A stretch of DNA of 52,875 nt from assembly GCF_002128425.1 (NCBI RefSeq), contig NZ_NESS01000020.1, positions 1 through 52,875 of the forward strand, written 5' to 3'. Positions 1-52,875 of the stretch are shown in pieces. Source of the stretch: Gottfriedia acidiceleris (GTDB lineage: Bacteria > Bacillota > Bacilli > Bacillales > Bacillaceae_G). A program made the position numbers and the translations under genes. A model generated the notes under the pieces. That model was not told the origin of the DNA, did no database searches, and saw only the letters and a list, made by a program, of their open reading frames with translations. Position 1 is the first letter of the stretch. Every line of letters begins with the position of its first letter.

Positions 1-116
1 TCAGGTGATTATTGCGAAGAGGTCACACCCGTTCCCATACCGAACACGGCAGTTAAGCTCTTCAGCGTCGATGGTAGTTGGGGGTTTCCCCCTGTGAGAG
101 TAGAACGTCGCCTGGT
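1..116 (+). rRNA. rrf: 5S ribosomal RNA, end of an upstream rRNA operon
   Basis: Full-length or nearly full-length Bacillus-type 5S rRNA. The internal block around 20-60 (GAAGAGGTCACACCCGTTCC and what follows) and the region around 80-100 match the family closely. The terminal helix is visible: TCAGGTG at 1-7 pairs with CGCCTGG at 109-115. The gene begins at the window edge, so one or two 5' bases may be cut off. It is the last gene of an rRNA operon whose 16S and 23S genes lie outside the window. Confidence 0.95.
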
Positions 117-120
117 AAAA

Positions 121-154
121 AAAAACATCAGCTACTAGGCTGATGTTTTTTTTT
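121..154 (+). terminator. Rho-independent terminator of the rRNA operon
   Basis: A perfect 12-bp stem (121-132 with 139-150, six-base loop TACTAG) runs into an uninterrupted T tract. It sits a few bases after the 5S gene, as expected for an rRNA operon terminator. Confidence 0.93.
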
Positions 155-177
155 GTATTTATACATAGGTAAATAAT

Positions 178-368
178 GTGAAACTTGATTAGTATACTTA
201 AAGAGGCTAATTTAACTGGTGTTTCACTTAAAGGAATTGGTTTAAGTAACAGTTCTTTCGAGGAACTCACCCTATACGATAATGTACACCGCGTAGGTAG
301 GCGAAACAACGAAGAAAGCGACAATTGCCAGGCAGATTAGATTACAAACTTATTGTAGTCCTTTTTTA
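178..368 (+). ncRNA. Structured non-coding stretch with its own terminator
   Basis: No credible coding frame lies between the 5S terminator and csfB (155-589). The first half is rich in local pairings: GTGAAAC 178-184 with GTTTCAC 221-227; ACTTAAA 226-232 with TTTAAGT 241-247 (exclusive with the first); and a TTCG-capped hairpin 251-267. It ends in a terminator-like stem, GATTACAA 340-347 with TTGTAGTC 353-360, followed by CTTTTTT. This looks like a transcribed RNA or a degenerate one. I recognise no Rfam family and see no good promoter. The rest of the gap, 369-493, shows nothing clear. Confidence 0.3.
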
Positions 369-493
369 GTAGTTAAAAGGAACAAAGGTAAGTTCAAAAC
401 AGGAAAGTAGTATCATGTCAGAAAAAATTTTATAGATATAGAGCACAAAATTAGAACTATTTTCATATATTACAAAAAAATAGGCCCTAAATT

Positions 494-522
494 GTATAAA
501 AAGTTTTTAATTTGCAAAACTA
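494..522 (+). promoter_or_regulatory. Candidate sigma-F promoter of csfB
   Basis: GTATA at 494-498, a 14-base spacer and TGCAAAACTA at 513-522 fit the sigma-F pattern (GYATA, about 15 bases, GGnnAnAHTR) with one clear mismatch. The B. subtilis csfB gene is known to be made under sigma-F. The predicted start lies about 60 bases before the csfB start codon. Confidence 0.5.
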
Positions 523-589
523 AATAATAAACAAAATTGTTTAATCAATCGTAAATTACGTTTGAAAAACATTAAGAGGAGGAATAAAG

Positions 590-778
590 GTGAATGAATT
601 ATCAAAATGTATAGTTTGCGAAGAGAAAAAGGAACATGGCATTCATATTATTGAAGCATTCGTATGCGAAGAGTGTGAAAAGAAAATCGTAAAAACTGAA
701 ACAGATGCACCTATATACAATTCCTTTGTAGAAAAGTTAAGATGTATTAGTACGGTGAAAGAAGAAATTGTAAATTAA
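590..778 (+). CDS. csfB: Anti-sigma factor Gin (CsfB)
   Basis: Small zinc-binding anti-sigma factor of 62 residues. In B. subtilis Gin binds sigma-G to prevent its premature activity in the forespore and also antagonises sigma-E. Two CxxC pairs are visible, C8/C11 and C26/C29, as expected for the zinc knuckle. The start is GTG at 590, preceded by a strong AGAGGAGG ribosome binding site. Position directly downstream of an rRNA operon matches B. subtilis csfB. The usual next genes, xpaC and yaaN, are missing here. A candidate sigma-F promoter lies at 494-522. Identity is confident from motif, size and synteny; binding partners are inferred from the family. Confidence 0.85.
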   Translation: MNELSKCIVCEEKKEHGIHIIEAFVCEECEKKIVKTETDAPIYNSFVEKLRCISTVKEEIVN

Positions 779-796
779 AGATTAGCTTAAGCATAA

Positions 797-827
797 TAGA
801 CTAATAGTAGTAGTCTAATAAGTTTTT
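797..827 (+). terminator. Terminator after csfB
   Basis: A 7-bp stem, TAGACTA 797-803 with TAGTCTA 811-817, is followed a few bases later by a T5 run at 823-827. The stem is short and AT-rich, so efficiency is uncertain. Confidence 0.5.
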
Positions 828-856
828 GTAAGTTAAAATAAAGTATAAAATGAAGG

Positions 857-965
857 ACCGATTATCTATACAGGTACCTCTACCATATTTAATTACTGTT
901 TGGTCGCCCCTTTAGTGACTGGGCCTTTAAGTAATGGAGAGAACTTGTAAACATAATCGGTTTTT
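857..965 (+). ncRNA. Structured leader or small RNA with terminal U-tail
   Basis: ACCGATTAT 857-865 pairs perfectly with ATAATCGGT 953-961 and runs into a T5 tract, so the whole element folds like a large terminator. Inside, CTCT-A-CC (878-884) pairs with GGAGAG (936-941), ATTACT 892-897 pairs with AGTAAT 930-935, and the tip can form GTCGC/GTGAC (903-919 region) or GGTC/GGCC. No open reading frame covers it. It lies about 140 bases before a decarboxylase gene, so it may be a regulatory leader or an independent RNA. I match it to no named riboswitch. The flanks 828-856 and 966-1090 show no other feature. Confidence 0.4.
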
Positions 966-1106
966 ATATTGTCTATAAACTATTGGATTTTGAATTAGTT
1001 AGTTGTCTTAAATGTAGAGAGTCGAGTGTAGTAAGCTTTTATTAAAAATTATACTAGTATAGCGATACATACAAATAAATTGCGTAAATTAAAGGAAGCG
1101 TTATTA

Positions 1107-2525
1107 ATGAATAAAATGCCGTTACTAAATGCACTGAAACAGTTCGTTAATGAAGAAACAATTTCTTTACATGTTCCAGGTCATAAAAATGGAAAGCACA
1201 CTTTTATAAATGAATTAGGATTACCAAATATATTAAATTATGATGTGACGGAATTAAATGGATTAGATGACTTGCATTATCCTTCAGAGGTAATAAGTGA
1301 AGCTCAAAAAATGTTAGCTAAAGTATACAAAGCAGAAGAAAGTTTCTTTTTAGTAAATGGATCAACTGTGGGTAATCTAGCTGCAATTTTAGCATTATGT
1401 GGCGAGAATGACGAAGTATTGGTTCAACGCAATTGTCATAAATCAATTTTTCATGGTCTATTACTTGCTGGAGCAAAGCCTATATTCTTGCCATTAGATA
1501 TTGATGAAGAGCTAGGACAGCCACTAGGGATAAACATTGAACAATCTATGTATGTAATAAAAAATTATCCAAAGGCAAAAGCAATAATTTTAACAAATCC
1601 TAATTACTATGGTATGTCTCAGAATTTGAAAAATATAATTGAATTCGCCCATAATATGGAGATCCCAACGATAGTAGATGAGGCTCATGGAGCACATTTT
1701 ATAATTGGAGCACCTTTTCCAGAAGATGCACTATCTATGGGTGCTGATATTGTCATTCAGTCAGCGCATAAAACTTTGCCTGCAATGACAATGGGTTCAT
1801 ATTTACATATAAAATCAAGTCTTGTTTGTAAAGACAAATTAAGAGAAATGCTAAGAATGCTACAAAGCAGTAGTCCTTCTTATCCAATCATGGCTTCTTT
1901 AGATTACGCAAGGAATTTTGTCGAAACATTTTCTCTTGATAAAGTGAAAATACTTCAAAAGAAAATTGACGAGTTTATTAAAGAAGTTAATGAGTTATCT
2001 AGTATACAGGTAGTTACATCAAGTCGTATAAACTATATACAAGATTTACTAAAAGTAATCGTAAAAAGTGAAAAAGGACATACCGGTAAACAATTACAGG
2101 AAATATTTGAAAATGAGGGAATCTATTCAGAGCTTTCAGATTGGGGACATGTATTATTTATCCTTCCTCTAGATGAAAAATTTGATTTTAATGACCTTAT
2201 TAATCGTATAAAAAAAGCAACTGAATCTATGGTATATATTGAAAATAAACAACCTAAACTTAACGTGCCTAATTTTACGAGTACAGTTTTACATAGTTAT
2301 GCTGATTTAAAGAAAAAAAGGAAGTTGGTAAAAGATTTGGCAGATTCAGTAGGAGAAATCTCTACAGAAAATATTGTTCCTTATCCACCAGGCATTCCGA
2401 TTTTATTAAAAGGTGAACTAGTTACTAAAAAGCATGTCGAATATATTCATGATGTATATCAATATGGAATGACGATTCAAAACTTGATTGAAGGCAAAAA
2501 TTTACAAATCGAAGTATTGATTTAG
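1107..2525 (+). CDS. yaaO: YaaO-like PLP-dependent Orn/Lys/Arg decarboxylase family protein
   Basis: 472-residue member of the fold-type I basic amino acid decarboxylase family (B. subtilis YaaO and SpeA-like proteins). Near the N-terminus it carries LHVPGHKNG, typical of the family. The PLP region shows VDEAHGAHF and, about 20 residues later, QSAHKTLPAMT, whose lysine should form the Schiff base with PLP. The small C-terminal domain contains the PYPPGIP motif. Substrate (lysine, arginine or ornithine) cannot be read from sequence. I chose ATG 1107 because AAAGGAAG at 1091-1098 is well spaced from it; an in-frame TTG at 1080 lacks such a site. tmk follows after 12 bases, so the two are probably cotranscribed. 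A structured RNA at 857-965 precedes the gene and could regulate it. Confidence 0.85.
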   Translation: MNKMPLLNALKQFVNEETISLHVPGHKNGKHTFINELGLPNILNYDVTELNGLDDLHYPSEVISEAQKMLAKVYKAEESFFLVNGSTVGNLAAILALCGENDEVLVQRNCHKSIFHGLLLAGAKPIFLPLDIDEELGQPLGINIEQSMYVIKNYPKAKAIILTNPNYYGMSQNLKNIIEFAHNMEIPTIVDEAHGAHFIIGAPFPEDALSMGADIVIQSAHKTLPAMTMGSYLHIKSSLVCKDKLREMLRMLQSSSPSYPIMASLDYARNFVETFSLDKVKILQKKIDEFIKEVNELSSIQVVTSSRINYIQDLLKVIVKSEKGHTGKQLQEIFENEGIYSELSDWGHVLFILPLDEKFDFNDLINRIKKATESMVYIENKQPKLNVPNFTSTVLHSYADLKKKRKLVKDLADSVGEISTENIVPYPPGIPILLKGELVTKKHVEYIHDVYQYGMTIQNLIEGKNLQIEVLI

Positions 2526-2537
2526 GAGGAAAGAAAC

Positions 2538-3170
2538 TTGAAATCTTTATTTATTACATTTGAAGGACCAGAGGGTGCAGGGAAAACAACAATTATAAAT
2601 ATGATCGCAGAGGAACTTAATAAAAGAAGTGTAAATTTTATATCAACTCGCGAACCAGGTGGTATTCGTATCGCTGAAAGTATAAGAAATATTATATTAA
2701 ATACAGAGAATGTTGAAATGGACAAGCGTACGGAGGCACTACTTTATGCTGCAGCGAGGAGACAGCATTTGGCAGAGAAAGTAATCCCTGCATTAGAAGA
2801 AGGAAAAATTGTGTTATGTGATCGATTCGTAGATAGCTCTCTTGCATATCAAGGTGTTGGTAGAGGAATCGGAATAGATGAAATTTATAATATCAATCAA
2901 TTTGCGATTGATGGTTTAATGCCTGATTTAACAATTTACTTTGATTTAGACCCTAAAGTTGGGTTAAATAGAGTTCATCAAGCAGATGAGAGAGAAATCA
3001 ACCGATTGGATTTAGAAGAACTAGACTTTCATTTAAAAGTTCAAAGTGGATATGCTGAAATCATGAAGAGAGAACCATGGCGCTTTAAACGAATTGATGC
3101 ATCAAACTCGATCGACCAAGTATTTAATGATACTTTAAAAGTTATTTTAGGAAAAATCGAAGAAATTTAA
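2538..3170 (+). CDS. tmk: Thymidylate kinase
   Basis: Cytosolic dTMP kinase that makes dTDP for DNA synthesis; 210 residues, the normal length. The P-loop GPEGAGKT is at residues 10-17, the TREPGG motif at 38-43 and the DRF motif at 95-97 in a [13 protein letters not shown] block. A short LID region around 154-162 (ADEREINRL) is present. Translation starts at TTG 2538 behind an AGGAGG site that begins in the yaaO stop region. In B. subtilis tmk is followed by yaaQ (darA) and yaaR; here the next gene is holB after a 212-base gap. The antisense open frame at 2522-2725 is a shadow. Confidence 0.95.
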
Positions 3171-3192
3171 TTATTTTCAAAAATTGATTACA

Positions 3193-3222
3193 TGAACAAT
3201 AACGTGACGGAACTGGTATAAT
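3193..3222 (+). promoter_or_regulatory. Sigma-A type promoter before holB
   Basis: TGAACA at 3193-3198, an 18-base spacer and TATAAT at 3217-3222, with TG one base upstream (extended -10, TGGTATAAT). The -35 is imperfect, but the extended -10 is strong. It would drive holB-ricT-yabA. The remaining bases between tmk and holB (3223-3382) hold no gene. Confidence 0.5.
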
Positions 3223-3382
3223 AGAAGAAAGAACCTCCGGAACTTAACTAAAAATTACTTATATCAATATGTAAGTATTATAGCTAGATTTATGTAATTG
3301 ATAAAACGATTCAAAAAAACGATAAACGATGCAATTAAAAAAAGTATCATTGATTAATTTATAGATATGAGTAGGTGTAAAC

Positions 3383-4378
3383 ATGAAAACATCTTGGGAG
3401 GAACTAAGCGAGCGTCAGCCAGTTGCTACAAAAATGTTAAAAAATGCAGTAATTAAAAACAGGGTAGCTCATGCTTACTTATTTGAGGGCCCAAGAGGAA
3501 CTGGTAAACGCGAACTTGCATTCCACTACACAAAAGTATTACTATGTGAGAATGTAAGTGGCGCTACACCTTGTGGAACTTGTCGTAATTGTAGGCGTGT
3601 CGATTCCGGTAATCACCCAAATGTTTATGTAATCGAGCCTGAAGAAGCTTCTATAAAGAAACATCAAATTCAACAATTACAAGAAGAATTCGCTAAAACA
3701 GCTGTTGAATCAAATCGAAAAATTTATATAATAGACCACGCTGATCGAATGACGACAAATGCAGCTAATTCTTTATTAAAATTTTTGGAGGAGCCAGTCT
3801 CAATTACAACTGCATTTTTATTAACTGAACAAGTACAACAAATTTTGCCAACGATCCAATCTCGCTGTCAATCAATCCATTTTAATCCATTACCAACAAA
3901 ATATTTTGAAGAACATTTAGTTAATATCGAGCTCCAATCAAACTTAATACCATTATTAGCAAGATTAACAAATAGTGAAGCAGTTGCACTTCAAATTGCT
4001 GAAGAAGAATGGTTTGCACAAGCTAGAGATTTAGTGATAGAATTATATGAAGCATTATTAACAACAAAAAAAGATAGTCTTCTAGTCATACAACAAAATG
4101 TTTCTCGTTATTTTGATACGAAGGAACAGTTACAAATGATGCTTGATATGCTTTTATTAGCCTTTAAAGATATGCTATATATATATGCTGAGCAAGATCA
4201 AAACGTTGTTTTTAAAAATGAAGAACCATTAATGAGACAAGCGTTAAATCGTATTTCATTAGAGAAAATAACTACTTGTTTAGAAATCATCCTTTTTGCT
4301 AAAAAGCGATTAACATCAAACGCAAATATGTTAATGGTTTTAGAGCAAATGATTATAGAGCTACAGGAGGGATTGTAG
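3383..4378 (+). CDS. holB: DNA polymerase III delta-prime subunit
   Basis: Clamp-loader subunit that works with DnaX and HolA to load the sliding clamp; 331 residues, close to B. subtilis HolB. The AAA+ fold is visible: P-loop-like GPRGTGKR at 36-43; four zinc cysteines C55, C64, C67, C70; a degenerate Walker B IIDHAD at 116-121; and the SRC motif of the arginine finger at 160-162. It starts at ATG 3383 and heads holB-ricT-yabA, which are closely spaced (3 bases to ricT). The 3' end of holB carries the ricT ribosome binding site. The family role is well established. Confidence 0.94.
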   Translation: MKTSWEELSERQPVATKMLKNAVIKNRVAHAYLFEGPRGTGKRELAFHYTKVLLCENVSGATPCGTCRNCRRVDSGNHPNVYVIEPEEASIKKHQIQQLQEEFAKTAVESNRKIYIIDHADRMTTNAANSLLKFLEEPVSITTAFLLTEQVQQILPTIQSRCQSIHFNPLPTKYFEEHLVNIELQSNLIPLLARLTNSEAVALQIAEEEWFAQARDLVIELYEALLTTKKDSLLVIQQNVSRYFDTKEQLQMMLDMLLLAFKDMLYIYAEQDQNVVFKNEEPLMRQALNRISLEKITTCLEIILFAKKRLTSNANMLMVLEQMIIELQEGL

Positions 4379-4381
4379 ATT

Positions 4382-5209
4382 GTGTACGAAGTAGTCGGAG
4401 TACGTTTTAAAAAAGCAGGTAAAATCTATTATTTCGACCCAAATGGATTAGCAATCCCTAAAGATACTTTTGTCATCGTTGAAACGGTGAGAGGGATTGA
4501 ATTTGGAAAAGTAGTTGTACCAAATAAAAAGGTCGGAGAAAATGACGTAGTCCTTCCGTTAAAAAAAGTTATGCGATTAGCTGATGAGCATGATCGTACG
4601 ATTGTTGAAGAGAATAAACAATCAGCTAAAGAAGCTTATGAAGTTTGTTCTAGTAAAGTTATGCAACATGAACTAGATATGAAATTAGTTGATGTCGAAT
4701 ATACGTTTGATCGAAACAAAGTCATCTTTTATTTTACTGCAGATGGTAGAATAGACTTTAGGGAACTAGTAAAGGATTTAGCTGCAGTATTCCGTACTCG
4801 AATTGAATTAAGACAAATAGGAGTACGTGATGAAGCTAAAATGCTTGGTGGGATTGGGCCTTGCGGTAGAATGTTGTGTTGTTCAACGTTCTTAGGTGAT
4901 TTTGAACCAGTATCCATTAAAATGGCTAAAGATCAAAATCTTTCCCTTAACCCGGCGAAAATTTCAGGACTTTGCGGCCGATTAATGTGCTGCTTAAAAT
5001 ATGAAAATGACGAGTATGAGGCTGCAAAAGAACAGCTTCCAGACTTAGAGGATATCATCAAAACAGCAGAAGGTCCTGGAAGAGTAGTAGGATTGAACAT
5101 CTTAGAACGAGTTATTCAAGTAGAATTGATCAAAAAAGAACGCGTTGTGGAGTATACCCTAGATGATTTAATTCATGAGGGAGTCGTGTCAATACAAACC
5201 ACAGATTAA
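4382..5209 (+). CDS. ricT: RicT (YaaT), Y-complex iron-sulfur protein for RNA processing and sporulation
   Basis: 275-residue member of the PSP1 family. With RicA and RicF it forms the Y-complex that binds two [4Fe-4S] clusters, assists RNase Y mRNA maturation and stimulates the phosphorelay to Spo0A. Conserved cysteines are visible in two clusters: C161, C166, C167 in the GPCGRMLCC block and C198, C203, C204 in the GLCGRLMCC block. Start is GTG 4382, using AGGAGG at the end of holB. It lies between holB and yabA exactly as in B. subtilis. No anomaly is seen. Confidence 0.94.
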   Translation: MYEVVGVRFKKAGKIYYFDPNGLAIPKDTFVIVETVRGIEFGKVVVPNKKVGENDVVLPLKKVMRLADEHDRTIVEENKQSAKEAYEVCSSKVMQHELDMKLVDVEYTFDRNKVIFYFTADGRIDFRELVKDLAAVFRTRIELRQIGVRDEAKMLGGIGPCGRMLCCSTFLGDFEPVSIKMAKDQNLSLNPAKISGLCGRLMCCLKYENDEYEAAKEQLPDLEDIIKTAEGPGRVVGLNILERVIQVELIKKERVVEYTLDDLIHEGVVSIQTTD

Positions 5210-5221
5210 GAGGTGGTAAGA

Positions 5222-5581
5222 TTGGACAAGAAGAATATATTCTTATCTCTTTCCAATATGGAAGAACAAATTCAAGATTTATCAACACAGCTTAGCGACT
5301 TAAAACAATATATCGCTGAGCTACTAGAAGAAAATCACTATACGAAAATTGAGAATGATCACTTACGAGAACGATTAGGTCTAAATAAACGTATAGAAGA
5401 AAAAGTACAAATAAAAGACTCAAAGAAGAAAAAGGTACAAAAGGATAAGGATCTTGGGGAAGGCTATGATAATTTAGCAAGACTGTACCAAGAGGGTTTC
5501 CATATTTGTAATCTACATTATGGAAGCGTACGTCATGGTGAGGACTGTCTGTTTTGTTTATCCTTCTTTGATAAAAAGTAA
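5222..5581 (+). CDS. yabA: Replication initiation control protein YabA
   Basis: Negative regulator of DnaA that also binds the sliding clamp DnaN; 119 residues, the family size. The N-terminal ~60 residues form a heptad-rich helix (coiled-coil tetramerisation), then a lysine-rich linker (61-76), then a zinc-binding C-terminus with H94, C96, C109 and C112 in the pattern HIC...CLFC. I start at TTG 5222 (M-D-K-K), which matches the usual N-terminus and lies 5-6 bases after AGAGGTGG; an upstream GTG at 5213 overlaps that site. It is followed by a large RNA hairpin at 5586-5691 rather than a simple terminator. Confidence 0.92.
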
Positions 5582-5585
5582 TGGT

Positions 5586-5691
5586 AGGCTATTCCGGAAG
5601 AAGCGAACGATTACCTTTTTAGAAAACAGCTGTTAAGTAAGCTGCTTAAAAAGGTAAAGTGCGCACGTTCCAAATGGAATAGCTTCTTTTT
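5586..5691 (+). ncRNA. Long multi-segment RNA hairpin with U-rich tail
   Basis: Nearly the whole yabA-trmN6 gap folds on itself. AGGCTATTCC 5586-5595 pairs with GGAATAGCTT 5676-5685; GAACG 5605-5609 with CGTTC 5666-5670; an 11-bp stem 5611-5621 with 5647-5657; and CAGC 5627-5630 with GCTG 5641-5644. CTTCTTTTT follows the outer stem. It may be a small RNA, an attenuator for trmN6-yazA-rsmI, the yabA terminator, or an inverted-repeat element. A second hairpin follows at 5694-5729 (GCATTGC/GCAATGC). No protein is encoded here, and I recognise no named family. Confidence 0.5.
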
Positions 5692-5768
5692 ATGCATTGC
5701 TAGTTAATTATTATAAGATTAGGCAATGCTAAAAGATAATATTGGTGTGAATTTGAAAGGAACTAATT

Positions 5769-6506
5769 ATGCTTAAAGGTGACGAACGCTTAGATTACTT
5801 ATTAACCGATGATATGAGGATTATACAAAGTCCATCTGTTTTTTCATTTTCATTAGATGCAGTTCTTTTATCTAATTTTACATATGTCCCAATCCAGAAA
5901 GGTACAATTGTTGATTTATGCTCTGGAAATGGAGTTATTCCATTGATGCTACACCGAAGATCTAAAGCAAATATAATAGGTGTAGAAATACAAGAGAGAT
6001 TGTACGATATGGCTAAAAGAAGTATTGAATATAACAAGTTAGACGAAAAAATAACAATGATTCATGACGACTTAAAAAATGCACCAACTAAAATAGGTAG
6101 AGAATTTGTAGATGTTGTTACTTGTAATCCACCATACTTTCAAGATATTCCGACTTCTGAACAAAATATGAATGAACATTATGCAATAGCGAGACATGAG
6201 ATTAAAACGAATTTAGAAGAAGTAATCAATGCAAGTAAACAACTTTTGAAACATGGTGGGAAGTTGGCGATGGTTCATCGTCCAGGACGTATGTTGGATA
6301 TTGTTACAACAATGCGTAAACATGGTATTGAGCCGAAAAGGATTCAGTTTGTTTATCCAAAAATGGGTAAGGAAGCAAATACACTTCTAATTGAAGGTAT
6401 GAAAGGTGGTAAGGCTGAACTTAAAATTTTGCCTCCGATTTACGTATATGAGGAAAATAACGAGTATACGGCTGAGTTAAAGGAAATTCTATATGCAAGA
6501 CCATAA
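5769..6506 (+). CDS. trmN6: tRNA1(Val) (adenine-37-N6)-methyltransferase family protein (YabB)
   Basis: 245-residue SAM-dependent methyltransferase of the TrmN6/YabB family, which methylates an adenine N6 in the tRNA anticodon loop. Motif I is [12 protein letters not shown] (48-59) and the amino-methyltransferase catalytic motif is NPPY (120-123). Start is ATG 5769 after AAAGGAAC. It overlaps yazA by 14 bases, and yazA overlaps rsmI by 8, so the three form one operon of RNA-modification genes. The exact tRNA target in this host is inferred from the family. Confidence 0.88.
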
Positions 6507-6759
6507 ACACTATTTATACGTGCTAGAATGTTCTGATGCAACTTTCTATGCAGGGTATACGACAAATATTGAGCGTAGAGTAAAACAACATAACGATGGA
6601 AAGGGTGCGAAATATACGAGAGGTAGAACACCAGTAAATTGTATATTTTTTGAGGAGTATCCAACTAAAAGAGAAGCAATGCAAGCGGAATACGCTTTTA
6701 AGCAATTATCAAGAGAAAACAAAGAACGTTATATGAGAGGAGGAATAAGCAATGATTAA
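6493..6759 (+). CDS. yazA: GIY-YIG domain protein YazA (UPF0213 family)
   Basis: 88-residue single-domain GIY-YIG protein. The first motif appears as YLYVLEC (7-13) and the second as YAGYT (18-22), followed by an IERRVKQHN helix with the family arginine and histidine. Small stand-alone GIY-YIG proteins of this type are conserved between trmN6 and rsmI in Bacillus; whether they cut nucleic acid in the cell is not settled. It overlaps both neighbours, which argues for translational coupling. The short antisense frames here are shadows. Confidence 0.88.
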
Positions 6760-7630
6760 AAGCCAGAAGAGCTTTTTAAATGAAGAATTAGGTTGTCTTT
6801 ATTTAATACCAACGCCTATTGGTAACTTAGAAGATATGACGTTTAGAGCGGTACGAATACTAAAAGAAGTGGACTATATTGCAGCGGAGGATACCCGCAA
6901 CACGAAAAAGCTTTGTAATCACTTCGAAATACCAACACCATTAGTAAGTTATCATGAGCATAATAAAGAAAAAGCAGGTCAAAAGCTTGTGGAAGATTTA
7001 AAACAAGGATTAAAAATTGGATTAGTAAGCGATGCGGGAATGCCATGCATAAATGATCCAGGTTATGAGCTTGTAAAGCTTTGTTTAGAAGAAGGCATTT
7101 CTGTCATTCCTTTACCTGGTGCAAATGCTGCATTAACATCTTTAATATCATCTGGACTACCTACCGATTCATTTTTATACATAGGATTTTTGGCACGTCA
7201 AAAGAAAGATAAGAAGAAACAATTGGAACCATTAAAGGGGCAACGTAGTACAGTCATTTTGTACGAGTCTCCACACCGTTTAAAAGAGACGCTACACGTT
7301 ATTCTTGAAGTATTAGGTGACAGAAAAATAGTACTTTGTAGAGAATTAACAAAGAAATTCGAAGAGTTTTTACGAGGGACAGTTAGTGATGCGATCGATT
7401 GGGCAACGAATGAAGAAGTACGTGGAGAGTTTGTAGTTGTTTTAGAAGGGGCATCTGAAGAAGAAGTGAATAACAATGAGGAGTGTTGGTGGCAGGAGCT
7501 GTCCATTAACCAACATGTCGATTGGTACATAAACGAAAAAAACGAAAAAAGTAAAGATGCAATAAAACTCGTAGCGAAGGATCGTTCATTAAATAAAAGG
7601 GACGTCTATGCTGAATATCACGAAATTTAA
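6752..7630 (+). CDS. rsmI: 16S rRNA 2'-O-ribose C1402 methyltransferase RsmI
   Basis: 292-residue tetrapyrrole-methylase-fold enzyme that 2'-O-methylates C1402 of 16S rRNA in the decoding centre. Family motifs are clear: PTPIGNLEDMT near residue 20, AEDTRNT near 50, SDAGMPCINDPG near 95, and PGANAALTSLISSGLP near 120. The C-terminal part is the usual helical extension. Start ATG 6752 lies within the end of yazA, with GAGAGGAGG before it. Last gene of trmN6-yazA-rsmI; the convergent abrB follows after a shared stem-loop. Confidence 0.95.
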   Translation: MIKSQKSFLNEELGCLYLIPTPIGNLEDMTFRAVRILKEVDYIAAEDTRNTKKLCNHFEIPTPLVSYHEHNKEKAGQKLVEDLKQGLKIGLVSDAGMPCINDPGYELVKLCLEEGISVIPLPGANAALTSLISSGLPTDSFLYIGFLARQKKDKKKQLEPLKGQRSTVILYESPHRLKETLHVILEVLGDRKIVLCRELTKKFEEFLRGTVSDAIDWATNEEVRGEFVVVLEGASEEEVNNNEECWWQELSINQHVDWYINEKNEKSKDAIKLVAKDRSLNKRDVYAEYHEI

Positions 7631-7650
7631 AACGGATTAAAAATGAAGTT

Positions 7651-7730
7651 AGGCTGTCTTGTTTATTTGTAATTCTCTACTCATTTTTACTTATTTTTTA
7701 TTTAGAGAATGCAATTAAAATAGGCAGCCT
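7651..7730. terminator. Shared two-stem structure between convergent rsmI and abrB
   Basis: An outer 9-bp stem (AGGCTGTCT 7651-7659 with AGGCAGCCT 7722-7730, one G-U) encloses an inner 8-bp stem (ATTCTCTA 7672-7679 with TAGAGAAT 7703-7710). T-rich runs lie inside rather than directly after. It is placed to end both the plus-strand rsmI and minus-strand abrB transcripts. Confidence 0.5.
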
Positions 7731-7737
7731 CTTCAAT

Positions 7738-8022
7738 TTAATTATTATTAGCTATAAATTGTTCAATCTCGAATTTTAAAAGCTCTGCGCCTTTTTTACT
7801 TAAAACAATTTTACCATCAGCAACCTCGAGATTATTTTGAGAAATTTCTCCCGTCATCATACAAGTCATATTTGGTTCATATTTTTTTAGGATAATTCGA
7901 TCATCCTGTACAAATATTTCCAGTGTGTCTCTTTCAGTGATATTTAGTGTTCTTCTAAGTTCAATTGGAATTACTACACGACCAAGCTCGTCTACCTTAC
8001 GGACAATTCCTGTAGATTTCAT
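7738..8022 (-). CDS. abrB: Transition-state regulator AbrB
   Basis: 94-residue global DNA-binding regulator that represses stationary-phase and sporulation genes during growth; Spo0A represses abrB in B. subtilis. The N-terminal ~50 residues are the swapped-hairpin AbrB domain (MKSTGIVRKVDELGRVVIP and on), with R23/R24 in the ELRRTL segment. C54 and TGE follow as in B. subtilis AbrB. ATG at 8022 is chosen because TCCTCCT at 8029-8035 (complement of AGGAGGA) is seven bases upstream; the open frame extends further without a start signal. Orientation and location between rsmI and metG match B. subtilis. A perfect dyad at 8063-8093 lies in its upstream region. SpoVT at 26895 is its paralogue in this window. 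Confidence 0.93.
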   Translation of the reverse strand: MKSTGIVRKVDELGRVVIPIELRRTLNITERDTLEIFVQDDRIILKKYEPNMTCMMTGEISQNNLEVADGKIVLSKKGAELLKFEIEQFIANNN

Positions 8023-8062
8023 AATTAATCCTCCTATATAAAGTTTTTTTGAAAATAAATGT

Positions 8063-8093
8063 ACTATGTAGTCAAAAAACAAAGCTACATAGT
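8063..8093 (-). promoter_or_regulatory. Inverted repeat upstream of abrB
   Basis: ACTATGTAG 8063-8071 and CTACATAGT 8085-8093 form a perfect 9-bp dyad with a 13-base spacer, about 40 bases before the abrB start. It could be a leader-RNA hairpin or an operator. No exact Spo0A box is seen beside it, and no convincing -35/-10 pair. Confidence 0.4.
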
Positions 8094-8296
8094 GCTACTA
8101 TGCCAAAATGGGTTAATTAAAGAGAAAATGTATGTATATTTATGAGAAATAATAGAAATAGATGTTACTATTGTGTAAAATTTAACTTATAAAATAAGTA
8201 TGAAGTTGTAATAGTTAATGGGGATATGTAGATAACTCATTTTTCATTTTATAATGAAATGCAAAATCATGCGAATAATTTAGTGTCAATATTTAG

Positions 8297-10300
<2,004 letters not shown>

Positions 10301-10307
10301 AGTTACT

Positions 10308-10357
10308 AGGAAAAGTATTTCGTGTAAAAACTAACATGAAATACTTTTCTTTTTAAT
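10308..10357 (+). terminator. Terminator after metG
   Basis: A 16-bp stem (10310-10325 with 10334-10349, one G-U pair, loop AAAAACTA) is followed by TCTTTTTAATTT. One of the strongest terminators in the window. Confidence 0.92.
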
Positions 10358-10563
10358 TTGTTTTACTGAAATAATTGTTGTATAGTGCAGAAAATTGTAA
10401 AAATATCATAGGAATCACAAATATGATAATATTTTGTTGGATTATGGCAGGTGTTAACAAGATGTTGTTAAAAAATGTCATTATATGAAGAAAATATTAC
10501 AGATTGATTACAATAGTAAAATGAAAAAATTATCAGAATTTGTTTATTAAAAGTAAGAAAGTC

Positions 10564-10591
10564 TTGATATAGCATGGAATTAATTTAAAAT
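10564..10591 (+). promoter_or_regulatory. Possible sigma-A promoter in the metG-tatD gap
   Basis: TTGATA 10564-10569, a 16-base spacer and TAAAAT 10586-10591. It sits in an unusually long AT-rich gap (10358-10723) where I see no gene and only one short hairpin, CCGTT/AACGG near 10628-10646. AT-richness makes chance matches likely. Confidence 0.3.
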
Positions 10592-10723
10592 ATCTTTAAA
10601 ATTTTATTAGAAATTGTTTAATTTTGACCGTTTCTTTTTGTAACGGAATTGTTAACTGTGCGTTAGGTAAGAAATTTTACGGTATGCTAGACTAAATCTC
10701 AGATGAGCAAAGGGGAAGTAAAA

Positions 10724-11494
10724 ATGCTTTTTGATACACATGTACATTTAAATGCAGATCAATACAAAGAAGACCTTGAAGAAGTAATTAGTAGAGCTCT
10801 AGAAGCAGGAGTTGTTCATCAAGTAGTTGTTGGCTTTGATCGACCAACAATTACGAAAGCTATGGAATTAATTGAGAAATATGATTTTCTTTATGCAGCT
10901 ATTGGCTGGCATCCAGTTGATGCAATTGATGCAACAGAAGAAGATTTTGAATGGATTAAGGAATTATCAAAACATCCTAAAGTAGTAGCAATTGGTGAAA
11001 CTGGATTAGATTACTACTGGGATAAGTCTCCAAAAGAAATCCAAAAAGAAGTATTTCGTAAACAAATTCAATTAGCAAAAGAATGCGGACTACCGATTGT
11101 TATTCACAATCGAGACGCAACAGAAGACATTGTAACCATTTTAAAAGAAGAAAATGCATCAGAAGTAGGTGGCATCATGCACTGCTTCGGCGGAAGTGTG
11201 GAAACTGCAAAAGAATGTATTAATATGAACTTCTATATTTCATTAGGAGGACCAGTTACATTTAAGAATGCAAAAAAACCAAAAGAAGTTGCGACAGAAA
11301 TTCCGTTAGAAAATCTATTAATCGAAACGGATTGTCCATACTTAACACCACATCCGTATAGAGGAAAAAGAAATGAACCTAGCTATGTATCACTTGTTGC
11401 TGAAGAAATTGCACGTTTAAAAAATATATCAGTTGAGGAAGTTCAAAAACGAACCTTCGAAAATGCGTGTAATATTTTTCAGATTAACAAATGA
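10724..11494 (+). CDS. tatD: TatD-family metal-dependent hydrolase (YabD)
   Basis: 256-residue TIM-barrel metallohydrolase of the TatD family; members have 3'-5' DNase activity. Metal ligands are all visible: H6 and H8 in DTHVHL, E92 in GETGLDYYW, H128 in VIHNRD, H153 in MHCFGG, and D203 in ETDCPYLTPHP. ATG 10724 starts MLFDTH, the family N-terminus, behind AAGGGGAAG; the upstream ATG at 10703 overlaps that site. It stands alone behind a long gap, followed by yabE after 186 bases. The physiological substrate is unknown. Confidence 0.93.
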   Translation: MLFDTHVHLNADQYKEDLEEVISRALEAGVVHQVVVGFDRPTITKAMELIEKYDFLYAAIGWHPVDAIDATEEDFEWIKELSKHPKVVAIGETGLDYYWDKSPKEIQKEVFRKQIQLAKECGLPIVIHNRDATEDIVTILKEENASEVGGIMHCFGGSVETAKECINMNFYISLGGPVTFKNAKKPKEVATEIPLENLLIETDCPYLTPHPYRGKRNEPSYVSLVAEEIARLKNISVEEVQKRTFENACNIFQINK

Positions 11495-11541
11495 TCTCAT
11501 GAACTAGTACGAATAGATATTATTCGTCACAGTTCACGTAT

Positions 11542-11623
11542 GAAGAGTTGAAGAATTTGTCGAAAGAAAACTCTTCTACTTCTAAATCTAGTAAACATAC
11601 ATTCAGTAGAGTAGAAGCACTAG
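11542..11623 (+). promoter_or_regulatory. Leader of yabE with overlapping alternative hairpins
   Basis: GAAGAGTT 11542-11549 pairs perfectly with AACTCTTC 11569-11576. The 3' arm overlaps CTTCTAC 11573-11579, which pairs perfectly with GTAGAAG 11611-11617; CTAGT 11588-11592 can also pair with ACTAG 11619-11623. The two folds exclude each other, as in attenuators, but no U-tail follows. It lies 60-140 bases before the yabE start. Confidence 0.35.
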
Positions 11624-11680
11624 TTAATAGGTTTGGAGCTAGTCAATCTTTTTTCTCAGGCGAAAAGGAGGAGTAAAATC

Positions 11681-12889
11681 GTGATAGACGCGAATAGGTT
11701 ACTTTCTAGACTTGGGAGTAGTAAAAAACTAGCAGTACAACTTGCAGGAGCTTTAGTTTTCACTGGATCAGTAGGTACAGGAGCATATGAGGGACTTAAA
11801 GAACAAGTAACTCTTGAGGTAGACGGGAAGGAACAGGTTATTCAAACACATGCAAATACTGTGGCTGAATTATTAAAAGAACAAAATATTAATATTACGA
11901 ATGCAGATGAAATATATCCGTCAGCTAAAACGAAAATATCAGATGATATGGATATTACAGTTCATTTAGCGAAACCTGTTAAACTTACGATCGATGGGCA
12001 GGAAAAAGTCATTAAGACAACTGCTCAAACGGTAAAGGAATTATTAAAAGAACAAAATATTATGATCAATCCTGAAGATGTTATAATGCCTGCACTGTCA
12101 ACACCGTTAGAGGAAAATGGTAAAGTAACTTACGAAAAAGCATTCCCTATGGTTTTAAATGATGGAGGAGTTTCTAAAAAAGTATTTGCAACTTCGACTA
12201 CTGTCGCTGACTTTTTAGAAAAGCAGAACATTACATTAAACGAATTTGACCGAGTTGAACCAGGTGCCGGCGAAATGATCAAACAAAATGATACAGTTCG
12301 AGTTATCCGTGTCGAAAAAGTCAACGATGTGGTGGAAGAGCCTGTAGATTTTAAAGAAAAAGAGAAAAAAGATTCTTCTATGTATAAAGATGAATCTTCG
12401 GTCATTTCAGAAGGTGTAAAAGGACTTGTTAAACGTAACTTTGAATTGATTAAAGAAAATGGTAAAGTAGTTTCTAAAACACTAGTTGATGAAACGATAT
12501 TAAAAGAACCTGTTGATCGAGTAGTTGCAGTTGGAACAAAGTCTGTACCAACATCAAGTGCATTAGTAAAATCTAGTGCCCCAAAATCAAGTAGTAAGGT
12601 AAAGGAAATGTATGTTGAAGCAACTGCATATTCACCTTATGATGCTGGGATGTCTGGTGTTACAGCTTTAGGTATTAATGTTCGTAAAAACCCTAATACA
12701 AAACTGATTGCAGTTGATCCAAAAGTTATTCCTTTAGGATCTAAAGTTTGGGTTGAAGGATATGGTGTTGCTATTGCTGGTGATACTGGTGGAGCAATTA
12801 AAGGTAGAAGGATCGATATTTTAATGCCTACAAAAGACGATTGTTTTGATTTTGGTCGTCGTACAGTAAAAATTCGTATTATTAAATAA
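11681..12889 (+). CDS. yabE: YabE-like cell-wall-associated protein (DUF348, G5 and 3D domains)
   Basis: 402-residue member of the YabE/Rpf-like group, thought to act on peptidoglycan; B. subtilis YabE is 437 residues. Order of parts: one hydrophobic segment near 17-35 (signal anchor); three DUF348 repeats (about 41-82, 98-140, 155-198, each with a TVxELLKEQNI-type tail); a G5 domain (about 208-286); a serine-rich linker; and a C-terminal 3D domain (313-400). The three aspartates of the 3D fold are D346, D368 and D379. GTG 11681 is the start because AAGGAGGAG at 11665-11673 is ideally placed; the longer frame from 11633 would translate that site. Regulation may involve the structured leader at 11542-11623. 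Confidence 0.88.
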   Translation: MIDANRLLSRLGSSKKLAVQLAGALVFTGSVGTGAYEGLKEQVTLEVDGKEQVIQTHANTVAELLKEQNINITNADEIYPSAKTKISDDMDITVHLAKPVKLTIDGQEKVIKTTAQTVKELLKEQNIMINPEDVIMPALSTPLEENGKVTYEKAFPMVLNDGGVSKKVFATSTTVADFLEKQNITLNEFDRVEPGAGEMIKQNDTVRVIRVEKVNDVVEEPVDFKEKEKKDSSMYKDESSVISEGVKGLVKRNFELIKENGKVVSKTLVDETILKEPVDRVVAVGTKSVPTSSALVKSSAPKSSSKVKEMYVEATAYSPYDAGMSGVTALGINVRKNPNTKLIAVDPKVIPLGSKVWVEGYGVAIAGDTGGAIKGRRIDILMPTKDDCFDFGRRTVKIRIIK

Positions 12890-12918
12890 TATTTTTAAAA
12901 TAGATCGTTGTTTGAATG

Positions 12919-12950
12919 AAAGTAGAAGGATAAGCCCTTCTACTTTTTTT
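12919..12950 (+). terminator. Terminator after yabE
   Basis: Perfect 11-bp stem 12919-12929 with 12936-12946, six-base loop ATAAGC, followed by a T tract. Confidence 0.9.
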
Positions 12951-12989
12951 ATACTATTTTTAAGGGAGTATGAAGTTTTATTATCCTTA

Positions 12990-12998
12990 TGGTATGAT
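12990..12998 (+). promoter_or_regulatory. Extended -10 element before rnmV
   Basis: TGGTATGAT at 12990-12998 is a good extended -10 located 31 bases before the rnmV start and after the yabE terminator. No good -35 hexamer is present at the normal distance. Confidence 0.4.
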
Positions 12999-13028
12999 TA
13001 CATATACTTGTATTGGTTGGAGGAACAA

Positions 13029-14458
<1,430 letters not shown>

Positions 14459-14460
14459 CA

Positions 14461-14511
14461 AAAAGATGATTATAAGCTAATTTTTAAACTAGTTTGTAAT
14501 CATCTTTTTTT
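14461..14511 (+). terminator. Terminator after ksgA
   Basis: 19-bp stem (14461-14479 with 14490-14508, two G-U pairs) running into TTTTTTT. Confidence 0.93.
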
Positions 14512-14649
14512 ATTTGATACTTTATTTTAGTTCTGATGCCCTATAAAAGTTCAATAAACCTTCTTTTCACCCTTTTTTTTGTCCATACATAATCTAAAAA
14601 AAGAGAGCGAACTCGTAGTGTACTTAAGCAATTTTGGAGGGGAAGGCAT

Positions 14650-15528
14650 GTGAATATTAATGTAGGAGATATAGTAGAAAGAGCATCTTATAAATATGAC
14701 CTAGTTTTTCGAGTAGTGGAGGTAAAACAAATCGGGGATGAAGTCATAGCTGTTTTATATGGTGACGATTTTCGTTTAATTGCTGATGCGCCTTTATCCG
14801 ACCTGCGAGTAATTATTGAGTCAGAGTATCGAGAAAAAGGTAAAAGATCATCTGTTCAAATTGAGGAAAACTACAAACTATTTAAACGGGAAGCCATGGA
14901 ACAAAAAGAAAAAAGAAGATTTCAAGCAACAAATGGATTTAGAACAGATGTAAATCTTTTTCAAATGCCAGGTCGGGTTCTTCACATCGATGGAGATCCA
15001 ATTTATTTAAAAAAATGTCTTGATATGTATAATAAGATGGGGGTCCCTGTTGAAGGGATCTATTGTAAGGAAACAGAATTACCAACAAAAATTGGTTATT
15101 ATTTAGATCATTATCGCCCCGATATACTAGTTATAACTGGTCATGATGCATATACAAAGGCAAAAGGGGTTGTTACCGATTTAGAAGCTTACAGACATTC
15201 AAGATATTTTGTCGATGCTGTAAAAGAAGCGCGAAAAAGAGTTCCATCTTTAGACCACCTTGTAATTTTTGCTGGGGCATGTCAATCTCACTTTGAAGCG
15301 ATTATACGCGCAGGAGCAAACTTTGCAAGCTCACCAACTAGAGTAAATATTCATGCATTAGATCCCGTTTATGTAGTTGGGAAAATAAGCTTCACATCAT
15401 TTATGGATCGAGTAAATGTTTATGAAGTGGTTCGTAATACAATTACAGGTGAAAAGGGGCTAGGCGGGGTAGAAACAAAAGGAATTTTAAGAACAGGGCT
15501 ACCTTTTCAATCAATGGAAGAGGAGTAA
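14650..15528 (+). CDS. yabG: Sporulation-specific protease YabG
   Basis: 292-residue member of peptidase family U57, a mother-cell protease that trims spore coat proteins. Highly conserved blocks are present: a MPGRVLHIDGD segment near 109-119, DILVITGHDAYTKAKG near 160, FAGACQSHFEAIIRAGANFASSP near 205-225 and NIHALDPVYVVGKISF near 231. GTG 14650 is used, preceded by GGAGGGGAAGG. B. subtilis yabG is sigma-K dependent; CATACATA at 14584-14591 resembles a sigma-K -10, but I find no well-spaced -35. It is monocistronic, bounded by terminators on both sides. Confidence 0.94.
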   Translation: MNINVGDIVERASYKYDLVFRVVEVKQIGDEVIAVLYGDDFRLIADAPLSDLRVIIESEYREKGKRSSVQIEENYKLFKREAMEQKEKRRFQATNGFRTDVNLFQMPGRVLHIDGDPIYLKKCLDMYNKMGVPVEGIYCKETELPTKIGYYLDHYRPDILVITGHDAYTKAKGVVTDLEAYRHSRYFVDAVKEARKRVPSLDHLVIFAGACQSHFEAIIRAGANFASSPTRVNIHALDPVYVVGKISFTSFMDRVNVYEVVRNTITGEKGLGGVETKGILRTGLPFQSMEEE

Positions 15529-15530
15529 GG

Positions 15531-15585
15531 AAAAGATTTTCTACATTAACGAGAAGTCTCGTTTGTAGAAAATCTTTTTTATTTT
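15531..15585 (+). terminator. Terminator after yabG
   Basis: Long stem: 15531-15545 with 15564-15578, a small internal loop, then ACGAGA 15549-15554 with TCTCGT 15557-15562. A T run follows. Confidence 0.92.
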
Positions 15586-15640
15586 CATACATAAATTTTC
15601 TGATTTTCACAAATAATAATCGGGTGTTGTAAAAAAAATA

Positions 15641-15670
15641 TTGACAGGTAACCAGTATCGTTGGTATAAT
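15641..15670 (+). promoter_or_regulatory. veg promoter 1 (sigma-A)
   Basis: TTGACA 15641-15646, 18-base spacer, TATAAT 15665-15670 with the TG of an extended -10 (TTGGTATAAT). Both hexamers are perfect, implying very strong transcription. B. subtilis veg also has tandem strong promoters. Confidence 0.88.
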
Positions 15671-15681
15671 TTTATATTTTT

Positions 15682-15710
15682 TTGACTTAGTTTACATAAG
15701 ATGGTATACT
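15682..15710 (+). promoter_or_regulatory. veg promoter 2 (sigma-A)
   Basis: TTGACT 15682-15687, 17-base spacer, TATACT 15705-15710, again with TG one base before the -10. It lies 40 bases downstream of promoter 1 and close to the veg ribosome binding site. Confidence 0.85.
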
Positions 15711-15732
15711 TGTCATAGTGAGGTGGTATGAA

Positions 15733-16002
15733 ATGACAAAAAAATTATCTGAAATAAAGGATACTTTAGATAGTCATGTTGGACAACGACTTACATTGAA
15801 AGCAAACAGCGGACGTAGAAAGACTGTGGAACGTTCCGGTGTATTAGCAGAAACATATCCATCCATATTCGTAGTACAATTAGATCAAGAAGAGAACGCA
15901 TTTGAACGCTTATCTTTTAGTTATGCAGATATTTTAACAGAAACAGTTGAATTGTTTTTCTGTGATGACCATACAAGTGGACTGATGGCGAACGGACAGT
16001 AG
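15733..16002 (+). CDS. veg: Veg protein (biofilm and spore-outgrowth associated)
   Basis: 89-residue small protein of the Veg family (DUF1021). In B. subtilis it is very abundant in growth, promotes biofilm gene expression by interfering with SinR, and has been linked to spore outgrowth. The core [18 protein letters not shown] and the [15 protein letters not shown] block are almost invariant. ATG 15733 is preceded by GAGGTGG; the longer frame from 15718 starts inside that site. Two near-consensus promoters and a terminator make it a strong monocistronic unit. Its stop codon lies inside the terminator stem. Confidence 0.95.
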
Positions 16003-16031
16003 AATTTTTCTACTGTCCCTTTTCTTTTTAT
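15994..16031 (+). terminator. Terminator after veg
   Basis: Perfect 10-bp stem GGACAGTAGA 15994-16003 with TCTACTGTCC 16009-16018, then a pyrimidine tract CTTTTCTTTTT. The veg stop codon is within the left arm. Confidence 0.92.
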
Positions 16032-16034
16032 TAT

Positions 16035-16063
16035 TCATGAAATGAAACATATTACACATACTA
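16035..16063 (+). promoter_or_regulatory. Candidate sigma-G promoter of sspF
   Basis: TCATG 16035-16039, 17-base spacer, CATACTA 16057-16063. The -10 matches the sigma-G pattern CATnnTA exactly. The same spacing recurs before spoVT (26776-26804). Small acid-soluble protein genes are typical sigma-G targets. Confidence 0.6.
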
Positions 16064-16097
16064 ACAATGTCGAAGTGGAAAAAGGGGGTTGCTTTTT

Positions 16098-16280
16098 TTG
16101 GGTAGAAGAAAAAGAGGTATAATGTCACAGGGCTTTAAAGAGGAACTTGCAAAAGATCTTGGTTTCTATGACGTCGTTCAAAAAGAAGGCTGGGGAGGCA
16201 TTCGAGCGAAGGATGCCGGCAACATGGTTAAAAGAGCAATCGAATTAGCTGAGTTACAATTATCTAATAAGCAACAATAA
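16098..16280 (+). CDS. sspF: Small acid-soluble spore protein SspF
   Basis: 60-residue minor alpha/beta-type-like spore protein that binds DNA in the forespore. The conserved segment [19 protein letters not shown] and [14 protein letters not shown] is clear. I start at TTG 16098, which gives M-G-R-R-K-R-G-I-M, like the B. subtilis N-terminus, with AAAGGGGG ten bases upstream. ATG 16122 behind AGAGG is an alternative. A candidate sigma-G promoter (16035-16063) and a terminator frame it, and it lies between veg and ispE as in B. subtilis. Confidence 0.92.
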
Positions 16281-16318
16281 ACAATCTTCACTTCGACAAG
16301 CGAATTTGTCTACACATT

Positions 16319-16345
16319 AAACCGAAGCAAAATGCTTCGGTTTTT
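16319..16345 (+). terminator. Terminator after sspF
   Basis: AACCGAAGCA 16320-16329 pairs with TGCTTCGGTT 16333-16342, loop AAA, followed by T run to 16345. A weaker hairpin (GACAA/TTGTC) lies just upstream. Confidence 0.92.
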
Positions 16346-16463
16346 GTGAATCGTTTTAAAGAATTTCCACAGTTATGGATCACTTTCATTGAGGTACATT
16401 TTTCTTATGAGTTAATTATGATACAATAGCAAAAAAGTAAGTGTTCATAAGAAGGTGAGAATA

Positions 16464-17333
16464 GTGAAATTAATGGTGAAGGCTCCTGCGAAAATAAACC
16501 TTTCATTAGACGTAGTAGGGAAAAGAGGCGACGGTTATCATGATGTAAAAATGATCATGACAACGATTGATTTAGCCGATCGAATTGAATTAGAGCTTAT
16601 TCAAGAGGATAAGATTGTTGTTACATCACATAATCGTTACGTGCCAGATGATCAACGTAATTTAGCTTATCAGGCTGCGATGCTACTGAAAGAAATGTTC
16701 GGGATTAAATTAGGAGCGCATATTTTTATTACCAAAAATATTCCTGTTGCTGCTGGTTTAGCTGGAGGTAGTTCAGATGCTGCGGCAGTACTAAGGGGAC
16801 TAAATAAGCTTTGGAATTTAAATTGTTCGTTAGATGAATTAGCGGAAATTGGTTCAAAAATTGGATCGGACGTATCATTTTGTGTTTATGGCGGAACAGC
16901 TATAGCTACAGGTCGTGGAGAAAAAATTGAACATATTGATACACCGCCACCTTGTTGGGTTATTTTAGCGAAACCAACACAGGGCGTATCAACGGCTACT
17001 GTTTATCAAAAGCTTAAATTAGATAATATTCAACATCCTGATGTAGATCGTATGGTTAATGCCATTTCGAATAAAAATTACAACGATATTTGTATGTCAT
17101 TAGGAAATGTATTGGAAACAGTTACACTGCAATTACATCCTGAGGTTGCAATGATTAAGGATCAAATGAAACGTTTTGGTGCTGATGCTGTTTTGATGAG
17201 CGGAAGTGGTCCTACAGTATTCGGATTAGTTCGTCATGATTCTAGAATGAATCGTGTTTATAACGGACTAAAAGGTTTCTGCGATCAAGTATACGCTGTT
17301 CGGATGTTAGGCGAAAGGGAAAAACTTGATTAA
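16464..17333 (+). CDS. ispE: 4-diphosphocytidyl-2-C-methyl-D-erythritol kinase
   Basis: 289-residue GHMP kinase of the non-mevalonate (MEP) isoprenoid pathway; it phosphorylates CDP-methylerythritol. The N-terminal [12 protein letters not shown] block, the GHMP ATP-binding loop [15 protein letters not shown] near residues 93-107, and the C-terminal [11 protein letters not shown] motif are visible. GTG 16464 is chosen because it gives the exact B. subtilis length and follows GAAGGTGAG; an in-frame GTG at 16455 overlaps that site. purR follows across an inverted repeat, consistent with the usual ispE-purR-ridA order. Confidence 0.95.
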
Positions 17334-17335
17334 AA

Positions 17336-17371
17336 ACGAATATTATTATAAAATTTTTATAAAATATTCGT
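17336..17371 (+). promoter_or_regulatory. PurBox-like inverted repeat before purR
   Basis: CGAATATT 17337-17344 and AATATTCG 17363-17370 form an exact inverted repeat separated by 18 bases. This resembles the PurR operator pattern CGAACAWT-N16/17-AWTGTTCG, with one symmetric change per arm. The DNA also forms a 16-bp hairpin with one bulge. It overlaps the approach to the purR ribosome binding site, fitting autoregulation. No U-tail follows, so it is unlikely to be the ispE terminator. Confidence 0.45.
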
Positions 17372-17386
17372 GATTTGAGGTGCTGC

Positions 17387-18229
17387 ATGAAAATTAGAAG
17401 AAGCTCTCGTCTTGTAGGTATGACACACTATTTGTTGCATCATCCACAACAATTAGTATCATTAACATTTTTTGCTGACTTATATGCGTCTGCTAAATCA
17501 TCAGTAAGTGAGGATTTAGGTATTATTAAGCAGACGTTCGAACAGCAAGGAATTGGGACACTATTGACTGTGCCAGGAGCAGCTGGTGGTGTAAAGTATA
17601 TTCCTAGTATTAGTAATCAAGAAGTAAATACAGTAATTGAAGAATTATGTGATCTACTTCAAAAACCAGACCGAGTGTTGCCAGGTGGATACTTATATAT
17701 GACTGATATATTAAGCAATCCTAACTATGTAAATAGTGTAGGCCGTATGTTTGCATCAATATTCAGTAATCAAAAAATAGATATCGTTATGACAATCGCA
17801 ACAAAAGGGATTCCTTTAGCGTATGCTGTGGCAAACTTTTTAAATGTACCAGTTGTAATTGTTCGTCAAGATAATAAGGTTACGGAAGGATCAACAGTAA
17901 GTATTAACTACGTATCTGGTTCTTCAAAACGTATACAAACAATGTCATTGGCAAAAAGAAGCATCGAGGCAGGTTCAAATGTTTTAATTATCGATGATTT
18001 CATGAAAGCTGGTGGAACGGTTACTGGTATGAAAAACTTGCTTAAGGAATTTCAGGCAAATGTTGCAGGAATTGGTGTATTAGTAGAGGCAGTTAACATT
18101 GAAGAAAGATTAGTTGAAGATTATATTTCACTTGTAAAGTTATCTGAGGTAAATGAAAGAGAACAGCTTATTCGAGTTGAAAGAGGTAATTTCCAAGAAG
18201 AATCATTTATTAAAACTGAAAGCTTATAG
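17387..18229 (+). CDS. purR: Purine operon repressor PurR
   Basis: 280-residue repressor of purine biosynthesis and transport genes, released by PRPP. A winged-helix domain occupies residues 1-74 (KIRRSSRLVGMTHYLL and on). A phosphoribosyltransferase-like domain follows with the PRPP loop VLIIDDFMKAGGT near 202-214. ATG 17387 follows GAGGTG; a TTG at 17375 overlaps that site. A PurBox-like dyad (17336-17371) precedes it. ridA follows 51 bases later, as in B. subtilis. Confidence 0.95.
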   Translation: MKIRRSSRLVGMTHYLLHHPQQLVSLTFFADLYASAKSSVSEDLGIIKQTFEQQGIGTLLTVPGAAGGVKYIPSISNQEVNTVIEELCDLLQKPDRVLPGGYLYMTDILSNPNYVNSVGRMFASIFSNQKIDIVMTIATKGIPLAYAVANFLNVPVVIVRQDNKVTEGSTVSINYVSGSSKRIQTMSLAKRSIEAGSNVLIIDDFMKAGGTVTGMKNLLKEFQANVAGIGVLVEAVNIEERLVEDYISLVKLSEVNEREQLIRVERGNFQEESFIKTESL

Positions 18230-18280
18230 TCATTAGATAAATAAGCTACTTGTATATAATAAAGAAGGGGAAGATACATA

Positions 18281-18652
18281 ATGCAATTAATTCATACTGA
18301 TCATGCACCAAAAGCAATTGGACCATATTCTCAAGCGATAATCGCTAATGGTTTATTATACACATCTGGACAAATTCCATTAACTGTTGAAGGAAATATT
18401 GTAGAAGGTGGAATTGAGGAACAAACAAAGCAAGTATTTGCGAACCTTAAGGCCGTTCTAGAAGAAGCTGGGACAGATTTATCAAAAGTTGTTAAAACAA
18501 CTGTGTTTTTAAAAGATTTATCAACTTTTGTTGATTTTAATGATATTTATGAAGAGTTCTTCAATGGACATAAACCTGCAAGAAGCTGTGTAGAAGTTGC
18601 AAGACTACCTAAGGATGTATTAGTAGAGATCGAGTGTATCGCAGTTGTTTAA
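18281..18652 (+). CDS. ridA: RidA/YabJ 2-iminobutanoate/2-iminopropanoate deaminase
   Basis: 123-residue YjgF/RidA family enzyme that hydrolyses reactive enamine/imine intermediates released by PLP enzymes. The family blocks AIGPYSQAI (about 12-20), YTSGQIP (about 27-33) and the C-terminal [18 protein letters not shown] are visible; the arginine before SCVEV and the late glutamate line the active site. ATG 18281 follows GAAGGGGAAG. It is cotranscribed with purR and closed by a terminator at 18706. Confidence 0.95.
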
Positions 18653-18705
18653 GACAATCAGACTGTAAATAAACTTGTTTTTAAAGATCTTTATATACTT
18701 TGAGT

Positions 18706-18735
18706 AAAAGCCTGAAATTATTTCAGGCTTTTTAT
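18706..18735 (+). terminator. Terminator after ridA
   Basis: AAAAGCCTGAAA 18706-18717 pairs fully with TTTCAGGCTTTT 18721-18732, loop TTA, T-rich tail. Confidence 0.93.
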
Positions 18736-18915
18736 TTTGTAGAAATTATTACTATTAATATTTCTTCTTTCTTTGATTGTTTTACTCTAATTATTGTTGA
18801 TTCATCGCCTTATTAGTAGATTCTCTTCTTATGGAAAACGAGCATTCTGTAGAGGGGATCAAACACAACCAACCTACTTAAAAGAGGTAATATAAGTAAT
18901 TCAAATTTCAACATC

Positions 18916-18947
18916 CTGAAAAAATCTAAAATTTTTTCAGATTTTTT
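18916..18947 (+). terminator. Second terminator with no gene before it
   Basis: CTGAAAAAAT 18916-18925 pairs with ATTTTTTCAG 18931-18940, loop CTAAA, followed by ATTTTTT. The preceding 18736-18915 contains no convincing gene and no promoter I trust; GATTCTC near 18818 may pair with GGGGATC near 18855. It may end a small RNA, act as a back-up terminator for ridA, or be a relic. The stretch 18948-19055 shows nothing further. Confidence 0.6.
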
Positions 18948-19055
18948 ATATTTACATTAAAACCTAATTAAAAAATTCCGATAAATAAGTTGAGGACTTT
19001 AGTTTAGTAAACATTTGTAAAAATTAAATAATTTAAATAAAAAATTTTCCAAAAA

Positions 19056-19083
19056 GAAGGAAATTATTGATAATTGTTGAAAC
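19056..19083 (+). promoter_or_regulatory. Candidate sigma-H promoter of spoVG
   Basis: GAAGGAAAT at 19056-19064 fits the sigma-H -35 (RnAGGAWWW). GTTGAAAC at 19076-19083, about 12 bases later, fits the -10 (RnnGAATWW) with one mismatch. B. subtilis spoVG is a classic sigma-H target, and the gene start is 40 bases downstream. Confidence 0.55.
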
Positions 19084-19123
19084 TTACTAATTATGGTTTA
19101 AGTTGATAAAGGTGGTGAACAAG

Positions 19124-19414
19124 ATGGAAGTGACAGACGTAAGACTACGCCGCGTAAACACGGAGGGTCGTATGAGAGCTATTGCATCAATTACATTAGA
19201 TCATGAATTTGTTGTTCATGATATTCGCGTAATCGATGGTAATAACGGTTTATTTGTAGCAATGCCAAGTAAACGTACTCCGGATGGAGAGTTCCGTGAT
19301 ATCGCTCATCCGATTAACTCTTCAACTCGTAGCAAAATACAAGATTCTGTATTAGCTGAATATCACCGTGTAGGTGAGTTGGAAGAAGACTTTGAAGAAG
19401 CAGGTGCTTCTTAA
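19124..19414 (+). CDS. spoVG: Septation and sporulation regulator SpoVG
   Basis: 96-residue SpoVG, a small nucleic-acid-binding regulator involved in septation control and cortex formation. The N-terminus [19 protein letters not shown] and the core [19 protein letters not shown] are almost identical to other Bacillus SpoVG; a short acidic tail ([10 protein letters not shown]) follows. ATG 19124 follows AAAGGTGGTGA; the upstream GTG frame from 19103 includes that site. A sigma-H-like promoter and a strong terminator make it monocistronic, ahead of glmU as in B. subtilis. Confidence 0.96.
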
Positions 19415-19424
19415 AAATATGACC

Positions 19425-19462
19425 AAAAAGAACCCATTAATGTATAATGGGTTCTTTTTTTA
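19425..19462 (+). terminator. Terminator after spoVG
   Basis: 15-bp stem, 19425-19439 with 19445-19459, loop ATGTA, continuing into a T run. Confidence 0.92.
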
Positions 19463-19471
19463 TGGTATAAT
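19463..19471 (+). promoter_or_regulatory. Extended -10 before glmU
   Basis: TGGTATAAT at 19463-19471 is a perfect extended -10 just after the spoVG terminator and 85 bases before glmU. No -35 consensus is seen at the normal distance, because the terminator stem occupies that position. Confidence 0.45.
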
Positions 19472-19555
19472 AAAATGGATGTATTTTGTGGAAAAATATT
19501 AAAATTAGCATTTTGAGCTAACAGGTATAGGTATTTAGATTGATGGAGGATGACT

Positions 19556-20914
19556 ATGTCAAATAAATATGCGATTGTTCTAGCTGCAGGAAAAGGTACT
19601 AGAATGAAATCAAAATTATATAAAGTACTTCACCCTGTTTGTGGAAAGCCTATGGTTCAACATGTTGTAGACCACGTAATATCAGTTGGTGTACAAAATA
19701 TTGTAACCGTTGTAGGTCACGGAGCGGAATTAGTTAAAACACAATTAGGTGATCATAGCGAATATGCTCTACAAGCAGAGCAATTAGGTACTGCACATGC
19801 TGTTATTCAAGCAGCGCCAATGTTAAAGGATAAAGAAGGAACTACTTTAGTAATTTGTGGTGACACACCATTAATTTCACCAGAAACAATTCAAGCTTTA
19901 TTCGATGAGCATGAAAGATTACAGGCTAAAGCTACCATTTTAACAGCCCACCTTGAGGATTCAACTGGTTATGGTAGAATAATTAGGGGCGAAAATGGGT
20001 CTGTATTAAAAATTGTTGAGCATAAGGATGCAAGTCCAGAAGAGCTAACAGTTCAAGAAATAAATACAGGTACATATTGCTTTGATAATAAAGCATTATT
20101 CGATGCATTAAATGAAGTAAATAATGATAACGCTCAAGGTGAGTACTACTTACCAGATGTTATTGAGATACTAAAAGCAAAAGGCGAAATAGTAGCTGCA
20201 TATAAAACAGCAAATTTCGATGAAACATTAGGTGTAAATGATCGATATGCATTATCTATTGCAGAATCAATCATGCGTAAAAATATAAACAAAAAACATA
20301 TGTTGAACGGTGTAACAATTATCGATTCAGCTAGCACATATATCTCTGCAGATGCAAAAATTGGTTCAGATACAATTATTTACCCTGGCACAATGATATA
20401 TGGAAATAGTATAATTGGAACGGGTAGTACAATTGGCCCGAATACTGAAATTATCGATAGTGAAATTGGTAATGATACAGTTATTAAGCAATCAGTTGTA
20501 CATGAAAGTAAAATCGGTCATTCAACTACAGTTGGACCGTTTGCTCACATTCGTCCGGCGTCAACATTAGGTGATGAAGTTCGAATCGGAAATTTCGTTG
20601 AAACTAAGAAAGTTACTTTTGGTAACGGAAGTAAAGCTTCACATTTAAGTTATGTTGGTGACGCGGAAGTTGGTCAAGGTGTTAATCTTGGTTGTGGCTC
20701 AATCACTGTAAACTATGACGGTAAAAACAAGTTTAAAACAACGATTGAGGACAATGTCTTTGTTGGTTGCAATTCGAATTTAATTGCACCTGTAACTGTG
20801 AAAAAAGGTTCATACATTGCTGCTGGTTCAACGATTACTGATGAAGTTCCAGAAGATTCACTAGCAATTGCAAGAGCAAGACAAGTGAACAAAGAAGGTT
20901 ACTATAAAAATTAA
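19556..20914 (+). CDS. glmU: Bifunctional UDP-N-acetylglucosamine pyrophosphorylase / glucosamine-1-phosphate N-acetyltransferase
   Basis: 452-residue enzyme that acetylates glucosamine-1-phosphate and uridylylates the product to UDP-GlcNAc, the precursor of peptidoglycan and teichoic acids. The N-terminal nucleotidyltransferase begins with [15 protein letters not shown] near residue 8. The C-terminal half is a left-handed beta-helix of hexapeptide repeats, including [16 protein letters not shown] near 383. ATG 19556 lies five bases after TGGAGGA; the ATG at 19550 overlaps that site. Followed 43 bases later by prs, the usual gcaD-prs pair. Confidence 0.96.
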
Positions 20915-20957
20915 TTATAGATAAAAAGAAAAGAAAAAAGCGGAGGGTACACGAAAC

Positions 20958-21911
20958 ATGCCTAATCATTATCCAGACAAGCATTTAAAAGTATTTACTC
21001 TAAACTCGAATCCTAAATTAGCTGAAGAAATTGCAAAGCACATTGGTGTAGAGCTTGGTAAATGTTCGGTTTCTCGTTTTAGCGATGGAGAAGTGCAAAT
21101 TAACATAGAGGAAAGTATCCGTGGTTGTGATGTATTTATCATTCAATCAACAAGTTTCCCTGTAAACGAAAGTATTATGGAATTATTAATTATGATAGAT
21201 GCTTTAAAACGTGCTTCAGCAAAAACAATTAACATTGTGATTCCTTACTACGGTTACGCTCGTCAAGATCGAAAAGCACGTTCACGTGAGCCGATTACAT
21301 CAAAGTTAGTTGCAAATCTTCTTGAAACTGCTGGTTCAACTCGAGTGATTACACTTGATTTACATGCACCACAAATTCAAGGATTCTTTGACATTCCGAT
21401 TGATCACTTATTAGGTGTACCTATCCTTTCAGATTACTTTAGAAAAAAACAGCTTGAAGATATCGTAATTGTTTCTCCTGATCATGGTGGAGTAACAAGA
21501 GCTCGTAAAATGGCAGATCGTCTGAAAGCTCCGATTGCTATCATTGATAAACGTCGTCCAAAACCAAATGTTGCTGAAGTTATGAACATCATCGGTAATA
21601 TTGAAGGTAAAACGGCTATTTTAATTGATGATATTATTGATACAGCGGGTACAATTACACTTGCTGCTAATGCATTAGTAGAGCATGGTGCAAAAGAAGT
21701 ATATGCATGTTGTACACACCCTGTATTGTCTGGACCGGCAATTGATCGTATCGAAAACTCTTGTATTAAAGAATTAGTTGTAACAAATTCAATTTGTCTT
21801 ACTGAAGATAAAAAGACTGATAAACTTGTTGAATTATCAGTTGCAGGCCTTCTAGGCGAAGCGATTATTCGTGTATATGAAGAGCAATCAGTAAGTACGT
21901 TATTTGATTAA
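20958..21911 (+). CDS. prs: Ribose-phosphate pyrophosphokinase (PRPP synthetase)
   Basis: 317-residue class I PRPP synthetase converting ribose-5-phosphate and ATP to PRPP for purine, pyrimidine, histidine and NAD synthesis. Visible signatures: [18 protein letters not shown] near 40; [10 protein letters not shown] near 97; the metal-binding [11 protein letters not shown] near 130; and the PRPP loop [10 protein letters not shown] near 221. ATG 20958 follows GCGGAGGG. In B. subtilis ctc (L25-like) comes next; here it is absent and a terminator and pth follow. Confidence 0.96.
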
Positions 21912-21948
21912 TATAAAAATTACATCTTTGCTTTAAAACTTATAAGAG

Positions 21949-21977
21949 GACGTAACCAGAAGTGGTTACGTCTTTTC
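21949..21977 (+). terminator. Terminator after prs
   Basis: Perfect 10-bp GACGTAACCA 21949-21958 with TGGTTACGTC 21963-21972, loop GAAG, then TTTTC. Confidence 0.9.
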
Positions 21978-22015
21978 GTAATATAACCATGTGATTTAGA
22001 ATGGAGGGTAATAAA

Positions 22016-22579
22016 ATGAAGTTGTTTGTAGGATTAGGCAATCCGGGTAGAGAGTATGAAAGAACGCGACACAATATTGGGTTCATTGCAATCGATGAAT
22101 TAGCTCACCGCTGGGGCTTTTCATTAACCCAACAAAAATTTAATGGTATTTATACTTCAGGAATTGTAAACGGAGAAAAGGTCTTCTTGTTAAAACCTTT
22201 AACATACATGAACTTGTCAGGAGAATGTGTAAGACCATTTATGGATTATTTTAATATTGATATAGAGGACCTTGTCGTCTTATATGATGAAATGGATATT
22301 CCAACCGGAAAGCTACGTTTACGTACAAAAGGAAGTGCTGGAGGACATAATGGTATAAAGTCATTAATTCAGCATTTAGGAACACAAGAATTCCAACGTG
22401 TTCGAATTGGTGTAGATCGTCCGTCAAATGGAATGAGTGTCGTAAATCATGTATTATCAAACTTTTTTGAAGAAGAAATTGCTGAAGTAGTTGATGGGGT
22501 AAAAAGAGCCGCAGATGCATGTGAGTATTTTTTAAAGCATTCTTTCGTAGATGTAATGAATCAATATAATAAAAAATAA
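22016..22579 (+). CDS. pth: Peptidyl-tRNA hydrolase
   Basis: 187-residue Pth (SpoVC in B. subtilis) that recycles peptidyl-tRNA released from ribosomes. The active-site block is at the start: [18 protein letters not shown], with N9 and the catalytic H19. YDEMD (D92 region) and the [11 protein letters not shown] loop follow. ATG 22016 is used, behind GGAGGG; the ATG at 22001 overlaps that site. fin follows, then mfd, as in B. subtilis. Confidence 0.95.
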
Positions 22580-22589
22580 AAAACAGGAA

Positions 22590-22635
22590 TTTACACTTTC
22601 ACATTGAATAAGTATAGTTAGTACAATCCATACTG
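22590..22635 (+). promoter_or_regulatory. Promoter candidates before fin
   Basis: Two overlapping possibilities: a sigma-A type TTTACA 22590-22595, 17-base spacer, TATAGT 22613-22618; and a sigma-G-like GAATA 22606-22610, 18-base spacer, CATACTG 22629-22635 (last base off consensus). B. subtilis fin is transcribed in the forespore, which favours the second, but sequence cannot decide. Confidence 0.4.
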
Positions 22636-22668
22636 TATATATGAATTTTTTGTAGTATGGAGGAAGTA

Positions 22669-22902
22669 ATGGAATTATTAGATTGTCAGTGTCGTTATTG
22701 TTATAAACAAATGGGTAGTATTGAAAAACAACAGTTGTTACAAGTTTCATCTTCGTATTGTCATTCTTTCGATGAAGAATTAAGCGATTTTGTAAATTTT
22801 ATTCAATCTCCTAATCAAGTAATTTATATTGTGTGCGAGGATTGCGAAATGACTCTAGCTGAGTTTCCACATTACCATGAGTATAAGAATTTCATAAATT
22901 AA
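22669..22902 (+). CDS. fin: Anti-sigma-F factor Fin (YabK)
   Basis: 77-residue zinc-binding protein of the Fin family. In B. subtilis Fin binds sigma-F and helps the switch from sigma-F to sigma-G in the forespore. Two cysteine pairs are visible: CRYC at residues 8-11 (after C6) and CEDCE near 59-63. ATG 22669 lies four bases after GGAGGA; the upstream ATG at 22657 overlaps that site. Location between pth and mfd matches B. subtilis yabK. Like csfB at the left end, it is a small zinc regulator of forespore sigma factors. Confidence 0.88.
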   Translation: MELLDCQCRYCYKQMGSIEKQQLLQVSSSYCHSFDEELSDFVNFIQSPNQVIYIVCEDCEMTLAEFPHYHEYKNFIN

Positions 22903-22905
22903 ATT

Positions 22906-22943
22906 GCCTTTGGTTAATAACTGAGGCGTTTTTCTGTTTTTTC
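22906..22943 (+). terminator. Terminator after fin
   Basis: Imperfect stem GCCT..AGGC (22906-22909 with 22924-22927, plus inner pairs) followed by GTTTTTCTGTTTTTT. The stem is weak; the T-rich tail is long. Confidence 0.55.
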
Positions 22944-22946
22944 TAG

Positions 22947-23051
22947 GCTCTGTTAAGATGAAGTGCGTTAATCTGCAAATGAACCTTAAAATAAAATCCG
23001 CTATTTTACTTAGATAATGAATTGACTTTAAAGTTCTTTAATTAACAGAGC
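22947..23051. repeat. 105-bp element with 10-bp terminal inverted repeats
   Basis: GCTCTGTTAA at 22947-22956 and its exact reverse complement TTAACAGAGC at 23042-23051 bound a non-coding stretch. The interior contains a palindrome, TTAAAGTTCTTTAA, near 23028-23041. No target duplication is evident and no transposase is present, so it could be a miniature inverted-repeat element, an IS relic, or a leader hairpin before mfd. Confidence 0.4.
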
Positions 23052-23131
23052 AAATTACTAAAAAACTATAAATATAAACTTCAACTAAGATTATTGTTTA
23101 CTTAGATTGACTGTTAGGGGAGATTGACTTC

Positions 23132-26100
23132 GTGATTGGTTTAATTGAACAATTTAACCAGTATAAAGATATTAAAAAAATAATAAATGGCCTAAAAAGT
23201 GGGCTAAGAGAACAATTGGTTACAAACTTAACGGGGTCTGCGAAAACGTTGCTTGCTGGTGCTGTTTTTAAAGAAACTGGACAAACACAGTTGATCGTGA
23301 CAAATAATCTTCTTCAAGCTCAAAAAGTATCGGAAGACTTAAAATCAGTAGTTGGGGAAGATAAAGTATTTTTATATCCTGCAAACGAATTGATTGCCTC
23401 AGAGATTGCAGTATCAAGTCCAGAGCTTAGATCGCAAAGACTAATCGCGTTAAACAGTTTGATGTCAAAAAAACCATCAGTAGTAGTTACACCTGTATCG
23501 GGATTAATTGGCTATTTGCCATCTCCTGAATTATGGTCTAGCTATCAAATCAATTTTGAAATTGGTGAAGAAATTGACTTATCGAATTTGATTTCAAAGT
23601 TTGTCCAAATGGGTTATGAACGTGTTGGGATGGTCGAAAGTAAAGGGGAGTTTAGCGTACGCGGAGGAATTCTTGATATTTACCCGCTAACGTATGAAGA
23701 TCCTATTCGAATTGAACTTTTTGATACAGAAATCGATTCAATCCGTTCATTTTCTCCTGATTCTCAAAGATCTATTACAAAATATGAAAGTGTCCATATT
23801 GGTCCAGCGACAGAAAGGATTATTTCCAAAACTGACTTACAATTAGGGGTTCAACGAATCGAACAAGCTTTTAAAGCAACCTTATCAAAAGTAAGTGATC
23901 AACAAGTAAAAGAGTTATTGGTCGAAAAGGTAACCTATGACCTTGAGCAATTGAAGCAAGGACAATTGATTGATCAAATATACAAATACTTTGGTCTAAT
24001 CTATGAAAACCAATTTAGTTTACTAGATTATGTTCCTAGGGAAACTGTTGTCGTTATTGATGAGATTTCGAGGGTTCATGAAATTGTAGAGCAGCTTAAA
24101 AAGGATGAGGCAGAGTGGTATACATCCTTACTAGCAGAAGGAAATGCGTTACAGGGAGTAAGTTTTTCACATGACTTTTTTGAATTACTACATTCAAGAA
24201 AGCGCCAACAAATTCATACGAGTCTTTTTCCAAGAAGAGTTCCACATACGCATCCTGAACAGGTAGTTTCGATTCAATGTAAATCGATGCAAGAGTTCCA
24301 TGGTCAAATGAATTTGTTAAAGAATGAATTAGATCGTTGGAAGAAAAATAAATATACAATCGTTATGCTTGGCGAAACTGACGAAAGAACGAACAAAATT
24401 GAAAATATATTAGCAGATTACAAAATTGAAGGTAAAATTATTTCTTCTTTCGAGCAAATAAAAAATGGTGAAGTATACATCTTGAAAGGTGATCTACGTT
24501 CTGGATTTGAACTTCCTTTAGAAAAATTTGTTCTAATAACAGAGCGTGAGTTATTTACGAAGAAAGCTAAGAAGAAAAAAAGAATCAATACAAAATTATC
24601 GAATGCAGAACGAATAAAAAATTACTCAGAATTAAAAGTCGGAGATTATGTCGTTCATGTAAATCATGGTATTGGTAAGTTTCTTGGAATTGAAACATTA
24701 GAGATTAATGGTATTCATAAAGATTATTTACATATTCGATATCATGGAGATGACAAATTATTCGTACCGATTGAACAAATAGATCAAGTACAAAAGTATG
24801 TTGGATCTGAAGGTAAAGAGCCGAAGATTTATAAGCTCGGTGGAACTGATTGGAAAAAGGTTAAGAAGAAGGTTGAAGGCTCCGTTCAGGATATAGCAGA
24901 TGACTTAATTAAGCTTTATGCAGAACGTGAAGCATCGAAGGGCTACGCTTTTTCACCTGATGGCCTGGAACAACAAGAATTCGAATCTTCATTTCCTTAT
25001 CAGGAAACTGACGATCAACTTAGATCAATTCATGAAATTAAAAAGGATATGGAAAGAGAACGTCCAATGGATCGACTGCTTTGTGGTGACGTAGGATACG
25101 GAAAAACTGAAGTAGCTATTCGAGCGGCTTTTAAAACAATTGTTGAAGGTAAGCAAGTTGCGTTTCTAGTTCCTACTACAATATTAGCACAGCAGCATTT
25201 CGAAACATTGAGGGAAAGGTTTCAAGATCATCCAATCAATATTGGTTTGTTAAATCGTTTCCGTTCTCGTAAACAGCAGCTTGAAACGATGAAAGGCTTA
25301 AAAGAGGGCTCTGTCGATATAGTAGTTGGAACACATCGTTTATTATCGAAGGATATTCAATATAAAGATTTAGGACTTTTAATTATTGATGAAGAGCAAC
25401 GATTTGGTGTATCTCATAAAGAGAAAATAAAACAGTTAAAAGCAAATATAGATGTTTTAACGTTAACTGCAACTCCAATCCCTCGTACATTGCATATGTC
25501 AATGCTAGGAGTAAGAGATTTATCAGTTATCGAAACACCGCCAGAAAATCGTTTTCCGGTTCAAACATATGTAGTTGAATATAATGCTGCATTAGTGAGA
25601 GAAGCGATTGAAAGAGAGCTTGCTCGAGATGGTCAAATTTATTTCTTATATAATCGAGTTGAAGATATTGAACGTATGGCTGAACAGCTTTCGATGCTTG
25701 TACCAGATGCAAAAGTAGCTGTAGCACATGGTCGTATGAATGAAGGGGAACTAGAATCAGTTATGTATGCCTTTTTGGACGGCCAGTATGACGTATTAGT
25801 AAGCACGACAATTATCGAAACAGGCGTGGATATTCCAAATGTTAATACATTGATTGTATATGACGCAGATCGAATGGGTTTATCAACACTTTATCAATTA
25901 AGAGGACGTGTAGGACGTTCAAATAGAGTAGCTTATGCTTATTTCACATATAAACAAGATAAAGTATTGACTGAAGTTGCCGAGAAGCGCCTGCAAGCAA
26001 TTAAAGAATTTACAGAATTAGGTTCAGGTTTCAAAATTGCTATGCGTGACTTGTCAATACGAGGTGCAGGTAATCTACTTGGTGCACAACAACATGGATT

Positions 26101-26662
26101 TATTGATTCGGTTGGATTTGATTTATATTCTCAAATGTTAAAAGACGCAATCGAACAACGTAGAGGAGTTAAGAAAGAAGATATTATTTCAATTGAAATT
26201 GATATTGAAGTAGATGCTTATTTACCTGATACGTATATTCAAGATAGTAAGCAAAAAATTGAGATGTACAAGCAATTTAGACGTATTGAAACGTTTGAAG
26301 AGTTAAATGATTTACAAGACGAATTAATGGATCGTTTTGGCGATTTCCCGTTAGAAGTAGGATACCTATGTCAAGTTGCTCATATTAAGCTTTTAGCAAT
26401 TGCCGAGAAGATTGAACTTATTAAGCAAGTTAAATCAGAAGTAAGTGTTTATTTCTCTGAGAAGGCAAGTGCTAATATTGATGGCGGGAAGTTATTCCAA
26501 CTATGTAATTCATTTGGTAGAGGTATTGGCCTAGGAATGGATGGCTCCAAATTAAAAGTAACGCTAGACGTAAAAGGAAAAAATCCAGCTGATTGGCTAA
26601 CGACGCTAGAAGGTTTAATTAATGGATTAAAGAACGTGAAAAAAGAGAGCGTAAATGCTTAA
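23132..26662 (+). CDS. mfd: Transcription-repair coupling factor Mfd
   Basis: 1176-residue SF2 translocase that displaces RNA polymerase stalled at DNA lesions and recruits UvrA. Order of parts: N-terminal UvrB-like region (about 1-330); a CarD-like RNA-polymerase interaction domain near 495-560 (KVGDYVVHVNHGIGKFLG); the motor with Walker A GDVGYGKTE near 650 and Walker B IIDEEQRFG near 750; helicase motif VVSTTIIETGVDIP-type block near 890; and the C-terminal TRCF domain. GTG 23132 follows TTAGGGGAG. The frame is intact. Antisense open frames inside are shadows. Confidence 0.97.
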   Translation: MIGLIEQFNQYKDIKKIINGLKSGLREQLVTNLTGSAKTLLAGAVFKETGQTQLIVTNNLLQAQKVSEDLKSVVGEDKVFLYPANELIASEIAVSSPELRSQRLIALNSLMSKKPSVVVTPVSGLIGYLPSPELWSSYQINFEIGEEIDLSNLISKFVQMGYERVGMVESKGEFSVRGGILDIYPLTYEDPIRIELFDTEIDSIRSFSPDSQRSITKYESVHIGPATERIISKTDLQLGVQRIEQAFKATLSKVSDQQVKELLVEKVTYDLEQLKQGQLIDQIYKYFGLIYENQFSLLDYVPRETVVVIDEISRVHEIVEQLKKDEAEWYTSLLAEGNALQGVSFSHDFFELLHSRKRQQIHTSLFPRRVPHTHPEQVVSIQCKSMQEFHGQMNLLKNELDRWKKNKYTIVMLGETDERTNKIENILADYKIEGKIISSFEQIKNGEVYILKGDLRSGFELPLEKFVLITERELFTKKAKKKKRINTKLSNAERIKNYSELKVGDYVVHVNHGIGKFLGIETLEINGIHKDYLHIRYHGDDKLFVPIEQIDQVQKYVGSEGKEPKIYKLGGTDWKKVKKKVEGSVQDIADDLIKLYAEREASKGYAFSPDGLEQQEFESSFPYQETDDQLRSIHEIKKDMERERPMDRLLCGDVGYGKTEVAIRAAFKTIVEGKQVAFLVPTTILAQQHFETLRERFQDHPINIGLLNRFRSRKQQLETMKGLKEGSVDIVVGTHRLLSKDIQYKDLGLLIIDEEQRFGVSHKEKIKQLKANIDVLTLTATPIPRTLHMSMLGVRDLSVIETPPENRFPVQTYVVEYNAALVREAIERELARDGQIYFLYNRVEDIERMAEQLSMLVPDAKVAVAHGRMNEGELESVMYAFLDGQYDVLVSTTIIETGVDIPNVNTLIVYDADRMGLSTLYQLRGRVGRSNRVAYAYFTYKQDKVLTEVAEKRLQAIKEFTELGSGFKIAMRDLSIRGAGNLLGAQQHGFIDSVGFDLYSQMLKDAIEQRRGVKKEDIISIEIDIEVDAYLPDTYIQDSKQKIEMYKQFRRIETFEELNDLQDELMDRFGDFPLEVGYLCQVAHIKLLAIAEKIELIKQVKSEVSVYFSEKASANIDGGKLFQLCNSFGRGIGLGMDGSKLKVTLDVKGKNPADWLTTLEGLINGLKNVKKESVNA

Positions 26663-26775
26663 GGAAACAATACGAGTGGCTTCATTTAATTTGGCGATAA
26701 AGTAATAAAAAGTTACCAAAAAGTGCTTACAGTACTATATTTTTAGTAAAGGTGTTAAAAAATCTCACTTATTTT

Positions 26776-26804
26776 GTATAGAACTTTCGTTGTGTAGGAT
26801 ACTA
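26776..26804 (+). promoter_or_regulatory. Candidate sigma-G promoter of spoVT
   Basis: GTATA 26776-26780, 17-base spacer, GATACTA 26798-26804, matching the sigma-G -10 (CATnnTA) in all but the first base. B. subtilis spoVT is sigma-G dependent. The spacing equals that before sspF. Confidence 0.6.
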
Positions 26805-26894
26805 TCATTAATTAAGGGTGACCTTACCTCATTGTCACTCGGATATCTTTCATCAACGTAGACATGCAAGTAAGTGAGGAGGCGCTTTACAAGT

Positions 26895-27431
26895 ATGAAA
26901 GCAACAGGTATTGTTCGTCGAATTGACGATTTAGGTCGAGTAGTAATACCAAAAGAAATTAGGAGAACTTTACGGATTCGTGAAGGTGATCCATTAGAAA
27001 TATTTGTGGACCGAGATGGAGAAGTCATTTTAAAGAAATACTCACCGATTAGTGAATTAAGTGATTTCGCAAAGGAATACGCTGATGCACTTTACGACAC
27101 ACTTGGACATACAATCATCATAAGTGACCGAGATTCAGTTGTAGCAGTTGCAGGGGCTTCCAAAAAAGAATACTTAAACAAAAACATTGGTGATATTATC
27201 GAAAAAACTATGGCAGAGCGTAACTCAAAAGTAGTTAGCGAGCCAGGGGAAGCTTCATTTATCGAAAGTGTAATTGAAAAATACCAATCCTATGCAGTAG
27301 GAGCAGTCATCGCAAGTGGGGATCCAATTGGAGCTGTCGTTATCTTTTCAAAAGACAAGACAATTTCTGAAGTTGAAAAGAAAGCAATCGATACTGCCAC
27401 TAACTTCTTAGCTAGACAAATGGAGCAATAA
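26895..27431 (+). CDS. spoVT: Stage V sporulation regulator SpoVT
   Basis: 178-residue forespore transcription factor that modulates the sigma-G regulon. Residues 1-50 are an AbrB-type swapped-hairpin DNA-binding domain, nearly identical to the B. subtilis sequence and similar to AbrB at 7738-8022. Residues about 55-178 are a GAF-like domain. ATG 26895 gives the exact family length; AGGAGG is 12 bases upstream, which is long, and an in-frame GTG at 26874 is the alternative. A sigma-G-like promoter lies at 26776-26804. Confidence 0.95.
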   Translation: MKATGIVRRIDDLGRVVIPKEIRRTLRIREGDPLEIFVDRDGEVILKKYSPISELSDFAKEYADALYDTLGHTIIISDRDSVVAVAGASKKEYLNKNIGDIIEKTMAERNSKVVSEPGEASFIESVIEKYQSYAVGAVIASGDPIGAVVIFSKDKTISEVEKKAIDTATNFLARQMEQ

Positions 27432-27450
27432 TCATATAGGTAGTACACAT

Positions 27451-27490
27451 GGGCCAGTAAAGGGATTTACCTTAACTGGCCTTTGTTTTT
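27451..27490 (+). terminator. Terminator after spoVT
   Basis: GGGCCAGT..AAGG (27451-27463) pairs with CCTT..ACTGGCCT (27470-27482) with one mismatch, followed by TTGTTTTTT. The remaining gap to yabM (27491-27640) has a TTGACA at 27504 but no good -10. Confidence 0.85.
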
Positions 27491-27656
27491 TCAATTCTTC
27501 CCTTTGACATAATCTACTGGAATCACATTTAAACGAAAACCATTTACTTGCTAAATTTGGAAAAGAGAGGTTTTTTCTTTTGGCAACTCTTTACATAAGC
27601 CCTAATAATGTAATACATTAAAGGGTGAACCGTCTAACAAAGGAGTTGTTATCCTT

Positions 27657-29246
27657 TTGCAAAAAGCTAAGCAAAAAGCAGCCCTACAAGGGGCTTTGTT
27701 CATAACAATGGCATCATTATTATCTAAAGTACTAAGTGCGTTTTATAAAATTCCTTATCAAAATATTGCTGGCGATTTAGGTTACTATATTTACCAGCAG
27801 GTATATCCTGTCTATGCAATTGCTTTAGCTTTTTCTACATATGGCTTTCCTTTAGTTTTATCATCTTATGTGGCTGAAAGATTGGCGAAAAAAGATGATA
27901 AAGGAGCTAAAGATTTGGTTTATGCAACATTTATGATGTTGTTAGTCATTGGTATATTATGTTTCTTTACTTTATACGTAGGAAGTAATAGTATAGCGAA
28001 ATTTATGCGTGATGATCATCTAGCGATGTTAATTCGTGTAGTTAGTGTTGGCTTTTTATTTGTTCCAATAACATCAGCATTTCGAGGATATTATCAGGGT
28101 TTAGGTGATATGGGACCTACTTCAGTCAGTCAAGTGATTGAGCAATTAATTCGAGTTGTTACGATTTTAGTGCTGTCACTTTATTTAATGCAAACGACTG
28201 ACAATCTTTATATTGTAGGTGCAGGGGCTGTTTCAGGTTCAATACTAGGTAGTATAGCAGCGATACTGTACTTCTTTTATTGGGTTTCTTTTCGTGGCTC
28301 TGGTTTAACAATACCATCATTTGGTTTACTTAAAACCTATCGTGTAGAATTAAAAACAATTTTGTATCAAGGTATCTTACTAAGCTTAAGTAGTTTAGTA
28401 CTTGTATTCATTCAATTTATCGATTCACTCTCTTTTTATCCGTTATTAGTACAATATGGGTATCATGTTGAAGGTGCTAAGCTAGTAAAGGGTATTTATG
28501 ATCGTGGATTTCCGCTAATTCAATTAGGCTCTGTCATTGCTTCATCTTTTTCACTGGCTCTAATTCCGTACTTATCTAGTGAATTAGTTCGTAAAGAACA
28601 TCATTCTATAAATAATCGAATTTCAGGTGCCATAAGAGTAAGTATAGTAGTTGGAGCAGCAGCAACAATTGGTTTAATTTCAATTATCCATCCGACCAAT
28701 ATAATGCTTTATCGAAATGATTTAGGAACGGATGTCCTAACTGTTTTATGTATTTCGATCTTCTTTGCTGGAGTATCGATTACGACATCTTCTATCGCTC
28801 AAGGTTTAGGAAAAAGCTTAATCCCAGCTTTAAATGTAATTGCTGGAGGATGTGTTAAGTTTATTGGAAATGTTATTTTAATGGAGCAAATCGGATCTAA
28901 AGGAGCAGCATATTCAACAGTATCTGCTTTAATCATTGTTACGATTTTAAACTTAGCTTACATATATAAATTGTCAAATGTAACATTTTTTGACTTTAAG
29001 TTTATTGTGAAATTACTAATTTCTTTAGCTGTTATGTATGGTAGTGTTTATGGTTATGAATATGTATTTGAAAAATATGCAATGTTTATTAACCCGCTTC
29101 GTTTAAGAATGTTAGTTGAAGCACTATCTTCAGCGGTTGTAGGAGCAATAGTATTTGCGGTTGTATTAATTAAAATTAAGTTATTTACAGTAGAAGAGCT
29201 TAGCTCGATTGTTAAAAGCGAAAAATTACTAAAATGGCTTTCTTAA
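27657..29246 (+). CDS. yabM: Polysaccharide/lipid flippase family membrane protein (YabM, MATE/MOP superfamily)
   Basis: 529-residue integral membrane protein of the SpoVB/MurJ-like group, with about 14 hydrophobic segments spread along its whole length. The N-terminus QGALFITMASLLSKVLSAFYKIPYQNI is characteristic of this group. Members move lipid-linked sugars across the membrane; the substrate of YabM is not established. It begins at TTG 27657 with AAAGGAG upstream. mazG follows after 18 bases, so yabM, mazG and rqcP are probably one operon, as in B. subtilis. Confidence 0.88.
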   Translation: MQKAKQKAALQGALFITMASLLSKVLSAFYKIPYQNIAGDLGYYIYQQVYPVYAIALAFSTYGFPLVLSSYVAERLAKKDDKGAKDLVYATFMMLLVIGILCFFTLYVGSNSIAKFMRDDHLAMLIRVVSVGFLFVPITSAFRGYYQGLGDMGPTSVSQVIEQLIRVVTILVLSLYLMQTTDNLYIVGAGAVSGSILGSIAAILYFFYWVSFRGSGLTIPSFGLLKTYRVELKTILYQGILLSLSSLVLVFIQFIDSLSFYPLLVQYGYHVEGAKLVKGIYDRGFPLIQLGSVIASSFSLALIPYLSSELVRKEHHSINNRISGAIRVSIVVGAAATIGLISIIHPTNIMLYRNDLGTDVLTVLCISIFFAGVSITTSSIAQGLGKSLIPALNVIAGGCVKFIGNVILMEQIGSKGAAYSTVSALIIVTILNLAYIYKLSNVTFFDFKFIVKLLISLAVMYGSVYGYEYVFEKYAMFINPLRLRMLVEALSSAVVGAIVFAVVLIKIKLFTVEELSSIVKSEKLLKWLS

Positions 29247-29264
29247 ATGAACAGGAGGATCAAC

Positions 29265-30719
29265 ATGAAAAAGATTACAGTTTTAGGTTTAGGAGCAGGT
29301 GATCTTAATCAACTTCCGTTTGGTATTTATAAGGTGTTACAAAAAACTGACAATCTTTATTTACGTACAAAAGACCACCCTGTTATTAGTGAATTAGAAA
29401 AAGATGGATTAACATTTCAATCATTCGATGAAATTTATGAAAAACATGATCGTTTTGAAGAGGTATATCAAGAAATTGTTCAATTATTGGTAAAAGCGTC
29501 GGAAGAAGAGGAAATTACATACGCCGTACCGGGACATCCTCTTGTGGCGGAAAAAACTGTTCAGCTATTAATCGAGCTTGCAGATAAAGGAAGTATCGAG
29601 CTAGATATCAAAGGTGGACAAAGCTTTTTAGATGCGATGTTTACTAGTTTGAAGATTGATCCAATCGAAGGCTTCCAGTTTGTTGATGCAACGGATTTAG
29701 AGTCGGAATACATTACATATAGACAGCATTTGATCATATGCCAGGTTTACGATCAAATGACTGCCTCTCATACGAAATTAAAGCTAATGGAGCAGCTTGC
29801 AGATGATTATGAGGTAGTTATTGTTACCGCAGCGGGTAGTTCAAACGAGCAAATAAGAAGAGTACCATTGTTTGAATTGGATCGCGATACATCAATCAAT
29901 AATTTGACAAGTGTTTATGTACCTCCAGTTAAAAATGAAGAAGACCTATATCATCAATTTGAGACACTACGCTCTGTTATTGCTACTTTACGAGGCCCTA
30001 ATGGATGCCCATGGGACCAAAAGCAAACCCACGAATCATTAAAGAAGTACTTATTAGAAGAGGCTTATGAACTACTTGAAGCAATCGACGAAGAAGATGA
30101 CGATCATATTATTGAGGAACTCGGAGATGTATTACTTCAAGTCATGCTACATGCTCAAATTGGAGAAGATGAAGGCTACTTCTCAATTAAAGATGTAATT
30201 CAAGGTTTAGTAGGTAAGCTAATCTATCGTCACCCGCATGTATTTTCAACAGTTCATGTGAATGATGAGAAAGATGTATTAAAAAATTGGCAAGAATTAA
30301 AACAAGCTGAAAAGGGACATGTAGTTGAGTCGGTACTTTCAGGCATACCGAAGGACCTTTCAGGATTACTAAAAGCAGAGAAACTTCAAAGTAAAGCCGC
30401 GAAAGTAGGGTTTGACTGGAAGGAACTATCACCAGTAGTAGATAAGGTTAATGAAGAGTTAACTGAAGTGCTTGATGCCATTAAATCAAAAGAACAGTCT
30501 AAAGTTGAAGCTGAACTTGGTGATTTGTTATTTAGTATTGTTAATTTAGCCCGTTTTATTGATGTAAATCCTGAAGAAGCGATTTTAAAAACAAATATGA
30601 AATTTACAAAACGTTTTCAATATATTGAATCTAGACTTCGTGAAATAAATAAAACATTTTCTGATGTATCTCTTGAAGAAATGGATGAAATATGGAATGA
30701 AGCAAAAAAATTCGAATGA
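29265..30719 (+). CDS. yabN: YabN: tetrapyrrole methylase-like plus MazG nucleotide pyrophosphohydrolase
   Basis: 484-residue two-domain protein. Residues 1 to about 225 are a tetrapyrrole (corrin/porphyrin) methylase fold starting KITVLGLGAGDL and with YAVPGHPLVAEKTV near 85. Residues about 230-484 are two tandem MazG modules, with CPWDQKQTHESL near 252, EEAYELLEAIDEED and EELGDVLLQVMLHAQIG near 285-310, and a second EAELGDLLFSIVNLAR block near 420. The MazG part hydrolyses aberrant NTPs; the role of the methylase part is unclear. ATG 29265 follows AGGAGGA. Confidence 0.93.
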   Translation: MKKITVLGLGAGDLNQLPFGIYKVLQKTDNLYLRTKDHPVISELEKDGLTFQSFDEIYEKHDRFEEVYQEIVQLLVKASEEEEITYAVPGHPLVAEKTVQLLIELADKGSIELDIKGGQSFLDAMFTSLKIDPIEGFQFVDATDLESEYITYRQHLIICQVYDQMTASHTKLKLMEQLADDYEVVIVTAAGSSNEQIRRVPLFELDRDTSINNLTSVYVPPVKNEEDLYHQFETLRSVIATLRGPNGCPWDQKQTHESLKKYLLEEAYELLEAIDEEDDDHIIEELGDVLLQVMLHAQIGEDEGYFSIKDVIQGLVGKLIYRHPHVFSTVHVNDEKDVLKNWQELKQAEKGHVVESVLSGIPKDLSGLLKAEKLQSKAAKVGFDWKELSPVVDKVNEELTEVLDAIKSKEQSKVEAELGDLLFSIVNLARFIDVNPEEAILKTNMKFTKRFQYIESRLREINKTFSDVSLEEMDEIWNEAKKFE

Positions 30720-30752
30720 TCTCTATTGAATGAGAAATAAGGAGAATATAAT

Positions 30753-31022
30753 ATGAGACTTGATAAATTTTTAAAAGTATCGAGAATTATTAAACGTCGT
30801 ACACTTGCCAAAGAAGTAGCTGATCAAGGAAGAATTATGATTAACGGTACAGTTGCAAAAGCATCTACAGAAGTCAAAGTAAATGACGAATTAAAAATTC
30901 GTTTCGGACAGAAAATCGTTACAGCAAAAATTAATTTACTTAAAGAGACTGTTCGAAAAGAAGAAGCAGACGCAATGTATACAATCATAAGCGAAGAAAA
31001 ACTGTCAGATAGCTTGTTCTAA
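30753..31022 (+). CDS. rqcP: Ribosome-associated quality control factor RqcP (YabO)
   Basis: 89-residue S4-domain protein. RqcP binds the 50S-peptidyl-tRNA complex and helps RqcH add C-terminal alanine tails to stalled chains. The S4 fold MRLDKFLKVSRIIKRRTLAKE and RIMINGTVAKAS is clear. ATG 30753 follows AAGGAGAA. It is the last vegetative gene before the sporulation pair yabPQ, and its message may continue through them into divIC. Confidence 0.94.
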   Translation: MRLDKFLKVSRIIKRRTLAKEVADQGRIMINGTVAKASTEVKVNDELKIRFGQKIVTAKINLLKETVRKEEADAMYTIISEEKLSDSLF

Positions 31023-31029
31023 AAAAGTT

Positions 31030-31108
31030 GTCCCTTCATATACTTGTACAAATAACACTGTATTAGGAATCGATTTACAAGAGGTACAGTTTATGTAAAT
31101 GGAGGGAC
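31030..31108 (+). promoter_or_regulatory. Stem that covers the yabP ribosome binding site
   Basis: GTCCCTTCAT 31030-31039 pairs with ATGGAGGGAC 31099-31108 (10 bp, one G-U), locking the yabP site GGAGGGA (31101-31107). An inner stem CTTGTA 31043-31048 with TACAAG 31076-31081 shortens the loop. RNA reading through from rqcP would carry both arms. I could not identify a convincing sigma-E promoter downstream of the left arm. Confidence 0.5.
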
Positions 31109-31112
31109 TAGT

Positions 31113-31418
31113 ATGAATAATCCATATGAGTTAAATGCGAAAAATACAAGCCAAATAATCGAACAGGATTTATCGTTAAAAAGTAGAAGATATCTTGAAA
31201 TTACTGGAGTAAAACAGGTTGAGAGCTTTGATAGTGAAGAGTTTCTATTAGAAACAGCCTTAGGTTTTTTGCACATTAAAGGTCATAATTTACAAATGAA
31301 AAACCTCGATGTAGAAAAAGGTCATGTAGCGATAAAGGGAAAGATTAATGAACTTTGTTATATTGACGAATACAGTTCGGGGAAAGCTAAAGGAATCTTT
31401 AGCAAGCTATTTAAATGA
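31113..31418 (+). CDS. yabP: Sporulation protein YabP
   Basis: 101-residue YabP/YqfC family protein, sigma-E controlled in B. subtilis and needed for normal spore development. The family core LEITGVKQVESFDSEEFLLET and LHIKGHNLQMKNLDVEKGHVAIKG is evident. ATG 31113 has a strong GGAGGGA site, but that site is buried in the stem described at 31030-31108. The stop overlaps the yabQ start (ATGA), so yabQ translation is probably coupled to yabP. Confidence 0.92.
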   Translation: MNNPYELNAKNTSQIIEQDLSLKSRRYLEITGVKQVESFDSEEFLLETALGFLHIKGHNLQMKNLDVEKGHVAIKGKINELCYIDEYSSGKAKGIFSKLFK

Positions 31419-32026
31419 GCTTAAACGTTCAGTTCTACTCAATGATAGCGATGGTCGGTATGGGTGCTTATCTTGGTATGGCACTAGATACATACCATCG
31501 TTTTTTATATCGAGGTACTCGTAATCGACTGATTGTATTTGCAACTGATATATTATTTTGGATTTTTCAAGCTCTACTAGTTTTTTATGTATTATACTTA
31601 GTTAATGAAGGTGCACTCAGGTTTTATTTACTATTGGCTTTACTTTGTGGTTATGCGGCATACCAAAGTCTTTTTCGAACGATTTATAAAAAGATATTAG
31701 AATTTGTTATTCAGCTAGTCATTAGTATTTATCGCATTATAGTAAAGTTAATTTTATTTTTTATCGTAAAACCTATAAAGTGGATTATTCAGGTAATAAT
31801 CGTAATTCTTTTGTTTATTTATGGACTCCTTATTCGACTAATCCGTTTACTTTACAACGTTGTACTATCAATTCTCTTGTTTTTCGGCAGAGTATGTTGG
31901 TTTTTTGTGCCAAAACGAGTCAAAAACTATTTAATACAATTTAAAGGAGTTTTTAGAAAATTCAAGAATATCTTCCTTACTACTATTAAAAAAGTAAAGG
32001 ACCTTTTAGATAGGAGGAAGAAATAG
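31415..32026 (+). CDS. yabQ: Spore coat/cortex biosynthesis membrane protein YabQ
   Basis: 203-residue membrane protein required for spore cortex formation in B. subtilis. Several hydrophobic segments are visible (about 6-25, 40-60, 67-85, then a long region 95-165 rich in I, L and V), followed by a basic tail. ATG 31415 overlaps the yabP stop by four bases. It ends one base before the divIC start codon, and its last codons contain the AGGAGG site for divIC, so a cell-division gene depends on transcription through a sporulation gene. Confidence 0.9.
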   Translation: MSLNVQFYSMIAMVGMGAYLGMALDTYHRFLYRGTRNRLIVFATDILFWIFQALLVFYVLYLVNEGALRFYLLLALLCGYAAYQSLFRTIYKKILEFVIQLVISIYRIIVKLILFFIVKPIKWIIQVIIVILLFIYGLLIRLIRLLYNVVLSILLFFGRVCWFFVPKRVKNYLIQFKGVFRKFKNIFLTTIKKVKDLLDRRKK

Positions 32027-32404
32027 GTGGAACATGCGAGAAAGTTGGATCTAACTAGCCAAGTTCAAGATAAACAAAATATTACTTTAGTTGAGGAACA
32101 AGGTGTTAAGACTGGGAGAAGGAGTTTTAAAAAGTTTTTAGTGCGCATTTCGTTATTCTGCTTTTTATCTGTCCCCCTATTTTTTTTATTACAATCTCAT
32201 TATGAAACACAGCAACATGTTTATTCTTCTAAAGTAAAACAATTAAAACTAGCAAAGGTTGATTTAAAGAAAACAAAGAGTACGGTATCAGATTCAAAGC
32301 GCATGATTGACCAATTGAACGATGACCAATATATTATTGAGTTAGCAAGGAAAAATTTATTTTTTTCTAAAAAAGGAGAAATAATCTTTCCCAATATCAA
32401 GTAA
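32027..32404 (+). CDS. divIC: Cell division protein DivIC (FtsB family)
   Basis: 125-residue bitopic division protein that works with FtsL and DivIB at the septum. Order: cytoplasmic N-terminus (1-37), one membrane helix (about 38-58), an external coiled coil (about 62-98), and the conserved tail ELARKNLFFSKKGEIIF. GTG 32027 follows AGGAGG (32012-32017) inside yabQ. No promoter is seen in the 3' end of yabQ, so transcription from upstream is likely. It is essential in B. subtilis. Confidence 0.92.
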   Translation: MEHARKLDLTSQVQDKQNITLVEEQGVKTGRRSFKKFLVRISLFCFLSVPLFFLLQSHYETQQHVYSSKVKQLKLAKVDLKKTKSTVSDSKRMIDQLNDDQYIIELARKNLFFSKKGEIIFPNIK

Positions 32405-32415
32405 TTATCGTTTCA

Positions 32416-32445
32416 TTGACACTTGTTTTTATAATTTTATATAAT
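32416..32445 (+). promoter_or_regulatory. Strong sigma-A promoter of yabR
   Basis: TTGACA 32416-32421, 18-base spacer, TATAAT 32440-32445; both hexamers are perfect. It lies 12 bases after the divIC stop. Confidence 0.85.
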
Positions 32446-32489
32446 ATAGTAAATCCAGTTAAACATTTTTAAGGAGGAGCATTTTTTTT

Positions 32490-32960
32490 ATGTCAATTGA
32501 GGTAGGCAGCAAAGTTAGTGGGAAAGTTACAGGGATTACAAATTTTGGTGCTTTTGTTGAGTTACCAGAAGGAGTAACTGGACTTGTTCACATTAGTGAA
32601 GTAGCTGACAACTATGTTAAAGATATTAACGAACATTTAAAAGTTGGCGACGAAGTAGAAGTAAAAGTAATTAATGTTGAAAAAGACGGTAAAATTGGCC
32701 TTTCAATCAAAAAAGCGAAAGAACGTCCACCAGTAAAAGAGGGAGAGCGTGAGCAAAGACCTCGTCAAAGTAGACCTTCATATGGAGGCGGCGGTGGTGG
32801 AAACCGTGGTAAAAATCAAAACCGTTCGGATCAACGTCCGGTTAAAGAAACATTCGATCAAAAAATGAGTAAATTCTTAAAAGACAGTGAAGATCGTCTA
32901 GCTTCATTAAAACGTAACACAGAATCTAAACGTGGTGGCCGCGGAGCTCGTCGAGGCTAA
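32490..32960 (+). CDS. yabR: S1-domain RNA-binding protein YabR
   Basis: 156-residue protein with one S1 RNA-binding domain (about 1-75; GKVTGITNFGAFVELPEGVTGLVHISEVA). A basic, glycine- and arginine-rich tail follows (about 80-156) containing a YGGGGGGNRG stretch. Related to general stress protein 13; likely ribosome- or RNA-associated. ATG 32490 follows AAGGAGGAGC. A perfect promoter and a terminator make it monocistronic. Confidence 0.92.
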   Translation: MSIEVGSKVSGKVTGITNFGAFVELPEGVTGLVHISEVADNYVKDINEHLKVGDEVEVKVINVEKDGKIGLSIKKAKERPPVKEGEREQRPRQSRPSYGGGGGGNRGKNQNRSDQRPVKETFDQKMSKFLKDSEDRLASLKRNTESKRGGRGARRG

Positions 32961-32998
32961 TTTCCTACCTTGTCAGGACATAAATAGGTATATAGAAC

Positions 32999-33026
32999 AC
33001 GCACCCTTTAATGGGTGCGTTTTTGT
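32999..33026 (+). terminator. Terminator after yabR
   Basis: ACGCACCC 32999-33006 pairs with GGGTGCGT 33013-33020, loop TTTAAT, then T run. Confidence 0.92.
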
Positions 33027-33064
33027 ATTAGAAAAAAATAATAAAATAACATGTAAAAAAACTA

Positions 33065-33093
33065 TTGACGGTTAATTAGTACCATGATAATAT
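33065..33093 (+). promoter_or_regulatory. Promoter of the tRNA pair
   Basis: TTGACG 33065-33070, 17-base spacer, TAATAT 33088-33093, 24 bases before tRNA-Met. Confidence 0.6.
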
Positions 33094-33116
33094 AAATCTT
33101 GTCGTTTAAAGATAAT

Positions 33117-33193
33117 GGCGGTGTAGCTCAGCTGGCTAGAGCGTACGGTTCATACCCGTGAGGTCGTGGGTTCGACTCCCTCCGCCGCTACCA
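33117..33193 (+). tRNA. tRNA-Met (CAT), elongator type
   Basis: 77-base tRNA with a 7-bp acceptor stem (GGCGGTG with CGCCGCT), D arm with AGCTCAGCTGGCTAGAGC, anticodon CAT at 33151-33153, T arm GGGTTCGACTCCC and encoded CCA at the 3' end. The Watson-Crick-like acceptor end and close match to the B. subtilis gene at the same locus indicate elongator rather than initiator. Confidence 0.95.
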
Positions 33194-33204
33194 TTCCCTT
33201 TAAC

Positions 33205-33276
33205 GGCCCGTTGGTCAAGTGGTTAAGACACCGCCCTTTCACGGCGGTAACACGGGTTCGAATCCCGTACGGGTCA
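33205..33276 (+). tRNA. tRNA-Glu (TTC)
   Basis: 72-base tRNA starting GGCCCGT, anticodon TTC at 33238-33240, T arm GGGTTCGAATCCC, acceptor 3' strand ACGGGTC and discriminator A. No CCA is encoded, unlike the neighbouring tRNA-Met, so CCA must be added by tRNA nucleotidyltransferase. Confidence 0.95.
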
Positions 33277-33285
33277 TACAACAAC

Positions 33286-33330
33286 AAAAACGTTTAGTCT
33301 CTACAAGAGAGGCTAGGCGTTTTTTTCTTT
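33286..33330 (+). terminator. Terminator after the tRNA pair
   Basis: 17-bp stem with several G-U pairs, 33286-33302 with 33308-33324, loop ACAAG, followed by T-rich sequence. Beyond it, 33331-33540 is AT-rich with no gene. Confidence 0.85.
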
Positions 33331-33540
33331 CCTTGTCTATGCCTCAGTTTCTTTTAAAATTAATTTCTTCATTCTATACGTTCTCTCTTTATTCTGAATT
33401 TCGATTGACATAAAATTTAATAATTGCGTTTCTTTTACCCTATTAGAGAAATTATGCTGCAAGCTTTTCTCATATTTTGTAAAACAGTTGTACGTAAAAG
33501 CTTTTTCCGTCGAAGAAAACTTTTATTTGCCTTTGTCATT

Positions 33541-33573
33541 TTGACATATTCCTTCAATTGGACAAGTTAAAAT
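33541..33573 (+). promoter_or_regulatory. spoIIE promoter with 21-base spacer (sigma-A, Spo0A-type)
   Basis: TTGACA 33541-33546 and TAAAAT 33568-33573 are separated by 21 bases. The B. subtilis spoIIE promoter is known for the same 21-base spacing and needs Spo0A. Imperfect 0A boxes are nearby: CGTCGAA at 33508-33514 and, on the other strand, TTGTCCAA at 33558-33565. Confidence 0.7.
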
Positions 33574-33607
33574 ATGTTCAATAAACCAAATCGGATGAGG
33601 TGGAAAT

Positions 33608-36082
33608 ATGACGAAACTGCAAAGAGGGTCTTCTAATTCTTCAGCAAGCTTAGTCCCTACTAATGGATTTCAATCAGTATTTCGGCAATCTTCTAAATCA
33701 ATTAAGTCCAAATTAGAGAGAGCATTCTTTGACTTTGGGCTACTAATCTTTATAACGGGATTTTTATTAGGTCGAGCGTTGATACTATCACATATTCTCC
33801 CGTTTGTATTACCGTTTTTTGCCTCAGTTTATATGATGAAACGTGAGCGTACAGGTATAGCCTTTGTTGCTCTTATGATTGGTTCATTAACTGTGTCGAT
33901 TGAAACGGTTAGTTATGCATTTGCCACAATTGTCCTATTTTTTATCCTAAATATTTTCTTCGCTAGAGTTAAACGACATTATATAGGTCTAGTACCTTTT
34001 CAAGTTTTTTTATCAGTCTTTATTAGTCATCTATTAATTGCATATGCTTTTCAACAAGAAGTTCTAATGTATGATGTTTTAATGGCTTCAGTTGAAGCGG
34101 GATTAAGTTTTATTTTAACAATGATCTTTTTCCAAAGTGTACCTCTACTTGCGATTCCTAAAAGAAAACAGCTTTTAGGTGTTGAAGAAATCGTATGTTT
34201 AGTTATTCTTTTAGCTTCGGTTGTGACGGGGACAACTGATTGGTATATTCAAGATTTATCTATTCAACATATTGTTACTAGATATATTGTCTTACTATTT
34301 GCCTTCGTAGCAGGAGGAACGGTCGGTTGTACAGTAGGGGTTGTAACTGGTCTTATACTAAGTCTAGCAAGTGTTTCGAGTCTCTATCAAATGAGTTTAT
34401 TAGCATTCTCGGGATTACTTGGTGGCCTGCTTAAAGAGGGAAAAAGATTAGGTGCAGCAGCTGGACTATTAATTGGGACATGCCTAATTAGCTTTTACGC
34501 TGAGAAACAGTCAGATATTATTTTTTCAATTATTGAATCAGTAATTGCCATCGTATTATTTTTAATAACACCATCTTTCCTGCTAAAGCAATTAGCTAAA
34601 CTAGTACCAGGAACAGAAGAACACTCTACAGATCAACAACAATACTTGCGTAAAATAAGAGATTTGACAGCTAATCGAATTAATCAATTTTCGAATGTGT
34701 TTGAAGCATTATCTGCAAGTTTTTCACAGCCAAGTCAGTTTGCACATATTGAAGATGAATTAACGGATGAAGAATTGTTCATTTGCAGTATTTCAAATAA
34801 GTGCTGTAATAGCTGTATGAAAAAGGACCATTGCTGGTCAAACAATGGTGACCGAACATATCAATACATGGAAAATATGATGCATTTAGTTGAAAAGGAT
34901 CAGCTCATTAAGAATGGCCAATTTATGAGAGAATGGGAAAAATATTGTCAGCGTTCTTCAAAAATGGCTGATTTAATGAAACAAGAGGTCTTCTACTTCC
35001 GTGCAAATCAAAGACTTAAAAAACAAGTTCAAGAAAGTAGAAGGTTAGTGGCAGAGCAATTACGCGGAGTTTCAAAAGTAATGGTTGATTTTGCAAAAGA
35101 GATTCAACGTGAAAAAGAAAACCATCAATTACAAGAGGACCAAATCCTACAGGCTTTATTAAACTTTGGAATTGATGTTAGCCAAGTAGAAATTTATAAC
35201 TTAGAGCAAGGTAATATTGATATAGATATATTAATTCCGTTTGAAAACGAGTATGGTGAATGTCAAAAACTAATTGCGCCAATCCTATCGGATATTTTAA
35301 AAGAGACAATTGTTGTATTAAAAGAAGAGGCAGCGACAATTCCAAATGGAGGTAATTATTTAGTTACATTTGGATCAGATAAGGCATTTGTTATTGAAAC
35401 TGGAGTTGCGACTGCAGCTAAAGGTGGAGGCTTTATATCGGGTGATGCTTTTAAAATAATGGATGTTGGAGCAGGAAAGCATGCTATTGCGATTAGCGAT
35501 GGAATGGGAAATGGCGAAAGAGCTCATATTGAAAGTAATGAAACACTTAAACTACTTCAAAAAATATTAAATTCAGGCATTGAAGAAACAGTCGCTATTA
35601 AATCGATTAATTCGATTCTATCTTTACGCACGACTGAAGAGGTCTTTGCTACATTAGATTTAGCGATGGTCGATTTACACGATGCTTCAGCGAAATTCTT
35701 AAAAATTGGTTCTTCACCAAGCTTTGTTAAACGAGGTAAGCAAGTTATTAAAATTGAAGGTAGTAATTTACCAATCGGTATTATTGATGAATTTGATGTA
35801 GAAGTCGTAAGTGAGCAATTAAAAGCTGGAGACTTACTTATTATGATGAGTGATGGTATTTTTGAAGGACCTAAACATGTTGAAAATTACGAAATGTGGA
35901 TGAAACGTAAAATAAGCGAATTTGAAACAGATGATCCACAATCGGTAGCAGAATTGTTACTTGAGGAAGTAATTCGTTCGAATACAGGCGATATTAATGA
36001 TGATATGACGGTTGTGGTTGCTGTTGTTAAACGAAACTTGCCAGAGTGGTCATCTATCTCATCATATAGTGCGATGGCTTAG
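33608..36082 (+). CDS. spoIIE: Stage II sporulation protein E, PP2C-type phosphatase
   Basis: 824-residue membrane phosphatase that dephosphorylates SpoIIAA to switch on sigma-F in the forespore and helps form the polar septum with FtsZ. Residues about 40-330 contain roughly ten membrane segments. A central region (about 330-585) includes a cysteine cluster CSISNKCCNSCMKKDHC near 397-413. The C-terminal PP2C domain (about 590-810) shows AISDGMGNGERA and LIMMSDGIFEG, plus DDMTVVV, with the metal-binding aspartates. ATG 33608 follows GAGGTGG. A Spo0A-type promoter lies upstream. A hairpin that also covers the yabS ribosome binding site lies just after the stop. Confidence 0.96.
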   Translation: MTKLQRGSSNSSASLVPTNGFQSVFRQSSKSIKSKLERAFFDFGLLIFITGFLLGRALILSHILPFVLPFFASVYMMKRERTGIAFVALMIGSLTVSIETVSYAFATIVLFFILNIFFARVKRHYIGLVPFQVFLSVFISHLLIAYAFQQEVLMYDVLMASVEAGLSFILTMIFFQSVPLLAIPKRKQLLGVEEIVCLVILLASVVTGTTDWYIQDLSIQHIVTRYIVLLFAFVAGGTVGCTVGVVTGLILSLASVSSLYQMSLLAFSGLLGGLLKEGKRLGAAAGLLIGTCLISFYAEKQSDIIFSIIESVIAIVLFLITPSFLLKQLAKLVPGTEEHSTDQQQYLRKIRDLTANRINQFSNVFEALSASFSQPSQFAHIEDELTDEELFICSISNKCCNSCMKKDHCWSNNGDRTYQYMENMMHLVEKDQLIKNGQFMREWEKYCQRSSKMADLMKQEVFYFRANQRLKKQVQESRRLVAEQLRGVSKVMVDFAKEIQREKENHQLQEDQILQALLNFGIDVSQVEIYNLEQGNIDIDILIPFENEYGECQKLIAPILSDILKETIVVLKEEAATIPNGGNYLVTFGSDKAFVIETGVATAAKGGGFISGDAFKIMDVGAGKHAIAISDGMGNGERAHIESNETLKLLQKILNSGIEETVAIKSINSILSLRTTEEVFATLDLAMVDLHDASAKFLKIGSSPSFVKRGKQVIKIEGSNLPIGIIDEFDVEVVSEQLKAGDLLIMMSDGIFEGPKHVENYEMWMKRKISEFETDDPQSVAELLLEEVIRSNTGDINDDMTVVVAVVKRNLPEWSSISSYSAMA

Positions 36083-36101
36083 TAAAATAAAATAAATAAA
36101 G

Positions 36102-36131
36102 GTTTATCCCCTCCCGTAATTGGACAAAATG
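36102..36131 (+). promoter_or_regulatory. Candidate sigma-F promoter of yabS-yabT
   Basis: GTTTA 36102-36106, 15-base spacer, GGACAAAATG 36122-36131. The -10 matches the sigma-F pattern GGnnAnAHTR at every fixed position, and the -35 differs from GYATA by one base. The predicted start, near 36138, falls downstream of the left arm of the hairpin at 36106-36156. Forespore expression has been reported for B. subtilis yabT. Confidence 0.6.
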
Positions 36132-36156
36132 GTAACAACTTTTACGCGGAGGGGAT
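36106..36156 (+). promoter_or_regulatory. Hairpin covering the yabS ribosome binding site; may also end spoIIE transcription
   Basis: ATCCCCTCC-CGT 36106-36117 pairs with ACG-C-GGAGGGGAT 36144-36156: 12 bp with one bulged C. The right arm contains the yabS site GGAGGGG (36148-36154). TTTTG follows, a weak U-tail. RNA from spoIIE would hold both arms; RNA from the sigma-F promoter would lack the left arm. Confidence 0.6.
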
Positions 36157-36161
36157 TTTGT

Positions 36162-36896
36162 ATGTATAAGGGAAAGTTAAAACAAATTCTATTAATAACA
36201 GATGGTTACTCAAACCATGGTGAAGATCCGTTAGCTGTTTCAAGCCTGGCGCAAGAATACGGTATTACGGTAAATGTAATTGGAATTTTAGATGAAAATG
36301 TACAAAGTGGTGACGGGTTAAAGGAAATCGAAGAAATTGCTAGAGCGGGTGGAGGGATTAGTCAAGTTGTTTACACGAAGCAACTTTCTCAAACCGTCCA
36401 AATGGTTACTAGAAAAGCGATGACACAAACAATTCAAGGATTTGTTAATAAAGAATTAAAGCAAATATTAGGCGACAGTAATTCAATTGAATCACTTCCT
36501 CCTTCAAAGCGAGAAGAGGTATATGAGGTTGTTGAGGATATCGGTGAAACTGTAGGTTTAGAAGTTATTATTTTAGTAGATACAAGTGCTAGTATGAAAG
36601 AAAAACTAGAAACTGTTAAGGAATCATTATTTGATTTACAAATTAGTTTAAACTCAAGAACAGGAGAAAATGCCTACTCATTATTTATATTTCCCGGGAA
36701 ACATGACGATGTAGACAAATTACTAGATTGGACACCTAAATTAGAAAAACTAAATACAATTTTTCCTAAGTTAACGATGGGTGGTATGACACCAACTGGT
36801 CCTGCGCTACGTGAGGCTTTAAACTATTTTAACGAACAAAACTACGATAGAGGTAATAATGGTGATGATGAACAATCAATTGAATGGGCAGATTAA
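36162..36896 (+). CDS. yabS: VWA-domain protein YabS
   Basis: 244-residue protein of unknown role with von Willebrand factor A features. A degenerate motif ILLITDGYSNHGEDP lies near the start. A second, fuller MIDAS-like set, VIILVDTSASMK (DxSxS), lies near residue 132, followed by GGMTPTGPALREAL near 205. ATG 36162 follows GGAGGGG by seven bases. The longer frame from 36120 would start inside the hairpin. It overlaps yabT by 38 bases, which implies coupling between this VWA protein and the kinase. Function is inferred only from domains and context. Confidence 0.85.
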   Translation: MYKGKLKQILLITDGYSNHGEDPLAVSSLAQEYGITVNVIGILDENVQSGDGLKEIEEIARAGGGISQVVYTKQLSQTVQMVTRKAMTQTIQGFVNKELKQILGDSNSIESLPPSKREEVYEVVEDIGETVGLEVIILVDTSASMKEKLETVKESLFDLQISLNSRTGENAYSLFIFPGKHDDVDKLLDWTPKLEKLNTIFPKLTMGGMTPTGPALREALNYFNEQNYDRGNNGDDEQSIEWAD

Positions 36897-37998
36897 TTTA
36901 GCTCCTGGGACTCTCATTACTGGAAAGTGGAATAAAAACAAATACGAAATTAAGAGTTTACTTGGAAATGGAGCAAATGGAACAGTTTATCTAGCATCTG
37001 GAAAAACTGGGGATGTTGCTATTAAACTAAGTAAAGATTCTACTAATATTACGAACGAAGTAAATGTTTTAAAAAAAATCACACAGGTCCAGGATTCATT
37101 CCTTGGGCCTTCTTTTATCGATGTAGACGACTATATAAATCCAGGAACGAATGAATGCTGCTATTACTATGTTATGGAATACGTAAATGGTGTAAGTTTA
37201 CCAAAATTTATTGAAAGAAATGGAATGGAATGGAGTAGTATTTTTATCATACAAGTTTTATCCTTGTTAGATAAATTGCACCATAAGGGCTTCGTTTTTG
37301 GAGATTTAAAAACAGATAATCTACTAGTTACGAAAGAGCCTAATAAAATCCAGTGGGTCGATTTTGGAGGAGTTACTCAAATTGGACGTGCAGTTAAAGA
37401 GTTTACGGAGTTCTTTGATCGTGGTTACTGGGGCTTAGGTTCTAGAAAAGCAGAAATTTCCTATGACTTATTTGCTGTTACGATGATTTTTATCCACTTG
37501 CATTGTAAAAAACAGTTTTTAAAAAATGGGCAGGGAATAAATCAAATTGAACAAGTAATAACTCAAACACAGACTCTTAATCCATATAAAGAATTTCTTA
37601 TGAAAGGATTAAAAGGGGAGTATGTTAGTGCAAGTGCGATGAAACAGGCTCTATTGATGTATGAACAAAAGATAAATGCTACAAAAAAGAAGAAGAGTAA
37701 AAAGGTTCAAACTACTACATCACAAACCAATTCGATTAATCAAACGAGGCAATCGAAAAAACAAAGTCAGTCTGCTAACCAAACAACAAAATCAAAAAAA
37801 AATAGTCAGTCTACAAATCAAACTAGACATTCAAATAGTCAGAATCAAAAACCTAGCCAATCAACACAGACAAGAGCAGCGAACAATGTCCAAGTGAAGC
37901 AAAAGAAAAAAAGAATTCATTGGTTCGAAACATCAACCATTCTCTTGTTAATGGGCTTGGCCTATGCATTATATTTTTACTATCAGTTGAAATTATAG
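36859..37998 (+). CDS. yabT: Serine/threonine protein kinase YabT
   Basis: 379-residue Hanks-type kinase with a C-terminal membrane anchor. In B. subtilis YabT is active at sporulation, is stimulated by DNA and phosphorylates RecA and other DNA-associated proteins. Visible: glycine loop GNGANGTVYLA near 35; the catalytic lysine in VAIKLSK near 53; GDLKTDNLL replacing the usual HRD motif near 145 (as in B. subtilis YabT); and DFGGV near 165. Residues about 275-350 are a low-complexity Q/S/N/K linker. A membrane helix WFETSTILLLMGLAYALYF ends the protein. Start ATG 36859 follows AGAGGT; ATG codons at 36865 and 36868 are alternatives. Confidence 0.9.
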   Translation: MVMMNNQLNGQINLAPGTLITGKWNKNKYEIKSLLGNGANGTVYLASGKTGDVAIKLSKDSTNITNEVNVLKKITQVQDSFLGPSFIDVDDYINPGTNECCYYYVMEYVNGVSLPKFIERNGMEWSSIFIIQVLSLLDKLHHKGFVFGDLKTDNLLVTKEPNKIQWVDFGGVTQIGRAVKEFTEFFDRGYWGLGSRKAEISYDLFAVTMIFIHLHCKKQFLKNGQGINQIEQVITQTQTLNPYKEFLMKGLKGEYVSASAMKQALLMYEQKINATKKKKSKKVQTTTSQTNSINQTRQSKKQSQSANQTTKSKKNSQSTNQTRHSNSQNQKPSQSTQTRAANNVQVKQKKKRIHWFETSTILLLMGLAYALYFYYQLKL

Positions 37999-38062
37999 TA
38001 CTCCAAGTGTTGGAATGGTAACATAAAGATATGAATTTTACTTTCATTAGGAGTATAGGTAA

Positions 38063-39451
38063 ATGGTAATTAATCAATTAAAGGGATTTATAAAACAAAA
38101 CAATATTGTCAGAAACAGTGTCATTGTGATTGGTGTTTCTGGAGGTCCAGACTCGATGGCGTTAGCTCACTCATTTTTATCGATCAGAGAGGACTATGGG
38201 TTCTCGATTATTATCGCACATGTAGATCATATGTTTAGAGGACAAGAATCTTTAGATGATTTGGAATATGTTAAGAATTGGTGCCTCCAGAATAAAGTTC
38301 AATATGAAGGTAAGAGTATAAATGTGAATCAGTATATCGAGGAAACGGGGTTAAGTAGTCAATTGGCGGCAAGGGAATGTCGATATCGTTTTTTTGATGA
38401 AATCATGAAGAAATATGGAGCGAATTATTTAGCGCTAGGTCATCATGGGGAAGATCAAGTTGAAACGATTTTGATGCGGTTAGTAAGAGGTAGCTCGCGG
38501 ATCGGTTACGCCGGCATTAGGGAAAAAAGGTCTTTTAGTACTGGCGAAATTATTCGTCCATTTTTAGATTTAAGAAAACAAGAATTAACTACATATTGTC
38601 AAAAGCAAAGTATTATCCCCCGAAAAGATCCAAGCAATGATAAAGATGTTTACACAAGAAATCGATTTAGACATCATATTCTACCTTTTATTTTTGAAGA
38701 AAACCCAACTGCACAAAAAAGATTCCAGCAGTTTAGTAGACAACATTTGGAAGATGAACTATATTTAATGGAATTAACTGAAGACGCAATGAATACAGTT
38801 ATAAAAAATAAAGAAAAGCAAGCAGTCACTATTGATATTAATCAGTTTTTAAATGTGCCTATATCTTTACAAAGAAGGTGTATTCAACTAATATTAGAAT
38901 ATGTCTACCTATATCTACCTAAAGGCTTGACACAAGGGCATCTTAATTCAATTCTGACTTTATTACGAAATGAAAAATCCACTTGGGAGCAGCATTTACC
39001 TGAAGGACTTTTTGTCACACGCTCATATAATGAATGCACCTTTACATTCGAACAAATGAATGTGAAGGATTATACTATTTCCATTAATGAGCCGGGTGTA
39101 TATGAACTACCAAATGGTTTTTCGATAAAAGTTGAATTAAACAATCAATGTTTTGAACCAAAAAACGACATGTTTATTTGTTCTGTCAAGGATGTTTCTT
39201 TTCCACTCATTGTTCGGAATCGAAAGAATGGTGATCGAATGTCATTAAAAGGTATGAATGGGTCAAAAAAGTTAAAAGATATATTTATTGATGAAAAAAT
39301 GAAACAATCATTACGTGATGAATGGCCAATAATTACGGATAGTCAAAATAACATATTATGGGTACCTTTCGTAAAGAAATCTGCATTTGAAAGAAATTTT
39401 TCGACAGATGAGTCACTCATTGCAATACAGGTGGTTTCTAAGAGTTTCTAG
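38063..39451 (+). CDS. tilS: tRNA(Ile)-lysidine synthase
   Basis: 462-residue N-type ATP pyrophosphatase that converts C34 of tRNA-Ile (CAU) to lysidine, so that it reads AUA. The PP-loop GVSGGPDSMAL is at residues about 24-34. ALGHHGEDQVETILMRL near 130 and the C-terminal TilS domain with RNRKNGDRMSLKGMNGSKKLKDIFID near 390-415 are visible. ATG 38063 follows ATTAGGAGTATAGG. TACTCC at 37999-38004 could pair with GGAGTA of that site. hpt and then ftsH follow, the conserved tilS-hpt-ftsH order. Essential in B. subtilis. Confidence 0.95.
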   Translation: MVINQLKGFIKQNNIVRNSVIVIGVSGGPDSMALAHSFLSIREDYGFSIIIAHVDHMFRGQESLDDLEYVKNWCLQNKVQYEGKSINVNQYIEETGLSSQLAARECRYRFFDEIMKKYGANYLALGHHGEDQVETILMRLVRGSSRIGYAGIREKRSFSTGEIIRPFLDLRKQELTTYCQKQSIIPRKDPSNDKDVYTRNRFRHHILPFIFEENPTAQKRFQQFSRQHLEDELYLMELTEDAMNTVIKNKEKQAVTIDINQFLNVPISLQRRCIQLILEYVYLYLPKGLTQGHLNSILTLLRNEKSTWEQHLPEGLFVTRSYNECTFTFEQMNVKDYTISINEPGVYELPNGFSIKVELNNQCFEPKNDMFICSVKDVSFPLIVRNRKNGDRMSLKGMNGSKKLKDIFIDEKMKQSLRDEWPIITDSQNNILWVPFVKKSAFERNFSTDESLIAIQVVSKSF

Positions 39452-39460
39452 GAGGAAAAG

Positions 39461-40000
39461 ATGAAACAAGACATTCAACAAGTATTAGTAAGTGAAGAGG
39501 CAATTCAACAAAAAGTAGTAGAATTAGGTGCAGTACTAACTGAAGAGTACAAAGACCGCTTTCCACTAGTAGTGGGTGTTTTAAAAGGAGCTCTTCCGTT
39601 CATGTCTGATCTTATCAAGCATATTGATACATATATCGAAATTGATTTTATGGATGTTTCTAGTTATGGACATAGTACAGTTTCTTCTGGTGAAGTAAAA
39701 ATTGTGAAAGATTTAAATACTTCTGTAGAAGGAAGAGATGTAATCATTCTAGAAGATATTATTGATAGTGGTCTAACTTTAAATTATTTAGTTGAACTAT
39801 TTAAACATCGCAAAGCTAATACAGTTAAGATCGTTACTTTATTAGATAAGCCAAGCGGACGTAAAGCAAATATTGAGGCTGATTTAGTTGGTTTCGAAGT
39901 ACCAGATGCTTTCGTAGTAGGATATGGTTTAGATTATATTGAACGTTATCGAAACCTGCCATATGTTGGCGTTTTAAAGCCTGAAGTATACACGAAATAA
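39461..40000 (+). CDS. hpt: Hypoxanthine-guanine phosphoribosyltransferase
   Basis: 179-residue purine salvage enzyme that joins PRPP to hypoxanthine or guanine. The PRPP-binding loop [14 protein letters not shown] lies near residues 94-107, and the dinucleotide motif [11 protein letters not shown] near 43. ATG 39461 follows TAGGAGGAAA, nine bases after the tilS stop. TilS and HprT are reported to interact and activate ftsH in B. subtilis. Confidence 0.95.
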
Positions 40001-40019
40001 GTCAAGTTTTATTCGTTTG

Positions 40020-40048
40020 TTTACATGGTATAACTATGCTACTATATA
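40020..40048 (+). promoter_or_regulatory. Promoter of ftsH (sigma-A)
   Basis: TTTACA 40020-40025, 17-base spacer, TATATA 40043-40048, about 34 bases before the ftsH start codon. Confidence 0.6.
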
Positions 40049-40081
40049 AAGTAATTAAATTGAAAGAGAGGAGGTTTGGAA

Positions 40082-41998
40082 TTGAATCGAATTTTCCGTA
40101 ATACAGTCTTTTACATATTAATCTTCTTAGTTGTGATTGGTGTTGTTACATATTTCAATGGGCCAGAATCTCAAGTTAAGAAAGTAAGTTACGATACATT
40201 TTATACTAAGTTACAAAAAGGAGATGTTAGCAGCTTAACATCTATCCAACCTAAAAATGGAGTGTACATAGTAAGAGGTCATTTTACAGATGTAAAAAAA
40301 GGCGAATCTTTCCAAACTCAAGTACCAATTAGTGACGAAACGACAAAAATAGTTAACAAAGCAGTTGCTGACTATAAAATAAAGGCTAATTGGAATCCAG
40401 CTGAAACAACAAGTGCATGGGTGCAAATCTTCACTTCACTCATCCCATTTGTTATTATTTTCATTCTTTTCTTCTTCTTAATGAATCAAGCACAAGGTGG
40501 CGGAAGCCGTGTTATGAACTTTGGGAAGAGCAAAGCTCGTCTTTATAATGACGAGAAAAAGAAAGTACGTTTTAAAGATGTTGCAGGTGCAGATGAAGAG
40601 AAGCAAGAGCTTGTTGAAGTAGTAGAGTTCTTGAAGGATCCTCGTAAATTTGCTGAATTAGGTGCAAGAATTCCTAAAGGGGTACTATTAGTAGGACCTC
40701 CTGGTACAGGTAAAACATTATTAGCGAGAGCTGTTGCGGGAGAAGCTGGAGTTCCATTCTTCTCAATCAGTGGTTCTGATTTCGTTGAAATGTTTGTAGG
40801 GGTCGGTGCTTCTCGTGTTCGTGATTTATTTGAAAATGCGAAGAAAAACGCTCCTTGTATCATATTTATAGATGAGATCGATGCTGTAGGTCGTCAACGT
40901 GGTGCTGGACTAGGTGGAGGTCACGATGAACGTGAACAAACATTAAACCAGTTACTTGTTGAAATGGATGGTTTTGGTGCAAACGAGGGTATTATTATCA
41001 TCGCTGCAACAAACCGTGCAGATGTATTAGATCCAGCGTTATTACGTCCAGGACGTTTTGACCGACAAATTACTGTTGATCGCCCTGATGTAATTGGACG
41101 TGAAGCAGTATTAAAAGTACATTCAAGAAATAAACCATTGTCTCCAGAGGTAGACTTAAAAGCTATCGCTCAAAGAACTCCTGGATTCTCTGGTGCAGAT
41201 TTAGAGAATTTATTAAACGAAGCGGCATTAGTTGCGGCTCGTCGTGATAAAAAGAAAATCGATATGCTTGATATTGACGAAGCAACTGACCGTGTTATTG
41301 CGGGACCTGCTAAGAAAAATAAAGTTATATCTGAAAAAGAGCGTAAAATTGTTGCGTTCCATGAAGCTGGACATACGGTTATTGGCCAAGTGTTGGATGA
41401 GGCTGAGATGGTTCATAAAGTAACAATTGTACCTCGTGGTCAAGCTGGTGGATATGCAGTAATGCTTCCAAAAGAAGATCGTTACTTTATGACAAAACCA
41501 GAATTACTTGATAAAATTTGTGGTCTACTTGGTGGACGTGTTGCTGAAGAAGTGGTATTTGGTGAAGTAAGTACAGGGGCTCATAATGACTTCCAACGTG
41601 CAACAGGTATTGCTCGTCGTATGGTTACTGAGTTCGGTATGAGCGACAAACTAGGTCCATTACAATTTGGTCAATCTCAAGGAGGTAATGTATTCCTTGG
41701 TAGAGACTTTAATAATGAACAAAATTATAGTGATAAAATTGCTTATGAAATAGACGTAGAGATTCAAACAATCATTAAAGAATGTTATGCAAAAGCAACT
41801 GATATTATTAAGACGCATCGCGATAAATTAGACTTGCTTGCTAACACATTATTAGAAGTAGAAACTCTAGATGCAAAAGGAATTAAGAGTCTTTGGGAAC
41901 AAGGAACACTTCCTCCATCTCCAACTTCAAAAGACGAGGTTAAAGTTAACATTTCTAAAAAGAATGATGAACCAACTGAGCCTAAAATCACTGAATAA
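40082..41998 (+). CDS. ftsH: ATP-dependent zinc metalloprotease FtsH
   Basis: 638-residue membrane-anchored AAA+ protease for quality control; in B. subtilis it also helps sporulation by degrading the phosphatases that drain the phosphorelay. Two membrane helices (about 6-25 and 115-137) flank an external domain. The AAA module has Walker A GPPGTGKT near 206-213, Walker [10 protein letters not shown] near 261, and the SRH region. The zinc site is HEAGH near 427. A poorly conserved charged tail ends the protein. TTG 40082 gives M-N-R-I-F-R-N-T as in B. subtilis, seven bases after GAGGAGG; a TTG at 40076 is too close to that site. Confidence 0.97.
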
Positions 41999-42003
41999 AA
42001 ATT

Positions 42004-42038
42004 AAGAGTGTCTTTCTAGACACTCTTTCTTTTTGTTT
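42004..42038 (+). terminator. Terminator after ftsH
   Basis: Perfect 10-bp AAGAGTGTCT 42004-42013 with AGACACTCTT 42018-42027, loop TTCT, then TCTTTTTG. The following 42039-42240 holds no gene; TGTTATCAT near 42160-42168 is a possible extended -10. Confidence 0.92.
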
Positions 42039-42250
42039 ATTGATCAAAAATCAAAGGACAAGACTTTGAAAAAAAATCGGTTCAATGAAGCGTTTTAAAA
42101 AACCTATGCGACCCCATTCCTGAAGTAAAGCATCTATTTTTAAACTACTATCAACTTGTGTTATCATTATTTTTATAGTGATTAAAAAATGTACTTGAAA
42201 CAAAAAATATAAAAAATGTTTATTTTTGAAATGGAGAGACGGTGGATTAT

Positions 42251-43015
42251 ATGTTGTTTGTAATCGATGTAGGAAATACAAATACTGTTTTAGGTGTTTA
42301 TCAAGAAGACGAGTTAATACATCACTGGAGAATTGAGACGAATCGTTATAAAACGGAAGATGAGTACGGTATGGTCATTGGTTCATTACTTGAATATGCA
42401 GGTATTGGATTTGATGAGTTTCATGCAGTTATTATTTCATCAGTTGTCCCACCGATTATGTTCTCATTGGAAAGAATGGCAACAAAATACTTTAAACAAA
42501 AGCCACTTATCGTTGGTCCTGGTATAAAAACAGGTTTAAACATAAAATATGATAATCCGAAAGAAGTAGGCGCGGACCGAATTGTTAATGCGGTTGCTGG
42601 AATTGCACAATACGGAAGTCCGTTGATTATAGTAGATTTCGGAACAGCTACTACATATTGTTATATAGATGAAAATAAAAATTACATCGGTGGAGCTATT
42701 GCACCAGGAATCAATATATCAACAGAGGCTTTATATACAAAGGCTTCAAAACTACCGCGTATTGAGCTTTCAAGACCTTCTAACATTGTCGGTCGTACAA
42801 CTGTGGAGGCAATGCAAGTTGGTATCTTATATGGTTATGTAGGTCAAGTTGAAGGTATTGTAAAACGAATGAAAGCACAAGCAAAGGTAGAACCTACTGT
42901 TATAGCAACAGGCGGTCTTGCATCATTAATATCCAAGGAATCGGATATCATAGATGTTATGGATCCGTATTTAACATTAAAAGGGTTACATTTAATTTAT
43001 AAACGAAATTCATAA
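42251..43015 (+). CDS. coaX: Type III pantothenate kinase CoaX
   Basis: 254-residue ASKHA-fold kinase that phosphorylates pantothenate, the first step of coenzyme A synthesis. [13 protein letters not shown] at the N-terminus, ISSVVPP near 60, [10 protein letters not shown] near 108 and VDFGTATTY near 128 (catalytic aspartate region) are visible. ATG 42251 gives the family N-terminus, with GGTGG six bases upstream; GTG 42242 behind GGAGAG would add three residues and cannot be excluded. hslO follows after 13 bases. Confidence 0.94.
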
Positions 43016-43028
43016 AAAGGGGTACAAT

Positions 43029-43904
43029 ATGAAAGATTATTTAGTAAAAGCATTAGCTTTTAATGGTGAAGTCCGTGCTTATAGCGTTAGATCAACAAAT
43101 ATTGTAAAAGAAGCTCAAGAACGTCATGACACATGGTCAAACGCTTCTGCTGCTTTAGGTCGTACACTAACAGCTGCTACAATGATGGGTGCTATGTTAA
43201 AAGGCGACGAAAAATTAACTTTAAAGGTTGAGGGTAATGGCCCAATTGGCCATATTTTAGTCGATAGTAATGCAAAAGGTGAAGTACGAGGGTATGTACA
43301 AAATCCGCATGTTCAAACTGAACTTAACAAACATGGAAAAATAGATGTAGCTAAAGCCGTTGGTACTGTAGGTACAATCTCGGTTGTTAAAGATATTGGT
43401 ATGAGAGAACCTTTCACAGGCTCAGTACCTATTGTATCAGGTGAACTAGGTGAAGACTTCACTTACTATTTTGCTGTATCTGAACAAACACCTTCATCTG
43501 TAGGTGTCGGCGTATTAGTAAACCCTGATCATTCGATTTTAGCAAGTGGAGGATTTATTATTCAAATCTTACCTGGTGCTAGTGAAGAATGTATTACGCA
43601 AATTGAAAATCGTTTAAAAACAATTAAACCGGTTTCTAAGCTAATTGAAGAAGGGCTTACTCCAGAAGAAATTCTATACGAAGTGTTAGGAAAAGAAGAA
43701 GTTAAAGTTTTAGAAACAATGGATGTAAAATTCCAATGTCAATGCTCAAGAGAGAGAATTGAGGGTGCTCTTTTAAGTATTGGTAAACAAGAATTACAAT
43801 TAATATTAGATGAAGATGGAGAAGCAGAAGTAACATGTCATTTCTGCAATCAACCTTATCATTATTCTGAAGAGCAATTAAAAGAATTAATTAACAAATT
43901 GTAG
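43029..43904 (+). CDS. hslO: Redox-regulated chaperone Hsp33
   Basis: 291-residue holdase activated by oxidative unfolding. The C-terminal zinc switch shows the expected four cysteines, CQC near 237-239 and CHFC near 270-273 (CxC...CxxC). The N-terminal part has the family start [22 protein letters not shown] 43029 follows AAAAGGGG. In B. subtilis the PrsA-like yacD and then cysK come next; here yacD is missing. Confidence 0.95.
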
Positions 43905-43936
43905 GTGAAAATTGAAGGGATTTGTCGAACTTTCTT

Positions 43937-43954
43937 TTCATAATTTATTATGAA
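43937..43954. promoter_or_regulatory. Perfect dyad upstream of the cysK promoter
   Basis: TTCATAAT 43937-43944 and ATTATGAA 43947-43954 form an 8-bp dyad with a 2-base centre. Outer bases CTTTCT near 43930 and AGAAAG near 43980 can also pair. No T tract follows, so it is not a standard hslO terminator. An operator is possible; it does not resemble a CymR site that I can recall exactly. Confidence 0.3.
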
Positions 43955-43985
43955 TTTCATACAAGTTATGTATAAGAGAAAGTAA

Positions 43986-44014
43986 TTGACAGATTCTTTT
44001 GTTTTTTACATAAT
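43986..44014 (+). promoter_or_regulatory. Promoter of cysK (sigma-A)
   Basis: TTGACA 43986-43991, 17-base spacer, CATAAT 44009-44014. No S-box or T-box leader lies between it and the gene. Confidence 0.65.
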
Positions 44015-44058
44015 GTATATTAAACAGGTCAATATACTAGGGATTAGGAGTGGATGAA

Positions 44059-44979
44059 ATGAAAGTTGCAAATTCAGTTTACGAATTAATCGGTAGAACT
44101 CCAATTGTAAAACTTAACAGATTAGTAGACGAGGACAGCGCGGATATTTACTTAAAACTAGAGTTTATGAATCCTGGTAGTAGTGTAAAAGATCGTATTG
44201 CTCTTGCGATGATTGAGGATTCAGAGAAAAAAGGTTTAATAAAACCAGGTGATACAATAATTGAACCAACTAGTGGAAATACTGGTATTGGATTAGCGAT
44301 GGTAGCAGCTGCTAAAGGCTATAAAACAATTCTAGTAATGCCAGAAACAATGAGTATTGAGAGACGAAACTTATTACGTGCATATGGCGCAGAATTAGTT
44401 CTAACTCCAGGCCCTGAAGGAATGGGAGGAGCAATTCGTAAAGCAGATGAATTAGCAAAAGAAAATGGGTATTTCGTTCCACAACAGTTTAATAATATTG
44501 CAAATCCTGAAGTCCACCGTTTAACAACTGGTCCTGAAATTGTTGAACAAATGGGAGATCAACTTGATGCCTTCATTTCAGGAGTAGGTACTGGAGGAAC
44601 AATCTCTGGTGCTGGAGCTGTTTTAAAAGAAGCATACCCTGGAATTAATATTGTTGCAGTTGAACCTGAAGATTCTCCGGTTTTATCGGGTGGTAAACCA
44701 GGGCCGCATAAAATTCAAGGTATTGGAGCAGGGTTTATACCTGAAACTTTGAACACGGATATTTATGATGAAATCGTACAAATTAAAAATGACGATGCAA
44801 TGGAGACGGCTAGAAAAGTAGCAAAAGAAGAAGGTATACTTGTAGGTATTTCTTCTGGTGCAGCAATTAGTGCCGCAATACAAGTTGCAAAAAAACTTGG
44901 AAAAGGTAAAAAAGTACTTGCGATCATACCAAGTAATGGAGAGCGTTATTTAAGTACAGCATTATACCAATTTGAGTAA
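44059..44979 (+). CDS. cysK: Cysteine synthase (O-acetylserine sulfhydrylase)
   Basis: 306-residue PLP enzyme that makes cysteine from O-acetylserine and sulfide. The PLP lysine is K44 in PGSSVKDR. The substrate loop EPTSGNTG is near 71-78, the phosphate-binding GVGTGGT near 175-181, and the C-terminal SSGAA near 262. ATG 44059 follows TTAGGAG; the upstream GTG at 44050 overlaps that site. Monocistronic, with its own promoter and terminator. Confidence 0.96.
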
Positions 44980-44989
44980 TTTTTTAAAT

Positions 44990-45020
44990 CCCTTTGCTGG
45001 CTGCAAAGGGGTTTTTTGTT
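44990..45020 (+). terminator. Terminator after cysK
   Basis: CCCTTTGC 44990-44997 pairs with GCAAAGGG 45003-45010, loop TGGCT, followed by GTTTTTTG. Confidence 0.92.
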
Positions 45021-45101
45021 TTTCCATAAAATGCTTTGATGTATACTTCCTACTTTTTGTGTAAAATGAAAAAAGAAGCGCTATCAGAGGGGGATATTCA
45101 C

Positions 45102-46532
45102 ATGAATTATGAAATCTTTTCAAAAGTTATTAATTATACTACTCCATTCTTTAAACACTTTGTAGAAACGGTAAAAGAGAAAAAGAATGCCGTACTTCTT
45201 GAAAGTGGTCGTGACGGTAGATATTCAATTATGGCTTCAAATCCCGTTGCGAAGTTATATGGGAAGGATAATAAATTAACGGTTGAAGTAGGGATTGAGG
45301 GATACTCAGGGAAAGTGGAGTATGAAGGAAATCCAATTGAGTTAGCAAAGGAATATCTATCTAAATATAAAACAGAAAAAAGAGATGATTTACCACCATT
45401 CCAAGGAGGAGCAATCGGTTATTTCACATATGACTGCAATCATTATATCGAAGACTTACCGTCATTAGCTGAGGATGTCTATAATATTCCAGATGTCTAT
45501 TTATTAATCTTCCATGAAGTGGTTATATATGACCATCAAGAAAATCAATTATATTTTATTGTTATAGATGAAATGAAAAATGCTGGTAAGGCACAGGAAC
45601 GACTAGACTCTTTAGAAGAGTTCTTCATTAGCGAAGTAGAGCAAATCGATTTGTCTAGACTAACTTCTACTGAAGAGATACAAAAAACAATTTATATGTC
45701 TGAACAAAAATTTACAGATGCTGTTGGAAATGTTAAAGAATATATCAGTGCGGGAGATGTCTTCCAGGTAAATTTATCTGTACTACAATCTGAGACATTG
45801 GTTACAGAGCCACTCTATATATACGAGCAACTTAGAGAAATAAATCCTTCACCATATATGTCCTATTTAGATTTTGACGAGTTTCAAATTGTTAGTTGCT
45901 CACCAGAGCTATTAGTAGCAAAACGTGATCAAGAAGTTTGGACAAGACCAATAGCAGGTACAAGGTCTCGTGGTAAAACAGTTGAAGAAGAACAACAACT
46001 GATGGAAGAATTACGTTCAAATGAAAAAGAACAGGCTGAGCATATTATGCTAGTTGATTTAGAGCGCAATGATTTAGGAAGAGTATGCGAGTATGGAACT
46101 GTTGAAGTAGACGAACTATTAGTAATCGAAAAGTATTCGCATGTAATGCATCTTGTTTCAAATGTTAGAGGTAAACTACAAAAGGATAAAGACTCATTTG
46201 ATTTATTAAAAGCAGTATTTCCCGGGGGAACAATAACAGGAGCTCCGAAAATTCGCACGATGGAAATTATTGAAGAACTAGAGCCAACGAAGCGCGGCAT
46301 TTATACAGGTTCTGTTGGATGGATTAGCTTCAATGGAGATATGGAATTAAACATTACAATTCGAACAATGATTACAAAAGACCAGCAAGCATTTGTACAA
46401 GCTGGTGCTGGTATTGTTATTGATTCAAATCCAAAACATGAGTATCTAGAAAGTCTTAAGAAAGCTCAAGCTTTATGGACAGCTAAGAAAGTAAGTGAAG
46501 AAAAAGCTAAGTTGGGTGGGAATGTAAAATGA
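45102..46532 (+). CDS. pabB: Aminodeoxychorismate synthase component I
   Basis: 476-residue chorismate-binding enzyme that, with PabA, makes 4-amino-4-deoxychorismate for folate. The C-terminal chorismate-binding core is clear: [10 protein letters not shown] near 288, [10 protein letters not shown] near 303, [11 protein letters not shown] near 340, and [16 protein letters not shown] near 390-405. ATG 45102 follows AGAGGGGG; the longer frame from 45036 lacks a site. First gene of pabB-pabA-pabC-folP-folB-folK, with junctions that overlap by four bases or are one base apart. The same fold occurs in TrpE, but the neighbours decide for PabB. Confidence 0.93.
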
Positions 46533-47116
46533 TATTAATGATCGATAATTATGATTCGTTTACCTATAATCTAGTTCAATATTTAGGTGAATTAGGTGAA
46601 GAGTTAATTGTAAAACGAAATGATGAAATTACTTTAGAAGAAATTGAAGCATTAGCCCCATCTTATTTGATGATTTCACCAGGTCCTTGTACACCAAACG
46701 AGGCTGGAATCAGTTTAAAAGCAATTGAACACTTTGCTGGGAAAATCCCAATTTTAGGCGTATGCTTAGGTCACCAATCAATTGCTCAAGTATTTGGTGG
46801 CGACGTAGTACGTGCAGAACGCTTAATGCATGGGAAAACATCAGCAATTACACATGAAGGTTTAGGATTATTTAATGACTTACCATCACCAATTGACGTT
46901 ACAAGATATCACTCTTTAATTGTTAAAAAAGAAACTTTCCCCAAGGAGCTTGAAATAACAGCTTGGACGAATGAGGGAGAGATCATGGCTTTAAAACATA
47001 AGACATTACCGATTGAAGGAGTACAATTTCATCCAGAATCGATTATGTCACAATTCGGTAAAGAGATGCTTAGAAACTTTTTACAAGCATATAAACCGTC
47101 TAGGAGTACAGTATGA
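46529..47116 (+). CDS. pabA: Aminodeoxychorismate/anthranilate synthase glutamine amidotransferase
   Basis: 195-residue class I glutamine amidotransferase. The nucleophile is in GVCLGHQS (C79), and the histidine-glutamate pair in HPES near 171. In B. subtilis the protein (TrpG/PabA) serves both folate and tryptophan synthesis, and its translation is controlled by TRAP through GAG/UAG repeats at the start. I see no such repeat series before ATG 46529, only a weak GGTGGGAA site. It overlaps pabB and pabC by four bases on each side. Confidence 0.93.
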
Positions 47117-47985
47117 AACTATATTGTAATGGAGAATTCTTAAACGATTATAAAGTAAAAATATCTCCATTTGATCACGGCTTTTTATATGGCTTAGGAG
47201 TATTTGAAACATTTCGGATCTATAATGGGCATCCATTTCTATTATTTGATCATTTAAAGCGTTTAAGAAAGTCGTTATTGAACCTGAATATCGAATGGAA
47301 TTTGCTAGATGAGGAAGTACAAACGATTTTAAATAGGTTAATTGAAATAAATGAATTAAAAGATGCATATATACGTTTGAATGTTTCAGCAGGTGAAGGA
47401 GAAATAGGTTTATACACTGGTAAGTATTCGAATCCAAATACAATCATATTTATTAAACCTATGCATGAAAGTAATATCTCAGAGAAAGAAGGGGTAATAC
47501 TAAATACCCCTCGAAACTCTCCTGAAGGAAAAGAGCGATTAAAATCTCATCATTATTTAAATAATATTATCGGGAAAAAAGAGATTGGTAACTCACCAAA
47601 TATGGAAGGGATTTTTTTAAATAAAGAAGGATTTCTTTCGGAGGGTATCGTTTCAAATCTCTTTTTTATAAAAAAAGATCGAATATATACGCCACATGTT
47701 GATACGGGGATCTTGAATGGGATAACAAGACAGTTCGTGATTCATTGGGCTAATTTAAAAGGGATTCCAGTTGAAGAGGGATTTTATACAAAACAAGAGC
47801 TATTAAAAGCGGATGAAATATTTATTTCAAACTCAATTCAAGAAATTATTCCCGTTACAGTAATTGGAGAGCGTTTCTTTAATGTTAGTGAAAATAGCGT
47901 AATAAAGGATTTACAAAAGGATTATAGACTTCATCGAAAATCCTTGTTAAGCATGAATGATATGGAAAGAAGTGAACAAGCATGA
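47113..47985 (+). CDS. pabC: Aminodeoxychorismate lyase
   Basis: 290-residue fold-type IV PLP enzyme that releases pyruvate from aminodeoxychorismate to give p-aminobenzoate. Visible are the N-terminal [19 protein letters not shown] block, the LKSHHYLNN segment with the PLP lysine near residue 140, and the phosphate-binding GILNGITRQ near 198. ATG 47113 overlaps the pabA stop. It ends with an ATGA overlap with folP. Confidence 0.93.
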
Positions 47986-48815
47986 GAAGAGCAACAAAAC
48001 CTTTGATTTGTGGAAACTACTCATTACCAATTCAGAATGAAACAATTGTGATGGGAATTTTAAACGTAACTCCGGACTCATTTTCTGATGGTGGTCGATA
48101 CAACGAAATCGAATTAGCAATACAACATGCAAAGAGGTTAATTGCTGATGGAGCAAAAATTATTGATGTAGGTGGGGAATCGACAAGACCTGGAGCTGCA
48201 ACAGTTGATGAAGACGAAGAATTAAGAAGAGTAGTTCCGATTATTAAAGCTTTATCTAAAGAAATTGATGTCCCAATTTCAATTGATACATATAAATCTG
48301 AAGTAGCAAAACAAGCTGTTGAAGCAGGAGCTACAATCATTAATGATGTTTGGGGAGCAAAGAAAGATCCAAAAATTGCTGAAGTGGCTGCAGTATACAA
48401 CGTGCCAATTTGTTTAATGCACAATCGAACAGACGAAAACTATTATAGTTTAATGAGTGATCTTGTATGTGATTTAGTAGAAAGTATTAATATTGCAAAA
48501 CGCGCAGGAGTTAAGGATGAAATGATCATTTTGGACCCGGGTGTTGGTTTTGCCAAATCAGCTGAGCAGAACTTGGAAGTTTTAAACCAAATGGAGCAAA
48601 TCAAATCATTGGATTATCCTGTGTTACTTGGTACTTCTCGAAAAAGGTTTATAGGGGAGGTTCTTGGTACTGAAGTACATGAGCGAATGGAAGGTACAGG
48701 AGCTACAGTCTGTTTAGGTATTACGAAAGGCTGCGAAATTGTACGAGTACACGATGTATTAGCAATTTCCCGTATGGCTAAAATGATGGATGCGATGTTA
48801 AAGATTGGAGTATAA
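47982..48815 (+). CDS. folP: Dihydropteroate synthase
   Basis: 277-residue TIM-barrel enzyme (Sul) that condenses p-aminobenzoate with the pterin pyrophosphate; it is the target of sulfonamides. MGILNVTPDSFSDGG near 22-36, GGESTRPGA near 64-72, NDVWGAKKDP near 120 and the pterin-site GTSRKRF near 219 are visible. ATG 47982 lies within the end of pabC. folB follows one base after its stop. Confidence 0.95.
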   Translation: MRRATKPLICGNYSLPIQNETIVMGILNVTPDSFSDGGRYNEIELAIQHAKRLIADGAKIIDVGGESTRPGAATVDEDEELRRVVPIIKALSKEIDVPISIDTYKSEVAKQAVEAGATIINDVWGAKKDPKIAEVAAVYNVPICLMHNRTDENYYSLMSDLVCDLVESINIAKRAGVKDEMIILDPGVGFAKSAEQNLEVLNQMEQIKSLDYPVLLGTSRKRFIGEVLGTEVHERMEGTGATVCLGITKGCEIVRVHDVLAISRMAKMMDAMLKIGV

Positions 48816-48816
48816 A

Positions 48817-49179
48817 ATGGATAAAATTTATGTAACGGGTATGAGATTTTATGGGTACCATGGTGTATTTAAAGAGGAGAAAACATTAGGGCAAAGATTT
48901 AATGTAGATTTAATTGTCGAATTAGATACAAAAAAAGCAGGAGAAACAGATGATTTGGCGTATTCAGTAAGTTACGCAGACTTATTTAAAACCTGCGAGG
49001 AAGTAGTTCAAGGTCAGTCTTATGATTTAGTAGAATCAGTGGCTGAAGAGATTTCAAAACAAATTTTAAATACATATGATTTAATTCAACAATGTACTGT
49101 AAAAGTCATAAAACCAGATCCACCAATTCCAGGACATTATGATTTCGTAGCAGTTGAAATAACAAGAGGTCGCATATGA
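48817..49179 (+). CDS. folB: Dihydroneopterin aldolase
   Basis: 120-residue enzyme converting dihydroneopterin to hydroxymethyl-dihydropterin. The family start KIYVTGMRFYGYHGVFKEEK, the YSVSYADLFK block near 50 and the late KPDPPIPGHYDFVAVEITR are evident. ATG 48817 lies one base after the folP stop, with TTGGAG six bases upstream; the TTG at 48805 is within folP and overlaps that site. Overlaps folK by four bases. Confidence 0.95.
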   Translation: MDKIYVTGMRFYGYHGVFKEEKTLGQRFNVDLIVELDTKKAGETDDLAYSVSYADLFKTCEEVVQGQSYDLVESVAEEISKQILNTYDLIQQCTVKVIKPDPPIPGHYDFVAVEITRGRI

Positions 49180-49673
49180 AAAATGAATCGTATTTAAGCT
49201 TAGGAACGAATATAGGTGACCGAGAAGGATTTCTTACAAAAGCCATTAAGGAGTTAGCGAATCATTCCGAAATTCAAGTAGAACAAATCTCTTCTATATA
49301 TGAAACAGACCCAGTCGGTTACGTAGACCAAGATGCATTTTTAAACCTCGTTATTAAAATTTCTACCAATTTAACACCACTGCAATTACTTGATGTTACA
49401 CAAGGAATCGAACACAACCTTGGTAGAAAAAGGGAATTACGTTGGGGACCAAGAACAATAGACCTTGACATATTACTCTACAATCACGAAAATATAGAAG
49501 TTGAACACCTAAGAATTCCGCACCCTAGAATGTTTGAAAGAAGCTTTGTATTAATCCCTTTAAAAGAAATTAACCAAACATTGAAGGTTGAAACTAAATT
49601 TTTAGAGGATAAAGGAGTTCGATTATGGAAGCTGAAAAGTGGGGGAGACGGATTAGGGCTTTTAGAAAATTAA
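49176..49673 (+). CDS. folK: Hydroxymethyl-dihydropterin pyrophosphokinase
   Basis: 165-residue HPPK supplying the pyrophosphorylated pterin to FolP. SLGTNIGDREGFL near 7-19, and the signature RWGPRTIDLDILLY near 87-100 containing the catalytic aspartates, are present. ATG 49176 overlaps folB. Its last 49 bases are shared with yazB in another frame. Confidence 0.95.
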   Translation: MKNESYLSLGTNIGDREGFLTKAIKELANHSEIQVEQISSIYETDPVGYVDQDAFLNLVIKISTNLTPLQLLDVTQGIEHNLGRKRELRWGPRTIDLDILLYNHENIEVEHLRIPHPRMFERSFVLIPLKEINQTLKVETKFLEDKGVRLWKLKSGGDGLGLLEN

Positions 49674-49825
49674 AAGGTTATACCCAAGAAGGCTTTGCGA
49701 AAAACCTTGGAGTTTCTGTATCAGTATTAGGTGAAGTTGAGCGAGGGAATCGTATGCCGACAGAACAATTTTTGCATGATTGTGCAAAACAATTAAAAGT
49801 GAGTGTAGAGGAATTATCAATATAG
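49625..49825 (+). CDS. yazB: Small XRE-type helix-turn-helix protein YazB
   Basis: 66-residue DNA-binding protein of the Cro/C1 family. The HTH region GYTQEGFAKNLGVSVSVLGEVERGNR spans about 18-43. ATG 49625 lies inside folK, with AAGGAG at 49612-49617, so the gene overlaps folK by 49 bases, the same arrangement as B. subtilis yazB. Its target genes are unknown. Confidence 0.9.
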   Translation: MEAEKWGRRIRAFRKLKGYTQEGFAKNLGVSVSVLGEVERGNRMPTEQFLHDCAKQLKVSVEELSI

Positions 49826-49861
49826 ATTTTTTTTAGAGGAGCAATGGAAGGAGGATGGGAT

Positions 49862-50860
49862 GTGCTAAAAATTGGTGACATCGAGATGAAAAATCCCGTC
49901 GTACTAGCGCCCATGGCTGGAGTTTGTAACTCAGCTTTCCGTCTAACAGTAAAAGAATTTGGTGCAGGTTTAGTATGCGCAGAAATGGTAAGTGATAAAG
50001 CTATTCTTCATAATAACAAAAGGACAATGGATATGCTTTATATGGATGAGCGTGAAAAGCCATTAAGCTTACAAATTTTTGGTGGTGAAAAATCAACATT
50101 AGTTGAAGCTGCTAAGTACGTTGACGAAAATACGAATGCAGATATTATTGATATTAATATGGGTTGTCCAGTTCCTAAGATTACAAAAGTAGACGCAGGT
50201 GCTAAATGGCTTTTGGATCCAAACAAGATTCATGAAATGGTATATGCTGTAGCACAGAATGTCAGTAAACCAGTTACAGTTAAAATGCGTCTTGGATGGG
50301 ATGATGACCACATTTATGTAGTAGAAAACGCAAAAGCAGTTGAAGCAGCGGGTGGAAAAGCAGTTGCGATCCATGGACGAACTCGTTATCAAATGTATGA
50401 AGGTAAATCTGATTGGAGCTGGATTAAAGAAGTTAAAAATCAGGTTTCGATTCCGGTTATCGGTAATGGTGATGTAGAGACTCCTCAAGATGCTAAGCGT
50501 ATGTTAGATGAAACAGGCTGTGATGGCGTTATGATTGGTCGTGCTGCATTAGGAAATCCATGGATGATTTATCGCACAGTAAAATATTTGGAATCGGGTG
50601 TATTAATGCCAGAGCCAGCACCACGTGAAAAAATTGACGTATGTTTATTGCATTTGGACCGATTAATAGATTTAAAAAATGAACATGTTGCTGTATTGGA
50701 AATGAGAAAACATGCTGCGTGGTATTTAAAAGGTTTGAAAGGCACTGCAAAAGTCCGTGATCAAATTAACGAGGTTAGCACTCGTTCACAAATGTTTGAA
50801 GTATTAACAACATACGTTAATGAAGTTGAAGCAAAAATGAAAGCTGCTCAAGCTTTGTAA
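49862..50860 (+). CDS. dusB: tRNA dihydrouridine synthase DusB (YacF)
   Basis: 332-residue FMN-dependent enzyme that reduces uridines in tRNA. APMAGVCNSAFR near 16-27 (FMN site), DINMGCPVPK near 98 with the catalytic cysteine, HGRTR near 170 and PVIGNGDV near 197 are visible. GTG 49862 gives the family N-terminus and follows AAGGAGG (49848-49854); the ATG at 49844 overlaps that site. Last gene of the folate operon. Confidence 0.94.
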   Translation: MLKIGDIEMKNPVVLAPMAGVCNSAFRLTVKEFGAGLVCAEMVSDKAILHNNKRTMDMLYMDEREKPLSLQIFGGEKSTLVEAAKYVDENTNADIIDINMGCPVPKITKVDAGAKWLLDPNKIHEMVYAVAQNVSKPVTVKMRLGWDDDHIYVVENAKAVEAAGGKAVAIHGRTRYQMYEGKSDWSWIKEVKNQVSIPVIGNGDVETPQDAKRMLDETGCDGVMIGRAALGNPWMIYRTVKYLESGVLMPEPAPREKIDVCLLHLDRLIDLKNEHVAVLEMRKHAAWYLKGLKGTAKVRDQINEVSTRSQMFEVLTTYVNEVEAKMKAAQAL

Positions 50861-50905
50861 GTTTGACAGGTTTAGCTTGACAAAATATAATAAGTTATAG
50901 TAAAC

Positions 50906-50939
50906 AAAACTGCCAGATCGAATTACTGGCAGTTTTTCT
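50906..50939 (+). terminator. Terminator after dusB
   Basis: Perfect 11-bp AAAACTGCCAG 50906-50916 with CTGGCAGTTTT 50926-50936, loop of nine bases, short T tail. Confidence 0.92.
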
Positions 50940-50975
50940 ATTAAAATCAAATTGTATTTAAATATTTTTGAATAA

Positions 50976-52475
<1,500 letters not shown>

Positions 52476-52480
52476 GATCT

Positions 52481-52514
52481 AACTGGCTAAAGTATTCCTT
52501 TAGCCAGTTTTTTT
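52481..52514 (+). terminator. Terminator after lysS
   Basis: Perfect 12-bp AACTGGCTAAAG 52481-52492 with CTTTAGCCAGTT 52498-52509, loop TATTC, T run after. Confidence 0.94.
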
Positions 52515-52611
52515 ATATGCTTGAACGTATCTTTTTAAAGGAATAGGGACATCATTTATTTATTGGAATCTGGTTAGAACTATCTGAATAAAAAGAATTT
52601 AAAATTTGGTA

Positions 52612-52640
52612 TTGTATTTTGTTTTTATAGGTGATATATT
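52612..52640 (+). promoter_or_regulatory. rRNA operon promoter P1
   Basis: TTGTAT 52612-52617, 17-base spacer, TATATT 52635-52640 preceded by TGA (extended -10). Tandem promoters are the rule for Bacillus rRNA operons. 52515-52611 shows nothing else. Confidence 0.65.
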
Positions 52641-52646
52641 ATTAAA

Positions 52647-52675
52647 CGTTGTCACATTAATACGAAATGACAACG
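52647..52675. promoter_or_regulatory. Inverted repeat between the two rRNA promoters
   Basis: CGTTGTCA 52647-52654 and TGACAACG 52668-52675 form a perfect 8-bp dyad with 13 bases between. TGACAAC recurs at 52698-52704 across the P2 -35. It could be an operator or a hairpin at the 5' end of the P1 transcript. Confidence 0.4.
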
Positions 52676-52696
52676 AAAAAAAACTTTAAAAAAACA

Positions 52697-52726
52697 TTGA
52701 CAACATTTAAAAGAAAATGTTAAGAT
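52697..52726 (+). promoter_or_regulatory. rRNA operon promoter P2
   Basis: TTGACA 52697-52702, 18-base spacer, TAAGAT 52721-52726 with TGT before it. Typical strong rRNA promoter. The leader 52727-52832 has the usual GAACTTTGAAAACTAAACAAAA stretch seen before Bacillus 16S genes. Confidence 0.85.
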
Positions 52727-52832
52727 GTTTAAGTCGCCTCAGAGCGATGAAGTGAACTTTGAAAACTAAACAAAACATGAAGTAAACGTCAATTATTAGT
52801 TTTTTGAGCAATAACAAGATTTAAACTTAACT

Positions 52833-52875
52833 TTTATGGAGAGTTTGATCCTGGCTCAGGACGAACGCTGGCGGC
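52833..52875 (+). rRNA. rrs: 16S ribosomal RNA, 5' end only
   Basis: The conserved start GAGAGTTTGATCCTGGCTCA followed by GGACGAACGCTGGCGGC is unmistakable. The window ends 43 bases into the gene. The exact mature 5' end is estimated from the Bacillus pattern TTTATNGGAGAG. Confidence 0.95.

Follow-up and report, generated by a model that had tools for sequence, protein, structure and literature searches.

We predict that a sigma-F promoter in the Gottfriedia acidiceleris window (the whole 52,875-nucleotide stretch of DNA that was analyzed) doubles as part of an RNA lid on the gene that it serves. At positions 36102-36164, the -35/-10 spacer, which the promoter itself would leave untranscribed, may also be the 5′ strand of a hairpin over the yabS start site. 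RNA reading through from spoIIE would contain both strands, fold into a 14-pair hairpin and hide the Shine-Dalgarno (SD) sequence, whereas RNA begun near 36138 would be without the 5′ strand and have an open SD. The sigma-F transcript would then be the only source of YabS and probably also of YabT, the kinase whose gene overlaps yabS. Judged from sequence, it is probable that the spacer acts as such a lid and gates YabS/YabT translation by the choice of transcription start site. From this arrangement we infer the start site itself, the size of the repression, the coupling of YabT and the confinement to the forespore. The features of the spoIIE-yabS junction are as follows.

33608-36082, + strand: spoIIE (TIGR02865, 816 bits), the co-directional upstream gene and presumed source of read-through RNA
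36102-36106, + strand: sigma-F -35 box GTTTA, assigned from the sigma-F consensus; the same promoter type is found at 225/225 yabS loci
36106-36119, + strand: left arm of the lid, nearly all within the promoter spacer, from folding, complementarity and the genus alignment
36122-36131, + strand: sigma-F -10 box GGACAAAATG, lying within the loop of the hairpin
36137-36140, + strand: predicted transcription start, placed by spacing
36142-36156, + strand: right arm of the lid, with a bulged C at 36147, from folding and the genus alignment
36148-36154, + strand: yabS Shine-Dalgarno sequence GGAGGGG, inside the right arm
36162-36896, + strand: yabS, a von Willebrand A-domain protein beginning at ATG 36162 (PF00092, PF13519; relatives)
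36859-37998, + strand: yabT (PrkT), a serine/threonine kinase (NF058632, 402.8 bits, cut-off 280) that overlaps the yabS 3′ end

The -35 box begins 19 nt after the end of spoIIE and is separated from the -10 box by a spacer of exactly 15 nt; GTTTA, this spacing and GGACAAAATG fit the sigma-F consensus. This spacer, TCCCCTCCCGTAATT, can base-pair with TTACGCGGAGGGGA, a segment that contains the yabS SD; the SD is located seven nt upstream of the ATG. Positions 36106-36119 pair with 36142-36156 in a stem with one bulge, closing a loop of 22 nt. An earlier note on this DNA had described a 12-bp stem. The hairpin is present, and its length is 14 pairs, with two extra A-U pairs beside the loop. The note rightly placed GGAGGGG in the right arm, and the positions bear out its sigma-F promoter with the -10 box in the loop and the -35 box adjoining the left arm (the final A of the -35 box is the first base of that arm). 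The left arm lies upstream of the -10 box and of the predicted start, and since the loop contains the -10 box, RNA begun near 36138 cannot carry this arm. The YabS proteins of the G. luciferensis (L001) and G. acidiceleris (L002) loci are 99% identical to that of the window.

In the predicted long RNA the ribosome site is taken up by the hairpin. Folding of an 81-nt segment gives -22.9 kcal (z -2.34), a modest result that 6/200 shuffles equaled. The spacer paired against the start region gives -22.7 kcal, with a shuffled mean of -11.3, and 2/20,000 spacer shuffles are equally good; none of 26,371 15-mers from elsewhere on the + strand (sampled every second position) pairs as well. The predicted cost of opening the window's start region is 17.0 kcal in the long RNA versus 5.1 kcal in the short RNA. 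Of the 53 gene starts that were tested in the window, yabS shows the greatest upstream-dependent occlusion (p 0.020), and the 53 starts together have no occlusion excess (median -0.3 kcal, 19/53 above the shuffled mean, three with p<=0.05). Second highest is the gene at 27657-29246, presumably yabM by gene order; its p of 0.020 is about chance level for 53 tests.

Of 397 genomes sampled from the order, 367 have a YabS match. At least eight of the 30 genomes with no match are from one genus (g42), in which yabS may have been lost. A promoter scoring above 8 is present at all 225 yabS loci, and the spacer is 15 nt in 221 of them; this set includes near relatives, a few duplicates and loci used for matrix training. 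For an even sample we used a single locus per genus for 120 genera, plus the window (121 loci, in which genera are not independent samples); at least five YabS-positive genera (g131 to g135) lie outside it.

The lid is conserved across this sample. With short flanks and 60 shuffles per locus of the spacer only, the median cost of opening the SD-to-start region is 11.5 kcal when the promoter is in the RNA, 7.2 kcal when its spacer is shuffled and 2.6 kcal in RNA from the promoter. The predicted short RNA therefore leaves the ribosome site open, and the cost stays at 2.2 to 2.7 kcal when the assumed start is shifted by as much as 6 nt. Native opening cost exceeds the shuffled mean in 109/121 loci (p<=0.05 singly in 55), and 12 loci fall below their own shuffles. 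Pairing of the SD by itself is less telling (87/121 below the shuffled mean, p<=0.05 in 42), and the number of pairs per locus does not separate native spacers from shuffled ones (median 12 versus 11). The loci L323 and L324 carry an 11-pair lid; over 226 residues their SpoIIE fragment has 100% identity to one of solved structure, which we take to be that of the B. subtilis protein.

In a positional scan of the 121 loci, complementarity to the start site peaks in the -35/-10 spacer (-11.4 versus -7.6 shuffled, at +6), and windows at least 9 nt before the -35 box or at least 18 nt past its start differ from shuffles by +0.07 to -0.81 kcal. In minimum-energy folds the spacer pairs with the SD in 79/121 loci, with the SD-start linker in 16 and with neither in 26. 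Base composition could in principle produce such pairing, as pyrimidine-rich promoter spacers would pair with any purine-rich SD, and both shuffled and foreign spacers do pair to some degree. Spacers from foreign genera pair fairly well (native -11.0, foreign -9.0; median rank of the native spacer 0.28, best 5% in 27/121). We consider this explanation highly improbable, given that native spacers exceed composition-matched shuffles at 109 of the 121 loci and at the 2/20,000 level in the window. It is also opposed by covariation: the flanks of the SD partner pair at 0.61 versus 0.53 with swapped partners, a difference reached in 0/1000 permutations. This measure needs an anti-GGAG 4-mer in the spacer and covers 80/121 loci, the other 41 having no usable one.

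Compensatory changes in the two arms had been named in the earlier note as a check. Within the genus (eight distinct sequences) they are seen at the pair 36116/36145, which is G-C in four, G-U in one and A-U in three; the genus alignment overall is weakly informative, with a covariation score reached by 25/500 shuffles. A repressor of the sigma-F promoter might instead bind the inverted repeat as DNA, since the repeat flanks the -10 box. G-U pairs, which break a DNA dyad, make up 190/1320 of the spacer-to-leader pairs in the minimum-energy folds, there are 119 distinct spacers in the 121 loci, and the partner is the SD in some loci and the linker in others, as counted above. An operator is the least probable of the readings that we considered.

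The spoIIE gene is upstream on the same strand in 119/121 loci (the other two gave no match), with a median of 25 nt and a maximum of 486 between its stop codon and the -35 box. Lid strength at the yabS loci does not correlate with distance to spoIIE (rho -0.10, p 0.27). According to passages of PMC5857382, yabS-yabT of B. subtilis are predicted to share an operon with spoIIE, and Buescher 2012 is credited with establishing their joint transcription. In excerpts of PMC12541555, spoIIE, yabS and yabT of B. methanolicus rise together between two growth media (log2 0.77, 0.77 and 0.85). Given the reported co-transcription, a long spoIIE-yabST RNA is likely to exist, and the lid would silence it.

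The earlier note had also treated the segment as a 3′ hairpin of spoIIE. The hairpin lies 23 nt past the spoIIE stop and is followed in the window by TTTT, so that it could be an intrinsic terminator or 3′-end stabilizer with SD pairing as a by-product. We find this very unlikely. Runs of at least four T between the SD and the start are present in only 8/121 loci, the window included, transcription continuing into yabST is reported (PMC5857382, in the passages cited above), and at three other genes, sigG, spoIIR and fin, the occlusion excess follows the start region (below). A scan of 35900-36400 gave no terminator-like site; it allowed loops of 3-8 nt only and therefore could not count this hairpin. 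As a candidate intrinsic terminator of spoIIE, expected to have a GC-rich stem, short loop and U tract, the hairpin was rejected, having a 22-nt loop and TTTT only. The terminator role of the segment is thus unsupported, and comparison across loci gives good support to its other two roles, as promoter and as lid on the ribosome site. No Rfam family other than two tRNAs reaches the gathering score in 32000-39000.

A lid that works as predicted would account for the silence of a compartment-specific kinase whose gene is copied along with spoIIE. According to passages of PMC4837961, yabT is under sigma-F control, and the kinase has RecA as a target in vitro and EF-Tu as a target both in vitro and in spores. 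With such targets, early YabT synthesis could be costly.

The precedent of sigG (described below) led us to extend the analysis to other forespore genes. Using 30 shared genomes and a test that needs no promoter, we asked if the stretch between -75 and -24 occludes the start region (-15 to +3) to a greater extent than dinucleotide shuffles of it. Native occlusion exceeds the shuffled mean in 28/30 genomes for yabS (median gain +5.6 kcal, p<=0.05 in 21), in 29/30 for sigG (+7.0, p<=0.05 in 23) and in 29/30 for spoIIR (+4.6, p<=0.05 in 14). There is no excess for gpr, presumably a forespore gene (13/30, median -0.2, p<=0.05 in one). The promoter finder trained on yabS failed on gpr (median score 1.5), so gpr was compared by the promoter-free test only. 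For fin, 33/34 loci exceed shuffles (+4.6, p<=0.05 in 15); this lid was expected beforehand, after the -10 region was seen by eye to pair with the SD, and 2/36 sequences had no fin match. Vegetative genes from the same parts of the genome, pth (15/34), prs (12/28) and mfd (12/35), have no gain, mfd going slightly in the opposite direction (p 0.008).

The genes with an excess often follow an earlier gene on the same strand. The nearest upstream open reading frame has, by eye, the SigE C-terminus at 21/30 sigG loci, and a PrmC motif lies upstream of spoIIR at 20/30, with one confirmed in each case; fin follows pth in the window. At gpr the nearest upstream frame is on the other strand in 24/30 loci; in 20 of these its start looks S20-like by eye, and one is confirmed as S20. 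The 5′ strand fills the promoter spacer at sigG (-15.7 versus -8.2 shuffled) and is shifted to the spacer end and -10 box at spoIIR (-10.2 versus -6.4), where the scan used the 20/30 loci with a promoter score of at least 10, the ten below 10 being left out. An earlier promoter-based test of spoIIR was weaker (23/30 above shuffles, p<=0.05 in 13). Lid strength at spoIIR has a median of 5.0 with prmC near (11 loci) and 4.0 with prmC far or not found (19 loci). Some stems among the spoIIR loci (L288-L317, one per genome) are long and perfect, for example that of L302. Flank covariation at sigG is not significant (54/1000 permutations).

In the Gottfriedia acidiceleris genome only yabS is significant singly; sigG has p 0.20, spoIIR p 0.30 (promoter-free p 0.07) and fin p 0.37. 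In the window's fin site (22627-22671; relatives L343-L377), the -10 region at 22627-22634 can pair with 22654-22661 at the SD. The sole fin locus of 34 that is not above shuffles (L371) is from a B. subtilis-group genome (G425). We lean towards a general rule of forespore insulation, in which an anti-start-site strand lies in the untranscribed promoter and only RNA begun there would be translated, its cases being yabS behind spoIIE, sigG behind sigE, spoIIR behind prmC and fin behind pth. The failure at B. subtilis-group fin, together with the weak values that sigG, spoIIR and fin have in the window's own genome, slightly lowers our confidence in this rule. The pattern was reached by following leads and not by a blind survey, and gpr alone is the divergent control.

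The genes prmC and pth are vegetative. spoIIR is often behind prmC and fin behind pth, and both have the occlusion excess, so the lid may be real and yet block any read-through, growth included, with no special purpose of confining YabS/YabT to the forespore. We regard this as a possible but less favored account of its purpose. In its favor, spoIIE, yabS and yabT change together in the B. methanolicus cultures (excerpts of PMC12541555). The two purposes overlap, and at yabS the upstream gene is spoIIE. That gene is expressed before septation, which makes confinement the simplest purpose at yabS. Should the rule extend to sigG, spoIIR and fin, forespore genes would be misreported by mRNA levels taken alone, and the leak would be testable by one mutation per gene.

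The mechanism is already known from phage T4 and has been proposed for sigG. In T4 e, soc, 49 and I-TevI, the long early RNA hides the ribosome site and late-promoter RNA without the 5′ strand is translated, according to passages of PMC3014915 and PMC2988022. Unlike the yabS lid, those of T4 involve late promoters and timing in the phage cycle and have no homology to it; the yabS lid has a sigma-F promoter and, if our reading is right, would provide control by cell compartment. The closer parallel is sigG (spoIIIG) of B. subtilis. Passages of PMC5942855, citing Sun 1991 and Masuda 1988, describe a hairpin proposed to block translation of PspoIIG read-through RNA, which cannot form in RNA from PsigG, the promoter used by sigma-F. 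The 5′ strand at sigG lies within the promoter spacer (30 genomes), as at yabS. The two differ in that sigG follows sigE and yabS follows spoIIE, and that, in the same passages of this 2018 paper, sigG has a stem of 20 or more pairs (14 at yabS) and its short RNA has a small hairpin of its own in the leader. We found no such hairpins at yabS/yabT, spoIIR or fin in open-licence literature, where absence is weak evidence. What appears to be new, from sequence comparison, is a start-site occlusion excess shared by the forespore genes yabS, sigG, spoIIR and fin, often behind an earlier co-directional gene.
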